Source: Burkholderiales bacterium (GTDB lineage Bacteria > Pseudomonadota > Gammaproteobacteria > Burkholderiales > Burkholderiaceae_C). Taken from it: 64,000 nt of DNA. The stretch lies in the NCBI GenBank assembly GCA_016219375.1, contig JACRNC010000011.1:124001-188000 (forward strand), written 5' to 3'. This document shows positions 1 through 64,000 of this stretch, piece by piece. The stretch's first letter is position 1. Each line of letters starts with the position of its first letter. The translations under genes and the position numbers were made by a program. Under the pieces are notes generated by a model. The model saw only the letters and a list, made by a program, of their open reading frames with translations. It made no database searches and was not told the DNA's origin.

Positions 1-136
1 GCACGTCGGCCAGCGAGGCTCGGCCGGCGTCGTCGGCCCAGCCCCAGAGCTGCTGCACGCGCTGCGGCGCCGCGCTGGCCGGCAGACCGGCCAGCAGGCC
101 GATCAGCAGCAAAAGGCGGGAGAGGGCAGCGAGCAT
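1..136 (-). CDS. N-terminal fragment of an exported protein (signal peptide MLAALSRLLLLIGLLAGLPASAAPQ...), truncated by window edge
   Basis: Reverse complement translates from ATG at 136 to MLAALSRLLLLIGLLAGLPASAAPQRVQQLWGWADDAGRASLADV with typical signal peptide. Confidence 0.6.
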   Translation of the reverse strand, partial: MLAALSRLLLLIGLLAGLPASAAPQRVQQLWGWADDAGRASLADV

Positions 137-349
137 GCGGGGCGTGGGAGTCGGCGCGAGTCAGCGTCAGCCAGCTTCAGTGTGTGGGGGCGGCTCGTTC
201 AACCGCTGCACGGGCGCGCGGCCTGCGTCGCAGCACCGGGTGCACCGGACGTTCATCGGGCAGGCAGCGGGGATTATCCCGATGTGTGTCGATTTGTGAC
301 GATTGCGCCGGCCGCGCGGGGACGGGCTTGCGTGCTAAAGTCCTGCCCC

Positions 350-424
350 ATGCGTTTGGCCTGCTTTTTCTTCGGCTATTTCTGGTTCTCGCACCGCCCC
401 GGCGGAGGAGAGGCCAGCCTGTAA
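350..424 (+). CDS. Candidate aromatic amino acid leader peptide MRLACFFFGYFWFSHRPGGGEASL (24 aa)
   Basis: Short ATG ORF with FFFGYFWF run, followed 35 nt later by an intrinsic terminator and then aroG. Confidence 0.75.
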   Translation: MRLACFFFGYFWFSHRPGGGEASL

Positions 425-458
425 GCCCAAAGCGAGCAGCGCAGACCGAATCCCCAAA

Positions 459-490
459 CCGCCGGGCTCCTCGCCCGGCGGTTTTTTTTT
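459..490 (+). terminator. Intrinsic terminator (candidate attenuator) upstream of aroG
   Basis: CCGCCGGGC-TCCTC-GCCCGGCGG perfect 9-bp stem followed by T9. Confidence 0.9.
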
Positions 491-578
491 CGGCCCGTCA
501 CTTTTCATCCCGCAGCACGCGATCGCCGCCGCCACGAGCCGCAGCCGTCGCCCTTTGTCCCACAGGAGAGCCGCCGCA

Positions 579-1694
579 ATGAACACCGCCACCAGCGCCG
601 CAGAAGGCTGGATCGCCCCCGGCGACAAGACCTCGCGCACCGACGACGAGCGCATCAGGAACGTCACCCCGCTGCCGCCGCCCGAGCACCTCATCCGCTT
701 CTTCCCCATCCGCGGCACGCCGGTGGAGCAGCTGGTGGACGACACGAGGGAGCGCATCCGCCGCATCCTGCGCGGCCAGGACGACCGGCTGCTGGTGGTC
801 ATCGGCCCGTGCTCCATCCATGACCCGGCCGCAGCCCTGGAATACGCCAAGCGCCTGAAAGCCCAGCGCGAGGCCTACAAGGACACGCTGGAAGTGGTCA
901 TGCGCGTGTACTTCGAGAAGCCGCGCACCACGGTGGGCTGGAAGGGCCTGATCAACGACCCGTATCTGGACGGCAGCTTCCGCATCGACGAGGGCCTGCG
1001 CATGGCCCGCCAGCTGCTGCTGGAGATCAACCGCCTGGGCGTGCCCGCGGGCAGCGAGTTCCTGGACGTGATCAGCCCGCAGTACATCGGCGACCTGATC
1101 TCCTGGGGCGCGATCGGCGCGCGCACCACCGAAAGCCAGGTGCACCGCGAGCTGGCCTCGGGCCTGTCGGCTCCCATCGGCTTCAAGAACGGCACCGACG
1201 GCAACATCCGCATCGCCACCGACGCCATCCAGGCCGCGGCCCGCCCGCACCACTTCCTGTCGGTGCACAAGAACGGCCAGGTGGCCATCGTCGAGACGGC
1301 CGGCAACCCCGACTGCCACGTCATCCTGCGCGGCGGCAAGGCGCCCAACTACGACGCCGCCAGCGTGGAGGCCGCCTGCAAGGACCTGGAAGCGGCCAAG
1401 CTGCCGGCCAGCCTGATGGTGGACTGCTCGCATGCCAACTCGTCCAAGCAGCACCAGCGCCAGCTCGACGTGGCGCGCGACATCGCCGACCAGCTGGCCA
1501 GCGGCTCACGGCGGGTCTTCGGTGTGATGGTCGAGAGCCACCTGTGCGCCGGCGCGCAGAAGTTCAGCCCCGGCCAGGACGACCCGTCCAAGCTGGCCTA
1601 CGGCCAGAGCATCACCGATGCCTGCCTGGGCTGGGACGACTCGGCCGAGGTGCTGCGGCTGCTGTCGCAGGCGGTGGCCAAGCGCCGCGGCTGA
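579..1694 (+). CDS. aroG: 3-deoxy-7-phosphoheptulonate synthase (class I DAHP synthase)
   Basis: Family motifs VVIGPCSIHDPAAALEYAKRL, RVYFEKPRTTVGWKGLINDP, MVDCSHANSSK; RBS AGGAG upstream of ATG 579. Confidence 0.95.
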   Translation: MNTATSAAEGWIAPGDKTSRTDDERIRNVTPLPPPEHLIRFFPIRGTPVEQLVDDTRERIRRILRGQDDRLLVVIGPCSIHDPAAALEYAKRLKAQREAYKDTLEVVMRVYFEKPRTTVGWKGLINDPYLDGSFRIDEGLRMARQLLLEINRLGVPAGSEFLDVISPQYIGDLISWGAIGARTTESQVHRELASGLSAPIGFKNGTDGNIRIATDAIQAAARPHHFLSVHKNGQVAIVETAGNPDCHVILRGGKAPNYDAASVEAACKDLEAAKLPASLMVDCSHANSSKQHQRQLDVARDIADQLASGSRRVFGVMVESHLCAGAQKFSPGQDDPSKLAYGQSITDACLGWDDSAEVLRLLSQAVAKRRG

Positions 1695-1714
1695 GCGGCC
1701 TCGTGCCAACCAGA

Positions 1715-1739
1715 AGGGCCGTTTCGCGCGGCCCTTTTT
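1715..1739 (+). terminator. Intrinsic terminator downstream of aroG
   Basis: AGGGCCG-tttcgcg-CGGCCCTTTTT. Confidence 0.8.
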
Positions 1740-1758
1740 CATGGCGTGATGGCGGCGT

Positions 1759-2718
1759 TCACTTGAGCCAGCCCTTGCGCCGGAAGTACCACAGCGGCGT
1801 GATGGCCGACATGATCATCAGCAGGACGGCGAACGGGTAGCCGAAGTGCCAGTTCAGCTCGGGCATGGCGTTGAAGTTCATGCCGTAGACGCTGGCGATC
1901 AGCGTGGGCGGCAGGAAGGCCACCGAGGCCACCGAGAAGATCTTGATGATCTTGTTCTGGTTGATGTTGATGAAGCCGACGGTGGCATCCATCAGGAAGT
2001 TGATCTTGTCGAAGAGGAAGGCCGTGTGCGAGTCGAGCGAGTCGATGTCGCGCAGGATCTGGCGGGCCTCCTCGAACTGATCGGCGTTGAGCATGCGCGC
2101 GCGCATCATGAAGCTCACCGCCCGGCGGGTGTCCATCACGTTGCGCCGGATGCGGCCGTTGACGTCCTCCTGGCGGGCGATGGCAGCCAGCGCGTCGCCT
2201 GCGGCGGCATCGTCCACCTCGGACTTCAGCACGCGGGCGGAGACCTTCTCCAGCTCGTCGTAGATGCCCTCCAGCGTGTCGGCGGAGTACTCCGCGTCGG
2301 CGTCGTAGAGCTTGAGCAGCACATCCTTGGCGTCCTCGATCAGGGCCGGGATGCGCCGCGCGCGCATGCGCAGCAGGCGAAAGACCGGCAGGTCCTCGCG
2401 GTGGATGGAGAACAGCACGTTGTCGTGCAGGATGAAGGCCACGCGCACGTTGCGCGGGGTGTCGGCATCGTCGATGAGGAAGTCGGTGCGGATGTGGATC
2501 GCGCCGTCCTCTTCATAGAAGCGGGCGGACTCCTCCAGGTCGTCGTCGACGATGTTGTCGGGGATGACCAGGCCGAAGCGGCCGGCGATCCAGCCCTTCT
2601 CGGTGGGCGTGGGCGCCTCCAGGTCGACCCAGACGGGGGCGACGGGCGAGAGGTCGTCGGGGCTGTTGATCTCTTCCTGGATCAGCCGGCCGCTGGCCAG
2701 CGTGAAGACGTTCAGCAT
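1759..2718 (-). CDS. corA: CorA family magnesium/cobalt transporter
   Basis: C-terminal YGMNF motif with two TM segments; CorA N-terminal domain pattern. Confidence 0.93.
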   Translation of the reverse strand: MLNVFTLASGRLIQEEINSPDDLSPVAPVWVDLEAPTPTEKGWIAGRFGLVIPDNIVDDDLEESARFYEEDGAIHIRTDFLIDDADTPRNVRVAFILHDNVLFSIHREDLPVFRLLRMRARRIPALIEDAKDVLLKLYDADAEYSADTLEGIYDELEKVSARVLKSEVDDAAAGDALAAIARQEDVNGRIRRNVMDTRRAVSFMMRARMLNADQFEEARQILRDIDSLDSHTAFLFDKINFLMDATVGFININQNKIIKIFSVASVAFLPPTLIASVYGMNFNAMPELNWHFGYPFAVLLMIMSAITPLWYFRRKGWLK

Positions 2719-3246
2719 GCGGGCTCCTACGGCTGGCGCTGCTGTGCGCGCCTGGCCGGTCTCCGGGCGGGCGCTGTGCGTCGCGGGCCGGTGGGGCCGG
2801 GGCACAGCGCCGGTGGGCGTTCAGGGGGCAAGAGGGGGTGGGCACCGTCTCGCTCCTGTCGGCATTCGCGGCGCACGGCGCTGGGGCCGGTGCGGCACGA
2901 GGGCTCGTCAGCGCCGCGTGGCGTGACGGGGAGCGGACGGCGCCCGAGGATGGGCACTGTCCATAGGAGGTCTCCGCTGTGGGGAAGCCGGCGATTATCG
3001 CAGTGCAGCGTCGGGCTTGGGGTGGTCGATGGACCGGGTTGGATGCCCATGCAGCGTGGGCGTGATGCGGTTTGCGGGCGCGGGTGGCTGGCTTGAGGGC
3101 CGGCTTGACGGGCGGCTTGCGGCGGGCCTGCAGCGGGCCTGCAGCGGGCCGTTGGGGCGACGTGATGCGCCTTGTTCCCTGTGCCCCGCGCGGCGTGCGG
3201 CGTCCCCCGTGCGGCCAGCCTCGCCGGGCTTTGCCGCCAAAGCGGC

Positions 3247-3828
3247 TCAGCGCGCCATGTCGGGCCCGGGCCGGCGCGGCGGCGGGACGTCGTCGGCCGG
3301 CGTCTGCATGTCGGGCGGCACACCTTCGGGCGTGGCCATGCCGGGGGCGGGCGTCGTGCCGCCCAGCGAGGGCGGCGGTGGCAGGCTGCCGGTGTTGGGC
3401 GCAGGCAGCGTGGGGGCGGCCAGCGTGGCGGCGGGCGGGCCGCCGGCCGGGCCGATGTCGGCGCCGCGGCTGCTGACGGCCTGCAGCACGAGCCGGCCGT
3501 CCACGCGCGCACCCACGCGGAAGGGCCGCGCCGGCTGGCCGTCCACCGCGATCAGCGCCACGCCTGCGCCGGCCGATCCGGCCGACCCGGCCCGGGGCGC
3601 GATCACGCCGACGAGCTGGAAGCGGCTGGCCAGCTGCGGCTCCGCGGCGACGGCCGTGGGCGCGGCGGGAAAGAGCTTGAGCACGTCGCCGCGCACGGCA
3701 TGGTCCATCGACACCGGCAGGGCCTGGGGCGGCACGGGCAGCGGATGGGCCAGCAGGCGCAGCGCCCAGAAGGCGAGGCTCGCGGCCACCACGGCCCAGG
3801 CCAGGAAGGCGGCGAGGCGTGCATTCAT
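3247..3828 (-). CDS. gspC: Type II secretion system protein C-like (short, no PDZ domain), divergent from gspG
   Basis: N-terminal TM, FQLVGVIAP...ALIAVDGQPARPFRVGARVDGRLVLQAV GspC homology-region pattern; next to gsp cluster. Confidence 0.75.
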   Translation of the reverse strand: MNARLAAFLAWAVVAASLAFWALRLLAHPLPVPPQALPVSMDHAVRGDVLKLFPAAPTAVAAEPQLASRFQLVGVIAPRAGSAGSAGAGVALIAVDGQPARPFRVGARVDGRLVLQAVSSRGADIGPAGGPPAATLAAPTLPAPNTGSLPPPPSLGGTTPAPGMATPEGVPPDMQTPADDVPPPRRPGPDMAR

Positions 3829-4008
3829 GGCGGCTGATTATGATGGAGCGATACCTGCCGGCGCTGCCGTAAACACCCAGGTGGAGCGGCTGCTGTTTCG
3901 GCTTCAATGCGGCTCCCGCGGCGGGCGTGCCGATCGCCTCTGCCGGGCCGCCGCCGCAGGCCGGCCCTTGCCCCTGCCCCCCGCGCCGTTTCAATCAAGG
4001 GATATCCG

Positions 4009-4452
4009 ATGCTCCGTGCTGCAACCCTGCGCCGCGCTGCCCGCCATGGCCGCGGCTTCACGCTGATCGAGCTGATGGTGGTGCTGGTCATCATCGGCCT
4101 GCTGGCCGCGCTGATCGTGCCCAACGTGCTCAACCGCGCCGAGGAAGCGCGCGTGACCGCCGCGCGCACCGACATCAACAACCTGATGCAGGCGCTCAAG
4201 CTCTACCGCCTGGACAACCTGCGCTATCCCACCGCGCAGCAGGGGCTGGATGCGCTGCGCAGCAAGCCCACTGCGCCGCCGGTGCCGCCGAACTGGAAGC
4301 CTTATGTCGAGAAGCTGCCCAACGACCCGTGGGGCAACCCGTACCAGTACGTCAATCCCGGCGTGAAGGGCGAGATCGACATCTTCAGCTTCGGCGCCGA
4401 CGGCAAGGCCGGCGGCGAGGGCAACGACGCCGACATCGGCTCGTGGCAGTGA
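4009..4452 (+). CDS. gspG: Type II secretion major pseudopilin GspG
   Basis: Prepilin site GRGFTLIELMVVLVIIGLLAALIVPNV and GspG C-terminal NPYQYVNPG... Confidence 0.97.
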   Translation: MLRAATLRRAARHGRGFTLIELMVVLVIIGLLAALIVPNVLNRAEEARVTAARTDINNLMQALKLYRLDNLRYPTAQQGLDALRSKPTAPPVPPNWKPYVEKLPNDPWGNPYQYVNPGVKGEIDIFSFGADGKAGGEGNDADIGSWQ

Positions 4453-4479
4453 CGGCCTGAGGGCTGCGGGCGGAGCCCG

Positions 4480-4962
4480 ATGCGACGCGCGCGCGGCTTC
4501 ACGCTGATCGAGCTGCTGATCGTGGTGGCGCTGATCGCCGTGGCCAGCTCGGTGGTCACGCTGGCGCTGCGCGACCCGGCGGCCACGCAGCTGGAGCGCG
4601 AGGCGGTGCGCCTGGCCTCGCTGCTCGAATCCGCCCGCGCCGAGTCGCGCGCCCTGGGCCTGCCGGTGACCTGGCTGCCGCGGCCGTCGATGCAGGGCGG
4701 GCAGCGGCGCGACTTCAGCTTCGAGGGCCTGCCCGCGCGCATCAGCCCGCCCACGCGCTGGCTGCAGCCCGATGTGCATGCCGAGGTGGTCGGCGCCACG
4801 CCGGCGCGGCCGGGGCTGCAGCTGGGCCCGGAGCCTTGGATCGGCGCGCAGCGCATCGTGCTGCGGCTGGAGGGCCAGCAGGTGGTGCTGGCCACCGACG
4901 GGCTGGGGCCGTTCGAGATCGAGACCGCCGCAGCCGGCGAGGGAGCGGCCGATGGCTCCTGA
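4480..4962 (+). CDS. gspH: Type II secretion pseudopilin GspH
   Basis: ARGFTLIELLIVVALIAVASS prepilin motif, position in cluster. Confidence 0.9.
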   Translation: MRRARGFTLIELLIVVALIAVASSVVTLALRDPAATQLEREAVRLASLLESARAESRALGLPVTWLPRPSMQGGQRRDFSFEGLPARISPPTRWLQPDVHAEVVGATPARPGLQLGPEPWIGAQRIVLRLEGQQVVLATDGLGPFEIETAAAGEGAADGS

Positions 4963-5422
4963 CGCTTTCGCTGCCCGCGCTCATCGCGGTCCCTGCGCTC
5001 CTCTTGCCCGTGTCGGCCGGGCGCAGCGCATCGCGGCCCGTTGCCGCCCGGCCCGCGCCGCGGGGGCCGCAGCCCGCGGCCTGACGCTGATCGAGGTGCT
5101 GGTGGCGCTGGCCATCGTCGCCGTGACGCTGGCCGCCGGCATCAAGGCGGCCGGCGCGCTGACCGATAACGCCCGCCGGCTGCAGGACGTGACCGTGGCG
5201 CAGTGGTGCGCCGACAACCAGCTCACCGCGCTGCGCCTGAGCCGGCAGTTCCCCGGCGTGGGCGAGAGCCGCTATGCCTGCGAGCAGCTCGGCCGCGCAC
5301 TCGACGGCAAGCTGGTGGTGCGGCCCACGCCCAACCCCAACTTCCGCCGCGTCGATGCCGAGGTGTGGGACGAATCCGGCCGAATGGTGCTGCGGCTGTC
5401 CACCGTGTTGCCGAGGTTCTGA
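4952..5422 (+). CDS. gspI: Type II secretion pseudopilin GspI
   Basis: RGLTLIEVLVALAIVAVTLAAGIKA prepilin motif; overlaps gspH end. Confidence 0.88.
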   Translation: MAPDAFAARAHRGPCAPLARVGRAQRIAARCRPARAAGAAARGLTLIEVLVALAIVAVTLAAGIKAAGALTDNARRLQDVTVAQWCADNQLTALRLSRQFPGVGESRYACEQLGRALDGKLVVRPTPNPNFRRVDAEVWDESGRMVLRLSTVLPRF

Positions 5423-6091
5423 ATGGCCCGCCGCGCATCGCAGGGCTTCACGCTGGTCGAGGTGCTGGTCGCCCTGCTCATCCTGGCCGTGATGGCCGGC
5501 ATGGCCTGGCAGGGCCTGGACGGCATGACCCGCTCGCGCGACGTGGCCCAGGCGCGGCTGACGGCCACGCTGCGGCTGCAATCCGTGATGGCGCAATGGG
5601 AGGCCGACCTGGCCGCGGTGCGCGACACCGGCGTCGTGCCCGGGCTGCAATACGACGGCGCCACGCTGCGGCTGACGCGGCGCGTCAATGGCGGCGTGCA
5701 GCTCGTCGCCTGGTCGCTGCGCCCCGGCGGCAATGGCGCTGGCACATGGCAGCGCTGGGCCGGCCCGGTGACCACGCGGCTGGACGACCTGCGCGAAGCC
5801 TGGCTGCGCTCGCAGCAGCTGCTGGGCAACGAAGCCGGGCAGCTCGTCGCGCAGCGGGGCGTGGCCGGCTGGCAGCTCTACTGCTGGCGCAGCGGGGCCT
5901 GGTCCAACTGCCAGTCCAGCGGCGACGTGGCCACCGCCGGCGTCGCCACCCTGCCCGGGGCCGTGCCGTCGCTGTCCACGCGCCAGCTGCTGCCCGGCGG
6001 CGTGCGCCTGGTGCTGACCTTTGCCGAGGGCAGCGGCGTGGCCGGGGGCCTCACGCGCGACGTGGTGCTGGCGCCGCAGTTCGTGCAATGA
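5423..6091 (+). CDS. gspJ: Type II secretion pseudopilin GspJ
   Basis: QGFTLVEVLVALLILAVMAGMAWQGLDGM motif; position in cluster. Confidence 0.92.
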   Translation: MARRASQGFTLVEVLVALLILAVMAGMAWQGLDGMTRSRDVAQARLTATLRLQSVMAQWEADLAAVRDTGVVPGLQYDGATLRLTRRVNGGVQLVAWSLRPGGNGAGTWQRWAGPVTTRLDDLREAWLRSQQLLGNEAGQLVAQRGVAGWQLYCWRSGAWSNCQSSGDVATAGVATLPGAVPSLSTRQLLPGGVRLVLTFAEGSGVAGGLTRDVVLAPQFVQ

Positions 6092-7239
6092 AGTTCGCAG
6101 CCAAACCATCGATGAGCCCGCCGAGCGCCCATGCCGCAATGACGACGCCTGCAGCCGCGCACCCCCGCGCTGGCCGGCTGGCGGCGGGGTGTGCTGCACC
6201 TGCTTCTCGGGCCCGCCTGGCCATTCGGCGCGGGCCGGGCGCGCGGCCCCGCCAGCGCGGCGCCGCGCTGCTGACCGCGATGGTCATCGTCACGCTGGTG
6301 GCCACGATGGCCGCCACCATGCTCTGGCAGCAGTGGCGCGCGGTGCAGGTGGAGTCGGCCGAGCGCGGCCGCGCGCAGGCCTACTGGATCCTCACCGGCG
6401 CGCTGGACTGGGCGCGGCTGATCCTGCGCGAGGACGTGCGCAGCGGCCAGCCCGTCACCCACCTGGGCGAGCCCTGGGCCACGCCGCTGGCCGAGGCCCG
6501 GCTGTCGAGCTTCCTGGCCGTGGACCGCGAGCACACCGAGGACGCGCCCGAGGCCTTCCTCTCCGGCTCGATGACCGACCTGCAGTCGCGCTACAACCTG
6601 CGCAACCTGGTGGCCGACGGCAAGATCGTGCCGCAGGAGCTGGCTGCGCTGCGCCGGCTGTGCGAGGCGGCGGGCCTGGCCCCCGCGCTGGCCGACGGCC
6701 TGGCCGAGAACCTGCGCCAGGCCTGGGTGGCCGTCGAGCGCGCCACGCCCGAGGCCGCCGCTGCCGCCGCCAGCGCCGCCGCGGCCCAGGGCACCAGCGT
6801 CAGCCCGCTGCCCGACAACCCGCCGCTTGCACCCACCACGCTGGACGACCTGGTCTGGCTGGGGCTGGACGCGGCCTCGGTGGCGCGGCTCAAGCCCTAT
6901 GTGGTCATCCTGCCCGAGCCCACGCGCGTGAACATCAACACCGCGCCCAAGGAGGTGATCGCCGCGGTCATCGACGGGCTGGATCTCTCCAGCGCCGAGC
7001 GCCTGGTGCAGGCCCGCCAGCGCAGCCCGATGAGCTCGCCGTCGGACGCCGCGCCGCTGATGGGCCGCCCGGCGCTGGACGCGCTGGCGCTGGCGCGGGT
7101 GGATGTGGACTCGGCCTACTTCGAGGTGCGCGGCCGGCTGCGCTTCGAAGACCGGGTGGTGGAGCAGCGCTTTTTGGTCAAGCGCGTGGGGCAGGAGGTA
7201 ATTACCCTGCACCAGGAGCGCAGCGCCGGGGTCGAATAG
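6088..7239 (+). CDS. gspK: Type II secretion minor pseudopilin GspK
   Basis: QRGAALLTAMVIVTLVATMAATM, SSFLAVDREHTEDAPEAFLSGSMTDLQSRYNLRNL; 4-bp ATGA overlap with gspJ. Confidence 0.93.
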   Translation: MKFAAKPSMSPPSAHAAMTTPAAAHPRAGRLAAGCAAPASRARLAIRRGPGARPRQRGAALLTAMVIVTLVATMAATMLWQQWRAVQVESAERGRAQAYWILTGALDWARLILREDVRSGQPVTHLGEPWATPLAEARLSSFLAVDREHTEDAPEAFLSGSMTDLQSRYNLRNLVADGKIVPQELAALRRLCEAAGLAPALADGLAENLRQAWVAVERATPEAAAAAASAAAAQGTSVSPLPDNPPLAPTTLDDLVWLGLDAASVARLKPYVVILPEPTRVNINTAPKEVIAAVIDGLDLSSAERLVQARQRSPMSSPSDAAPLMGRPALDALALARVDVDSAYFEVRGRLRFEDRVVEQRFLVKRVGQEVITLHQERSAGVE

Positions 7240-7342
7240 CGGCGCGCGCGCCACACTGCCCCATGATCGGGCTTGCCCCGTCCGATGGCCGTCACGGGCC
7301 GCTTCCTAGAATGTCTCTTCACCATCGAGCCGCCCGGCCTGC

Positions 7343-8599
7343 ATGAGCATCCTGATCCTTCAACTGCCCCGGCGGCCGCGCCAGGCTGCTGCCGAGGCGG
7401 CCCCCGACGGCGACGAGGCGCCCAAGCCGGCGCGCCGCCTGGGCGACGAGCTGCTCTATGCGCTGACGCACGACGGCGTCACGCTGGCCCGCCAGGGCAG
7501 CGCCATGCCCGACCTGCTGCCCCAGGCCGACGCCGTGGTCGCCGTGCTGCCGGCCGAGGACCTCAGCTGGCACCGCATCACCCTGCCCAAGGCACCGGCC
7601 GCGCGCATGCGTGCCGCGCTGGTCGGCCTGCTGGAAGACGCACTGCTCGACGAGGCCGACCGCGTGCACCTGGCCGTGGCCCCGCTGTCCAAGGCCGGCG
7701 AGCCGACCTGGGTGGCCGCCTGCGACCGCGAGTGGCTGCGGGCCCAGCTCGCGCCGCTGGAGAAAGCCGGCGTGCGCGTGGACCGCGTGGCCCCGGCCGT
7801 GTGGCCCGACGACCCGCCCGCCGGCTACTTCAGCGAGCTGCCCACCGAGGAGGGCGAGGCCACGGCGATGGCCCTGACCTGGTCCAGCGGCGCCGGCGTG
7901 GCCAGCTGGCCGGTGCGCGGCAGCCTGGCCCGCGGCCTGCTGCCCGAGCCGCTGCCCGAAGGCACGCGGCTCTTCGCCACGCCCGCGGTCGCGGCGCCGG
8001 CCGAACGCTGGATCGGCGCGCCCGTCACGGTGCAGTCGCCCGCCGAGCACCTGCTGCAGGCCTCGCGCTCGCTGTGGAACCTGCGCCAGTTCGACCTGGC
8101 GCCCAGCAGCCGCGGCCTGAGCGCGGTCAGCGAGGCCTGGCGCAAGTTCCGCACCCCGGCCTGGCGGCCGGTGCGCCTGGCGCTGATGGCCATCGTCGCG
8201 GTGCACCTCGTCGGCCTCAATCTGGCCGCCTGGGAGCAGCGCCGCCAGCTCTCGGCCCGGCGCGCGCAGATGAACGACCTGCTGCTGCAGGCCCACCCGG
8301 ACATCGGCCCGGTGATCGACGCGCCCACGCAGCTCCGCCGCGCCAACGAAGCCCTGCGCGCCCAGGCCGGCCAGCCCGGCCCGGCCGATCTGGAGCCGCT
8401 GCTGCAGCTGGCGGCCAGCGCCTGGCCGATGCAGCGCACGCTGCAGACGCTGCAGTACGACGGTACCGCTTTAAGCCTGCTGGCCGAGGGCTGGAGCCCG
8501 ATGGAGATCGAGCAGTTCCGCACCGCGCTGGAGGCCAGCGGCGCGCAGGTGCTCGTTGAGGGCAGCCGCATCACCCTCAGCCCGCGCAAGCGCACCTGA
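7343..8599 (+). CDS. gspL: Type II secretion system protein GspL
   Basis: Actin-like cytoplasmic domain pattern plus single TM; cluster position. Confidence 0.9.
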   Translation: MSILILQLPRRPRQAAAEAAPDGDEAPKPARRLGDELLYALTHDGVTLARQGSAMPDLLPQADAVVAVLPAEDLSWHRITLPKAPAARMRAALVGLLEDALLDEADRVHLAVAPLSKAGEPTWVAACDREWLRAQLAPLEKAGVRVDRVAPAVWPDDPPAGYFSELPTEEGEATAMALTWSSGAGVASWPVRGSLARGLLPEPLPEGTRLFATPAVAAPAERWIGAPVTVQSPAEHLLQASRSLWNLRQFDLAPSSRGLSAVSEAWRKFRTPAWRPVRLALMAIVAVHLVGLNLAAWEQRRQLSARRAQMNDLLLQAHPDIGPVIDAPTQLRRANEALRAQAGQPGPADLEPLLQLAASAWPMQRTLQTLQYDGTALSLLAEGWSPMEIEQFRTALEASGAQVLVEGSRITLSPRKRT

Positions 8600-8624
8600 G
8601 ACCACACAGGGACATGAGCCGCAC

Positions 8625-9203
8625 ATGACCGCCGCACCGCAAGCAAGCCCGCCTTACGACGGCCCGGCCTGGCTGCAGCCGCTGCATGCGCGCTGGCAGA
8701 CCCTGGCGCCGCGCGAGCGCCGCATGGTGACCCTCGCCGCCTGGGCCGTGGGCGCGGTGCTGCTGTGGCTGATCGCCGTGGCCCCGGCGCTGCGCACGCT
8801 GGCCGCCGCGCCCACCGAGCGGGCCCGGCTCGACGCCCAGCTCGACGAGATGCGCACGCTGGCCGGCGAGGCCGCCGCCCTGCGCGCCGCGCCGCAGATC
8901 GCCCCGGCCCAGGCCGATGCCGCGCTGCGTGCAGCCACCGAGCGCCTGGGCCCCACCGCCCGGCTGGAGCCGCAGGCCGACCGCATGGTGCTGCGCTTCT
9001 CCGGTGTCAGCGGCCCGGCCTTTGCCGCCTGGCTGACCGAAGTGCGCGCCGGCGCCCGCGCCCGCGTGCTGCAGGCCGAGCTGCTGCAGGAGGCGGCGGC
9101 CGGTGCGACCGCTGCGCCGGCCGCCGCCGCCTCCGCCCCGGGCGCGGCGCCGGCCGTCACCTACACCGGCACTGTGGCCCTGGCGCTCGGAGGCGGTCGA
9201 TGA
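8625..9203 (+). CDS. gspM: Type II secretion system protein GspM
   Basis: WQTLAPRERRMVTLAAWAVGAVLLWLIAVAPAL GspM pattern; cluster position. Confidence 0.9.
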   Translation: MTAAPQASPPYDGPAWLQPLHARWQTLAPRERRMVTLAAWAVGAVLLWLIAVAPALRTLAAAPTERARLDAQLDEMRTLAGEAAALRAAPQIAPAQADAALRAATERLGPTARLEPQADRMVLRFSGVSGPAFAAWLTEVRAGARARVLQAELLQEAAAGATAAPAAAASAPGAAPAVTYTGTVALALGGGR

Positions 9204-10150
9204 ACCTTCGTCTAGCACTCAACCGACTGCGCCGGCGGCTGCCGCGCCGGCGCCACGTGCTGCCCGCCGGGCGCTTTGCGGGTACCTCGCGCTGGCTCGA
9301 ATCGACCCAGGAGGTGGCGCGCTGGGAGCGCGTGCGCCGCGCCGGCATGCGCTGGGGCATCTGGGGCGCGGTGCTGGGCACGCTGATCGGCATCGTGCTG
9401 TTCGCGCCGGCGGCCTGGCTGGCGTCCGCCGTGGGGCGGGCCACCGACGGCCGGCTGCTGCTGGCGGATGCCCAGGGCACCGTCTGGAGCGGCAGCGCCG
9501 TGGCCGTGCTCACCGGCGGGGCCGGCAGCCGCGATGCGCGTACGCTGCCCGGCCGCCTGTCGTGGACGCTGCGCCCGCACGGCATGGGCCTGGCGCTGAC
9601 GCTGGAGCAGCCCTGCTGCCTCAACGGCCGGCCGGTGGTCACGGTCAAGCCCGGCCTGGGGCGCATGCTGGTGACGGTGGACGGCACGGCAGGCACGACA
9701 GGCATGACCGCCCCAACCGGCGACTGGCTCGGCCAGTGGCCGGCGGCCTGGCTGGCCGGCCTGGGCACGCCCTGGAACACGCTGGACCTGGGCGGCGCGT
9801 TGCGCCTGTCCACCCAGGGCCTGGCGCTGGAGTGGGTACAGGGCCGCTGGCGCATGGCCGGGCAGGCCGAGCTGGCGCTGCGCGAGGTGTCCTCGCGCGT
9901 GACCACGCTGGAGCGCCTGGGCAGCTACCGGCTGATGATCGCCGGCGACGCGGCCACCGGCGGGGCGACGATGTCGCTCTTTACCGAAAGCGGCGCGCTG
10001 CAGCTCAGCGGCTCGGGCCAGTGGGACGCCGCCGGTGCGCGCTTCCGCGGCGAGGCCCGCGCGGCCGAGGGCCAGCAGGGCGCGCTGGACAACCTGTTGA
10101 ACATCATCGGGCGGCGCGCAGGCGACCGCTCCATCATCTCGATCGGATGA
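9200..10150 (+). CDS. gspN: Type II secretion system protein GspN
   Basis: TM helix then ...ADAQGTVWSGSAVAVLTGG; ATGA overlap with gspM. Confidence 0.85.
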   Translation: MNLRLALNRLRRRLPRRRHVLPAGRFAGTSRWLESTQEVARWERVRRAGMRWGIWGAVLGTLIGIVLFAPAAWLASAVGRATDGRLLLADAQGTVWSGSAVAVLTGGAGSRDARTLPGRLSWTLRPHGMGLALTLEQPCCLNGRPVVTVKPGLGRMLVTVDGTAGTTGMTAPTGDWLGQWPAAWLAGLGTPWNTLDLGGALRLSTQGLALEWVQGRWRMAGQAELALREVSSRVTTLERLGSYRLMIAGDAATGGATMSLFTESGALQLSGSGQWDAAGARFRGEARAAEGQQGALDNLLNIIGRRAGDRSIISIG

Positions 10151-10154
10151 CCCC

Positions 10155-12626
10155 ATGACCTCATCACACCGGTCTGCTCACCCGACCGCGCCTGGCCTGA
10201 CCGCCGCGGCCCCGGCCCGGACGCCCTCCGGTACAGGCGCCGCCCGGCGCCTGGCCCGCACGGCGGTGGCCTGCGGCGTGGCCCTGGCCCAGCTGGCGCC
10301 GGTGCTCGCGCCCGCGGCCTGGGCCCAGGGCGCGCACCGCCGCGCCGCCGCCCAGCCGGCCACCGTCACGGTCAACTTCGTCAATGCCGACATCGAAGGC
10401 GTGGCCCGCGCGATGGGCGCCATCCTCGACCGCCAGATCGTCGTCGACCCACGCGTCAAAGGCACGATCACCCTCTACAGCGAGCAGCCGCTGACCCCGC
10501 GCGAGGCCTATCTCAACTTCCTGGCCGCGCTGCGCGGGCAGGGCTTCGCGGTCGTCGAGGCTTCGGGCCTGCTCAAGGTCGTGCCCGAGGCCGAGGCCAA
10601 GCTGCAGACCGACACCGTGGCCGTGGGCGCGGTGCCCGCGCGCGGCGACCAGATCCTCACGCAGATCTTCCGCCTGCAGCATGAGAGCGCGCTGGGCCTG
10701 GTCACGGTGCTGCGCCCGCTGATCACGCCCAACAACACCATCAACGCCAACGCGGCCAACAACTCGCTGGTCGTCACCGACTACGCCGACAACCTGCAGC
10801 GCATCGCCAAGATCATCGCGGCGATGGACGTGCCGGCCACGACCGACCTGGAGGTCATCCCGCTGCGCCACGCGCTGGCGCTGGACGTGGCGCCGGTGCT
10901 GCAGAAGCTCTCCGAGTCGCCCGCGGCCCCCGGCACGGCCGGCGCGGCGGCGGCCGGCGGCGTGCTGGTCATGCCCGACGCCCGCACCAACAGCCTGATG
11001 GTGCGCGCGCCCAATGCCGCGCGGCTGGCCGCGCTGCGCTCGCTCATCGCCAAGCTCGACCGGCCCAACGAGGCCGGCACCGCCGGCAGCGGCATCTACG
11101 TGGTCTACCTGCGCAATGCCGATGCCACGCGGCTGGCGCAGATCCTGCGCGCGTCCTTCAGCCCGGACGCGCGGGGCGGCAGCGGCAGCGGCGGTACCTC
11201 CGGCGGCTCAGGCGGCGGCACTGCCACCACGCCCACCGCCACGGCGACGTCTGCAGGCACCGGCACCAACACCGCCACCAGCGGCACGTCCAGCACCTCG
11301 GCCGGCTCGTCGCCGCAGGCCACCTCGCCGGTCAATGCCGCGGCCGCGCCGTCCACCGGCGGCTTCATCCAGGCGGACCCGGCGACCAACTCGCTGATCA
11401 TCACCGCCAGCGAGCCGCTGTACCGCCAGCTGCGCGCGGTCATCGACCAGCTGGACGGCCGCCGCGCGCAGATCTATGTCGAGTCGATGATCGTCGAGGT
11501 CAATGCCGACAAGGTGGCCGAGATCGGCGTGCAGTGGCAGGGCCTGATCGGCAACAACGGCGACAAGAACGGCCTGGCGCTGGGCACCAACTTCGGCAGC
11601 ACCGGCAACCTGGCCACGCTCACCACCAGCCAGCTCACGGGCTCCACCAGCGGCATCACGCTCAACACCGGCCTCAACCTGGGGCTGATCCACAACTTCT
11701 CGGGCACCTACGCCCTGGGCGCGCTGGCCAACTTCCTGCAGACGCAGACCGACGCCAACATCCTGTCCACGCCCAACATCGTGGCCCTGGACAACGAGGA
11801 GGCCAAGATCGTCGTCGGCCAGAACGTGCCCTTCGTCACCGGCCAGTACACCAACAACAACACGTCCAACGGCTCGGTCAACCCCTTCACCACCGTCGAG
11901 CGCAAGGACGTCGGCCTGACGCTGCGCATCCGCCCGCAGATCGGCGAGGACGGCACGGTGCGCATGACGATCTACCAGGAGAACTCCAGCGTCCAGTCCG
12001 GCACCACGGCCAACACCAACGGCCCGACCACCAACAAGAGCTCGATCGAGACCACGGTGGTGGTCAACGACCGGCAGGTGATCGTGCTGGGCGGCCTGCT
12101 CAAGGACCAGCAGCAGGAGACGGTGAGCAAGGTGCCGCTGCTGGGCGACGCGCCGGTCATCGGCGGCCTGTTCCGCAACACCAATCGCGGCCGCACCAAG
12201 CAGAACCTGATGGTCTTCCTGCGCCCGGTGGTGCTGCGCACGCAGGACGCCACCAGCGCACTGAGCCTGGACCGCTACGACCTCATCCGCGCTGCGCAGC
12301 AGTCGGCCCAGCCGCGGCCCAGCGTGGTCATGCCCAATGACGGCCCGGTGCTGCCGCTGCTGGCCCCGGGCGAGCCGCGGCAGTCGCCGGGCAGCCTGCC
12401 GGGTGAGCTGCGCATGGCCCCGCCGCCGTGGACGCCGTCCGGCACGGCGCCTGCCGCGGTGCCGGCGCAGACCGCGCCCGCCGTCGTGCCCGCGCCCGGG
12501 CCCGAGCCGGCCACGGTCAACCCGGTGCCCGCGGCGCAGAGCCAGGCGCGGCCCCTGGGCGCAACGGGTGCGACGGGTGGCGCCGGCAGCACCCCGGCCA
12601 CCCCGACGACCACCACCACGCCCTGA
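10155..12626 (+). CDS. gspD: Type II secretion secretin GspD
   Basis: N0/N1/N2/N3 secretin repeats and [10 protein letters not shown]...[33 protein letters not shown] secretin core. Confidence 0.97.
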
Positions 12627-12648
12627 CCCCGCCTCTGCAGGAGCCGAC

Positions 12649-14070
12649 ATGGGTGCCCGCCATCCGCTTCCCTATGCCTATGCCAAGGCCCACACCCTGC
12701 TGCTGGAGGACGACGGCCGGCAGGTGACGCTGTGGGCCGGCGAGCAGCCGGACCTGAAGGCCCTGTCCGAGGTCATGCGCCTCTATCAGGTGGACGCCAT
12801 CGAGCGCGACACCTCCGCCGCCCTGGCCCAGCGCATCCAGGCCGCCTACGCGGGCGGCGAGGGCAGCGCCGCGGCCGTTGTCGGCGAGGTGGAAAGCGCC
12901 GTGGACCTGTCCAAGCTCATGCAGGACCTGCCCGCCGTGGAGGACCTGCTGGAGTCGGCCAACGATGCGCCCATCATCCGCATGCTCAACGCGCTGCTCA
13001 CGCAGGCGGCCAAGGACGGCGCATCGGACATCCACATCGAGCCCTACGAGCGCAGCTCCAGCGTGCGCTTCCGCGTGGACGGCACGCTGCGCGAGGTGGT
13101 GCAGCCCAACAAGGCGCTGCATGCCGCGCTGATCAGCCGGTTGAAGATCATGGCCGAGCTCGACATCGCCGAGAAGCGCCTGCCCCAGGACGGCCGCATC
13201 AGCCTGCGCATCGGCGGGCGGGCCATCGACGTGCGCGTGTCCACGCTGCCCTCGGCTCATGGCGAGCGGGCGGTGCTGCGCCTGCTGGACAAGGGTGAGG
13301 CCCGCTTCACGCTGGAGTCGCTGGGCATGAGCGGCGACACGCTCGCGCGCTTCGACCGCCTGCTGCGCCAGCCGCACGGCATCGTGCTGGTCACCGGGCC
13401 CACCGGCTCGGGCAAGACCACCACGCTCTACGCCGGCCTGGGCCGCATCGACACCAGCACCACCAACGTGCTCACCGTGGAAGACCCGGTGGAGTACGAG
13501 CTGGCCGGCATCGGCCAGACACAGGTCAACGCCAAGATCGACCTGACCTTTGCCAAGGCCCTGCGCGCCATCCTGCGCCAGGACCCGGACGTGATCATGA
13601 TCGGCGAGATCCGCGACTTCGAGACCGCGCAGATCGCCGTGCAGGCCTCGCTCACCGGCCACCTGGTGCTGGCCACGCTGCACACCAACGACGCGCCCAG
13701 CGCGGTGACGCGGCTGATCGACATGGGCATCGAGCCCTTCCTGCTGTCGTCGTCCCTGCTGGGCGTGCTGGCCCAGCGCCTGGTGCGCAAGCTCTGCCCG
13801 GTGTGCCGCCGGCAAGACGGCAACGGCAGATGGCACCCCGTGGGCTGCGACGCCTGCGCCCAGAGCGGCTACAAGGGCCGCACCGGCATCTACGAGCTGA
13901 TGGTGGCCGACGACGCCGTGCGCGCGCTGATCCACAGCCGCGCGGCCGAGTCGCGCCTCTTCGTTGCGGCCGAGCAGGCCGGCATGAAGACCATGCGCGA
14001 GGACGGCGAACGCCTGGTGGCCGAGGGCATCACCTCGCTGCCGGAGCTGATGCGGGTCACACGAGAATGA
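12649..14070 (+). CDS. gspE: Type II secretion ATPase GspE
   Basis: Walker [16 protein letters not shown], Asp box, tetracysteine CPVC...CDAC. Confidence 0.97.
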
Positions 14071-14073
14071 TCA

Positions 14074-14236
14074 GCCCCCAAGCTTGTCGCTTCGCGCCGT
14101 CGCGCCCCCCCGAGGGGGATGCTCCACCCGCCTTGGGGCGGCCCGGCGGCGGTTGGACGCGCCCCCAAGCTTGTCGCTGCGCGCCTTCGCTGCCCCCCGT
14201 GGGGGCCGCATCCGCCTTGGGGCGGCCCGGCGGCGG
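14074..14236. repeat. Two tandem copies (14074-14152, 14161-14236) of a ~78-bp REP-like palindromic element between gspE and gspF
   Basis: Both copies: GCCCCCAAGCTTGTCGCT...CGCGCC...CCCCCC..GGGGG...CGCCTTGGGGCGGCCCGGCGGCGG; outer CCCCAAG/CTTGGGG and inner C-run/G-run inverted repeats. Confidence 0.88.
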
Positions 14237-14253
14237 GTGCTAGAAGAGTCACC

Positions 14254-15468
14254 ATGCCCGCCTTCCGCTTCGAGGCCCTGGATGCCAATGGCCGCAGCAA
14301 GACCGGCCTGATCGAGGCCGACAACCCGCGGGCGGCGCGTTCGCAACTGCGGGCGCAGCAGCTGGTGCCGCTGCAGCTGGAGGCCGTGGGCCAGAGCGAT
14401 GCGCCGGGCAGCAGCGCACGCATGCGCCGCCGCGTGTTCTCCTCCACCGGCCTGGCCATCTGGACCCGCCAGCTCGCCGGCCTGGTCGCCGCCGGCCTGC
14501 CGCTGGAGCGTGCCTTGACCGCCCTGGCCGACGAGGCCGAGGACGAGCGCCAGCGCGAGCTCGTGGCCGGCCTGCGTGCCGAGGTCAACGCCGGCTCGCC
14601 CTTCGCCCGCGCCCTGGCCGGCCGGCCGCGCGAGTTCGACGACATCTACCGCGCCGTGGTCGCCGCCGGCGAGCAGAGCGGCCAGCTCGGCACCGTGCTC
14701 GACAAGCTGGCCGACGACCTGGAAGAGCGCCAGGCCCTGCGCGGCCGGCTGATCGGCGCGGCGCTCTACCCGGCCATCGTCTCGCTGGTGGCCGTGGTCA
14801 TCGTCATCTTCCTGGTCACCTATGTGGTGCCGCAAGTGGCGCAGGTGTTTGCCGGCACCAAGCAGACGCTGCCGCTGCTCACGCGCGTGATGCTGGGCAT
14901 CAGTGCCACGCTGCGCGACTGGGGCTGGCTGATCGCGCTGGCGCTGGCCGGCGGCATCGGCATGCTGGTCTACGCCCGCCGGCAGGAGGCCTTCCGCCTG
15001 CGCTTCGATGCCGCGTGGCTCAACCTGCCGCTCATCGGCCGCCTGGCCCGCGGCTACAACGCCGCGCGCTTTGCCGGCACCCTGGCCATGCTGGCCGGCT
15101 CGGGCGTGCCCATCCTCAAGGCCCTGCAAGCCGCGGCGGAGACGCTGTCCAACCGCGCCATGCGTGCCGACGCGGTCGAGGCCCTGGGCCAGGTGCGCGA
15201 GGGCGCGCCGCTGGCCGCGGCGATCGCGGCCAAGAAGCGCTTTCCGGGCCTCGTGCCCATGTTCGCCCGCCTGGGCGAGCAGACCGGCCAGCTGCCGCAG
15301 ATGCTGCAGCGCTGCGCCAACCAGCTGGGCGCCGAGGTGCAGCGCCGCGCGATGGCCGTGGCCACCATCCTGGAGCCGCTGCTCATCGTCGCGATGGGCC
15401 TGATCGTCATGCTGATCGTGCTGGCGGTGATGCTGCCCATCATCCAGCTCAACACCTTCGTCAAGTAG
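14254..15468 (+). CDS. gspF: Type II secretion inner membrane protein GspF
   Basis: T2SSF domain repeats; three TM segments; C-terminal PIIQLNTFVK. Confidence 0.96.
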   Translation: MPAFRFEALDANGRSKTGLIEADNPRAARSQLRAQQLVPLQLEAVGQSDAPGSSARMRRRVFSSTGLAIWTRQLAGLVAAGLPLERALTALADEAEDERQRELVAGLRAEVNAGSPFARALAGRPREFDDIYRAVVAAGEQSGQLGTVLDKLADDLEERQALRGRLIGAALYPAIVSLVAVVIVIFLVTYVVPQVAQVFAGTKQTLPLLTRVMLGISATLRDWGWLIALALAGGIGMLVYARRQEAFRLRFDAAWLNLPLIGRLARGYNAARFAGTLAMLAGSGVPILKALQAAAETLSNRAMRADAVEALGQVREGAPLAAAIAAKKRFPGLVPMFARLGEQTGQLPQMLQRCANQLGAEVQRRAMAVATILEPLLIVAMGLIVMLIVLAVMLPIIQLNTFVK

Positions 15469-15656
15469 CGCACCAGCCGCACCCCGGCTTGCGGGGCGGC
15501 CCGGCGTTGGGCACGGTCGTTGCTGAATGCTGCACACAGCCCCGGCCAAATAGCGGGCTTTGCCGGTTCTCATCCGCGCACCGCGCTCGCTAGGCTGGGC
15601 TGCACCATCGCAGCACAGGTGGCATCACACGCAGGCAGTCCTGAAGGAGGGTCGGC

Positions 15657-16712
15657 ATGAGCGGCACGGATCTGGTCCCCATCCAGCGCGAGCAATCGTC
15701 GGGCGCCCTGGCCTTGAGCTCGGGAGCATCACACGGCGGCGGCGGCTTTGCCGGCCGCATCCCGATCGCGCACATGCGCAGCGTCTACCGCGTGCAGGAC
15801 ATCGAGCGTCGGCTGGACAAGCTGCCGCCCAAGGAGCACGAGAGCCTGCGCGCCACCTATGAGCGCATGCTCGAGAAGGGCCCGGAGCGCTTCCAGGTCA
15901 AGCCCTCGGGCCTGCCGGCGATGGAGCACCTGTACGACGAGCTGCCCAACTTCACCGAGGCGCTCGATGACCTGAAGCGCCAGCTCGCCCTGTGCCACGA
16001 CAGCCGCGACGCGCTGGAGATCACGCCCATGCTGCTGCTGGGCCCGCCCGGCGTGGGCAAGACGCACTTCGCGCGCGAGGTCTCCAAGCTGCTGGGCACG
16101 GGCTACGGCTTCGTCTCCATGAGCTCGCTGACCGCCGGCTGGGTGCTGTCCGGCGCGTCCAGCCAGTGGAAGGGCGCCCGCCCGGGCAAGGTCTTCGAGA
16201 CGCTGGTCGATGGCCAATATGCCAACCCGGTGATGGTGGTCGATGAGATCGACAAGGCCGGCGGCGAGCAGGCCTACGACCCGCTGGGCTCGCTCTACAG
16301 CCTGCTGGAGCACGACACGGCCGGCGGCTTCATCGACGAGTTCGCCGAGGTGCCCATCGACGCCAGCCAGGTGATCTGGGTGGCCACGGCCAACGAGGCC
16401 CGCGCCATCCCGGATCCCATCCTCAACCGCATGAACGTCTACGAGGTGCAGATGCCCGACCGCGACGCCGCCCGGCGCATCGCGGCCAAGCTCTACCGCA
16501 GCATCCGCGCCGACCACGACTGGGGCTCGCGCTTCGATCCCGAGCCGGCCGACGCGGTGCTGGACGCGATGAGCCAGCTCGCCCCGCGCGAAATGCGCCG
16601 CGCCTGGATGACGGCTTTCGGCAATGCCAAGCTGGATGGCCGCGATGCCATCGAAGCGCGCGACCTGCCGGCCGGCGGCCCGCGACGTGCGCCGATCGGC
16701 TTTGTGCAATGA
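15657..16712 (+). CDS. AAA family ATPase, Lon-like (no protease domain)
   Basis: Walker A GPPGVGKTHFAREV, Walker B VMVVDEIDKAG, sensor region. Confidence 0.85.
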   Translation: MSGTDLVPIQREQSSGALALSSGASHGGGGFAGRIPIAHMRSVYRVQDIERRLDKLPPKEHESLRATYERMLEKGPERFQVKPSGLPAMEHLYDELPNFTEALDDLKRQLALCHDSRDALEITPMLLLGPPGVGKTHFAREVSKLLGTGYGFVSMSSLTAGWVLSGASSQWKGARPGKVFETLVDGQYANPVMVVDEIDKAGGEQAYDPLGSLYSLLEHDTAGGFIDEFAEVPIDASQVIWVATANEARAIPDPILNRMNVYEVQMPDRDAARRIAAKLYRSIRADHDWGSRFDPEPADAVLDAMSQLAPREMRRAWMTAFGNAKLDGRDAIEARDLPAGGPRRAPIGFVQ

Positions 16713-16843
16713 GCCGCGTGAGCGGGGGGCGTCAGTGGGAGTGAACGCCGGATGCGCAGATGGCAGAGCCGGGAGATGAGCGCGCCCGCCGGCGACGCGT
16801 CGCTTGAGCCGCTTGAGCCGCTTGACTCACGCATGATGGCCGC

Positions 16844-17161
16844 ATGAGCAACGACTTCTTCGCCCCGCCGCCCTTCAAGCCCGCCGAGGCCCTGATCGGC
16901 CTGCGTCGTCAGCTGCGCGATCTCAAGCTCACCGAGCGCGCGGGCGCCGATCCCGTGCGCTTCGAGCTGGCCGGCTCCACCGTGCTGGAGCTGCAGGCCC
17001 AGGCCGACGAGGCCGGCGAGCACCTCGTCGCCCGCCTGACCCGCCGCCCGGCGCGCACGCCCGAGTGGGAGACGCGCAGCCTGCGCAGCGGCGCCGACGT
17101 GCGCAGCCTGCTCGACGAGATCCGCCGCCGACTGGCGCGCTGGGACGACGAGCGGGATTAG
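16844..17161 (+). CDS. Conserved hypothetical protein (105 aa)
   Basis: Intact ATG ORF with coding-like composition. Confidence 0.55.
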   Translation: MSNDFFAPPPFKPAEALIGLRRQLRDLKLTERAGADPVRFELAGSTVLELQAQADEAGEHLVARLTRRPARTPEWETRSLRSGADVRSLLDEIRRRLARWDDERD

Positions 17162-17201
17162 ACCCGGCATCCAGACATCGCACGGTGGCCTCGGCTCGCG
17201 G

Positions 17202-17736
17202 TCACCCCTTGGCGCCGGCCGGTTCCACGGCTGGATCGATGCGGCGCTTGCGGGCATCGCGGGTAGTGAGCGGCTGGGTTGCAAAGCTGCGCGCCATCGT
17301 CAGGTCCAGCACCTGGACCTCGCCGTGGCGGTAGGGCGGCGGCGTGCCGTCCCAGCGCAGCCACAGCGCGCTGGACCCCGTCTGCGCGGCATGCCGCAGC
17401 TTGGCCAGCGACCAAGCCTTGTAGGCGCGGTCGATTTCGATGGCCAGCGTAGAGCCGTCGTCAAAGCGGCCGAACACGTCGATGCGCCCCCTTCGCGGCC
17501 CGCGACGCGTCTGCCGAGTCAGCGGGATACCGTGCTCGCTGCCTCACCTGTGCGGCGCAGCTGCGCAGGCGTTGGACCATCTGCCGCGTCAACCAGAGCG
17601 TGCAAGCCCGCGTATCGGCCCACAGGCTGCCGAGCTCGCGTGCGAGCTGCAGCCCCTCATCGAGCAGCCGCGCAACGAACTGTTCGGCCAGTGTCGGGTG
17701 CCAGGCGAGCGGAGGGCCGTCAGTCATGGTCGGCAT
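17202..17736 (-). pseudogene. Hypothetical protein split by a frameshift in a G5 tract
   Basis: Two overlapping minus ORFs (17461-17736 and 17202-17477); deleting one G of the G5 tract (plus-strand C5 17487-17491) joins ...RAAKG to RIDVFGRFDDGSTLAIEIDRA... Confidence 0.65.
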
Positions 17737-17771
17737 GCTGCCATGCAGCGGCGCTGCGTATCATCCCCGCC

Positions 17772-18719
17772 ATGCCTGCTTCGCTGGACGGCCAGCTCGT
17801 CGTCGCCATCTCCTCGCGCGCGCTCTTCGACTTCGAGGAAGAGAACCGCGCCTTCGAATCCGAGGCCGATGACCGGGCCTACATGCAGCTGCAGCTGCAG
17901 CGCCTGGAGCAGCCGGCGCGGCCGGGCGTGGCTTTCTCGCTGGTGCAGAAGCTGCTCGCCTTCAACCTGGCCGGCGAGGCGCCGCGGGTGGAGGTGGTCA
18001 TCCTCTCGCGCAACGACCCGGTGTCCGGCATGCGGGTCTTCCGCTCGGCCGAGGCCTACGGCCTGCCCATCCAGCGCGGCATGTTCTCGCGCGGGCGGCC
18101 GCCCTGGCAGTACCTGCGGCCGCTGCGGGCCAACCTGTTCCTGTCGGCCAACGAGGCCGACGTGCGCTCGGCGCTCAGCGCTGGCGTGCCGGCTGCGCGC
18201 GTGCTGCCGCATGCGGCGCGGGCGGGCGACGCCTGGCCGCACGAGGTGCGTATCGCCTTCGACGGTGACGCGGTGCTGTTCTCCGACGAGGCCGAGCAGG
18301 TCTACCAGAGCCGCGGCCTGGATGCCTTCGTCGCCCACGAGCGCGAGCGTGCGGTCAGTCCGCTGCCCGCCGGCCCGTTCAAGCCGCTGCTGGCCGCGCT
18401 GCATCGCCTGCAGCAGGAAAGCTCGACGAACATGCGCATCCGCACCGCGCTGGTCACCGCGCGCAGCGCCCCGGCGCACGAGCGCGCCATCCGCACGCTG
18501 ATGGACTGGCAGGTGCAGGTCGATGAGGCGATGTTCCTGGGCGGCCTGCCCAAGGGCGAGTTCCTGCGCGAGTTCCAGCCCGATTTCTTCTTCGACGACC
18601 AGACCGGCCACTGCGAAGGCGCCGCCCCGCATGTGCCGGCCGGGCATGTGGCCGCCGGCGTGGTCAACGCCGACCCGCTGGCCGCGGTGCAGCGCGCGGC
18701 GTCGATCCCGCCGGCCTGA
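17772..18719 (+). CDS. 5'-nucleotidase (NT5C1-like)
   Basis: VVAISSRALFDFEEEN...VEVVILSRNDPVSGMRVF...IAFDGDAVLFSDEAE...FFFDDQTGH family motifs. Confidence 0.85.
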   Translation: MPASLDGQLVVAISSRALFDFEEENRAFESEADDRAYMQLQLQRLEQPARPGVAFSLVQKLLAFNLAGEAPRVEVVILSRNDPVSGMRVFRSAEAYGLPIQRGMFSRGRPPWQYLRPLRANLFLSANEADVRSALSAGVPAARVLPHAARAGDAWPHEVRIAFDGDAVLFSDEAEQVYQSRGLDAFVAHERERAVSPLPAGPFKPLLAALHRLQQESSTNMRIRTALVTARSAPAHERAIRTLMDWQVQVDEAMFLGGLPKGEFLREFQPDFFFDDQTGHCEGAAPHVPAGHVAAGVVNADPLAAVQRAASIPPA

Positions 18720-18740
18720 GCGCGGATCGCGCGGCGCCGC

Positions 18741-19337
18741 TCAATCGTCCTTCTTGCGCCGCATCTCGCTGAGGAACAGCTCGCGGATGTTGACCTCGCG
18801 CGGGCCGGGGATGAGCTCGCCGCTCTCCCCGGCGGCCAGGGTGCCGGGGCGGCGCACCGCCAGGTAGAAGCCGCAGAAGCCCGACTGCACCATCATCTTG
18901 GTGGCGTGCTTGAAGCCCATCACGTGCTGGAACTTGAAGCACGGATGGCGCGGCTCGCTCACCGCCAGGTCGCAGTCGGGGAAGCGCAGCACGTCGCCGA
19001 TCCACACCTGGCCTTCGAGCAGGCCCTCGATGGTCAGGTTCTCGCCCAGCATGCCGTGGGGCAACGGATCCCCCCAGCCGGCGGCCTGGGCCTGGGCGCG
19101 CACGGTCTGCCAGAAGGCGTAGTGCTCGATCGGGTAGGCATAGACCGCCTTGGACAGCCCGCCGTGCACGGTCAGGTCGGCCTGCTCGTCGCCCGCCAGG
19201 CCCAGCGGCTGGACCGCGATGCGGCGGGGGTCGTCCAGCGTGCTGGCCGCGCGCTTGCCGATGGCCGTCAGTACACGCTTGCCGTTGATGTCGAGCGGCG
19301 TGGCAGCGGCGGTGTTGATGCTCAGGATGCGGGGCAT
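18741..19337 (-). CDS. MOSC domain-containing protein (YiiM-like)
   Basis: DLTVHGGLSKAVYAYPIEHYAFW...HGMLGENLTIEGL...GDVLRFPDCDLAVSEPRHPCFK. Confidence 0.9.
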   Translation of the reverse strand: MPRILSINTAAATPLDINGKRVLTAIGKRAASTLDDPRRIAVQPLGLAGDEQADLTVHGGLSKAVYAYPIEHYAFWQTVRAQAQAAGWGDPLPHGMLGENLTIEGLLEGQVWIGDVLRFPDCDLAVSEPRHPCFKFQHVMGFKHATKMMVQSGFCGFYLAVRRPGTLAAGESGELIPGPREVNIRELFLSEMRRKKDD

Positions 19338-19500
19338 GGCGGGCAGCTCGTCGGCAGTGCGGAGGAAGCCGCCACCATAGTGCAAAGCGCCGCGCCGGGG
19401 GATGCGTCATCCGGCGCAGATCGCATGGGACCGCGGGTGCTGTGCCCGGCCCCCGGGCGGCTCACGGCTACCGGCTCGATCTGCCGGCCGCGGCCCTTGC

Positions 19501-20376
19501 TCAGCCCGGCGGCAGCCGCCAGCCGCCGCCCGCGGCGGCCACCACGCGCCGGCCCATCGGCCCGGCCAGCCAGGCGACGAAGAGCTTGCCCGCCGGATGG
19601 TTGACGCGGAAGGACCGCGCCACGCTGTAGACCGTGGCCAGCTGCGGGTCGGCGTCGATCCACACCTTCAGCGGCAGCTTGCCGGCGCGTGCCCAGACCG
19701 CCTGCTCGACCAGCGTGTAGGCGCCGCCCACCGGCCACTGGCCGGCAAGCCTGAGCGTCTCCGCCGGGCCGGGCGGCGCGGTGCGGCGCCAGGGCGCTTG
19801 GGCGCGCGCGCCCAGCGGCTGCCACAGCCGGGCCTCCAGCGCCTGCAGGCCGCTGGCCTCGCCGTGGGCGACGTAGCCGGTGGCGCCCGGCTGGCCGGTC
19901 TGCACCGCCCACTGGCTGAGCGCGCCCTCCTGGGCGATCTTCACCAGCGCCTCGGCTGCGGCGGCCAGGCCCTTGATGCCGGCCGGATCCTTGGGCGGGC
20001 CGACCAGCAGCGCGCGCGATGCGGCCACCGCCCGCCGGTCGTGGATCAGGCCCTGGCGCTCCAGCGCGGCCTCCTGCTGCGGCACGCTGGTGATGGCGGC
20101 GTCCAGCTCGCCGGCTTCCAGCAGGCGCAGCAGGTCCTGGCCGGGGCCCGGACGCAGGTCCAGCGCCAGGCCCAGGTCCTTGCGCGCGGCGGCCTGCCAG
20201 CGTGCGGCCAGGCCGCTCAGGGCCAGCGCGCCTTCCACGCCCAGGCGCAGCGGGCCGTCGCCGGCGCGTGCCGCGCCCTTTGCGGCCGGCTGGGCGCGAG
20301 CATCAGTGCGGGCCAGCGCCCAGGCGGGCGCTGCGGCAAGGGTGGCCAGGCGGCCCAGGCAGGAGCGTCGCTTCAT
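19501..20376 (-). CDS. Periplasmic anion (tungstate/molybdate-like) ABC substrate-binding protein, orphan
   Basis: Tat/Sec-like signal; SVPQQEAALERQGLIHDRRAVAASRALLVGPPKDPAGI pattern resembles TupA family. Confidence 0.65.
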   Translation of the reverse strand: MKRRSCLGRLATLAAAPAWALARTDARAQPAAKGAARAGDGPLRLGVEGALALSGLAARWQAAARKDLGLALDLRPGPGQDLLRLLEAGELDAAITSVPQQEAALERQGLIHDRRAVAASRALLVGPPKDPAGIKGLAAAAEALVKIAQEGALSQWAVQTGQPGATGYVAHGEASGLQALEARLWQPLGARAQAPWRRTAPPGPAETLRLAGQWPVGGAYTLVEQAVWARAGKLPLKVWIDADPQLATVYSVARSFRVNHPAGKLFVAWLAGPMGRRVVAAAGGGWRLPPG

Positions 20377-20524
20377 CGGTGGCGAGTCGTGGAAGTCGTG
20401 GCGTGGAGCTCGGGAAAGACCGGCAAGCGGCGCGGCACGCCGGCCGGCCGCAGGAGCCGCAGGAGCCGCAGGAGCCGCAGTCTGCCGGCCCGATCGGCGG
20501 CGCACATGCCGGGCCGCATCGTTC

Positions 20525-20540
20525 CGTGACGCAGATCACG
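20525..20540. promoter_or_regulatory. Candidate CRP/FNR-superfamily operator CGTGACGCAGATCACG
   Basis: Perfect CGTGA-N6-TCACG palindrome arms in the intergenic region between the binding-protein gene and pckG. Confidence 0.4.
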
Positions 20541-20782
20541 CTTCGGCATGGCGTTTGCGTGATTGCTGCACGGCTTGCCCGGGCCGCTGCCGTCGCCCCC
20601 GGTTCCGGGCATGGTGGCCGGGCAGGTCGGGAAACCCGGTGGACTAAAATGGAAACTTTCCCTTCGGCGGCCTGATCCAGGCAACGATGCCCCGGCAGCG
20701 GCGTCCCGAGAGGGCACGGCGGCGACATGCACGAGCCGCAGGTGCCCTGTCGAGACCCTGTTTATCACCATCGGAGCTCTAC

Positions 20783-22651
20783 ATGAACCAACCGAAGATG
20801 GAAGGCGTCGCCCTGAACGCGCCGGCCTACGTCAAGAACGCCAAGCTGCTGGCCTGGGTGGCGGAGATCGCCGCGCTGACCCAGCCCAAGGACATCGTCT
20901 GGTGCGACGGCAGCACCGAGGAGTACGACCGGCTGTGCAACCAGCTGGTGGCCGCCGGCTCCTTCAAGAAGCTCAACCCCGAGCTGCGCCCCAACTCCTA
21001 CCTGGCCTGGACGCACCCGTCCGACGTGGCCCGCGTGGAAGACCGCACCTTCATCTGCTCGGCCCGCAAGGAAGACGCCGGCCCCACCAACAACTGGTGC
21101 GACCCGGCCGAGATGCGCGCCAAGCTGCAGACCGGCGAGCAGGCCCTGTTCAAGGGCAGCATGAAGGGCCGCACGATGTACGTGGTGCCCTTCAGCATGG
21201 GCCCGCTGGGCTCGGACATCGCGCACATCGGCGTGGAGCTCTCCGACAGCCCCTACGTGGCCGTCAACATGAAGCTCATGACCCGCATGGGCAAGGGCGT
21301 GATCGACGTGCTGGGCACCGATGGCGAGTTCGTCCCCTGCGTGCACACCGTCGGCGCGCCGCTGGCCGAGGGCCAGAAGGATTCCGCCTGGCCGTGCAAC
21401 CCGGACACCAAGTACATCGTCCACTACCCCGAGACCCGCGAGATCTGGTCCTACGGCTCGGGCTACGGCGGCAATGCGCTGCTGGGCAAGAAGTGCTTCG
21501 CGCTGCGCATCGCCTCCACGATGGGCCGTGACCAGGGCTGGCTGGCCGAGCACATGCTGCTGCTGGGCGTGACCAACCCGCAGGGCCAGAAGTACCACAT
21601 CGCCGCCGCCTTCCCCAGCGCCTGCGGCAAGACCAACTTCTCCATGCTGATCCCGCCCGAGGGCTACCAGGGCTGGAAGGTCACGACCATCGGCGACGAC
21701 ATCGCCTGGATCAAGCCCGGCCAGGACGGGCGCCTGTACGCCATCAACCCCGAGGCCGGCTACTTCGGCGTCGCCCCGGGCACGAACGAGCACACCAACT
21801 TCAACTGCATGAAGTCGCTCGACCGTGACGTGATCTTCACCAACGTCGCGCTCACCGACGATGGCGACGTGTGGTGGGAAGGCATGACCGACACGCCGCC
21901 CGCGCACCTGATCGACTGGCAGGGCAACGACTGGACGCCTCAGATCGCCAAGGAAAAGGGCACCAAGGCCGCGCACCCCAACGCCCGCTTCACCGTGGCC
22001 GCCACCAACAACCCGGCGCTGGATGCCGAGTGGGACAACCCGGCGGGCGTGGCCATCGATGCCTTCATCTTCGGCGGCCGCCGCTCCACCACCGTGCCGC
22101 TGGTGACCGAGGCCCGCGACTGGACCGAAGGCGTCTACATGGCCGCCACCATGGGTTCGGATACCACGGCCGCCGCCTTCGGCGCGCAGGGCGTGGTGCG
22201 CCGCGACCCGTTCGCCATGCTGCCCTTCATGGGCTACAACATGGCGGACTACTTCCAGCACTGGCTGAACCTGGGCGCCAAGCTGCAGGGCCAGGGCGCC
22301 AAGCTGCCCAAGATCTTCTGCGTCAACTGGTTCCGCAAGGGCGCCGACGGCAAGTTCGTCTGGCCGGGCTACAGCGAGAACATGCGCGTGCTGGAGTGGA
22401 TGCTCGGCCGCCTGCAGGGCACGGCCGGCGGCGTGGAGAACGTCTTCGGCGTCAGCCCGCGCTATGAAGACCTCAACTGGTCCGGCCTGAACTTCTCCAA
22501 GGAGCAGTTCCAGAGCGTCATCGGCATCGACACGGCCGCCTGGCAGCAGGAGCTCAAGCTGCACGACGAGCTGTTCCAGCAACTGGCCTACCACCTGCCG
22601 GCCGAGCTGCCGGCGACCAAGGCCAGGATCGAGCAGCGCCTGGCCGCCTGA
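20783..22651 (+). CDS. pckG: Phosphoenolpyruvate carboxykinase (GTP)
   Basis: [14 protein letters not shown]-loop, [18 protein letters not shown] family length and motifs. Confidence 0.97.
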
Positions 22652-22710
22652 CCGGACCCGGGGCCGCGCAGCGCCTGCCCACGGCGCTGCCCGCCCCGGC
22701 TGTCGCACCG

Positions 22711-22745
22711 AACGCCCGCCCCTGTGGCGGGCGTTTGCGTTTCTG
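22711..22745 (+). terminator. Intrinsic terminator after pckG
   Basis: ACGCCCGCC-cctgt-GGCGGGCGTTTGCGTTT. Confidence 0.7.
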
Positions 22746-22920
22746 GATCAGCCGGAGCCGGGCTGACGGCGCTGTCAGCCCCGCCTTGGCCGGATGCGCC
22801 AACCACGGGCTGGCCCGCCTCAATTTCGCTGCCTGCGTGCCGTTAAGCGGAACACAGGCGTCGCAGGCATGGCGGCCGGCCGGGTGCGCCCGGCCCGGCA
22901 TGGGCCGTCGGCTGCTGGCT

Positions 22921-22956
22921 GAGGCTGAGGCTGAGGCTGAGGCTGAGGCTGAGGCT
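22921..22956. repeat. Hexanucleotide tandem repeat (GAGGCT)x6
   Basis: Six perfect units 56 nt upstream of the GGDEF gene start. Confidence 0.95.
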
Positions 22957-23011
22957 GTGGCCGTCGTCATGGCCGGTGGCGGCGCCTGTGCGAGGAGGCT
23001 GCAGGAGCGAC

Positions 23012-24163
23012 ATGACGGTTCTTTCCAGCACGGCGGGCGGCGCAGCGTCGGGCCTGGGCGAGCTGCCCGGGGGCTGGCGCGCGGCGCTGATGGGTCGCGA
23101 CCGCGACCAGCGGCGGGCGATCAAGCGCCTGGGGCTGGCCGTGCCGACCTATCTGGTGGCCCATGCGCTGCAGGCGCTGGCCGTGCAGGCCGGGCTGATG
23201 GGCCCGCACGAGTTCCTGCTGCTGGCCGGCTACAGCGGCGCCGGCCTGCTGGTTTTCTATGCGGCGCTGCGCAGCGGCTGGTCGCTGCGGCGCAAGGACC
23301 CGTCGCTGACCTTCGCCCAAGTGCTGTTCGGCATCAGCGCCGTCGTGCTGGCCTATGGCCTGGCGCCCAACACGCGCAGCGCGGCGCTGCTGCTGCTGTG
23401 CCTGGCGCTGGTCTTCGACATGCAGCGGCTGGAGCCGCGGCAGATCGCGGCGGCGGCCTTCGGCGCGCTGGCCATGCTGGCCGGCACGCTGGCGGCGATG
23501 TATGCGGGCTGGTGGTCCGACGGCGCCGACCTGCGAGCCGAGACGCTCAACATCGGCATGGCCGCCGTGCTGCTGCCCATCCTGTCGGCGGTGGGGGCAC
23601 AGGTGCGCCGCGTCCGGCTGCGCCAGGTGGCGCAGAAGGCCGAGCTGGCGCGCACGCTGGAGCAGCTGCACGAGCTGTCCACCCGCGACGGCCTGACCGG
23701 CCTGTGGAACCGCCGCCGCGCGCTGGACCTGCTGGACGAGGAGCTGCTGCGCATCCGCCGCACTGGGCGCGGGCTGTGCGTGGCGCTGCTCGACCTGGAC
23801 TGGTTCAAGCACATCAACGACCGTCATGGCCACGCCGTGGGCGACGCGGTGCTGCGCGAGGTGGCGCAGATCGGGCGCGAGACGCTGCGTGCCACTGACG
23901 CGCTGGCGCGCTGGGGCGGCGAGGAGTTCCTGCTGCTGATGCCCGAGACGGGCACCGAGCAGGCGATGGTGGCGCTCAGCCGGCTGCGCAGCCGCATCCA
24001 GGCGCATGACTGGGCGCAGCATGCGGCCGAGCTGCAGGTCAGCTTCTCGGCCGGGCTGACCGACTGGCGGCCCGGCGACGCCGCCGCCGCGCTGCTGGAG
24101 CGCGCCGACCATGCGCTCTACCAGGCCAAGGGCGCCGGCCGCGACCGGGCCTACACCGCATGA
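23012..24163 (+). CDS. Membrane diguanylate cyclase (GGDEF domain)
   Basis: TM helices, DGLTGLWNRRRAL, LDLDWFKHINDRHGH, RWGGEEFLLLMP. Confidence 0.92.
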   Translation: MTVLSSTAGGAASGLGELPGGWRAALMGRDRDQRRAIKRLGLAVPTYLVAHALQALAVQAGLMGPHEFLLLAGYSGAGLLVFYAALRSGWSLRRKDPSLTFAQVLFGISAVVLAYGLAPNTRSAALLLLCLALVFDMQRLEPRQIAAAAFGALAMLAGTLAAMYAGWWSDGADLRAETLNIGMAAVLLPILSAVGAQVRRVRLRQVAQKAELARTLEQLHELSTRDGLTGLWNRRRALDLLDEELLRIRRTGRGLCVALLDLDWFKHINDRHGHAVGDAVLREVAQIGRETLRATDALARWGGEEFLLLMPETGTEQAMVALSRLRSRIQAHDWAQHAAELQVSFSAGLTDWRPGDAAAALLERADHALYQAKGAGRDRAYTA

Positions 24164-25476
24164 GCACGCGCACCTTGACCGACGCCGAGCCCGTCGCGCC
24201 GCCGACCGCCGCGGCCGTTGTGCCACCGACCACCACGCCCGTTGCGCCGCCGTCATCGCCGCAACAGCAAGACCAACAGCAAGACCAACAGCAGGCAGCC
24301 GCCGGAGACGAGCGCAGGCGCCGCCGCCGCGGGCCGTGGGCCTGGCTCGCCGATGCGGTGCTCTCCACCCATCCGCGCATCCGCCCGCGGGCGGGCATGT
24401 CGCTGCTGGTGTCGCTGCTCTACCTGTGCTGGAGCGCGGCCGAGGCCTATTGCGCCGCGGTCGGGCTGATGGATGCGCAGGCGGCGCGGCTGATGATCGC
24501 CGTCAACGCCGTGGGCGCGGTGGCCTTCTGGCCCTTCATCCGCAGCGGCTAGAGCTTGCGGGCCGCGGATGCCAGCCTGGTCGTGCCGCAGATGGTCTAT
24601 GCCGTGGCCGCCACCGTGCTGGGCTATGCCCTGGTGCCGGTGCTGCGCGGGCCGCTGCTGCAGCTGCTGTGCCTGGTGCCGCTCTACGCCATGCTCAACC
24701 TGCATCCGCGCCAGTCGGCCTGGATGGGGGGCTGGATGGTCGCCCTGCTGCTGCTCATGCTGGCGGTGATGACGGCGCTGGGGCGGCCGGATTTCGTGCC
24801 GCGTGCCGAGGCGCTGCGCATTGCGCTGGCCGGCTTCGTCATCGGCGCGCTCACGCTCAACGCCATGCACTTCGGCCGCGTGCGGCTGCAGCTCAAGGCC
24901 CAGCGCGCCGAGCTGACCGAGGCCGTGGGCCGGGTGCAGGACCTGGTCATCCACGACCCGCTGACCGGGCTGCTCAACCGCCAGCGCATGCAGGCGCTGC
25001 TGCAGGAAGAGGCCACGCGCCAGGACCGCAGCGGCCAGCCGCTGACGGTGGCGCTGATCGACCTGGACTTCTTCAAGCGCATCAACGACACCCAAGGCCA
25101 TGCGGCCGGCGACGCGGTGCTGTGCGGCTTTGCCGACCTGGCCCGCGCGCGGCTGCGCGAGACCGATGCCGTGGCCCGCTGGGGTGGCGAGGAGTTCCTG
25201 GTGCTGCTGCGCGAGACCGACATCCAGGCTCCCGCGCTGACCGCGCTGGATCGGCTGCGCGAGCAGCTGCGCGAGCGCGCCCTGGTGCCCGGTGCGCCGC
25301 AGTGGCGGCTGGATTTCTCCGCCGGCGTGGCCGCGCGCCGGCCGGGCGAGAGCCTGAGCGCGCTGCTGGAGCGTGCCGACCGGGCGCTCTATGCCGCCAA
25401 GGCCGCCGGCCGCGGCTGCACCGTCTTCAGCGGCAGTGGCGCGGACGAGCCGCCGGTCAGAAGCTGCGCGCGATGA
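24160..25476 (+). pseudogene. Second membrane GGDEF gene, tandem paralogue, interrupted by in-frame TAG at 24550-24552
   Basis: 24160-24552 and 24556-25476 lie in one frame; RSG*SLRAADAS aligns to RSGWSLRRKDPS of the upstream paralogue; GGEEF intact downstream. Confidence 0.85.
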
Positions 25477-26221
25477 AGCCCAGCGGCGCATGCCGCATGA
25501 CGAAGCCGATCAGCCGCCACGGCCAGGCCGGCACGCAGGCCTGGGCCGGCTCGCGCTCGATGGCCGCCACCATCGCGCGGCAGCCGGTGTCGGTGTCGAC
25601 CATGAAGGGCGTCTTCTTGGAGCTGCTGCTGAGCTCGGTCTCGATGAAGCCCGGGTGCAGCGTGGTGACGACAATGGGCAGGCGGCGCTTGATCATCTCG
25701 GCGCGCAGGCCCTCGGCCAGGGCGGTCAGGCCGGCCTTGGTCGCGGCATAGGTGGTCACGTTGCCGGGCAGGCCGCGCATGGCACTCATGGAGGACACGG
25801 CCACCAGATGCCCGCGCTTCTGGGCGCGGAAGATCTCCATCGCCGCTTCCACCTGCGCCACGGCCGCGACGAAGTTGGTCTCGGCCGTCAGCTTGTTGGC
25901 CTTGAGGAAGTAGCCGGTGCCCAGCGGCTGGCCCTTGCCCAGGCCGGCGTTGACGATGATGCGGTCCAGCCCGCCCAGCTCCTGGGCGAAGGCGTGGAAG
26001 ACGGCGAAGACCTGCTCGTGGTCGTTGACGTCCAGCGCCTTGACGCTGATGCGGATGCCCGGGTGGCGCTGCAGCAGCTCGGCCTTGAGCGCCTCCAGCC
26101 GCTCGACGCGGCGGGCGCACAGCGCCAGGTCGCGGCCCTTGGCGGCAAAGAGGCGGGCCATGCCCTCGCCCAGTCCGGAGCTGGCGCCGGTGATGAGGAT
26201 GGTCTTGCGGGTGGTGGCCAT
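25457..26221 (-). CDS. SDR family oxidoreductase
   Basis: TGASSGLGEGMAR, NAGLG, YAATKAGL motifs. Confidence 0.92.
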   Translation of the reverse strand: MATTRKTILITGASSGLGEGMARLFAAKGRDLALCARRVERLEALKAELLQRHPGIRISVKALDVNDHEQVFAVFHAFAQELGGLDRIIVNAGLGKGQPLGTGYFLKANKLTAETNFVAAVAQVEAAMEIFRAQKRGHLVAVSSMSAMRGLPGNVTTYAATKAGLTALAEGLRAEMIKRRLPIVVTTLHPGFIETELSSSSKKTPFMVDTDTGCRAMVAAIEREPAQACVPAWPWRLIGFVMRHAPLGFIARSF

Positions 26222-26222
26222 G

Positions 26223-27323
26223 TCAGCGGGTCTCCGGGGCGGGTGAGGCGGTGCGCGCGTCGGCAGGGACGCGGGCCGGGGCGGCGGGGGATGCAAGAGC
26301 AGATGCGGGCTGGGATGCAGGCTCGGGTGCAGACGCAGAAACATCGGCGCCCGCGCCCGCGCCCGCGCCGGCCGGCAGGCCCGCCAGGAAGCGCTGCACC
26401 GCGGCCACCGTGCGGGCCGGGTCTTCCTCGTGCGGCACATGGCCCAGGTCGGCGAAGGTGACGAGCCGGCTGCCGCGGATGTCGGCGGCAAAGCGCTCAC
26501 CTTGCGACGGCGGGATCAGCCGGTCCTGCCCGCCCCAGAGGATCAGCGTGGGTGCGGCCACGCGCGGGATCTCGGCGGCGAACTCGCCGCCGCGGCTTTG
26601 CTCGAAGCGCGCGCGCAGCGCGGCGCGGTTGCCCTCGCGCAGCGTCAGCTCGTAGTAGCGCTCGATCAGCCCGGGCGTGATGCGCGACGGGTCGCCGTAG
26701 ACGTTGCGCACGCTGGCCTCGATCATGCGCCGCGGCAGCACATTGGCCATCACCGGCGCCAGCCCCGGAATGCGCGCCAGCCGGAAGCCGATGGGCACCG
26801 ACGTGGACTGATACGGATAGCCGGCCGCATCCACCAGCACCAGCGCGGCCACGCGGTCGGCATGGTCCACGGCCGTCTTCCAGGCCACGCTGCCGCCAAA
26901 CGAATTGCCGGCCAGCACCACGCGCTGCAGGTAAAGCGCATCGAGCAGCGCCACCATGAAGCGGCTGTAGCGCGGCAGCGTGTAGTCGCCATCGGGCGCC
27001 GGGCCGGTCAGGCCGAAGCCCGGCAGGTCGATGCGGATGACGCGGCGCTGGCCCTTCAGCGCGGCCACCCAGCCGTCCCAGGTGTGCAGGCTGGCCGAGG
27101 TGCCGTGCAGCAGCACGATGGGCAGCGGGTCGCCCCGCGGGCCTTCGTCGCGCAGGTGGACCTGCATGCCCTCCACGGTGAGGAACTGCGAGGGCTGCGG
27201 CGCCCAGCGGGCCTTGAGCGCGTCCACCGGCCGGTCGGGCGCCCAGCTCAGCGCGATGCCCAGCGCCAGCAGGGCAACCGCCAGCAGCAGCACGGCGCCC
27301 GTGATCTTGATCAGCAGCTTCAT
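26223..27323 (-). CDS. Alpha/beta fold hydrolase
   Basis: PIVLLHGTSASLHTWDGW, VLAGNSFGGSVAW nucleophile elbow, DLGHVPHEE. Confidence 0.9.
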   Translation of the reverse strand: MKLLIKITGAVLLLAVALLALGIALSWAPDRPVDALKARWAPQPSQFLTVEGMQVHLRDEGPRGDPLPIVLLHGTSASLHTWDGWVAALKGQRRVIRIDLPGFGLTGPAPDGDYTLPRYSRFMVALLDALYLQRVVLAGNSFGGSVAWKTAVDHADRVAALVLVDAAGYPYQSTSVPIGFRLARIPGLAPVMANVLPRRMIEASVRNVYGDPSRITPGLIERYYELTLREGNRAALRARFEQSRGGEFAAEIPRVAAPTLILWGGQDRLIPPSQGERFAADIRGSRLVTFADLGHVPHEEDPARTVAAVQRFLAGLPAGAGAGAGADVSASAPEPASQPASALASPAAPARVPADARTASPAPETR

Positions 27324-27337
27324 CGCGCGGCGCCCCT

Positions 27338-28027
27338 TCAGCGGTAGCTCAGCAGCGTGGGCTCGTGGCCCTCGACATGCGCGTGCTCGTTGACCGACAG
27401 CAGGTGCAGGCCGTCGCGGCCGGCAATCAGCTTGGTGATGCCGGCATTGGCCAGCGTCCAGTTGATGGTGAAGGCCTGCTCGTCGTCCAGGCCCAGCAGG
27501 TGGGCGCAGATGACGCTGATGGTGCCGCCGGAGGTGAAGACCAGGGTGCTGCCTTTGGCCGGCGTGCGGCGCACGATGTCGTCCAGCGCGGTGATGCAGC
27601 GCTGCTTGAACTGCGCCCAGGGCTCGGCATAGCCGGGCGCCTCAGCCCGCACCCAGCGGTGCACCGCACCCTTGAAGAAGGCCTGGAAGGCGCGGCGCGG
27701 GTCGCCGCTGGCGGCCAGCTCGCCCATCATCACCAGGCGGTCGGCATAGCGCGGCTCGGCCTGGCGGATGACGTCCTCGTGGTCGAACTCGTTGACGCCG
27801 GCCAGCTCGTCCCAGCGGGGCTCGGCGTCCATCGCAGTGAGGCACTGGCCGGCCGTGTCCCGGTGGCGCTGCAGCGTGCCGCTGATCACCACGTCGGGCC
27901 GCACGCCGCGCGCCGTGAGCGCCTGGCCCAGCACGCGGGCCTGCTGGTGGCCCAGCGGGGAGAGCTGGTCATAGTCAGAGCTGCCGAAGGAGGCCTGCCC
28001 GTGGCGGAGAAGGTAGATGGCGCCCAT
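27338..28027 (-). CDS. Histidine phosphatase family protein
   Basis: IYLLRHGQASFGSSDYDQLSPLGHQQA. Confidence 0.92.
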   Translation of the reverse strand: MGAIYLLRHGQASFGSSDYDQLSPLGHQQARVLGQALTARGVRPDVVISGTLQRHRDTAGQCLTAMDAEPRWDELAGVNEFDHEDVIRQAEPRYADRLVMMGELAASGDPRRAFQAFFKGAVHRWVRAEAPGYAEPWAQFKQRCITALDDIVRRTPAKGSTLVFTSGGTISVICAHLLGLDDEQAFTINWTLANAGITKLIAGRDGLHLLSVNEHAHVEGHEPTLLSYR

Positions 28028-28057
28028 GTGTCTTCGTGATGTGTTCGGCCAGGGCGT

Positions 28058-29167
28058 TCAGCCGCGGCGCGCCTGCTTGATCAGGCGCCGGCAGCGCCAG
28101 TCGATGTAGTTGACGAAGACCCAGAAGTTCTTGAACGCCGGGTTGCGTGTCTGCTTGTGGTGGAAGCGGTAGTAGATCTGCTGCGCGATCACCGCCAGGC
28201 GGAAGAGGCCGTAGACCTCGTAGAAGATGAAGTCGCGCAGGTCCACGCGGGCGCCCAGGCCGCTGCGGCTGAGGTAGTGCTCGATCACCTCCTCGCGGCG
28301 CAGCATGCCCGGCAGGTGCGTGGGCTGGCGGCGCGTGGCCTGCAGCAGCGCGTTGTCGTCGGCCTGCACCCAGTAGGCCAGGGCGCTGCCCAGGTCCATC
28401 AGCGGATCGCCCAGCGTGGCCATCTCCCAGTCGAGCACGCCGATGACGCGCGTGGGGTCGTCGGCGGCCAGCACCACGTTGTCGAAGCGCCAGTCGTTGT
28501 GGATGACGCAGGTGGCCACGTCGTCCGGCACGTTGGCCTTGAGCCAGGCGCGCACGCGCTTGTAGCTCGGCACGTTCCAGGTGCGGGCCTTCTCGTAACG
28601 GCCGCTCCAGCCGTCGATCTGGCGGCGGCAGTAGCCCGCGCCCTTGCCGAGATCGCTCAGCCCGGCGGCCTGGGCATCGACCCGGTGCAGGGCGATGAGC
28701 TGGTCCAGCACGTTGATGCACAGGCGGCGCGTGGTCGGCTCGTCGAGCTTCAGGCCGCGCGGCAGGTTCTTGCGCGGGATGATGCCGGCCAGCCGCTCCA
28801 TCACGTAGAACTCGCTGCCGATCACCGACTCATCGGAGCACAGGCCGATCATCGTGGGCACCACCGGGTAGACCGGCTTGAGTGCCTTCTGTACGCGGTA
28901 TTCGCGCGCCATGTCATGGGCCGACTTGGCCTTGGTGCCCGCGGGCGGGCGGCGCAGGATGAAGTCGTGCTGCGGGCCGGCCGGGTCGCTGGAAGCCGGG
29001 TACTGCAGGCGGTAGGTCCAGTTGGACGCGCCGCCGGAGTACTGGGTGATGCGCGGCAGGCCGGCCAGGCCCGGCACCTGCTGCTTCATCCAGGCGTCGA
29101 GCGCCGGGACGTTGAGCTCTTCGCCGGGGCGCACGGCACCGGCCTGGTCGGTGAGGTCTACGGTCAT
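28058..29167 (-). CDS. Phosphotransferase (APH) family protein, ACAD10-like
   Basis: VIHNDWRFDNVVL, VIGVLDWEMATLGDPLMDL. Confidence 0.92.
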   Translation of the reverse strand: MTVDLTDQAGAVRPGEELNVPALDAWMKQQVPGLAGLPRITQYSGGASNWTYRLQYPASSDPAGPQHDFILRRPPAGTKAKSAHDMAREYRVQKALKPVYPVVPTMIGLCSDESVIGSEFYVMERLAGIIPRKNLPRGLKLDEPTTRRLCINVLDQLIALHRVDAQAAGLSDLGKGAGYCRRQIDGWSGRYEKARTWNVPSYKRVRAWLKANVPDDVATCVIHNDWRFDNVVLAADDPTRVIGVLDWEMATLGDPLMDLGSALAYWVQADDNALLQATRRQPTHLPGMLRREEVIEHYLSRSGLGARVDLRDFIFYEVYGLFRLAVIAQQIYYRFHHKQTRNPAFKNFWVFVNYIDWRCRRLIKQARRG

Positions 29168-29308
29168 GAATGAAGGGCAAGGAAGGGCGGCCGATGGCCG
29201 CACACCAAACGCAAAAGCGCGGCGGAGGATCCGCCGCGCCGTCAGGGCACGCAACCGGGGTGACACGGGTGCGGGGCGCGGGCCCCACACCTGTGCATCA
29301 CGCCGGCA

Positions 29309-30541
29309 TCACTTGAAGAAGCCGTGCTTGGCCAGCTCCACGCGGGCGATGACGCCCTTGTGCACCTCGTCCGGGCCGTCGGCCAGGCGCAGGCTGCGGG
29401 CCTGGTTGAAGAAGGCCGTCAGCGGCACGTCGCGCGACACGCCGGCGCCGCCGTGGATCTGGATGGCCATGTCCACCACCTTCTGCAGCATGTTGGGCGC
29501 GACCACCTTGATGGCCGACACGTCTGAGAGCGCACCCATCGGCCCCAGCTTGTCGAGCTTCCAGGCGGCATGCAGCGTCAGCAGCCGGGCCTGGTCGATC
29601 AGCAGCCGGGCCTCGGCCACGCGCTCGCGGTTGCCGCCCAGGTTGAGGATGGGCTTCTTGAAGGCGGTGCGGCTCATGCCGCGCTTGATCATCAGCTCCA
29701 GCGCATGCTCGGCCGCGCCGATGCAGCGCATGCAGTGGTGGATGCGGCCCGGGCCCAGGCGGCCCTGCGCGATCTCGAATCCCTTGCCCGGCCCGGCGAT
29801 GAAGGCCGACACCGGCAGGCGCACGTTGTCGAAGTGCACCTCGCCGTGCCCGTGCGGCTCGTCCCATTCGCCGAAGACCGGCAGCATCCGCTTGATGGTG
29901 ATGCCCGGGGTGTCCAGGGGCACCAGCACCATCGAGTGCTGGTGGTGGCGGTCGGCATCCGCATTGGGCGTGTGGGCCATGAAGATGCCCACCTTGCAGC
30001 GCGGGTCGCCCACGCCGGAGGACCACCACTTCTTGCCGTTGAGCACGACCTCGTTGCCCTCGACCACGGCGGTGGCCTGCATGTTGGTGGCATCCGACGA
30101 GGCGACGTCCGGCTCGGTCATGAAGAACACCGAGCGGATCTCGCCGGCGGCCAGCGGCTTGAGCCACTGCTCCTTCTGCTCAGGGCTGCCGTACTTCCAG
30201 ATCACCTCCATGTTGCCGGTGTCCGGGGCATTGCAGTTGAAGATCTCCGGGGCCATCAGGCTCCAGCCCGTCTCCTCGGCCGACAGGGTGTACTCCATCG
30301 TCGACAGGCCGGGGCCGTAGGCCGCATCGGGCAGGAAGAGGTTCCACAGGCCCTCGGCCTTGGCACGGGCCTTGAGCTCCTCCACGCGGGCCGGGATCTT
30401 CCACTGCGTCCAGTCGCCCAGATGGCCCTGGCCCAGGATGCCCTCCCAGTGCTCGTGCTCCACGGGCAGGATGTGCTGGCGGATGAAGGCGCGCACGCGC
30501 TGGGCATAGTCCTTGGCGCGTGGGGTGGGCTCGAAGTTCAT
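29309..30541 (-). CDS. Acyl-CoA dehydrogenase
   Basis: FFMTEPDVASSDATNM, QIHGGAGVSRDVPLTAFFNQARSLRLADGPDEVH. Confidence 0.93.
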   Translation of the reverse strand: MNFEPTPRAKDYAQRVRAFIRQHILPVEHEHWEGILGQGHLGDWTQWKIPARVEELKARAKAEGLWNLFLPDAAYGPGLSTMEYTLSAEETGWSLMAPEIFNCNAPDTGNMEVIWKYGSPEQKEQWLKPLAAGEIRSVFFMTEPDVASSDATNMQATAVVEGNEVVLNGKKWWSSGVGDPRCKVGIFMAHTPNADADRHHQHSMVLVPLDTPGITIKRMLPVFGEWDEPHGHGEVHFDNVRLPVSAFIAGPGKGFEIAQGRLGPGRIHHCMRCIGAAEHALELMIKRGMSRTAFKKPILNLGGNRERVAEARLLIDQARLLTLHAAWKLDKLGPMGALSDVSAIKVVAPNMLQKVVDMAIQIHGGAGVSRDVPLTAFFNQARSLRLADGPDEVHKGVIARVELAKHGFFK

Positions 30542-30627
30542 GGGGCGGCTCCGCGGGTCGGGATGGGGATGCCGCAGATTGTGGGCAGCGGGGGCCCATC
30601 GGGCAAATGATGTTGCTGGATGGCCGG

Positions 30628-31599
30628 TCATTCACGGCGTGCATGGCTGCGCCGCGCCGGGCCCATCACCTGGCGGGCGCCCGCCTGCAGCAGCTCGCGC
30701 AGCCAGCGGTGCGCCGGGTCGGCATCGCGGTCGGCCGACCAGTACATCCAGATGGCCAGCGGCGGCACCGGCAGGGGCAGGGGGCTCACCGCCACCGGCA
30801 GCACGCGGGCCAGCTCGCGGGCATAGGTGCGCGGCATGGTCAGCAGCCAGCCGGTGCGGGCCACGACCTGCGCGGCGGCGAAGTAATGCTGGCAGCGCAG
30901 GGCGATGCGCCGGCTGTGGCCACCGAGGGCCAGCAGCGGCTCAAGCGGGTCGGCGTCGCTGGTCATGCTCACCAGCACATGCGGTGTCTCCAGGTAGCGG
31001 CGCAGGCTGATGGCGCGCGGCCGGGTCGCATCCGTCGGCCTGGCGGACACCACGGCCAGCGGCTCCTCGGTCAGCCGCACGCCGTGCACGCGCGGGCCCA
31101 TGCGGGTCTGCCGCTCGATGGCCACGTCGATCTCGCCGGCGACCAGCTCGCGCTCCAGCGACTCGCGCGGCACGCGCCGGCTGGCCAGCGACACGCCGGG
31201 CGCCTGCTGGGCCAGGTGGTCCAGCAGCGCCGGCAGGGTGATGGACTCCATCACATCGCGCAGCCCGATGCGAAAGCCCATCTGCAGCGAGGCCGGGTCG
31301 AAGGCCTCGGCGCTGTGCAGCACGCCCTGCAGCCCGCGCAGGTGGCCTTGCACCTCGCCGATGATGCGGCGCGTCAGCTCGGTGGGCAGCATGCGGTTGC
31401 CCTGGCGCACGAAGAGCGCATCGCCGAAGGACTCGCGCAGGCGGCGCAGCGCGTGGCTGATGGCCGGCTGGCTCAAGTGCAGCGCGCGCGCCGCGCCAGA
31501 GATGCCGCCCTGGGTGTGGATGGCATCCAGCACGCGGAAGAGGTTGAGGTCGATGCGGTCCAGGCGCGGGGTGCTGGCGAACGGTCGGGCGGCGGTCAT
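30628..31599 (-). CDS. LysR family transcriptional regulator
   Basis: DLNLFRVLDAIHTQGGISGAARALHLSQPAISHALRRLRESFGDALFVR HTH. Confidence 0.94.
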   Translation of the reverse strand: MTAARPFASTPRLDRIDLNLFRVLDAIHTQGGISGAARALHLSQPAISHALRRLRESFGDALFVRQGNRMLPTELTRRIIGEVQGHLRGLQGVLHSAEAFDPASLQMGFRIGLRDVMESITLPALLDHLAQQAPGVSLASRRVPRESLERELVAGEIDVAIERQTRMGPRVHGVRLTEEPLAVVSARPTDATRPRAISLRRYLETPHVLVSMTSDADPLEPLLALGGHSRRIALRCQHYFAAAQVVARTGWLLTMPRTYARELARVLPVAVSPLPLPVPPLAIWMYWSADRDADPAHRWLRELLQAGARQVMGPARRSHARRE

Positions 31600-31695
31600 G
31601 GGTGCCAAGTATCCCGACATGGCGACCGCGATGAAGGCGCTGCGCTACGCTGACGGCCCCGTCGCGCGGGCCCCTGCCTGACGCGCCGGCCCACC

Positions 31696-32559
31696 ATGCT
31701 TGCCGACACCTTCGCCGCCTCGCCGCTGACCGCCCCGCCGCCGCCTGCCGGCTCTCCCGCCATCGACTGGCAGGCCGATCTGCCGCCCGGCACGCCGGCG
31801 CACCAGCGGCTGGCCACGCGCGGCTATGCGGTGCTGCCGGCAGCCGAGCTGGCCGCGCTGTGTGCCACGACGCCAGCCGAGCTGGCACCGCTGACGCCGT
31901 ACTGGGACGACCTGCCGCCCGATGCCCACCTGCGCGACGGCGGGCGCTACCGCCACCGCCGCCACGGCAGCTTCGTGCTCCATGAGCCGACCAGCGATGC
32001 CCCGCGGCTGGAGCAGGCGCCGCACCGCGCTCACTGGCAGCCCACCACCTACAACGCGCTGCACGGCGGCCTGCTGCGCTGGTTCGAGCCGGTACAGCCG
32101 GCGCTCGTGGCGCAGCCCGGCTGGGGCGCGCTGCTCAGCGGCCTGGGCCGGGTCTTCGCGCAGGCCAAGCCGGTGGCGCGCTGGTTCATCGAGGCCCATC
32201 CCTTCCGCATCGATACCGCCGACGGCGTGGGCCGGCCCACGCCCGAGGGCGCGCACCGCGACGGCGTGGACTTCGTCGCCGTGATCCTGGTGGCCCGCCA
32301 GCGCATCCGCGGCGGCGAGACGCGGGTGTTCGATGCGCAGGGGCCGCTGGGCGTGCGCTTCACGCTGGCCGAGCCGTGGTCGGCCCTGCTGCTGGACGAC
32401 GAGCGCGTGATCCATGAATCCACGCCCATCCAGCCCGAGGATGCAGCCGATGCGGCAAGCGGGCACCGCGACACGCTGGTGCTGACCTTCCGCGCGGCAG
32501 GCTTCATGGATCCGCCGGGCGGCGAGCTGAAGACGGCGCGCCAGGCGAGGGCAGGGTGA
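31696..32559 (+). CDS. 2OG-Fe dioxygenase family protein (PF10014-like)
   Basis: RYRHRRHGSF, PEGAHRDGVDFVAVILVARQRIRGGETRVFD, divergent from LysR gene. Confidence 0.8.
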   Translation: MLADTFAASPLTAPPPPAGSPAIDWQADLPPGTPAHQRLATRGYAVLPAAELAALCATTPAELAPLTPYWDDLPPDAHLRDGGRYRHRRHGSFVLHEPTSDAPRLEQAPHRAHWQPTTYNALHGGLLRWFEPVQPALVAQPGWGALLSGLGRVFAQAKPVARWFIEAHPFRIDTADGVGRPTPEGAHRDGVDFVAVILVARQRIRGGETRVFDAQGPLGVRFTLAEPWSALLLDDERVIHESTPIQPEDAADAASGHRDTLVLTFRAAGFMDPPGGELKTARQARAG

Positions 32560-32676
32560 TCCGCGTCGGTTGACGCCGCTGCCCCGGCCTTGCGCCGCAT
32601 CATCGCCAGCGCCCGCCGCGCGCGGCACACTGCACGGCGTCCCCAGCCACGCGCCCGCCGCGGCGCCCCCAGACGC

Positions 32677-34032
32677 ATGCACCTCACCTTCCTCGGTGCC
32701 ACCGGCACCGTCACCGGCTCCATGACCCTGGTGGAGGCCGGCTCGCGCCGCCTGCTCGTCGATGCCGGCCTGTTCCAGGGCTGGAAGCCGCTGCGCCTGC
32801 GCAACTGGGCGCCGCTGCCCTTCGATGCCCGCAGCCTGCATGGCGTGCTGCTCACCCATGCGCACATCGACCACAGCGGCCGGCTGCCGCTGCTGGTGCG
32901 CCAGGGCTTTCGCGGCCCCATCTGGTGCAGCCCGGCCACCGCCGACCTGTGCGAGATCCTGCTGCTGGACACCGCCAACCTGCAGGAAGAAGAAGCCAAC
33001 TGGCGCAACCGCCACGGCAAGACGCGCCACCAGCCGGCGCTGCCGCTCTACACCGTGGACGACGCGCGGGCCACGCTCAAGCAGCTGCGCATCGTCAACA
33101 ACGGCGACGCGCTGGACCTGGGTGACGGCGTCACCGCGCACTACAGCCGCGCCGGCCACATCCTGGGCGCCAGCAGCATCCGCGTGGAGCACGGCGGGCG
33201 CAGCGTGCTCTTCTCCGGCGACCTGGGGCGCGACGATGATCTGGTGATGCCGCCGCCGGACACCGGCCAGCAGGCCGACGTGGTGGTGGTGGAGTCCACC
33301 TACGGCGACCGCCTGCACCCGGACCTGGACCCGGTGGAGCAGCTGGGCGACGTGGTGCGGCGCACGGCCGCGCGCGGCGGCGTGGTGGTCATGCCCGCCT
33401 TCGCCGTGGGCCGCACGCAGGCGATGCTCTACGCGCTGTGGCGGCTGCGCCAGGCCGGGGCCACGCCGCATGTGCCCGTCTTCCTCGACAGCCCGATGGG
33501 CATCGAGGCCACCGAGCTGCTCAAGCGCCATCCGGATGCCCACCGCCTCACCCAGGAAGAGCGCAACGGCATCGCGCAGATGACGCGCTGCCTGCGCACG
33601 CCGGAGGAGTCCAAGCGGCTGATGAGCCAGCACGGGCCGATGGTGGTGATCGCCGGCAGCGGCATGGCCACCGGCGGGCGCGTGCTGCACCACCTGGCGC
33701 ACTACGGCCCGCATCCGCGCAATGCCATCGTGCTGGGCGGATTCCAGGCCGGCGGCACCCGCGGCGCGGCGCTGGCGGCGGGCGAGAAGCAGGTCAAGAT
33801 CTTCGGCGAGTACGTGCCCATCCGCGCCGAGGTGACGCAGATCCTCGGCTTGTCCGCCCATGCCGACCAGGCCGGCCTGCTGAAGTGGCTGGGCGCCCTC
33901 GGCCGCAAGCCCGAGCAGGTGCTGATCAACCATGGCGAGCCCGACGCCGCCGACATGCTGCGCCGGCGCATCGACGAGACCCTGGGCTGGGAGGCCAGCG
34001 TGCCGCAGCATCGGGATCAGATGGACGTGTGA
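32677..34032 (+). CDS. MBL-fold (beta-CASP) metallo-hydrolase / RNA-exonuclease-like protein
   Basis: LTHAHIDHSGRLPLL, FSGDLGRDDD, VVESTYGDRLH, MATGGRVLHHL, LSAHADQAGLL. Confidence 0.93.
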   Translation: MHLTFLGATGTVTGSMTLVEAGSRRLLVDAGLFQGWKPLRLRNWAPLPFDARSLHGVLLTHAHIDHSGRLPLLVRQGFRGPIWCSPATADLCEILLLDTANLQEEEANWRNRHGKTRHQPALPLYTVDDARATLKQLRIVNNGDALDLGDGVTAHYSRAGHILGASSIRVEHGGRSVLFSGDLGRDDDLVMPPPDTGQQADVVVVESTYGDRLHPDLDPVEQLGDVVRRTAARGGVVVMPAFAVGRTQAMLYALWRLRQAGATPHVPVFLDSPMGIEATELLKRHPDAHRLTQEERNGIAQMTRCLRTPEESKRLMSQHGPMVVIAGSGMATGGRVLHHLAHYGPHPRNAIVLGGFQAGGTRGAALAAGEKQVKIFGEYVPIRAEVTQILGLSAHADQAGLLKWLGALGRKPEQVLINHGEPDAADMLRRRIDETLGWEASVPQHRDQMDV

Positions 34033-34099
34033 AGCAGGCGCCGCGGGGCGGGGCCGGCGCACCGCCTGCAGGGGCGTGCACGATGAAGGAGACGAGCTC

Positions 34100-35155
34100 A
34101 TGAACCAGCCCGCACCGTCCCCGACCCGCTGGCGCGCGATGGAGCTCACCGAGCCCGGCCGCCCGCTGCAGCTGGCCTGGCGCGACCGCCTGCCCGAGCC
34201 GGGCCCGGGCCAGGTGGCGATCACCGTGGCCGCCTGCGGCGTGTGCCGCACCGACCTGCACATCGTCGATGGCGAGCTGCCGCGGGCCGGCTATCCCGCC
34301 GGGCCCGTGGTGCCCGGCCATGAGGTGATCGGCCGCGTCCGCGCGCTGGGTGAGATGGGTGAGGGTGCCGAGGCGCCGGGCCTGCACATCGGCCAGCGCG
34401 TGGGCGTGCCCTGGCTGGGCTGGACCTGCGGCGCGTGCGATGCCTGCCGCGCCGGGCGCGAGAACCTGTGCGAGCGCAGCCGCTTCACCGGCTGGCAGCT
34501 GCCCGGCGGCTATGCCGAGCACATCGTGGCCGATGCCCGCTACGTCTTCCCCATTCCCGAACGCTACAGCGATGCCCAGGCCGCGCCGCTGCTGTGCGCC
34601 GGCCTGATCGGCTGGCGGGCCTACCGGATGGCCGAGCCGGCGCTGCAGGGCCCGACGCGGCGTCTGGGCCTGTGGGGCTTCGGCGCCGCCGCCCACCTGA
34701 TCGCCCAGGTGGCCCGTCATCTGGGCTGCGAGGTGGCGGCCTACACCCGCGCAGGCGACGCCGCCGCGCAGGATCTGGCGCGCAAGCTGGGTGCCGCCTG
34801 GGCCGGCAGCAGCGACGACGCCGCACCCTGGCCGCTGGACGCGGCCATCCTCTTCGCCCCGGTCGGTGCGCTGGTGCCGGCCGCGCTGCGGGCCGTGCGC
34901 CCGGGCGGGCGGGTGGTGTGCGCCGGCATCCACATGAGCGACATCCCGTCCTTCCCGTATGCCTGGCTGTGGGGCGAGCGGCAGATCGTCTCGGTGGCCA
35001 ATCTCACGCGCGAGGACGGCTTGTCCTTCATGCGCCTGGCGGCCGATCTGCCCCTGCAGGCCGCCGTGCACACCCGGCCGCTGGAGCAGGCCCAGGCCGC
35101 GCTCGACGACCTGCGCGCCGGCCGCTACACCGGCGCGGCCGTGCTGCTGCCCTGA
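34100..35155 (+). CDS. Zinc-dependent alcohol dehydrogenase family protein
   Basis: CGVCRTDLHIVDGELP, GHEVIGRV, CGACDACRAGRENLC. Confidence 0.93.
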   Translation: MNQPAPSPTRWRAMELTEPGRPLQLAWRDRLPEPGPGQVAITVAACGVCRTDLHIVDGELPRAGYPAGPVVPGHEVIGRVRALGEMGEGAEAPGLHIGQRVGVPWLGWTCGACDACRAGRENLCERSRFTGWQLPGGYAEHIVADARYVFPIPERYSDAQAAPLLCAGLIGWRAYRMAEPALQGPTRRLGLWGFGAAAHLIAQVARHLGCEVAAYTRAGDAAAQDLARKLGAAWAGSSDDAAPWPLDAAILFAPVGALVPAALRAVRPGGRVVCAGIHMSDIPSFPYAWLWGERQIVSVANLTREDGLSFMRLAADLPLQAAVHTRPLEQAQAALDDLRAGRYTGAAVLLP

Positions 35156-35167
35156 CGATTGCTGCGG

Positions 35168-35210
35168 CGTCGATCCCTGCAACGTCGATTCCTGCAACGT
35201 CGATCCCTGC
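35168..35210. repeat. 15-bp tandem repeat (cgtcgatccctgcaa)x~3
   Basis: CGTCGATCCCTGCAA / CGTCGATTCCTGCAA / CGTCGATCCCTGC. Confidence 0.85.
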
Positions 35211-35284
35211 GGCCCCGATCCCGGCCGGGGCGGCGAGCTCTGCATCGCGCAGGCTGCCTCAGCCATCGCCTGTGACGCCGGCGC

Positions 35285-35298
35285 TTGACGCAGCGCAA
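35285..35298 (+). promoter_or_regulatory. Candidate FNR/ANR-type box TTGACGCAGCGCAA upstream of DksA-like gene
   Basis: 7/10 match to TTGAT-N4-ATCAA; centre 28.5 nt upstream of a TAGGCT -10-like hexamer, consistent with class II spacing. Confidence 0.35.
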
Positions 35299-35410
35299 GC
35301 CGGCCCCCGCCCGCCTGCCTAGGCTGGCCGTGTGGGCCCGTCGGCGCGTGGCGTCATGCGATGCCGCATCGCGCCTGCGCGGCCCGCATCAGCCAGAAAC
35401 CGGAGACACC

Positions 35411-35830
35411 ATGACCGCACACACCTCGATCGCCGGCGGCGACCGGCTGGATGCCGCCACCCGGCAGGAGATCGCCGCCCGCCTGCAGGCGCTGGCCCGC
35501 CAGCTGGACGACCACATGGCCGCCCAGCGCGAACGCCTGAGCGCCGAGGCTTCCGCCACGTCCAACACCTTCATCGCCGGCAGCGAGGGCGCGGTGGCCA
35601 GCGCCGAGGACGACGACGCGATGGCCCTGCTGCGCCACGATGAGGCCGAGTTGAAGCGCGTGCGCGAAGCCCAGGCCCGCCTGGCCGAGGCCGACTTCGG
35701 CCGCTGCAGCGAGTGCGGCGAATGGATAGGGCGCGAGCGGCTGCTGGCCGTGCCCCAGGCCCACCTGTGCGTGGCCTGCCAGACCGACGCCGAGCGCCAG
35801 CACCGCGTGCGCGCTGCCCAGATCGGCTGA
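35411..35830 (+). CDS. TraR/DksA C4-type zinc finger protein
   Basis: FGRCSECGEWIGRERLLAVPQAHLCVACQ. Confidence 0.92.
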   Translation: MTAHTSIAGGDRLDAATRQEIAARLQALARQLDDHMAAQRERLSAEASATSNTFIAGSEGAVASAEDDDAMALLRHDEAELKRVREAQARLAEADFGRCSECGEWIGRERLLAVPQAHLCVACQTDAERQHRVRAAQIG

Positions 35831-35988
35831 TCCCAGCGGGCTGCCTCCACCCGGACGCCTGACCGCACGACCGACCCCGTCGGCGCCCGCTGGCCGCCCC
35901 GGGCCGGGCCCGCCTGCGCGCCGGCCACTTGCTCTCGCATCAGGCATCAGGCCCGCATCGGGCTCATCCGGCTCGCACCGGCTCACAT

Positions 35989-36031
35989 CCGGCTCATCCG
36001 GCTCATCCGGCTCATCCGGCTCATCCGGCTC
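35989..36031. repeat. 9-bp tandem repeat (CCGGCTCAT)x4-5 with degenerate copies upstream
   Basis: ccggctcat repeated consecutively from 35989. Confidence 0.92.
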
Positions 36032-36111
36032 GGCGCGGCCCGATCCCGGGGCCCATCACCGCGTTCCCCCAGCCCGGGGATGCGCGGCTGCAACACACGT
36101 CTTTACACAGT

Positions 36112-36130
36112 AATAGGAATAATTATCATT
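36112..36130 (+). promoter_or_regulatory. Candidate Fur box upstream of TonB receptor
   Basis: AATAGGAATAATTATCATT; 12/19 match to GATAATGATAATCATTATC in an AT-rich island. Confidence 0.65.
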
Positions 36131-36266
36131 TGCGCATAGACGCAGATCAAACCGCGGTGTCGAACACGGCGAACACGGCAAACCCACCGGCCGCCCCGTC
36201 AGCGGCCGCCGGCCCGCCGGGCTCTTGCGTCTGTTCCTTCCAGTCCAGAACCGAAAGAGTCCATCG

Positions 36267-38528
36267 ATGGCATACATCAAGAGCCGCAAGCACGGCATCG
36301 CGCGCCCCGCCACTACGGCGATGGGCCTGGCCCTGGCCTCGCTGACGGGCCATGCCGCGGAGCCGGCCACCGCGGTGGCGGCCGCCGAGTCACAGACCGC
36401 CCTGCCGGCCGTCTCGGTGCAGGCCGCGCCGCAGCGCGCCGCCGACTACAAGGCCGAGGCGCTGTCCTCGCCCAAGTTCACCCAGCCGCTGGTCAACACC
36501 ACGCAGACGGTCTCCGTGATCAAGGAGCAGGTGATCAAGGAGCAGGCCGCCACCACGCTGACCGAGGCCCTGCGCAACGTGGCCGGCGTGGGCACCTTCT
36601 ACGCCGGCGAGAACGGCAACACCAGCACCGGCGATGCGGTCTACATGCGCGGCTTCGACTCGTCGTCCAGCATCTACGTGGACGGCATTCGTGACCTGGG
36701 CTCGATCTCGCGCGATACCTTCAACATCGACCAGATCGAGGTCATCAAGGGCCCGGCCGGCACCGACTACGGCCGCAGCGCGCCCACCGGCTCCATCAAC
36801 CTGGTCACCAAGCAGGCCAACCTGAGCGACAGCTTCGACGCCTCGGTCGGCCTGGGCACCGGCAGCTACAAGCGCGCCACCGTGGACTGGAACAAGGCCC
36901 TGACCGGCTACGAGGGCGCGGCCTTCCGCCTGAACCTGCTGGCGCAGGACGCCGGCGTGGACGGCCGGCATGAGGTCGAGAACAAGCGCTTCGGCATCGC
37001 GCCGTCGCTGGCCCTGGGCCTGAACACGCCCACGCGCGTCTTCCTGAACCTGCTGCACGTCGAGCAGGACAACGTGCCCGACGGCGGCGTGCTGACCATC
37101 GGCATGCCGGGCTACTCCTCGCCCGACCCGAGCGGGCGGCCCTTCCTGAGCAGCGCGGGCCGTGTGGACACGAGCAACTTCTACGGCACGCGCTCCGATC
37201 ACGACGACGTGAAGGCCGACATGGCCACCGTGCGCGTGGAGCATGACTTCGCCCCGGGCACCACGCTGCGCAACACCACGCGCTGGGGCCGCACCACGCA
37301 GGACTACCTGCTGTCGTCCTTCATGGCCGCGGGCTCGGGCACCAACCAGATCCTCACGCCCAATGCAGCCGACCCGTCCACCTGGACGGCCGTGCGCAAC
37401 ATCAACTTCAAGGACCAGGTCAACAAGATCCTGACCAACCAGACCAACCTGACCACGGCCGTGGCCACGGGCGCCATCCGCCACGAGCTGAGCCTGGGCC
37501 TGGAGCTCACGCGCGAGGAGCAGGTGGCCTACACCCATGCGGTGATCGGCACCGCGCCGCGCGTCAGCGTCTACTACCCCGACTCCAGCGTCAGCGTGCT
37601 GTCCAGCCGCACCGGCGCCTACAACGAAGGCTCCACCGACACCTGGTCGGTCTATGCCTTCGACACCGTCAAGCTCGGCGAGCAGTGGCAGGTGAACGCC
37701 GGCCTGCGCTACGACCGCTACAGCACCGACTTCAAGGCCGTCAGCGCCGCGGGCGCCACCACCACCGACCTGGACAAGAGCGGCGACCTGGTCAACTGGA
37801 AGCTCGGCGCGCTCTACAAGCCCACGCCGGACGGCAGCGTCTACGTCAACTACGCGCTGTCGCAGCAGCCGCCGGGCGGCGCCACCTTCCTGAGTGCGAC
37901 GGCCAGCAATGCCAACAACCCCAACCTGGATCCGCAGAAGGCCAAGACGGCCGAGGTCGGCGCCAAGTGGGAGTTCTTCGCCAAGCGGCTGCTGCTGGCC
38001 GGCGCGATCTTCCGCACCGACATCGAGAACGAGGTGGTGACCAACTCCGACGGCACCATCGACCAGACCGGCAAGAAGCGCGTGGAAGGCGTGGAGCTGT
38101 CGGCCACCGGCCAGCTCACGCCCACCTGGTCGGTGATCGCCGGCTACACCGTGCAGGACACCAAGGTGCTCAAGGGCGCCAACGTGGCGCAGAACGGCTC
38201 CGACGAGCTGACCTACACGCCCAGGGATTCGTTCTCGCTGTGGACGACCTGGCAGGCGCCCTATGGCATCACGCTGGGCGGCGGCGCGCGCTACTCCGGC
38301 GGCCTCAAGCGCGGCACCGACGGCGCGGTGGGCACGCCCAACTACACCGAGTCCTACTGGGTCTGGGACGCGATGGCCGGCTACAAGATCAGCCGCAACG
38401 TGGACATCCAACTCAACGTCTACAACCTGTTCGACAAGGACTACGTGGCGGCCATCAACAAGAGCGGCTACCGCTACTTCCCCGGCACGCCGCGCTCAGC
38501 CCGGGTGACGGCCAACTTCCACTTCTGA
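36267..38528 (+). CDS. fiu: TonB-dependent catecholate siderophore receptor, Fiu-like
   Basis: AGENGNTSTGDAVYMRGFDSSSSIYVDGIRDLGSISRDTFNIDQIEVIKGPAGTDYGRSAPTGSINLVTK closely follows Fiu plug pattern; ends in F. Confidence 0.88.
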   Translation: MAYIKSRKHGIARPATTAMGLALASLTGHAAEPATAVAAAESQTALPAVSVQAAPQRAADYKAEALSSPKFTQPLVNTTQTVSVIKEQVIKEQAATTLTEALRNVAGVGTFYAGENGNTSTGDAVYMRGFDSSSSIYVDGIRDLGSISRDTFNIDQIEVIKGPAGTDYGRSAPTGSINLVTKQANLSDSFDASVGLGTGSYKRATVDWNKALTGYEGAAFRLNLLAQDAGVDGRHEVENKRFGIAPSLALGLNTPTRVFLNLLHVEQDNVPDGGVLTIGMPGYSSPDPSGRPFLSSAGRVDTSNFYGTRSDHDDVKADMATVRVEHDFAPGTTLRNTTRWGRTTQDYLLSSFMAAGSGTNQILTPNAADPSTWTAVRNINFKDQVNKILTNQTNLTTAVATGAIRHELSLGLELTREEQVAYTHAVIGTAPRVSVYYPDSSVSVLSSRTGAYNEGSTDTWSVYAFDTVKLGEQWQVNAGLRYDRYSTDFKAVSAAGATTTDLDKSGDLVNWKLGALYKPTPDGSVYVNYALSQQPPGGATFLSATASNANNPNLDPQKAKTAEVGAKWEFFAKRLLLAGAIFRTDIENEVVTNSDGTIDQTGKKRVEGVELSATGQLTPTWSVIAGYTVQDTKVLKGANVAQNGSDELTYTPRDSFSLWTTWQAPYGITLGGGARYSGGLKRGTDGAVGTPNYTESYWVWDAMAGYKISRNVDIQLNVYNLFDKDYVAAINKSGYRYFPGTPRSARVTANFHF

Positions 38529-38602
38529 TCGTCCTGACGTGCGGGCGCCGCGCGGGCTGATCGGCCTCAAGCCGGCGGCCGACCGCGCGCCCGATACTGC
38601 CC

Positions 38603-38630
38603 GCCCCGGCCTGCGCGCCGGGGCGTTTTT
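38603..38630 (+). terminator. Intrinsic terminator between fiu-like gene and piuC-like gene
   Basis: GCCCCGGC-ctgcgc-GCCGGGGC then GTTTTT. Confidence 0.75.
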
Positions 38631-38650
38631 CCTTGCAAGGAGCCCTCACC

Positions 38651-39358
38651 ATGATGCTGCACGTGCCGGGCGTGCTGACCCGCGAACAGGTCGCCGAGAT
38701 GCGCGCCGCGCTCGATGCCGCCGACTGGATCGACGGCCGGGCCACGGTGGGCAACCTGGGTGCGCAGGTCAAGCGCAACCGCCAGCTGCCCGAGGCCTCG
38801 CCGCTGGCGCAGGAGCTGGGCCGCAAGGTGCTGCAGGCGCTGCAGGCCAGCCCCACCTTCTTTGCCGCGGCGCTGCCGGCGCGCATCTGCCCGCCGCTCT
38901 TCAACTGCTATGCCGGCGGCGAGACCTACGGCATGCATGTGGACGGCTCGGTGCGCCGCCTGCCGTCCGAGCCGGCCGCGCCGGGCTCGCCGGGCGCACC
39001 GCAGTGGCTGCGCACCGACGTCTCCTCCACCCTCTTCCTGTGCGACCCGGAGGACTACGACGGCGGCGAGCTGATCGTCAGCGACACCTACGGCGAGCAC
39101 GAGGTCAAGCTGCCCGCGGGCGACCTGATCCTCTATCCGTCCAGCAGCCTGCACCGCGTGGAGCCGGTGACGCGCGGCGCGCGGGTGTGCTCCTTCTTCT
39201 GGACGCAGAGCATGGTGCGCGATGCCTCGCGCCGGGCCATGCTCTACGAGCTGGACACCACCATCCAGTCGCTGCGCCGCAGCCTGGGCGACACGCAGGA
39301 GGTGCTGAGCCTGACCTGCCATTACCACAACCTGCTGCGGCAGTGGGCGGAGGTCTGA
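38651..39358 (+). CDS. piuC: PKHD-type Fe2+-dependent dioxygenase (PiuC/YbiX family)
   Basis: [53 protein letters not shown], downstream of Fiu-like receptor. Confidence 0.92.
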
Positions 39359-39681
39359 AGGCGCCGACGCCGCCCCCGGCATGCCTGCTCTGACGGCCTG
39401 GACACGCCTTCTTGTTGGCGGGTGATGGAGAGCTTGCGCGTCGGCTGAAGGCGGTGGCCAGCCCGGCGCCGGTGAAAGACCCTCCCCGGTGTTCGGCCGT
39501 CTTGCGGGTGTCACGCACGCGGCGCAATATGGCTCCCCCGCGAATGCAGGGCCCCGGCTGCGAGGGCCGGCCGCCCGGCGCCCGCGGGCCGCGATGTTGA
39601 GCTGTGCGCCTGCGGCCATCCGCTGCCGGGCGCCCCCGCCGCGCCACCCGTGCGGCGCCTGCCGCGCAAGAGGAGACACGC

Positions 39682-40284
39682 ATGGACCCGACCCTGTCGC
39701 CCGGCCCCGTCCCGCCGCACGACCTCCCCGGCGTGCCGGCTGCCTGGGGGGTGCGCTGCACTGTGCCCTCGATGTCGCCCTCTGCTTCCTCGCCTGCCGC
39801 GCCGGCCGGCCCGGCCTGGCTGCACACCCCCATCGAGCTGCCGCTGCTGATGCTGCTGCGCCAGCGACTGCGCCAGCAGCTGGACACCGCCGCGGCCTGG
39901 GGCGGGGTGCTGCCGTCTGCGGCGGCCCTGGCGCTGGATGCCCGTGGCGGTGCCGGCCGGGGCCCGGCGCTGTGGCGCCCGGTGCGGCCTGTGGCCGACC
40001 CGCGTGCCGCCCGTGCCGCGCTGCGCCGCATGGCCGAAGGCCGCTACGGTTGGTGCCTGCGCTGCGGCCAGGCCATCAGCCGCGACCGCCTGTTGGCCCA
40101 GCCGGCAGCCTCCACCTGCGAAGCCTGCGCCACGGGCCGCGCGGACACCGGGCCGCAAGCGGGGCAGGGCGCCAGCCCGCGCGACCGCCTGGATGCGCCC
40201 AGCCCGGACGCCGCGCAGGGCGCCGGGCAGAACGTCGGCCAGGACGTCGGTCAGGGCGCCGGGCTGGAGGCCGGCCTGATCTGA
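39682..40284 (+). CDS. DksA/TraR-like zinc finger protein with Gly/Gln-repeat C-terminus
   Basis: YGWCLRCGQAISRDRLLAQPAASTCEACA; C-terminal GAGQNVGQDVGQGAGLEAG. Confidence 0.75.
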   Translation: MDPTLSPGPVPPHDLPGVPAAWGVRCTVPSMSPSASSPAAPAGPAWLHTPIELPLLMLLRQRLRQQLDTAAAWGGVLPSAAALALDARGGAGRGPALWRPVRPVADPRAARAALRRMAEGRYGWCLRCGQAISRDRLLAQPAASTCEACATGRADTGPQAGQGASPRDRLDAPSPDAAQGAGQNVGQDVGQGAGLEAGLI

Positions 40285-40360
40285 TCCGCGGCTGAAGCGG
40301 GCCGGGCTCTTGCCCGCGCCGGCTTGCTGCATCGCCAGCCGTCAGCTCCGCAGGTCTGCC

Positions 40361-40374
40361 GTCAGCCAGATCAA
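40361..40374 (+). promoter_or_regulatory. Candidate FNR/ANR-type box GTCAGCCAGATCAA upstream of P-type ATPase gene
   Basis: 7/10 match to TTGAT-N4-ATCAA; centre 29.5 nt upstream of TAGCAT -10-like hexamer. Confidence 0.35.
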
Positions 40375-40438
40375 GGCCGCCGCGCCCGGCTCGCTCTAGC
40401 ATCGCCGCTGCCCACCGGCCCCAGGCGGGCGGGGGCCG

Positions 40439-43291
40439 ATGATGCGCGAGCTGCCTTCCTCCCTGTCATCCCATCCGGGACACGCCGCCCCCGATCCGGG
40501 TGAGCCGCGACGCCGCTCCGGCGCCGGCCGCGGCCTGCATGGGCGTGGGGATGCGCAGGGCCTGTTCGCCGGCTTCCTGCGCCGGCGGCGGCTGGGGCGG
40601 CACTTCCGCCGGCTGGCGCTGTTCGAGGGCCTGCATGCACCGGCCGGCCTGCCGCGTCAGGCGCCGCAGGCGCTGTCGCAGCGGCTGCTGCAGGCGGCCG
40701 ATGAGCCGGTGCCCGCGCTGCTGGCCCGGCTGGGCAGCAGCCCGCAGGGCCTGGATGCGCTGAAGGCGCAGGCGGTGCGCCGGCGGGTGGGGCCCAACAT
40801 CGTCCAGCACGAGCAGCCGCTGCACTGGTCGGCGCGGCTGTGGCAGGCCTATCGCAACCCGTTCAACCTGCTGCTGACGCTGCTGGCGGCGGTGTCCTGG
40901 CTGGGCTCGGACGAGCGCGCGGCCGGCGTGATCGGCGCGATGGTGCTGCTGTCCACCGGGCTGCGCTTCGTGCAGGAGGCACGCTCCGGCCGCGCCGCCG
41001 ACCGGCTCAAGGACATGGTGGCCAGCACCGCCGGCGTGCTGCGCCCCGCCGCCACCGGTGCCGCCGCCCCCGGTACCGCAGCCCAGGCCAGCCTCACCGA
41101 GCTGCCCATCCGCGACCTGGTCCCGGGCGACGTGGTGCGCCTGTCGGCCGGCGACATGATCCCGGCTGACTGCCGCGTGCTGCAGGCCAAGGACCTGTTC
41201 GTCAGCCAGGCGGCGATGACCGGCGAGTCGCTGCCGGTGGAGAAGTTCGCCGACGAGCACGAGCCGCTGGGCCGCAGCGCCTTGGAGCGCGACGTGCTGC
41301 TCTTCATGGGCACCAACGTGGTCAGCGGCTCGGCCACCGCGGTGGTGCTGGCCACGGGCTGCGCCACCTACTTCGGCACCGTGGCCGAGCACGCCGGCGC
41401 CGCACCGCGCGGGCCCACGGCCTTCCAGGCCGGCATCAACCAGGTCAGCTGGCTGCTGATCCGCTTCATGGCGGTGATGGCGCCGGTGGTGTTCCTGGTC
41501 AACGGCCTGACCAAGGGCGACTGGCTGCAGGCCCTGCTCTTTGCGCTGTCGGTGGCGGTGGGGCTGACGCCGGAGATGCTGCCGATGATCGTCACCTCCA
41601 CCCTGGCCAAGGGCGCGGTGGGCATGGCGCGCCGGCGGGTCATCGTCAAGCGGCTGGATGCGATCCAGAACTTCGGTGCGATGGACGTGCTGTGCGCCGA
41701 CAAGACCGGCACGCTGACGCAGGACAAGATCTTCCTGGCCCGGCATTGCGACGCCTTCGGCTCGCCCAGCGACGCGGTGCTGGAGACGGCCTTCCTCAAC
41801 AGCCACTACCAGACCGGGCTGAAGAACCTGCTGGACGTGGCCGTGCTGCAGCACGTGGAGCTGCATCGTGACCTGGACGTGGCCGGCTCCTATGCCAAGG
41901 TGGACGAGATCCCCTTCGACTTCGAGCGCCGGCGCATGTCGGTGGTGGTCCATGCGCACGGCACGCAGCAGCCCGAGCACCACCTGCTGATCTGCAAAGG
42001 CGCGCTCGAAGAGGTGCTGGCCGTTTGCACCTCGGTGCGCCAGGGCGAGGACGTGCTGCCGCTGGACGACGCGCACCTGGCGCGCATCCGGGAGGTCACG
42101 GCCGCGCTCAACGACGAGGGGCTGCGCGTGGTGGCCGTGGCGGTCAAGGCCGGGCCCACCACGCAATCGGTCTACGCCGTGGCCGACGAGGCGCAGCTCA
42201 CGCTGCTGGGCTTCGTCGCCTTTCTCGATCCGCCCAAGGAGTCCACTGCGCCGGCGCTGCGCATGCTGGCCGAGCACGGCGTGCAGGTGAAGGTGCTGAC
42301 CGGCGACAACGAGCGCGTGTCGCTCAAGATCTGCCGCGAAGTCGGCCTGCCCGCGGACGCGGCGCTGCTGGGCGCGCAGATCGACGCGATGGACGACGCG
42401 CAGCTGGCCGCCGCGGTGCGCGAGCACCGGCTCTTTGCCAAGCTCACCCCGCTGCACAAGGAGCGGCTGGTCAAGGCGCTGCGCGCGCAGGGCCATGTGG
42501 TGGGCTTCATGGGCGACGGCATCAACGACGCCCCGGCGCTGCGCGCGGCCGACATCGGCATCTCGGTGGACAGCGCGGTGGACATCGCCAAGGAGGCGGC
42601 CGACATCATCCTGCTGGAGAAGAGCCTGCTGGTGCTGGACGAAGGCGTGCTGCAGGGCCGGCGCGTGTTCAGCAACATGCTCAAGTACATCCGCATGACG
42701 GCCAGCTCCAACTTCGGCAACGTGCTGTCGGTGCTGGCGGCCAGCATGCTGCTGCCCTTCCTGCCCATGCTGCCGCTGCAGCTGCTGGTGCAGAACCTGC
42801 TGTACGACCTGTCGCAGACCGGCATCCCCTTCGACCGCGTGGACGACGAGCTCATCGGCCGCCCGCTGGCCTGGCAGCCGCACGACATCGGCCGCTTCAT
42901 GCTGTGCTTCGGGCCGCTGAGCTCGGTGTTCGACCTGGCCACCTTTGCCGTGCTGTGGTGGGTGTTCGCCGCCGATACACCCACCGAGCAGGGCCTGTTC
43001 CAGTCGGGCTGGTTCGTCGTGGGGCTGCTGACGCAGACGCTGATCGTGCACCTCATCCGCAGCCCGCGCCTGCCCGGGCGCGGCAGCCGGCCCTCCGGCG
43101 TGCTGGCGGCCACCACCTTCAGCGTGGCCCTGGCCGCGGTGCTGCTGCCGTACTCGCCCCTGGCCGCGGCCTTCGGGCTGCAGGCGCTGCCGCCGGCCTT
43201 CCTGGCCTGGGCGGCGGCCATCCTGGCCGGCTATGTGATGCTGGTCAGCGCAGCCAAGCGCCTGTACGTGAGACGATGGGGCTGGCAGTGA
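40439..43291 (+). CDS. mgtA: Magnesium-translocating P-type ATPase
   Basis: DKTGTLTQD, TGESLPVEKF, TGDNERV, GDGINDAPALRAADIGISVDSAVDIAKEAADIILLEKSL. Confidence 0.95.
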   Translation: MMRELPSSLSSHPGHAAPDPGEPRRRSGAGRGLHGRGDAQGLFAGFLRRRRLGRHFRRLALFEGLHAPAGLPRQAPQALSQRLLQAADEPVPALLARLGSSPQGLDALKAQAVRRRVGPNIVQHEQPLHWSARLWQAYRNPFNLLLTLLAAVSWLGSDERAAGVIGAMVLLSTGLRFVQEARSGRAADRLKDMVASTAGVLRPAATGAAAPGTAAQASLTELPIRDLVPGDVVRLSAGDMIPADCRVLQAKDLFVSQAAMTGESLPVEKFADEHEPLGRSALERDVLLFMGTNVVSGSATAVVLATGCATYFGTVAEHAGAAPRGPTAFQAGINQVSWLLIRFMAVMAPVVFLVNGLTKGDWLQALLFALSVAVGLTPEMLPMIVTSTLAKGAVGMARRRVIVKRLDAIQNFGAMDVLCADKTGTLTQDKIFLARHCDAFGSPSDAVLETAFLNSHYQTGLKNLLDVAVLQHVELHRDLDVAGSYAKVDEIPFDFERRRMSVVVHAHGTQQPEHHLLICKGALEEVLAVCTSVRQGEDVLPLDDAHLARIREVTAALNDEGLRVVAVAVKAGPTTQSVYAVADEAQLTLLGFVAFLDPPKESTAPALRMLAEHGVQVKVLTGDNERVSLKICREVGLPADAALLGAQIDAMDDAQLAAAVREHRLFAKLTPLHKERLVKALRAQGHVVGFMGDGINDAPALRAADIGISVDSAVDIAKEAADIILLEKSLLVLDEGVLQGRRVFSNMLKYIRMTASSNFGNVLSVLAASMLLPFLPMLPLQLLVQNLLYDLSQTGIPFDRVDDELIGRPLAWQPHDIGRFMLCFGPLSSVFDLATFAVLWWVFAADTPTEQGLFQSGWFVVGLLTQTLIVHLIRSPRLPGRGSRPSGVLAATTFSVALAAVLLPYSPLAAAFGLQALPPAFLAWAAAILAGYVMLVSAAKRLYVRRWGWQ

Positions 43292-43443
43292 TGCCGGCCC
43301 GCCCGCCTGGGCCGTGGGCCATCGTCGCCGATGCCGCCCACCCGGCCAGCACGCCACCCCACGCGTCACCCTTGGCGCCACCTCTCGCGTCACCTCCCGC
43401 GCCACCCAGCATGCCCGCCGGCAGGATCGCCCCGGAGCCCTCG

Positions 43444-45417
43444 ATGAAAGATCGTCTGGAATCCCCGCCAGCCCCGCCGTCGGCCGCCACGCCGGTCCCA
43501 CCGCCCGCCGCATCCTCGGCCTCAGCCGCCGCGCTGGTGGCCGCCCCGGCTGCGCCGGCTGCCGCGCCGCCGGCCGCGCTGCCGCCCGCCTCGCCCCCTT
43601 CATCGCACGCGCCCGACACGCCGGCCGGTCGAGCCGGCGGCAGCCGTGGCGAGGGCGGTGAGCCCCTGTCCGCAGGCGCCCAGGCGGCACCGCGCAACCT
43701 GCTGCTCGATCAGGCCGCCCACGCGCTGCTGGCGCGCTACACCAACGGCCTGTCGCCGGCGTCCTTCCTGCTGTCCATGCTGGACTGGTGGATCCACCTG
43801 GCCTTCGCACCCGGCAAGCAGAGCGAGCTGCGCCACCTGGCGCGCGAGCAGGCCGTGCGCCTGGCCGATGCGCTGCTGGCGCCGGGCGAGGGCGTAGAGC
43901 CCGGCGCCCAGGCGCAGGCCGCCGCGCCGGCCAATGGCCGTGACGGCCGCTTTGCCGCGCCGGCCTGGCAGCAGTGGCCCTGGAGCCTGCTGCGCGACGG
44001 CTTCCTGATGACCGAGGCGTGGTGGGATGCCGCCACGACCGGCGTGCGCGGCGTCACGCCGCACCATGAGCACGTGGTCAGCTTTGCCGCCCGGCAATGG
44101 CTGGACGCCATGTGCCCGGCCAACCTGCCCTGGCTCAACCCCGAGGTCATCGAGGCCACGCGGCGCGAGAACGGCGCCAACCTGATGCGCGGTGCGCTCA
44201 ACTTCTCCGCCGACTGGCTGCGCAGCCTCACGCAGGCGCCGCCGCCGGGCACCGAGGCCTTCCAGGTCGGCCGCGACGTGGCCGTCACGCCCGGCCAGGT
44301 CGTCTATCGCAACGACCTCATCGAGCTGATCCAGTACACGCCCACCACCGCGCAGGTGCACCCCGAGCCGGTGCTCATCCTGCCGTCGTGGATCATGAAG
44401 TACTACATCCTGGACCTGTCGCCGCACAACTCGCTGGTGCGCTGGCTGGTGGAGCAGGGCCACACGGTGTTCATGGTGTCCTGGCGCAACCCAAGCGAGG
44501 CCGACCGCAACCTGGGCATGGACGACTACCTGCGCTCAGGCCCGCTGGCTGCGCTGGATGCCGTCAGCACCATCCTGCCCGGACGCCGGGTGCATGCGAT
44601 GGGCTACTGCCTGGGCGGCACGCTGCTGGCCATCGCCGCCGCCGCGCTGGCGCGCGACGACGACCAGCGCATCGCCACGCTGAGCCTGCTGGCCGCGCAG
44701 ACCGACTTCGAGGAGCCCGGCGAGCTCTCGCTCTTCATCGACGAGAGCCAGATCACCTACCTGGAAGACCAGATGTGGGCGCGCGGCTTCCTCGACGGCA
44801 GCCAGATGGGCGGCAGCTTCACCTTCCTGAACACGCGCGACCTGGTCTGGTCGCGCATGGTGCGCGACTACCTGCTGGGCACGCGCATGCCGCTCAACGA
44901 CCTGATGGCCTGGAACGCCGACACCACGCGCATGCCCTACCGCATGCATGTGGAGTACCTGCGCAGCCTCTACCTGCGCAACGACCTGGCCCACGGCGCC
45001 TACCGCGTGGGCGACAAGCCCGTGTCGCTCAACGACGTGCGCGTGCCCGTCTTCGCCGTGGGCACGGTCAAGGACCATGTCTCGCCCTGGCGCTCGGTCT
45101 ACAAGATCCACCAGCTCTGCGACGCCGAGATCACCTTCGCCCTGACCAGCGGCGGCCACAACGCCGGCATCGTCAGCGAGCCCGGCCACCACGGCCGCCG
45201 CTACCAACTGCACACCCGGCCGCACCACGGCAAGCACCTGGACGCCGACACCTGGCTCGCCCTGGCCCGCCCGCACGAGGGCTCCTGGTGGCTGGCCTGG
45301 CACGACTGGCTGGTGCGCCGCAGCGGGCCGCTCACCCCGCCGCCGGCGATGGGCGCGCCGGACCGCGGCCTGCCGCCGCTGGAGCCTGCGCCGGGGCAGT
45401 ACGTGCTGCAGCGCTGA
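43444..45417 (+). CDS. phaC: Class I poly(R)-hydroxyalkanoic acid synthase (start uncertain; frame opens back to ATG 43291)
   Basis: Lipase-like box GYCLGGT, PWINKYYILDL-like PSWIMKYYILDL, SGGHNAGIVSEPGH. Confidence 0.93.
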   Translation: MKDRLESPPAPPSAATPVPPPAASSASAAALVAAPAAPAAAPPAALPPASPPSSHAPDTPAGRAGGSRGEGGEPLSAGAQAAPRNLLLDQAAHALLARYTNGLSPASFLLSMLDWWIHLAFAPGKQSELRHLAREQAVRLADALLAPGEGVEPGAQAQAAAPANGRDGRFAAPAWQQWPWSLLRDGFLMTEAWWDAATTGVRGVTPHHEHVVSFAARQWLDAMCPANLPWLNPEVIEATRRENGANLMRGALNFSADWLRSLTQAPPPGTEAFQVGRDVAVTPGQVVYRNDLIELIQYTPTTAQVHPEPVLILPSWIMKYYILDLSPHNSLVRWLVEQGHTVFMVSWRNPSEADRNLGMDDYLRSGPLAALDAVSTILPGRRVHAMGYCLGGTLLAIAAAALARDDDQRIATLSLLAAQTDFEEPGELSLFIDESQITYLEDQMWARGFLDGSQMGGSFTFLNTRDLVWSRMVRDYLLGTRMPLNDLMAWNADTTRMPYRMHVEYLRSLYLRNDLAHGAYRVGDKPVSLNDVRVPVFAVGTVKDHVSPWRSVYKIHQLCDAEITFALTSGGHNAGIVSEPGHHGRRYQLHTRPHHGKHLDADTWLALARPHEGSWWLAWHDWLVRRSGPLTPPPAMGAPDRGLPPLEPAPGQYVLQR

Positions 45418-45561
45418 GGCTGGCGGCCTGGCGGCGGTGCCTGATCTGCGAAGCGTTCTCATCCCAAATGACCCGGGGCCGCGTCGGTTGCGCGGCCCGG
45501 CGGTTGATGCCGCCGGGGGGCCACCCCGACAATCCGCCGATCCACAAGAAGGAGCCCACCC

Positions 45562-46038
45562 ATGAAAGGCGATCCCGTCGTCATCCAGCACCTCAACGCC
45601 CAGCTCAAGAACGAGCTGACCGCGACCAACCAGTACTTCCTGCACTACCGGATGTTCAAGCACTGGGGCCTGGACAAGCTGGCCAAGAAGGAATACGAGG
45701 AGTCCATCGGCGAGATGAAGCATGCCGACAAGCTCATCGAGCGCATCCTCATGCTCGACGGCCTGCCCAACCTGCAGGACCTGGGCAAGCTGCTGATCGG
45801 CGAGAACGCCATCGAGGTGCTGCAGTGCGACCTCAAGCTGGAGACCGCCGCGCAGGCCACCATCAAGGACGGCATCGCCCACTGCGAGAGCGTGCGCGAC
45901 TACGTGTCGCGCGAGATCCTGCAGGGCATCCTCGACGACACCGAGGAGCACATCGACTTCCTGGAGACGCAGCTGGAGCTGGTCAACACCGTGGGCCAGC
46001 ACAACTACCTGCAGTCGCAGATGGGCGAGGTGAGCTGA
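45562..46038 (+). CDS. bfr: Bacterioferritin
   Basis: MKGDPVVIQHLNAQLKNELTATNQYFLHYRMFKHWGL ... 158 aa, canonical. Confidence 0.97.
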   Translation: MKGDPVVIQHLNAQLKNELTATNQYFLHYRMFKHWGLDKLAKKEYEESIGEMKHADKLIERILMLDGLPNLQDLGKLLIGENAIEVLQCDLKLETAAQATIKDGIAHCESVRDYVSREILQGILDDTEEHIDFLETQLELVNTVGQHNYLQSQMGEVS

Positions 46039-46362
46039 GCGGCCCGTCGCGCGGCGGCCTCACGCGCGCAGGCTCACGCCGCGCGCTGATCCCGCCCGCT
46101 GATTCCACGCGCTGATCCCGCATGCTCATGCCCCAGCGGCCGGCCTTTGCCGGCCGTTGTCGTTTGCGGGGCGCTTGCCCGGACTTGCCCGCACTTGCCT
46201 GCGCATGCCCTGCTGCGCGATGCGCTGGGCGCATGAGCAGTGCCGCTTTCCTTCGTTGATGCACATGAGCCGGCGGCGCACGATGCCCACATGCGTCGCG
46301 CGAGCAGCCGGCGCGCATGGTCCTCACCCGATCCCCTTCATCCGTCTGCAAGGAAGCGCCGC

Positions 46363-46581
46363 ATGTCCATCACCGCGATCAACGTCCGCAACCAGTTCCG
46401 CGGCAAGGTGCGCGAGATCATCGAAGGCCCGGTGGTCTCGGAGATCGACGTCGAGACGCCCTCGGGCCTGGTCGTCACCTCGGTCATCACCACCCGCTCG
46501 GTCAAGGAGCTGGGCCTGGTGCCGGGCAAGGATGTGATCGCGCTGGTCAAGTCCACCGAGGTCTCGATCGCCGCACTGTGA
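46363..46581 (+). CDS. Molbindin-type TOBE domain protein (72 aa)
   Basis: MSITAINVRNQFRGKVREIIEGPVVSEIDVETPSGLVVTSVITTRSVKELGLVPGKDVIALVKSTEVSIAAL. Confidence 0.92.
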   Translation: MSITAINVRNQFRGKVREIIEGPVVSEIDVETPSGLVVTSVITTRSVKELGLVPGKDVIALVKSTEVSIAAL

Positions 46582-46592
46582 GCCGGCCCGCC

Positions 46593-47270
46593 ATGTCTGC
46601 CAGCCCGACCTTCACGCGCCCCGGCCCCGGCCTGCTGCCAGCCGACGCCCGCGCCCTGCTGGCCGGCCGCTATGGCGGCGAGCCGCTGCGCGTGCTCGTC
46701 ATCCCCGGCTTGGCCGACAGCGGCCCGGGCCACTGGCAGACCTGGCTGCAGGGGCAGTACCGCGACACCGTGCGCGTGCAGCAGGCCGACTGGCACACGC
46801 CGGACCTGCGCCGCTGGGCCGGGCGCATCGGCCAGGTGCTGGCCCGTCATCCGCGCACGGCCTGGATCGCGGTGGCGCACAGCTTCGGCTGCCTGGCCCT
46901 GGCCCGGCATCTTCTGGAGCAGCCGGCCTCGCCCGACGGCCCCGGCCTGCGCGCCGCGCTGCTGGTGGCCCCGGCCGAGCCGGCCAAGTTCGGCGTCGAG
47001 GCGCTGCTGCCGCAGCACGGCCTGGGCCTGCCGACCACCGTGGTCGGCAGCCGCACCGACCCGTGGATGACACTGGACCGCGCCCGCCTGTGGGCCGCGC
47101 GTTGGGGCAGCCGCTTCGTCGATCTGGGCGAGGCGGGGCACGTCAACGTGGAGTCCGGCCACGGCCCCTGGCCATACGGCCGCCTGATGGTGGACCGGCT
47201 CATCCGCCAGGAGCACGCCCGCCGCCGCCTGATGCGCGTGCACCCGATGGAGCTGAGCTACGCGGTGTGA
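46593..47270 (+). CDS. RBBP9/YdeN family alpha/beta hydrolase
   Basis: VIPGLADSGPGHWQTWLQ, VAHSFGCLA, GEAGHVNVESGHGPWPYG. Confidence 0.92.
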   Translation: MSASPTFTRPGPGLLPADARALLAGRYGGEPLRVLVIPGLADSGPGHWQTWLQGQYRDTVRVQQADWHTPDLRRWAGRIGQVLARHPRTAWIAVAHSFGCLALARHLLEQPASPDGPGLRAALLVAPAEPAKFGVEALLPQHGLGLPTTVVGSRTDPWMTLDRARLWAARWGSRFVDLGEAGHVNVESGHGPWPYGRLMVDRLIRQEHARRRLMRVHPMELSYAV

Positions 47271-47368
47271 GAGCCGCCGGCTGCCCGGGGGGCGGCGAGC
47301 TAGGGATGGCCGGGGCTGGGGCGCGGCCTGCAGCATGCGAGCCTGACCATCGACACACAGGAGCAGCC

Positions 47369-48064
47369 ATGTCTGCCGCCACGCCGCTTGTGACGCCCGG
47401 GCCATGCGCAGCAGCACGTTCGTCGCGGCAGCGGTCGCGCTGCGTGCTGAGCGCCGTGCTGGGCCTGCATCTGGCCCTGGCCCTGGTGGGCAGCGCCCAG
47501 GCGGCGCATCCCGAGCAGCCGCCGGTGCTGTCGGGCGGCACCATCCGGCAAGTCGGCGACCAGATCGTGATCACGCTCGACCTCACCGGTCTGCTCGGCT
47601 GGGAGAGCATCCACGTCAAAGTGGATGGCACGCCGGGGCTGCCCGCCGGGGGCACCTGGACCTTCCGTGATCCGCGGCGCCCGCCGGACGAGAGCGACTG
47701 GTCGGTGCGCCGGGCCAACCCGCCGCTGGACAACACCCGCTACTTCGCGTGGCTCAGGGACATCGGACGGCCCAATGACAACAACACGCTGTCCGACCGC
47801 CTGACCATCACCGGCACCTATCCGGCCGACAGCTTCCGCATCGTCGGTGTCCAGAAGATCGAGCTGGCTTACGACAGCGCCGATGAGCCGGGCGGCCCGG
47901 AGATCGGCCCCTACAAGCCGATCGGGCCGCAGCAGCTCACCGGGCCGGGCGGCAAGGGCCACGGCTGGGTCGCGCCGGTGCCCGAGCCTGCCGCTGCCAG
48001 CCTGCTGGCTGCCGGTGCGCTCACCCTGCTGGGCCTGGGCCGGCGCCGGCGCTCGCCCGTCTGA
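47369..48064 (+). CDS. PEP-CTERM sorting domain-containing exported protein
   Basis: Signal peptide plus C-terminal VPEPAAASLLAAGALTLLGLGRRRRSPV. Confidence 0.88.
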   Translation: MSAATPLVTPGPCAAARSSRQRSRCVLSAVLGLHLALALVGSAQAAHPEQPPVLSGGTIRQVGDQIVITLDLTGLLGWESIHVKVDGTPGLPAGGTWTFRDPRRPPDESDWSVRRANPPLDNTRYFAWLRDIGRPNDNNTLSDRLTITGTYPADSFRIVGVQKIELAYDSADEPGGPEIGPYKPIGPQQLTGPGGKGHGWVAPVPEPAAASLLAAGALTLLGLGRRRRSPV

Positions 48065-48093
48065 CGCGGCCGCCAGGCCGCACGCTTCAAACT

Positions 48094-48900
48094 TCAGGCA
48101 GCGGGCCCCGGCTGCAGTGCCGCGTGCAAGGCCATCAACTCCCGCGTGAGCTTGTGGCGCGGGTCCAGGTGGATCATGGGCCGCGACAGCTGGTGCGACT
48201 CCTTCACCTTGACCGAGGCGCTGAGGTAGGGCTGCAGCACCGGCAGGCCTTCGTCGATCAGCTCCTGCACCAGCCGCTGCGGCAGGTTGGCCCGCGGCTG
48301 GAACTGGTTGACCACGATGCCGGTGATGGCCAGATCGGCGTTGTGGTCGGCCTGGATCTCCTGCACGTTCTCCAGCAGGGCGTAGAGCGCGCGGCGCGAG
48401 AAGTCGTCGCAGTCGAACGGGATCAGGCAGCCCTGCGCCGCGATCAGCGCCGAGCGCGTGTAGAAGTTCAGCGCCGGGGGCGTGTCGATGTAGACGCGGT
48501 CGTAGTCGGCCGCCAGCTCGGCCAGCGCATCGCGCAGCTTGTAGATCTTGTAGCGGCTCTCCAGCTTGCCCTGCAGCTCCTCGAGCTGCGGGTGCGAGGG
48601 CAGCAGGTGCAGGCCATCCCAGGGCGTGTCCACCACGAAGTCGGCCGTGGCGCGCGGGCGGGCGACGAACTTCAGCGTCTGCTCGAAGAAGGCCGCGGCA
48701 TGGCGGTCATCGTCCGTGCCCTGGCCGAGCAGGTAGTGGGTGGAGTTGCCCTGCGGATCCAGGTCCACCAGCAGCGTGCGCTGCCCCTCGTGCGCGCTGA
48801 TCGCGGCCAGGTTGCTGGCAATGGTGGACTTGCCCACCCCACCCTTCTGATTGAAGACGACGTAGCGCACCGGCGGCCTCCTGCTTGAGCGATCGTGCAT
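48094..48900 (-). CDS. ParA family ATPase
   Basis: [18 protein letters not shown] deviant Walker [15 protein letters not shown]. Confidence 0.94.
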
Positions 48901-48970
48901 TGTGCAGCGCAACACCCGGCGTTTGGGCAGCCCGGCCGGCATCCGTCGCCGCGCAGGCGAGCGACGTCGA

Positions 48971-48990
48971 TATACTTTGCATGCGAAATA
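48971..48990 (+). promoter_or_regulatory. Candidate promoter/operator for marR gene (TATACT plus TTTGCATGCGAAA dyad)
   Basis: TATACTTTGCATGCGAAATA just upstream of the marR start. Confidence 0.45.
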
Positions 48991-48998
48991 ATCCAGCC

Positions 48999-49466
48999 AT
49001 GACCCGACCACCCCGCCTCGTCTTCCTGCTGGGCAGTGCCCAGCGCCGCCTGCAAATGTGGATCGCCGCGCAGCAGGCCCGCGTGGCCGCCGAGGCCGGC
49101 ACGGCGCCCACGCCGGCACAGGGCGGCGTGCTGTTCGTGCTGTCGCAGCAGGATGGCGCGACGATGGGGCAGATCGCCGCGGCGCTGGACCTGGCGCCCT
49201 CGGCCGTGTCCGGGCTGATCCAGCGCATGGAGGCGCTGGGCTGGGTGGCCCGGCAGACCTGCGAGCAGGACGCGCGCACCCAGCGCGTGTGGCTGCAGCC
49301 GGCCGGCCAGGCGCTGCTGCAGCCGCTGCGGCAGGCCACGCGGCGCATCAACGCGCGGCTTGCGGCCGGCTTCAGCGACGAGGAGCTGCAGACGGTGGCG
49401 CGCTGGCTGCGCCATGTGCAGCAGCTTGACGACGACACGGCCGCGCGCCGGCCCATCGGAGACTGA
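48999..49466 (+). CDS. MarR family transcriptional regulator
   Basis: [50 protein letters not shown] wHTH. Confidence 0.9.
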
Positions 49467-49469
49467 TCC

Positions 49470-50492
49470 ATGACCGTTGCGCCGGCCGCATCCGGCCACA
49501 GCGGCGCACCGGCCCACAGGCCCTCTGCCGCACCCACCGCCATGCCGACCGCCACGCCCCCCGCCATGCCCGCTGTCTCACCCATCTCGGTGCCCGCCGC
49601 CACGACCGGCCCCGGCGAGCCGCCGGCCGAGCCCATCACCCTGACCTGCGCCGACGGCACGCGCCTGCACGGTCACTTCCTGGCGGCCAGCGGCGGCACG
49701 CCCGGGCTGCCGGTGCTGATCGCCCCGGCCACCGGCGTGAGGCAGCACTTCTACCTGCGCTTTGCCGCCTGGCTGGCCGCGCAGGGGCATGACGTGCTGG
49801 TGTTCGACTACCGCGGCATCGGCTTGTCGCTGCACGGCCCGCTGCGCGAGTGCCGCGCGGCGCTCCACGAGTGGGGCCAGCAGGACCAGGTGGCCGCCAT
49901 CGAGTGGCTGGCTGCGCGCAGCGGGCAGCCGCGCATCGGCCTCGTCGGCCACAGTGCCGGCGGGCAGATGATGGGCCTGCTGCCCAACCATGAGCGGCTG
50001 GCACGCGTGGTGGGCGTGGCCGCCTCCAGCGGCTGGTTTGCGGCCATGCGCCCGGTCTTCGGCTTCAAGGCACGGCTGGGCCTGCGCGTGCTGCTGCCGG
50101 CGGGCATCGCGCTGCGCGGCTATGCGCCGTCCTCCAGGGTGGGCCTGGGCGAAGACCTGCCCGCGCGCGTGGCCCTGCAGTGGGGCCGGTGGTGCGCGGC
50201 CGGTGGCTATGCCACCAATGCGGTCAAGGGCCGGCCGCAGCAGGACTTCCATGCCCAGGTGCGTGTGCCCATCACCGTGCTGCATGCGGCCGACGACGAC
50301 ATCGCCAATGCGCGCACGGTGGCCGACCTGCTGCGCACCTTCCCGGCCGCGGACAAGCGCGTGCAGTGCATCGCACCGGCTGATCACGGCCTGCGGCGCA
50401 TCGGCCATATCGACTGGTTCCGCAGCTCGCACCAGGCGCTGTGGCCGCTGATGGCCGCACCGCTGCGCGGCGACGCTGCGATGCCGGCATGA
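49470..50492 (+). CDS. Alpha/beta fold hydrolase, serine aminopeptidase-like
   Basis: [24 protein letters not shown]. Confidence 0.88.
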
Positions 50493-51037
50493 GGATCCTC
50501 GGCATCGACCCCGGCCTGCAGATCACCGGCTTCGGCGTGATCGAGTGCGAGGGCCCGCGCTTGCACTACGTGGCCAGCGGCACCATCAAGACCGCCGGCG
50601 TGGCCACGGGCGACCTGCCCGGGCGGCTCAAGGTGCTGTTCGACGGCGTGCAGGAGGTCTGCGCGCGCTACCGGCCCGATGCCGCGTCCATCGAGATCGT
50701 CTTCGTCAACGTCAATCCGCAGTCCACGCTGCTGCTGGGCCAGGCGCGCGGTGCGGCGATCGCGGCCCTTGTCGCCGCCGGCCTGCCGGTGTCGGAGTAC
50801 ACGCCGTCGCAGATGAAGAAGGCGGTGGCTGGCAGCGGTCAGGCGGCCAAGGCGCAGGTGCAGCACATGGTGGCGCGGCTGCTGCAGCTGCCCGGCGAGC
50901 CCGGGCGCGACGCAGCCGACGCGCTGGGGCTGGCCATCTGCCACGCGCATGCGGGCGCCTCGCTGGCCGCACTGGCGCGCGCCACCACGCTGGCTGCGCG
51001 CAGCACCGGGCGCTACAAGCGCGGCCGCAGCTATTGA
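50489..51037 (+). CDS. ruvC: Holliday junction resolvase RuvC
   Basis: [55 protein letters not shown]. Confidence 0.97.
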
Positions 51038-51050
51038 CCGATGTCCTGCG

Positions 51051-51081
51051 GCCGGTGTCAGCCCATGCTGACGACACCGGC
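51051..51081. other. Perfect-arm stem-loop downstream of ruvC, no T-tract
   Basis: GCCGGTGTC-AGC ccat GCT-GAC-GACACCGGC (12 bp with 3-nt bulge). Confidence 0.6.
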
Positions 51082-51206
51082 CCGCACCAGCCTACAGACA
51101 GCCCAAGCGCCCGCGGCGGAAGCTGGCAACGCCTGCTGCGGGGCGCGAGGGTGCACGACAGCGGCAGGCGTTTCTCCAACGAACATTGATCACAAAGGAG
51201 TTCGCC

Positions 51207-51518
51207 ATGAAGGCTTCTTCCCGTCTCGCTGCGCTGGCCGTCGTTGCCGGCCTGGCCCTGTCCGGCTGCGCGGTGATCCGCGACCAGCAATCCGCCGGCG
51301 CCTACATCGACGATGCCGCCATCAGCACCTCGCTGAAGGCCAAGTACGTCGAGAGCAAGACCGTCAGCGCCGGCTCGGTGCAGATCGAGACGCTCAACGG
51401 CGTGGTGCAGCTCAGCGGCTTCGTCAAGAGCGCCGCCGAAAAGGCCGAGGCCGAGCGCATCGCGCGCGAGACCAAGGGCGTCAAGGAAGTGAAGAACAAC
51501 CTGCAGATCCGCCCCTGA
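51207..51518 (+). CDS. BON domain lipoprotein
   Basis: Lipobox LALSGC; BON pattern VQIETLNGVVQLSGFVKSAAEKAEAERIARETKGVKEVKNNL. Confidence 0.92.
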   Translation: MKASSRLAALAVVAGLALSGCAVIRDQQSAGAYIDDAAISTSLKAKYVESKTVSAGSVQIETLNGVVQLSGFVKSAAEKAEAERIARETKGVKEVKNNLQIRP

Positions 51519-51556
51519 CGCTGCGCTGAGCAGAAGCGCCCGGCACCGCGCCTAAG

Positions 51557-52009
51557 ATGCCGGCCGCCATGCGCCCTGCTCATAGCCTCGATCGCCTGCC
51601 CGCGCGACGCAATCGCGTGGGCACGCGCGCTTGTGGCAGCCGGCCAGGCAGCGCGCGGGCGGCCCGCCCGGGCTTATGGGCCACGCTGGGCCTGCTGCTG
51701 TGGGCGTTCATCGCTTCTGCGGTGCTCCCGGCCTCTGCTGCGGCGCAGGCCATCCGCGTGGCCACCGCCTTCGAGGTGTGTGGCTCCTTTGGCGCGCGCA
51801 AGGTGGACGCGCACGGCGAGCCCGTATCGGCACAAGACGCGCATCACCACGACTGCTGCATCACACCGCCACTGGGCGCACCGCCGTCGTCCGCACTGCA
51901 CGCGGTGACCCGGCTAGACGCCGTGGCCCCCGCAGCACGCCTGACTGCTGCCCGCCTGGGCAGCGAATGGCTGGCCCCGCTGTCTCGTGGGCCGCCTGCC
52001 CGCGGCTGA
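51557..52009 (+). CDS. DUF2946-like small exported protein (His/Cys motif)
   Basis: TM/signal helix then VCGSFG...AHHHDCC; precedes a TonB receptor. Confidence 0.55.
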   Translation: MPAAMRPAHSLDRLPARRNRVGTRACGSRPGSARAARPGLWATLGLLLWAFIASAVLPASAAAQAIRVATAFEVCGSFGARKVDAHGEPVSAQDAHHHDCCITPPLGAPPSSALHAVTRLDAVAPAARLTAARLGSEWLAPLSRGPPARG

Positions 52010-52411
52010 ACGCCCGGGCCCCTTCTTCCTGTCTGCTCGAGCCCAGGCTCACGGCCGCTCGCCGGCCGCCGTGCTGCGCCTGCTGACGCCGCCGGTGTGC
52101 GTGCTGCGTGAGGCTGCGGCACGAGGCCGCTGCACGAGGCCGCGCAAGCCGGCGGCGCACAAAGCCGCCCAAGCCGCAGCAACTGCACGAGCGATCGCGC
52201 AAGCGACCCAGCGACTGCAGACAGAGCGCTCAAGAGGCGGGGCACAACGCAGCGCGACACCAGCCGCGCCGTCCCGGGCTTCGGCTTCGACCATGTGCCC
52301 ACCCAGCCGCCCATGCGCTGCCGCGCGCGTCTTGACGCGACGCGGGCCGGCCGCACGGGCGCCTCCTGCGTCTTGCCTTTTGCCTTGCGCCCACCCGGGT
52401 GCACCCTTGCC

Positions 52412-54688
52412 ATGCAACAAGCTCATTCGCTGCCGCGCGCAGCCCGCCGCCCTGCATCCCGGCCGCAGCAGCCACCAGCCCTGGCGCCCCTGGCTGCCGC
52501 TTCTGCAGCCGCTATCGCGACACTGGCCACGCTGGCCGCCCCGCACGCCGCAGCGCAGACGTCGGCCGATGCTGCGCGGGTCGAGTCCGTCACGCCCCTC
52601 GCCCCGCCCTCGCCCCTCGCTCCGCCCACGCCCGCCGCAATCCCAGCTCCTGCCCAAGCCGCAGGCGCCACCACGGCAACCACTCCGCCCCAGACCGACC
52701 TCCCGCCCATCGTCGTGCAGGCCGTGCGCGGCCGCGATGCGTCCACGCTGACCCAGCCCGACCTGCCCACCGCCCGCCGCCGCATGGCGCGCGTGCCCGG
52801 CGGCGCGGCCGTGGTCGATGCCGAAAGCTATGCCCAGGCCCGCGTGTCCAACCTGGCCGATGCGCTGGGCTGGGCCACGGGCGTGTTCGTGCAGCCGCGC
52901 TTCGGCGCGGAGGAGGCCCGGCTGTCCATCCGCGGCTCGGGCCTGCAGCGCACCTTCCACGGCCGGGGCATCAAGCTGATGCAGGACGGCGTGCCGCTGA
53001 ACCTGGCCGACGGCAGCTTCGACTTCCAGGCCGTGGAGCCGCTGTCGGCCCGCTACGTGGAGGTCTGGCGCGGTGCCAACGCGCTGCAGTGGGGCGCCAC
53101 CACGCTGGGCGGGGCGATCAACTTCGTCTCGCCCAACGGCTACAACGGCGACCGCGCCCGCGCCCGGCTGGAAGCCGGCAGCTGGGGCTACCGCCGGCTG
53201 CACCTGTCCACCGGCGACGTGGCCGGGCCCATCGACTACCACCTGGCCGTCAGCCAGTTCACGCAGGACGGATACCGCGACCATGCGGCGCAGGACACGC
53301 GGCGCGTGTCGGCCAACATCGGCTGGCAGCCGGCGCCGCGCTGGGAGACGCGCGTCTATCTGGGCCATGTCAGGAGCGACTCGGACCTGCCCGGCTCGCT
53401 GACGCTGGCCCAGATGGCCGCCGACCCGCGCCAGGCCGCGCCGGGCAACCTCAGCGGCGACCAGCAGCGCGACATCGAGTGGACGCGCATCTCCAACAAG
53501 ACGGTCTGGCGCGGCGAGCACGAGCAGGTGGAGGCCTTCTTCTATGCGTCCGACAAGCAGCTCTTCCACCCCATCTTCCAGGTGCTGCAGACCGACAGCC
53601 GCGACCGCGGCCTGGAGCTGCGCTACACCACCGAGCGGCCGCTGGCCGGCCGCGGCAACCGCTTCACCGTCGGCGCCTCGGCCGCGCGCGGCACCAATGC
53701 GGACGACCGCTTCGTCAACCGGGGCGGCCAGCCCGGCGCGCGCACCAATGCCTTTGCGCAGACCGCGCGCAACGTGGAGCTGTATGCCGAGAACGAGCAC
53801 CGCGTGCAGCCCGACCTGGGCCTGGTCATCGGCTGGCAGCTGGCCGAGAGCCGGCGTGAGTCCCGCGACCGCTACATCGTCGGCGGCGTGGACGAAGGCT
53901 TCGACCTGACCTATCGCGGCAGCAGCCCCAAGCTCGGCCTGGTGTGGGATGCGCGGCGCAACATGCAGGTGTTTGCCAACGTCTCGCGCAGTTTCGAGCC
54001 GCCCTCTTTCAGCGAGATCACCGGCGGCACGGCGCCGGTGCTCAACCACGCGCAACGCGGCACGACGCTGGAGCTGGGCACGCGCGGCAAGTGGGGCGGC
54101 CCGGGCCATGAGGCGGAGTGGGACGTGGCCGCCTACGAGGCCCATCTGCGCAACGAGCTGCTGTCGGTGTCAGCCTCGCCCAGCGTGACGACCACGATCA
54201 ACGCCGGCCGCACCGTGCATCGCGGCCTGGAAGCCGGCGCCAGCGGCAAGGCCCCGACCACCTCGGCGGGCCGGCTGGAGTGGCAGCTCAATGCGCTGTG
54301 GAACGACTTCCGCCTGGATGGCGACGCCACCCTGGGCAACCGCCGCCTGCCCGGCCTGCCCGAGGGCCAGGTGCGCGCGCAGCTCGGCTGGCGATCCAAG
54401 GGCGGCACGCTCTTGGCGGTCAACATGGAGGCCGCCACGCAGACCGAGGTGAGCTTCGACGGCGCCGCCCCGCCCGCTGCCGGCTACGCCATCTGGGGCC
54501 TCAAGGCCGCCGGCCAGCTCACGCCGCAGCTCGCCTGGTTCATCGAAGGCCGCAACCTGGCCGACAAGACCTATGTGGCCACCACCGGCGTCGTGCGCAG
54601 CCGCCAGGCCTGGCTGAGCAACGGCGCGCAGTACATGCCAGGAGATGGGCGCTCGGTGTATGCGGGGGTGGATTGGCGGTTCAACTGA
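52412..54688 (+). CDS. TonB-dependent receptor
   Basis: RGSGLQRTFHGRGIKLMQDGVPLNLADGSFDFQAVEPLSARYVEVWRGANALQWGATTLGGAINFVSP; C-terminal F-containing beta signal DWRFN. Confidence 0.93.
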   Translation: MQQAHSLPRAARRPASRPQQPPALAPLAAASAAAIATLATLAAPHAAAQTSADAARVESVTPLAPPSPLAPPTPAAIPAPAQAAGATTATTPPQTDLPPIVVQAVRGRDASTLTQPDLPTARRRMARVPGGAAVVDAESYAQARVSNLADALGWATGVFVQPRFGAEEARLSIRGSGLQRTFHGRGIKLMQDGVPLNLADGSFDFQAVEPLSARYVEVWRGANALQWGATTLGGAINFVSPNGYNGDRARARLEAGSWGYRRLHLSTGDVAGPIDYHLAVSQFTQDGYRDHAAQDTRRVSANIGWQPAPRWETRVYLGHVRSDSDLPGSLTLAQMAADPRQAAPGNLSGDQQRDIEWTRISNKTVWRGEHEQVEAFFYASDKQLFHPIFQVLQTDSRDRGLELRYTTERPLAGRGNRFTVGASAARGTNADDRFVNRGGQPGARTNAFAQTARNVELYAENEHRVQPDLGLVIGWQLAESRRESRDRYIVGGVDEGFDLTYRGSSPKLGLVWDARRNMQVFANVSRSFEPPSFSEITGGTAPVLNHAQRGTTLELGTRGKWGGPGHEAEWDVAAYEAHLRNELLSVSASPSVTTTINAGRTVHRGLEAGASGKAPTTSAGRLEWQLNALWNDFRLDGDATLGNRRLPGLPEGQVRAQLGWRSKGGTLLAVNMEAATQTEVSFDGAAPPAAGYAIWGLKAAGQLTPQLAWFIEGRNLADKTYVATTGVVRSRQAWLSNGAQYMPGDGRSVYAGVDWRFN

Positions 54689-54884
54689 GGGCTGGCTGCG
54701 GAAGGCAGGCAACGATCCGCGCGGCCTGCGAGCTGTCATCGTCGGTGGCAGCTCGCGGAGATGGCGGCGTCGCGATTGCCGCCTGGCGCCAGCCTTTGCA
54801 GGCGAGCGACCTGACAGCCGGTCAACCCAGCAGACCCCCTGCCGGCCGCCGCTATGCCATCGGGCACGGCGCTGCTAGATTCGC

Positions 54885-54992
54885 GGCTGCCCATCTGCAG
54901 CCACCCCTCAGGACGACGCGAAAGACTGGGGGGCGTATCGACGGGAGACGCCTGTAAAGCGCCTCCTGCGGACGCTGCAGGTGGGCTTTTTT
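54885..54992 (+). ncRNA. Candidate structured RNA: four consecutive hairpins, last an intrinsic terminator
   Basis: GGCTGC/GCAGCC; CCCC(t)CAG/CTGGGG; GGCGT/ACGCC; CCTCCTGC/GCAGGTGG GC TTTTTT. Confidence 0.5.
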
Positions 54993-55009
54993 GTGGGCCG
55001 TGCGGCTTT

Positions 55010-56119
55010 CTAGGCCGCGTCGCGCCCCGCGTCCGCTTCCGACAGCACCCGCGCCTCGGACACGGCCGGGCCGTCCAGGTCGGCGGGATAGGTCTCGCCG
55101 GCGGGCTCGCCTTCGGCCACTTCGGTCAGCAGCGCGGCGGCGGCATGCACCAGCGGCCAGGCCAGCACGGCGCCGGTGCCGTCGGTGCTGCTCATGCCCA
55201 GCTCCAGCAGGGCCGTGGCATCGAAGAGGTCCAGCGTGGCCGTGAGGCCGGGGTGCGGATGGCTGCGGCTGAAGGCCACGTAGTCCATCACCGCCGGCGC
55301 GATGCGCGAGGCCACCATCAGCGCCGCGCAGGCCGGCAGGCCATCGACGACGATCACGTGCCGCTTGCCCGCGGCCACCAGCATGGCGCCCACCATCATC
55401 GCCACCTCGTAGCCGCCGAAGGCCGCCAGCACCTCCACCGGGTCGGACACATTGCGGTGCCGCCCCTGCGCCCCCTGCAGCACCACCAGCTGGCGCGACA
55501 GATCCTGCTGGGCCAGTAGCGTGGGCGTGGCCAGCAGCTGGCGCAGCGACAGGCGGCGATCAGCCAGGCGGGCGATGACCAGGGCGGCGCTCTCGAAGGA
55601 GCCCTCGCCCACGCCGGCGCAGGCCAGGAAGTTGCCCGGCAGCGCGTCGGCGATCTCCATGCCGGCGCGGATGGCGGCATGCGCCTGCACCAGGGACATC
55701 GCGGCATTGACCCGGCAGTTGCGCGTGCCGTGGGCGATCTTGCGCGCCATCAGGCCATCGTGCGGCTGCAGCGCCTCGGCCACGCCGGCATCGACGAGGG
55801 TCAGCTCCACGCCCTGGATGCGGGCGAACACCGGCAGCGGCAGGCGGCCGGTCAGCAGCTCGCGCACCTGGGTGGCGGTGGAGCGCGTGGGCGGCAGGAT
55901 GCGGTCCACCACCAGCCCGTGGTCGCCGGCAAAGACCAGGATCTGCGGCTGCTCCAGCCGCGGCTTGAGGTTGCCCTGGATCAGGCCCAGGCGCACGGCC
56001 AGCGGCTCCAGCTCGCCCAGGCTGCCCACGGTCTCGCTGCGGCGCAGCAGCTTCTCGCGCAGGGCGCGCTCCAGCCCGGCGTGGGCGGTGGGCGTGACGG
56101 GGGAATGGGGCGCGCTCAT
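55010..56119 (-). CDS. cobT: CobT family nicotinate-nucleotide:base phosphoribosyltransferase (divergent)
   Basis: GSLGELEPLAVRLGLIQGNLKPRLEQPQILVFAGDHGL, LTLVDAGV, ALLELGMSSTDGTGAVLAWPL. Confidence 0.85.
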   Translation of the reverse strand: MSAPHSPVTPTAHAGLERALREKLLRRSETVGSLGELEPLAVRLGLIQGNLKPRLEQPQILVFAGDHGLVVDRILPPTRSTATQVRELLTGRLPLPVFARIQGVELTLVDAGVAEALQPHDGLMARKIAHGTRNCRVNAAMSLVQAHAAIRAGMEIADALPGNFLACAGVGEGSFESAALVIARLADRRLSLRQLLATPTLLAQQDLSRQLVVLQGAQGRHRNVSDPVEVLAAFGGYEVAMMVGAMLVAAGKRHVIVVDGLPACAALMVASRIAPAVMDYVAFSRSHPHPGLTATLDLFDATALLELGMSSTDGTGAVLAWPLVHAAAALLTEVAEGEPAGETYPADLDGPAVSEARVLSEADAGRDAA

Positions 56120-56214
56120 GATCGGGCGATTCTGACCAGCCCGCCGCGTGCGGCGCCACGGCACAGTCCCTGATCCGCAGCCCACATTCCTGGCCGCCTG
56201 CGCCTTGTGGCCGC

Positions 56215-57780
56215 TCAGCGCAGAAACAGCCGATACACCGGGTTACGCGTTTCCTCGACATACGGATAGCCCAGCGTGTCGAGGAAGGTCTTGAGCGCCG
56301 CCTGCTCCCCGCGCGGCACCTGCAGGCCTACGAGGATGCGGCCGTAGTCGCCGCCCTGGTTGCGGTAGTGGAAGAGGCTGATGTTCCAGTCCGGGTGCAT
56401 GCTGGAGAGAAACGTCATCAGCGCGCCCGGCCGCTCCGGGAAGGTGAAGCTGAACAGGCGCTCGTCGCTCGCCAGCTCGCAGCGCCCGCCCACCATGTGG
56501 CGGATGTGCGTCTTGGCCAGCTCGTCGTGCGTCAGGTCCACCGTGGCGAAGCCCTGGCGCTGGAAGTGGCTGGCGATCTGCCGCGACTCGCCGCGCGCGC
56601 TGGTGCTCAGGCCGACGAAGATGTGCGCCTGCTGCGCATCGGAGATGCGGTAGTTGAACTCGGTGACGCTGCGGGGGCCGATCAGGCCGCAAAAGCGCTT
56701 GAAGGAGCCGCGCTCCTCAGGGATGGTCACCGCGAACAGCGCCTCGCGCTCCTCGCCCACGTCGGCCCGCTCGGCCACGAAGCGCAGGCGGTCGAAGTTC
56801 ATGTTGGCGCCGCAGACGATGGAGACGAACGTCTGCCCCTTCTTCTTGTGGCGCTGCGCGTATTGCTTGATCGCCGCCACGCCCAGGGCGCCGGCCGGCT
56901 CCACCACGGCGCGGGTGTCGGTGTAGATGTCCTTGATGGCCGCGCACACTGCGTCGGTGTCCACCACCACGTAGTCGTCCACCAGCTCGCGCGCCAGGCG
57001 CAGGGTCTCGCTGCCCACGGTCTTGACCGCGGTGCCGTCGGAGAACAGGCCGACGTTGGGCAGCGTCACCCGCTTGCCGGCCTTGACCGAGCGCACCATC
57101 GCGTCGGAGTCGACCGTCTGCACGCCGATGACCTTGATCTCCGGCCGCACGGCCTTGATGTAGGCAGCCACGCCGCTGATCAGCCCGCCGCCGCCGATGG
57201 CCACGAACACCGCATCGATCGGCCCCTGGTGCTGGCGCAGGATCTCCATGGCCACCGTGCCCTGGCCGGCGATCACGTCCGGGTCGTCGAAAGGGTGCAC
57301 GAAGACCAGCTTGCGCTTGCGCTCCAGCTCCAGCGCGTGCTCGTAGGCGTCGGAGTAGCTCTCCCCGAACAGCACCGCCTCGCCGCCCAGCGCGCGCACG
57401 GCGTCCACCTTGACCTGCGGCGTGGTCACCGGCATCACGATCACCGCCGTCGTGCCCAGCCGCCGCGCGCCCAGGGCCACGCCCTGCGCATGGTTGCCGG
57501 CCGAGGCGCAGATCACCCCGCGCTTCAATTGCGCGGGCGAGAGCTGCGCCATCTTGTTGTACGCGCCGCGCAGCTTGAAGCTGAACACCGGCTGCGTGTC
57601 CTCGCGCTTGAGCCACACCTGATGGCCCAGCCGCGCCGACAGGTTGCGCGCCGGCTGCAGCTCGGACTCGATGGCCACGTCATAGACCCGCGCGGTCAGG
57701 ATCTTCTGCAGGTAGTCGAGCCGGGTCAGCGGGCGTGCGCCGCTATGGGCAGCACGGGACGGCGCGGCAGCGCGGGGCAT
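56215..57780 (-). CDS. ilvA: Threonine ammonia-lyase, biosynthetic
   Basis: KREDTQPVFSFKLRGAYNKM PLP lysine motif; two ACT-like C-terminal domains; 521 aa. Confidence 0.95.
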   Translation of the reverse strand: MPRAAAPSRAAHSGARPLTRLDYLQKILTARVYDVAIESELQPARNLSARLGHQVWLKREDTQPVFSFKLRGAYNKMAQLSPAQLKRGVICASAGNHAQGVALGARRLGTTAVIVMPVTTPQVKVDAVRALGGEAVLFGESYSDAYEHALELERKRKLVFVHPFDDPDVIAGQGTVAMEILRQHQGPIDAVFVAIGGGGLISGVAAYIKAVRPEIKVIGVQTVDSDAMVRSVKAGKRVTLPNVGLFSDGTAVKTVGSETLRLARELVDDYVVVDTDAVCAAIKDIYTDTRAVVEPAGALGVAAIKQYAQRHKKKGQTFVSIVCGANMNFDRLRFVAERADVGEEREALFAVTIPEERGSFKRFCGLIGPRSVTEFNYRISDAQQAHIFVGLSTSARGESRQIASHFQRQGFATVDLTHDELAKTHIRHMVGGRCELASDERLFSFTFPERPGALMTFLSSMHPDWNISLFHYRNQGGDYGRILVGLQVPRGEQAALKTFLDTLGYPYVEETRNPVYRLFLR

Positions 57781-57929
57781 GGGCAGCACTCCAGGCAAGG
57801 GATCGTGGGGAGCCGGGGATGATAAGAGCCGGCCTCAGCGGCCTCCGGCTGCGCGAGCCGGGCACCCGCCACGCCTGCACTGCAGGCCGGCGCACCACGA
57901 AAAACTGTGTGCCCTGCATCCCCGGAAAT

Positions 57930-58044
57930 AAAAAAACCCGGGGTCTTGCAACCCCGGGTTGAATCCACCAATGGAGGAGGGTGGAGGAGACAAACAGTGT
58001 TGCGATAGAGCCGCTGGTGAGCGGCTGGTTTCGCAAACACTGTG
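57930..58044 (-). ncRNA. Candidate sRNA (CU-rich, two hairpins, intrinsic terminator) upstream of ilvA
   Basis: Minus strand: -35 TTGCGG, 18-nt spacer, -10 TACAAT; hairpin ACAGTGTTTGCGA...TCGCAACACTGT enclosing AGCCGCT-CACC-AGCGGCT; CTCCTCCACCCTCCTCC; terminator AACCCGGGG-ttgcaaga-CCCCGGGTTTTTTT. Confidence 0.65.
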
Positions 58045-58113
58045 TCAAATTGTAGAGGCTGGCCCGGGTTTACCGCAATAGCAGACGCTCACGTACACGG
58101 ATGGGGCTGCCGA

Positions 58114-58166
58114 CCAGCCCAACCAGCCCAACCAGCCCAACCGGCTGATCGGCTGATCGGCTGACC
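58114..58166. repeat. Adjacent 9-bp (aaccagccc) and 8-bp (cggctgat) tandem repeats
   Basis: ccagcccaaccagcccaaccagcccaaccggctgatcggctgatcggctga. Confidence 0.85.
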
Positions 58167-58281
58167 GGGCGAGAGCGAGAGCCGGCCCACAATTCAGGCC
58201 CCCACCGGCGTCGCCCCTCTCCTGGCGCGAGCCGCCGGCGTTTCATCACCTCAGCCCGCGGCCCGGCCGCTCGCATCGAAC

Positions 58282-58704
58282 ATGGACTGCACGATCAACT
58301 GGATGCCGGCCAACGGCATGGCGTTCTCCGCCGAAACCGGCAGCGGCCACCTGCTGACGATGGACGGCGCCCCCGACGGCGGCGGCCGCAACCTGGCCCC
58401 CCGCCCGATGGAGCTGCTGCTGGCCGGCACCGGCGGCTGCACCGCCTACGACGTGGTGCTGATCCTCAAGCGCGGCCGCCACGACGTACGCGGCTGCCAG
58501 GTCAAGCTCACCAGCGAGCGCGCCGCCACCGAGCCCAAGGTCTTCACCTGCATCAACATGCACTTCATCGTCACCGGCGTGAACCTGCCCCCGGCAGCGG
58601 TCGAGCGTGCCATCCAGATGTCGCACGACAAGTACTGCTCCGCCAGCATCATGCTGGGCAAGACGGCCGAGATCACGACCAGCTTCGAGGTGGTGGCCGC
58701 TTGA
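58282..58704 (+). CDS. OsmC family protein
   Basis: PRPMELLLAGTGGCTAYDVVLILKRGRHDVRGCQVKLTSERA. Confidence 0.93.
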   Translation: MDCTINWMPANGMAFSAETGSGHLLTMDGAPDGGGRNLAPRPMELLLAGTGGCTAYDVVLILKRGRHDVRGCQVKLTSERAATEPKVFTCINMHFIVTGVNLPPAAVERAIQMSHDKYCSASIMLGKTAEITTSFEVVAA

Positions 58705-58801
58705 GGCGCTGAACCGCCTGCCCTGGCAGGCACGACCCAGCCGGCCGCGGGCTGGCGATGCCCCGGCCGATTCCAGGACGCCGCAGGCGCTCGCCGGCGC
58801 G

Positions 58802-59437
58802 TCAGACCCGATGGGCCGTCGTCGTCATGACCCTGGCTGCCAGCCGCATCAGGCCCTGGATGGGGGCGGGCAGGCTGGCTGCGCCGGCGTCGCGGGCGGC
58901 GGCGCCGTGGCGGATCTCGTCGTCGCGCATCTGCTCGACGATGGCGCGCGATGCGGTGTCGCCCTGGGGCAGGCGGGCCATGTGACTGTCCAGGTGCTGC
59001 TCGACCTGGCGCTCGGTCTCGACGACGAAGCCCAGGCTCCATTTGTCGCCGGCGCGGCCGGCGGCCAGGCCGATGGCGAAGGCACCGGCGTACCACAGCG
59101 GGTTGAGCAGGCTGGTGCGGCCGCCCAGCTCGTCGATGCGCTGCTTGGTCCAGGCCAGGTGGTCGGTCTCCTCGCGGGCGGCCTGCTCGAAGTGGGCCTT
59201 GAGCTGCTCGTCGCGGGTGGCCAGGGCGGCGGCGGTGTAGAGGGCCTGGGCACAGACCTCGCCGACATGGTTGACGCGCATCAGCGCGGCGGCCTCGCGC
59301 TTGTCTTCGTCGCTCAGCGCGCTGCCTTCTTCGGCCACCTGCGGCGTGGGCCGGCCGGCCACGGCATTGCCGAATACCGTGCGCAGCGCGTTGTCGGCAG
59401 AAACCAGCAGGCGGTCGAGGGGCGTCAGGGCGGGCAT
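58802..59437 (-). CDS. coq7: Coq7-type demethoxyubiquinone hydroxylase
   Basis: [25 protein letters not shown] diiron motifs (EETDHLAW), [16 protein letters not shown]. Confidence 0.95.
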
Positions 59438-59523
59438 GGCCTTCACCTTCGGGGGTGGGTATCAGGGTAGACCGGGGCATCTTACCCATCGCCCCTGCCA
59501 GGAGGCTCGGTTAGGCTGCGCCG

Positions 59524-60375
59524 ATGCCCCGCTTTGCTGCCAACCTGAGCTGGCTCTATGACGAGCTGCCGCTGATCGACCGTTTTGCCCAGGCCGCGCG
59601 GGACGGCTTCCTGGGCGTGGAATGCCTCTTCCCCTATGACCATGACCGCGCGGCGCTGCGCGGTGAGCTGGACGAATACGGCCTGGAGTGGGTGCTGCTG
59701 AACGCGCCGCCGGGCGACTGGGCGGCTGGCGACCGCGGCCTGGCCGCCCGCCCGGGGCGCGAGGCGGAGTTCCAGCACGGCATCGAGCAGGCGCTGGACT
59801 GGGCGCAGGCCCTGGGCAGCCGCCGCGTGCACGTGATGGCCGGCCTGAGCCAGCCGCACGAGAACGCCGACGCGCTGTGGGCGCTCTACCAGCGCAACCT
59901 GGACTGGGCCGCGCGCCAGGCCGCGGGCTGCGGCGTGACGCTGCTGGTCGAGCCCATCAACCCGATCGACATGCCCGGCTATCTGCTGACCCGCCAGGCG
60001 GCGGCGCATCGGCTGGTCAGCGAGATCGGCGCGCCCAACCTGATGGTGCAGATGGACCTCTACCACTGCCAGCTGGTGGAGGGCGAGGTCACCGGCTGGC
60101 TGACCGGCGCGCTGCGGCCCGATGCGCCGGGCGCGGCCAGCCGCGTGGGCCACATGCAGGTGGCCGGCGTACCCGGGCGCCACGAGCCGGTGAGCGACGT
60201 GATCGACTACCCGTCGGTCTTCGAGTTGATCGACCAGCTCGGCTACACCGGCTGGATCGGCTGCGAATACCGCCCGCGCATGGCCCCGGCTGCGGGCGCG
60301 ACCACCGCCGGGCTGGGCTGGATGGCGGGCTATCTGCAGCAGCAGCGCTTCGAGCGCGCCGAAGCGGCATCCTGA
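59524..60375 (+). CDS. hyi: Hydroxypyruvate isomerase family protein
   Basis: FAANLSWLYDELPLIDRFAQAARDGFLGVECLFPYDHD, LLVEPINPIDMPGYLL, GCEYRP. Confidence 0.93.
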   Translation: MPRFAANLSWLYDELPLIDRFAQAARDGFLGVECLFPYDHDRAALRGELDEYGLEWVLLNAPPGDWAAGDRGLAARPGREAEFQHGIEQALDWAQALGSRRVHVMAGLSQPHENADALWALYQRNLDWAARQAAGCGVTLLVEPINPIDMPGYLLTRQAAAHRLVSEIGAPNLMVQMDLYHCQLVEGEVTGWLTGALRPDAPGAASRVGHMQVAGVPGRHEPVSDVIDYPSVFELIDQLGYTGWIGCEYRPRMAPAAGATTAGLGWMAGYLQQQRFERAEAAS

Positions 60376-60569
60376 CCGGCCCGGGGCCTCGGCGCGATAC
60401 CGTGCTGCCCACTGCGACGCGAGCCCGCTCAAGAGCCGGCTGCCGCGCACCGGCACCCACACCGGCTGACGGCTGATCCCGCGTGCCAGGGCGGGCGCCC
60501 TTGTCCCGCTCGCCCGCTCGCCGGCCACCTCGCGGCCTGTCGCGTGCACCACCTCTTTCCTTGACCACC

Positions 60570-61442
60570 ATGCCCACCAACGACGCATCCACCCCCCTGA
60601 CCACCCGTGACGGCCTGGCCCTGCACTGGCGCGACTGGCCGCTGCCTGCGGGCACCGCCGCGCGCGGCATCGTGCTGCTGGTGCACGGCCTGGGCGAGCA
60701 CATCGGCCGCTACGAGCACGTGGCCCGGCACCTGAACGACTGGGGCTTCGCGGTGTGTGGCTACGACCACCGCGGCCACGGCCGCTCGCCCGGTGCGCGC
60801 GGGGCCCTGCAGATGGAAGACGACCTGCTGCACGACCTGGCCGCGGCCATCGACCGTGCGCGCGCGGCGTGCCCGGGCGTGCCGCTGATCGTGCTGGGCC
60901 ACAGCATGGGCGGTGTCACCGTGGCCCACTTTGCGGCCGGCGGGATGGAGAAGCCGCCGCTGGCCTGGTGGCGGCCGATGGACGGCATCGTGCTGTCGTC
61001 CCCGGCGCTGGATGCCGGCATCAGCGCGGCGCAGCGCGTGGCGCTCAAGCTGGGGCAGATGCTGCCGTCGCTGCCCACGTCCAACGGCCTGAAGCCCGAG
61101 TGGATCTGCCGCGACCCGGCGGTGGTGGCCGCCTACGAGGCCGACCCGCTGGTGCACGACCGCATCACGCCGCGGCTGGCCCGGTTCATCGTCGAGGCGG
61201 GCGAACCGGTGATCGAGCGCGCAGCGCAGTGGACGGTGCCCACGCTGCTGATCTATGCCGGCAGCGACCGCTGCGTGGCGCCGGCCGGGTCCGACCGCTT
61301 TGCCGCCGCGGCGCCCCAGGCTGTGGTCACCTCACGCGGCTTTCCGGTGATGGCCCACGAGATCTTCAACGAGCCGGAGCAGGGCGAGGTGTTCGATGAG
61401 CTGCGCGCCTGGCTGGATGCGCGCTTTCCGGCGCGGGGCTGA
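60570..61442 (+). CDS. Alpha/beta hydrolase (monoacylglycerol lipase-like)
   Basis: LVHGLGEHIGRYEHVA, VLGHSMGGVTVAHF. Confidence 0.92.
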   Translation: MPTNDASTPLTTRDGLALHWRDWPLPAGTAARGIVLLVHGLGEHIGRYEHVARHLNDWGFAVCGYDHRGHGRSPGARGALQMEDDLLHDLAAAIDRARAACPGVPLIVLGHSMGGVTVAHFAAGGMEKPPLAWWRPMDGIVLSSPALDAGISAAQRVALKLGQMLPSLPTSNGLKPEWICRDPAVVAAYEADPLVHDRITPRLARFIVEAGEPVIERAAQWTVPTLLIYAGSDRCVAPAGSDRFAAAAPQAVVTSRGFPVMAHEIFNEPEQGEVFDELRAWLDARFPARG

Positions 61443-61506
61443 GGCTGCGCCCGCGCTGCCCGTCATGGCCCATGACGGCCGCCTCACGGCCCGTTCACGC
61501 TGGCCA

Positions 61507-62742
61507 TCACGGCCCGTCGTGGCAATTGATCATGTCGCGCAGCCGCGGGTAGATCTCGCCGCGCCAGCGCCGGCCGCTGAAGACGCCGTAGTGGCCCACG
61601 CCGGCCTGCATGTGGTGCTGGCGCATGGACGGCCGCACGCGGCTGCACAGGTCCTGCGCGGCCACCGTCTGGCCGATGGAGCAGATGTCGTCGCGCTCGC
61701 CCTCCACGGTGAAGATCGCCGTGCGGCGGATGGCTGAAGGGTCGACCGCGTTGCCCCGCCACGTGAGCGTGCCGCGGGCCAGGTCGTAGTCCTGGAAGAC
61801 GCGGCGGATGGTCTCCAGATAGAACTCCGCCGGCAGGTCGGCCACGGCGAAGTACTCCTCGTAGAAGGCGGCGATGGCCTGGGCGGCATCGTCCTCGCCG
61901 TCGCGCAGGTGGCGAAAGAGCTGGGCGAAGGCGTCCAGGTGGCGCTGCAGGTTCATGCTCATGAAGGCCGTGAGCTGCAGGAAGCCCGGGTACACGCGCC
62001 GGCCGGCGCCGCGGTGACGCCAGGGCACGCGGTGGATCATGTGCCGCTCGAACCAGTCGTACGGCTTGCTGGTGGCCAGCTCGTTGACCGTGGTCGGGTT
62101 GATGCGGCAGTCCACCGGGCCGGCCAGCAGTGACAGCGTGCGCGGCTGCGCCGGATGGGCGTCCTGCGCCATCAGGGCGGCAGCGGCCAGTGCCGGCACG
62201 CAGGGCTGGCAGATGGCCATGAGGTGGGCGCCCGGGCCGATGTGGGCCACGAAGCGCATCACGTGCTCCACGTACTCGTCCAGGCCGAAGCGGCCGGCCG
62301 CCAGCGGCACTTGGCGCGCATTGGCCCAGTCGGTCAGGTAGACGTCGTGGTCCTGCAGCAGGGTGCGCACCGTCTCGCGCAGCAGGGTGGCGAAGTGGCC
62401 GGACATGGGCGCCACCAGCAGCACGCGCGGCTGTTCGGCCATGCCGTCGCGCCTGAAGTGCAGCAGGCTGCCGAAGGGCGTGGCGTCCACCACTTCTTCC
62501 CTCACCGCCACCTCACGCGGCGCATGCGGCGCGCCGACGGTGACCGTGTCGATGCCGAAGGCCGGGCGGGCGTGCGTCAGCCGCAGGCGGGCGATCACCT
62601 CGCTGGCTGCGGACCAGGCGCGCCAAGGCACCGCCTGCCCGCGCCCGAGGCCGCTGCCGGACAAGGCGCCCGCGGTCATCCCGGCCAGGGTCTGCAGGGG
62701 CAGCCAGGTGTCGGCATGGCTCTGGTAGGCGGCGTACAGCAT
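61507..62742 (-). CDS. phaZ: Intracellular polyhydroxyalkanoate depolymerase
   Basis: YAAYQSHADTWLPLQTLA, MAICQPCVPALAA Cys nucleophile box, FMSMNLQRHL, GHYGVFSGRRWR. Confidence 0.94.
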   Translation of the reverse strand: MLYAAYQSHADTWLPLQTLAGMTAGALSGSGLGRGQAVPWRAWSAASEVIARLRLTHARPAFGIDTVTVGAPHAPREVAVREEVVDATPFGSLLHFRRDGMAEQPRVLLVAPMSGHFATLLRETVRTLLQDHDVYLTDWANARQVPLAAGRFGLDEYVEHVMRFVAHIGPGAHLMAICQPCVPALAAAALMAQDAHPAQPRTLSLLAGPVDCRINPTTVNELATSKPYDWFERHMIHRVPWRHRGAGRRVYPGFLQLTAFMSMNLQRHLDAFAQLFRHLRDGEDDAAQAIAAFYEEYFAVADLPAEFYLETIRRVFQDYDLARGTLTWRGNAVDPSAIRRTAIFTVEGERDDICSIGQTVAAQDLCSRVRPSMRQHHMQAGVGHYGVFSGRRWRGEIYPRLRDMINCHDGP

Positions 62743-62977
62743 GCGGGGCGGGGTAGAGCGGCCGGATCGGCCTGAGCCTCTGCCGTGCAAGGACCGGGCC
62801 AGCGTGGCCCTGTTCGTGGCGCAGCGGCCCAGAGACAGGCCCAAATGCGGACCCAGGTAGGCGCACGGCTTGCGCAGCCGACGCCGCCGGGCGCCTTGGT
62901 CACGCACCGCCTTGGCACAACGCTTGCGAGCCCGAGCGCCACGCCGCGCGCCGCCGCGGGCGCCACGAGGAGACCCC

Positions 62978-63676
62978 ATGCCGCGCAAACCCGCGTCCCG
63001 GCCGGCCGCCGCCACACCTGCCGCCCCCGCCGTGCTGACCCTCACCAGCCGCAACTACTCCGCCTGGTCGCTGCGCGGCTGGCTGATGACGCGCTTTGCC
63101 GGGCTGGAGGTGGCGCTGGACGTGATCCCGCCGGACGACCCGGACACGCGCGCCGAGCTGCTGCTGATGTCCTCCACCATCCGCGTGCCGCGCCTGCTGC
63201 ATGAGGGCATCACCGTGTGGGACACGCTGGCCATCGGCGAGTACCTGCACGAGGTCCGCCCCGACGCCGGCCTGCTGCCCGCCGACCGCGCCGCGCGGGC
63301 GCATTGCCGGGCGATCGCCGGCGAGGCGCACTCCGGCTTTGCGGCGCTGCGCTCGGCCCTGCCGATGAACCTCAAGGCGCATGTGCCGCGCTTTCGCGTG
63401 TGGTCCAAGGCGCAGGCCGACATCGACCACCTGTGCGCCATCTGGCGCGACGCGCTGGCCCGGCACGGCGGGCCCTTCCTCTTCGGTGAGCGGCCGACGC
63501 TGGCTGATGCGATGTTCGCGCCGGACTGCACCCGCTTCTTCACCTACGACGTGGCGCTGGACGAGGCCTGCCGCGCCTATTGCGAGCACCTCGTCGGCAT
63601 CCAGCCCATGCAGGAGTGGATGGAGCTGGCGCGCAGCGAGCCGGACGACATCGAGGAGCTGGACGTGGAGTTCTGA
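62978..63676 (+). CDS. Glutathione S-transferase family protein
   Basis: LTSRNYSAWSLRGWLMTRFAGL, VPRLLHEGITVWDTLAIGEYLHEV. Confidence 0.92.
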   Translation: MPRKPASRPAAATPAAPAVLTLTSRNYSAWSLRGWLMTRFAGLEVALDVIPPDDPDTRAELLLMSSTIRVPRLLHEGITVWDTLAIGEYLHEVRPDAGLLPADRAARAHCRAIAGEAHSGFAALRSALPMNLKAHVPRFRVWSKAQADIDHLCAIWRDALARHGGPFLFGERPTLADAMFAPDCTRFFTYDVALDEACRAYCEHLVGIQPMQEWMELARSEPDDIEELDVEF

Positions 63677-63815
63677 GCGGCTGCGCGGGGCGGGCCGCCC
63701 ATGCGCCATCCGGGTCGTGCATGCAGAGCCCGCCGGCCCCTCGCGGCCGGCCGGCACAATCGACGCTTTGCCCGCGCACCGGCTCGGGCACCGACCCGCG
63801 TACCGATTGTCGCCC

Positions 63816-64000
63816 ATGCCCGCTGCCGACACCCGTGACCTGACCGACGCCGAGATCCACGAACTGGACGACCTGCTGGCCGCCGTGCCCGAGCCCTTCG
63901 AGGCGCTGGACGCGGTGATGCTGGACGGCTACCTCTGCGGCATCCTGGTGCAGCCGGTGGCGCTGCAGCCCGAGCAATGGCTGCCGCCCATCTTCGGCGC
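63816..64000 (+). CDS. UPF0149/YecA family protein, truncated by window edge
   Basis: LTDAEIHELDDLLAAVPEPFEALDAVMLDGYLCGILVQPVALQPEQWLPPIFG. Confidence 0.8.
   Translation, partial: MPAADTRDLTDAEIHELDDLLAAVPEPFEALDAVMLDGYLCGILVQPVALQPEQWLPPIFG

Follow-up and report, generated by a model that had tools for sequence, protein, structure and literature searches.

A minus-strand locus in the 64-kb window (the whole stretch of DNA analyzed) very probably encodes an orthologue of the S17/double-hairpin small RNAs (sRNAs) of Rfam family RF02278, retained at the ancestral osmC–coq7 divergent site, where an RNA of ∼115 nt would be cut to ∼64 nt and block Shine–Dalgarno sites. The positions of its parts and neighbors are collected in Table 1.

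An RF02278 sRNA beside osmC

The Rfam covariance model matched this locus over its full length (model positions 1–64 of 64) with 65.1 bits, against a gathering score of 50 (E 2.3e-12). The match was the sole Rfam match within the whole window and, in a covariance-model search of the genome at E ≤ 0.001, the single RF02278 copy, and its score is among the best of its genus. RF02278, named "Betaproteobacteria toxic sRNA," includes the B. cenocepacia double-hairpin RNAs ncS03, ncS05, ncS27 (BdhR1), and ncS62 (PMC5688073, PMC4603805) as well as Herbaspirillum copies (PMC7011215), and B. pertussis S17 is related to RF02278 RNAs by its authors' own comparison (PMC11722255). A sequence-only reading of the same DNA had described a real CU-rich, anti-Shine–Dalgarno, stand-alone sRNA with its own promoter and terminator, and all of the elements it described were located on the minus strand; the Rfam search that it proposed returned the above-gathering match and so assigned the sequence to a named family and not to the "cuckoo" sRNAs that had been suggested. 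As the sRNA is already of a known kind, the window copy by itself adds one species and one orthology, that of an osmC-linked S17.

Table 1. Positions of the sRNA locus, its predicted parts, and adjacent genes in the window.
Feature	Position	Strand	Basis
Mature sRNA body	57929..57992	-	full-length RF02278 match
Site 1, UGUCUCCUCC, anti-Shine–Dalgarno 5′ end	57983..57992	-	nearly invariant among relatives
Hairpin 1, UCCACC/GGUGGA, second anti-Shine–Dalgarno CUCCUCC (57979–57973) in loop	57964..57985	-	covariation, fold
Intrinsic terminator, 11-bp stem + U run	57930..57960	-	fold + terminator scan
5′ leader hairpin of long form	57994..58043	-	50 nt; fold; unique in genome
-10 element TACAAT	58049..58054	-	sequence; 5/6 to consensus
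-35-like element TTGCGG	58073..58078	-	sequence; 3/6 to consensus
osmC-type gene, divergent; conserved neighbor of the sRNA	58282..58704	+	NF008009 153 bits; synteny
coq7	58802..59446	-	NF033656 317.8 bits
ilvA, threonine ammonia-lyase; incidental downstream neighbor	56215..57780	-	TIGR01124 816 bits

The 116 nt from 57929 to 58044 were predicted to fold with −56.3 kcal/mol (z = −8.15; none of 200 shuffles reached this stability). In this fold, UCCACC (57985–57980) is paired with GGUGGA (57969–57964), leaving UGUCUCC single-stranded on the 5′ side, and because of this pairing the first of the two CUCCUCC motifs, already noted by eye, falls half in a stem, and the second lies in the loop. The CU-rich stretch ahead of the terminator (CTCCTCCACCCTCCTCC), previously taken to be unpaired, is partly single-stranded and partly held in the UCCACC/GGUGGA stem, and the terminator is present with a stem of 11 bp, counting end pairs, rather than 9 bp. 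A covariation analysis, also suggested in the sequence-only reading, found compensatory changes in hairpin 1: 96% of cells were paired, with seven double-change cells among 30 diverse sequences, a level reached by 0 of 500 shuffles. Site 1 (UGUCUCCUCC) was almost unchanged across relatives in sequence comparison.

The gene order in the window is ilvA, the sRNA, divergent osmC, and coq7 adjoining osmC. An osmC-type gene adjoins the sRNA in all 21 genus loci, and in a 200-genome sample of the order, 55 of the 85 genomes with both genes listed carry an RF02278 copy ≤1.5 kb upstream of the osmC orthologue, divergently oriented in 55 of 55 and spread over 19 families. This synteny across 19 families marks an ancestral locus and the window copy as the S17 orthologue; coq7 is likewise the neighbor of S17 in B. 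pertussis (PMC11722255). In some lineages, RF02278 has expanded to 6–9 copies per genome (G043, G089, and G188 of family f8; G145 of family f32).

Resemblance to known sRNAs

A sigma-A promoter drives the long form S17L, which RNase E shortens to S17S, the 5′ end of which is a CU-rich single strand; S17 is Hfq-dependent and directly represses BP2158, and its 5′ end is 100% conserved in various Betaproteobacteria (PMC11722255). The window locus resembles S17 in its coq7 neighbor, its promoter, a structured leader on the long form, a predicted short form starting at the CU-rich strand, anti-RBS sites 1 and 2, and a terminator, a layout compatible with S17-like RNase E processing and Hfq dependence. 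In contrast, the S17 leader is ∼123 nt long with a 32-codon ORF and that of the window ∼50 nt without that ORF, the −35 elements differ (TTGCAT in S17, TTGCGG in the window), and the window promoter has no PhaR-type box. With the B. cenocepacia RNAs ncS03, ncS05, ncS27, and ncS62, the window sRNA has in common two hairpins, anti-Shine–Dalgarno CU stretches, and a terminator, but it differs in its single copy, strong 5′ hairpin, and osmC neighbor. A longer form of ncS27 is processed, as proposed for the window sRNA; ncS27 also slows growth, and its level is higher in biofilm, under starvation, and in glucose medium (PMC5688073).

Two alphaproteobacterial groups were also compared. MmgR (alpha-r8, RF00519) of Sinorhizobium meliloti is, like the window sRNA, a short RNA and is Hfq-dependent, with a promoter repressed by PhaR (PMC12542648, PMC8401924); PhaR repression is likewise proposed below for most RF02278 relatives. 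The window copy, however, has no PhaR box, and RF00519 was absent from the matches up to E 10 between 57000 and 59000. The cuckoo (alpha-r14) RNAs, including NfeR1 and CcsR, are alike in presenting anti-Shine–Dalgarno CU motifs at unpaired positions to multiple RBS targets. Membership in this family was rejected: alpha-r14 RNAs have three hairpins, each with CCUCCUCCC (PMC10746234), whereas the window RNA has one anti-Shine–Dalgarno hairpin plus the 5′ strand, with CUCCUCC motifs, and alphaproteobacterial cuckoo-type Rfam models were likewise absent from matches up to E 10 in the same interval.

Proposed action and candidate targets

The transcription, processing, Hfq dependence, targets, and physiological role of the window sRNA would be expected to follow those of its relatives. 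Transcription would begin near 58043 and end at 57930, giving an RNA of ∼115 nt with a 5′ hairpin. As for S17L and S17S, and for ncS27, cleavage at the base of the CU-rich single strand would leave an RNA of ∼64 nt. The UGUCUCCUCC 5′ end and the loop CUCCUCC would then pair, probably with Hfq, to extended Shine–Dalgarno sequences (GGAGACA, GGAGGAGACA), blocking translation from a set of mRNAs for transporters and catabolic functions upon a change in nutrient supply. GGAGACA is exactly complementary to UGUCUCC at the 5′ end. In a 419-kb sample (about 12% of the genome) used for ribosome-site statistics, it stood ahead of starts in 8 of 17 occurrences, an enrichment of 4.3, and genome-wide the pattern GGAGACA-N0-8-ATG occurred 34 times versus once for the reversed pattern. 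Among the genes preceded by such sites are those for PhaM (NF043076), for an ABC transporter ATPase that scores best against the LivF model (246 bits, short of the cut-off of 441), and for a Peripla_BP_6-type periplasmic binding protein; on the strength of their start-site sequences, these three are candidate targets.

Complementarity of the sRNA core to the plain Shine–Dalgarno sequence would also fit an RNA that is made but serves mainly as a general brake on translation over many such sequences rather than on selected targets, and RF02278 members inhibited E. coli on cloning or overexpression (as reported in PMC5688073 and PMC4603805). This is unlikely: S17S showed no toxicity in exponentially growing E. 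coli BL21 and acts on a defined set of genes (PMC11722255), so that the "toxic" of the family name is not to be taken as a function, and GGAGACA precedes just 8 of the 281 GGAG-led starts in the sample, leaving room for target selection.

Predicted PhaR boxes at RF02278 promoters of the order

The motif TGC-N3-GCA was found within 140 nt upstream in 44 of 65 RF02278 copies outside the window's genus, versus 2.6% in shuffles. It forms the core of the footprinted Herbaspirillum PhbF site TG[N]TGC[N]3GCAA (PMC3206438) and of the R. eutropha PhaR consensus YTKNTGCRNYGCANMAR (PMC12849132). A PhaR box was scored at two or fewer mismatches to the latter, since matches with three mismatches were loose (20–25% of other stretches), and phaR was scored by PF07879. 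By these measures, a box was predicted at 43 of 56 copies from phaR-positive genomes and 1 of 9 from phaR-negative ones (Fisher p 3e-4; background in neighboring DNA, 2.8%), and in a held-out set of 34 further copies, fetched afterwards, at 11 of 17 and 0 of 17, respectively (p 9e-5), counts that are not phylogenetically independent. Among 77 loci selected by an exact 31-nt core, mostly from named genomes, 61 had the box, versus 4% of random stretches. Two within-lineage contrasts did not support the association: G161 (phaR-positive, of the same genus as phaR-negative G045) and G118 (phaR-positive, family f44), both from phaR-poor lineages, showed no convincing box, and the association between box and phaR therefore reflects differences between families. 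Most Cupriavidus copies are without a good box, and Ralstonia copies have an off-position match only. Boxes were also present at RF02278 copies not linked to osmC (families f28 and f50), which indicates that the box goes with the sRNA and not with osmC. In families lacking phaR, a different palindrome, about TATTAGANAATNCTAATA, lies near the sRNA promoter (L017, L045, L049, L057, L060, L204, L206–L211, L213, L215–L217, L223).

These patterns suggest that the promoter of most RF02278 copies in the order carries an operator for PhaR, a repressor that senses PHB. In Bordetella genomosp. 2 and 12, the box includes the −35 element itself (TTGCAT or TTGCAA, 17 bp, TATGAT or TACTAT), and TTGCAT is the published −35 of S17 (PMC11722255). 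The S17 authors postulate a repressor of the S17 promoter, which they leave unnamed (PMC11722255); from the box, PhaR is a candidate for it. S. meliloti PhaR binds and represses the promoter of the sRNA MmgR (PMC12542648). No description of a link between PhaR and RF02278/S17 sRNA promoters was found in the literature searched, and a review calls the riboregulation of PHB in Cupriavidus necator undeciphered (PMC8401924). An operator at most RF02278 promoters, if true, would tie an sRNA that blocks ribosome sites to carbon storage and would fit the greater abundance of RF02278 RNA in glucose medium (PMC5688073). We lean slightly toward a reading in which RF02278/S17 belongs to the PhaR regulon in most Burkholderiales, as a counterpart of PhaR–MmgR with PhaR repressing S17, and in which the window's genus has been rewired, with the operator lost and a second, phasin-tail sRNA present.

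The window's genus as an exception

None of 22 RF02278 copies of the genus had a PhaR box at two or fewer mismatches, and one had a match at three, as in shuffles; a box in the window's own sRNA promoter was rejected as no better than chance. The window genome has phaR (PF07879), and the genus appears to have lost from this promoter an operator that is present in most of the order. Several sister species also show an eroded anti-Shine–Dalgarno core at the same locus (CTCTCCACT, TCATCTCCACG), with the promoter, a GTGGAACTTT-like element, and the terminator retained upstream of osmC (L029, L030, L094–L104), from which the locus would seem to be under relaxed or altered selection in the genus. 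Together with the loss of the box and the second CU-rich sRNA behind a phasin gene, these eroded cores would suit a decaying or repurposed copy in the window species, transcribed but no longer a significant regulator. We give this only a small chance of being correct, as the window copy, albeit with a new leader, has kept the ancestral core at 65 bits, among the genus's best, and its stem and terminator are intact.

The second CU-rich sRNA candidate (G000:C17:23834-23913, plus strand; L105 1500-1577; also L087–L091 and L226–L255) lies directly behind or in the tail of a phasin gene (PF09361), upstream of which a motif scan placed two PhaR boxes. Its sequence is UUGUCUCCUCGGUACC...GGUACC followed by a terminator; an RNA processed from the tail would start with UUGUCUCCUCGG. 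An RNA model of this element matched in 63 of 81 family genomes, and each of the best 30 loci was directly downstream of a phasin gene on the same strand. Rfam thresholds were reached by none of 12 phasin-tail loci tested; the nearest models for the window genome's copy were ncS54 (30.8 bits) and RF02278 (28 bits). By sequence, the element is a candidate undescribed, non-Rfam sRNA related to the RF02278 RNA, and it and the PhaR operator are the parts worth testing. The genome holds 31 PhaR-like boxes versus one match to the reversed pattern. One PhaR-like box, TTGCGCTGCACAAT, lies in the window at 48899–48912 on the minus strand, ahead of a gene for a ParA/MinD-type ATPase (48094–48891, minus strand), and the divergent ORF beside it resembles a MarR-type regulator by eye.

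Promoter, leader hairpin, and downstream gene

The elements TTGCGG and TACAAT are separated by an 18-nt spacer and predict a transcription start near 58043. The promoter proposed in the sequence-only reading, TTGCGG-N18-TACAAT, has both elements present, and its position is conserved, with TACA(A/C)T between −61 and −67 relative to the mature 5′ end, and TTG ∼17 nt before it, in 14 of the 21 other genus loci; by consensus it is weak, and it was absent from a strict promoter scan. Directly downstream, the long hairpin that had been described, a one-bulge arm enclosing an AGCCGCT/AGCGGCT stem, was found as stated, reading as DNA AGCCGCT/AGCGGCT inside ACAGTGTT.GCGA/TCGC.AACACTGT. In RNA, its outer stem consists of ACAGUGUU/AACACUGU plus GCGA/UCGC with one bulged U, and its inner stem of AGCCGCU/AGCGGCU; the leader by itself has a predicted fold of −27.5 kcal/mol (z −6.5). 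The hairpin sequence is specific to the window species, shared with none of the relatives fetched, and a genome search found it once, a single occurrence that led us to reject a genomic repeat. A long, near-perfect inverted repeat directly downstream of a −10 element could also be a DNA element, such as a protein operator or repeat, and not part of the RNA. This is unlikely, given the hairpin's uniqueness in the genome and the tendency of relatives' leaders to fold too: although these differ strongly from one another in sequence, they have more structure than the DNA further upstream (87 loci with no correction for relatedness; median z −1.78 vs −0.15). At this position, a structured RNA leader is therefore to be expected.

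The sRNA in the window lies 130–150 nt short of the ilvA start (57780, ATG, or 57798, TTG) on the same strand, and the region might be read as an ilvA 5′ leader or attenuator, with signal-tuned read-through of the terminator controlling threonine deaminase; this is very improbable and largely refuted by synteny, as a comparison with relatives, also called for in the sequence-only reading, found no ilvA next to the sRNA in 19 of 21 genus loci and an osmC neighbor in 19 families, the transcript contains no ATG leader ORF, and the full RF02278 match with its anti-Shine–Dalgarno core argues against it. The earlier preference for an sRNA over attenuation, and its observation that an ATG ORF is missing, were borne out, but its linked neighbor, ilvA, gives way to the osmC–coq7 locus, ilvA adjoining the sRNA in just 2 of the 21 loci of the genus. 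The interval from the sRNA promoter to osmC contains short tandem repeats (58114–58170), with about three copies of CCAGCCCAA followed by repeated CGGCTGAT.
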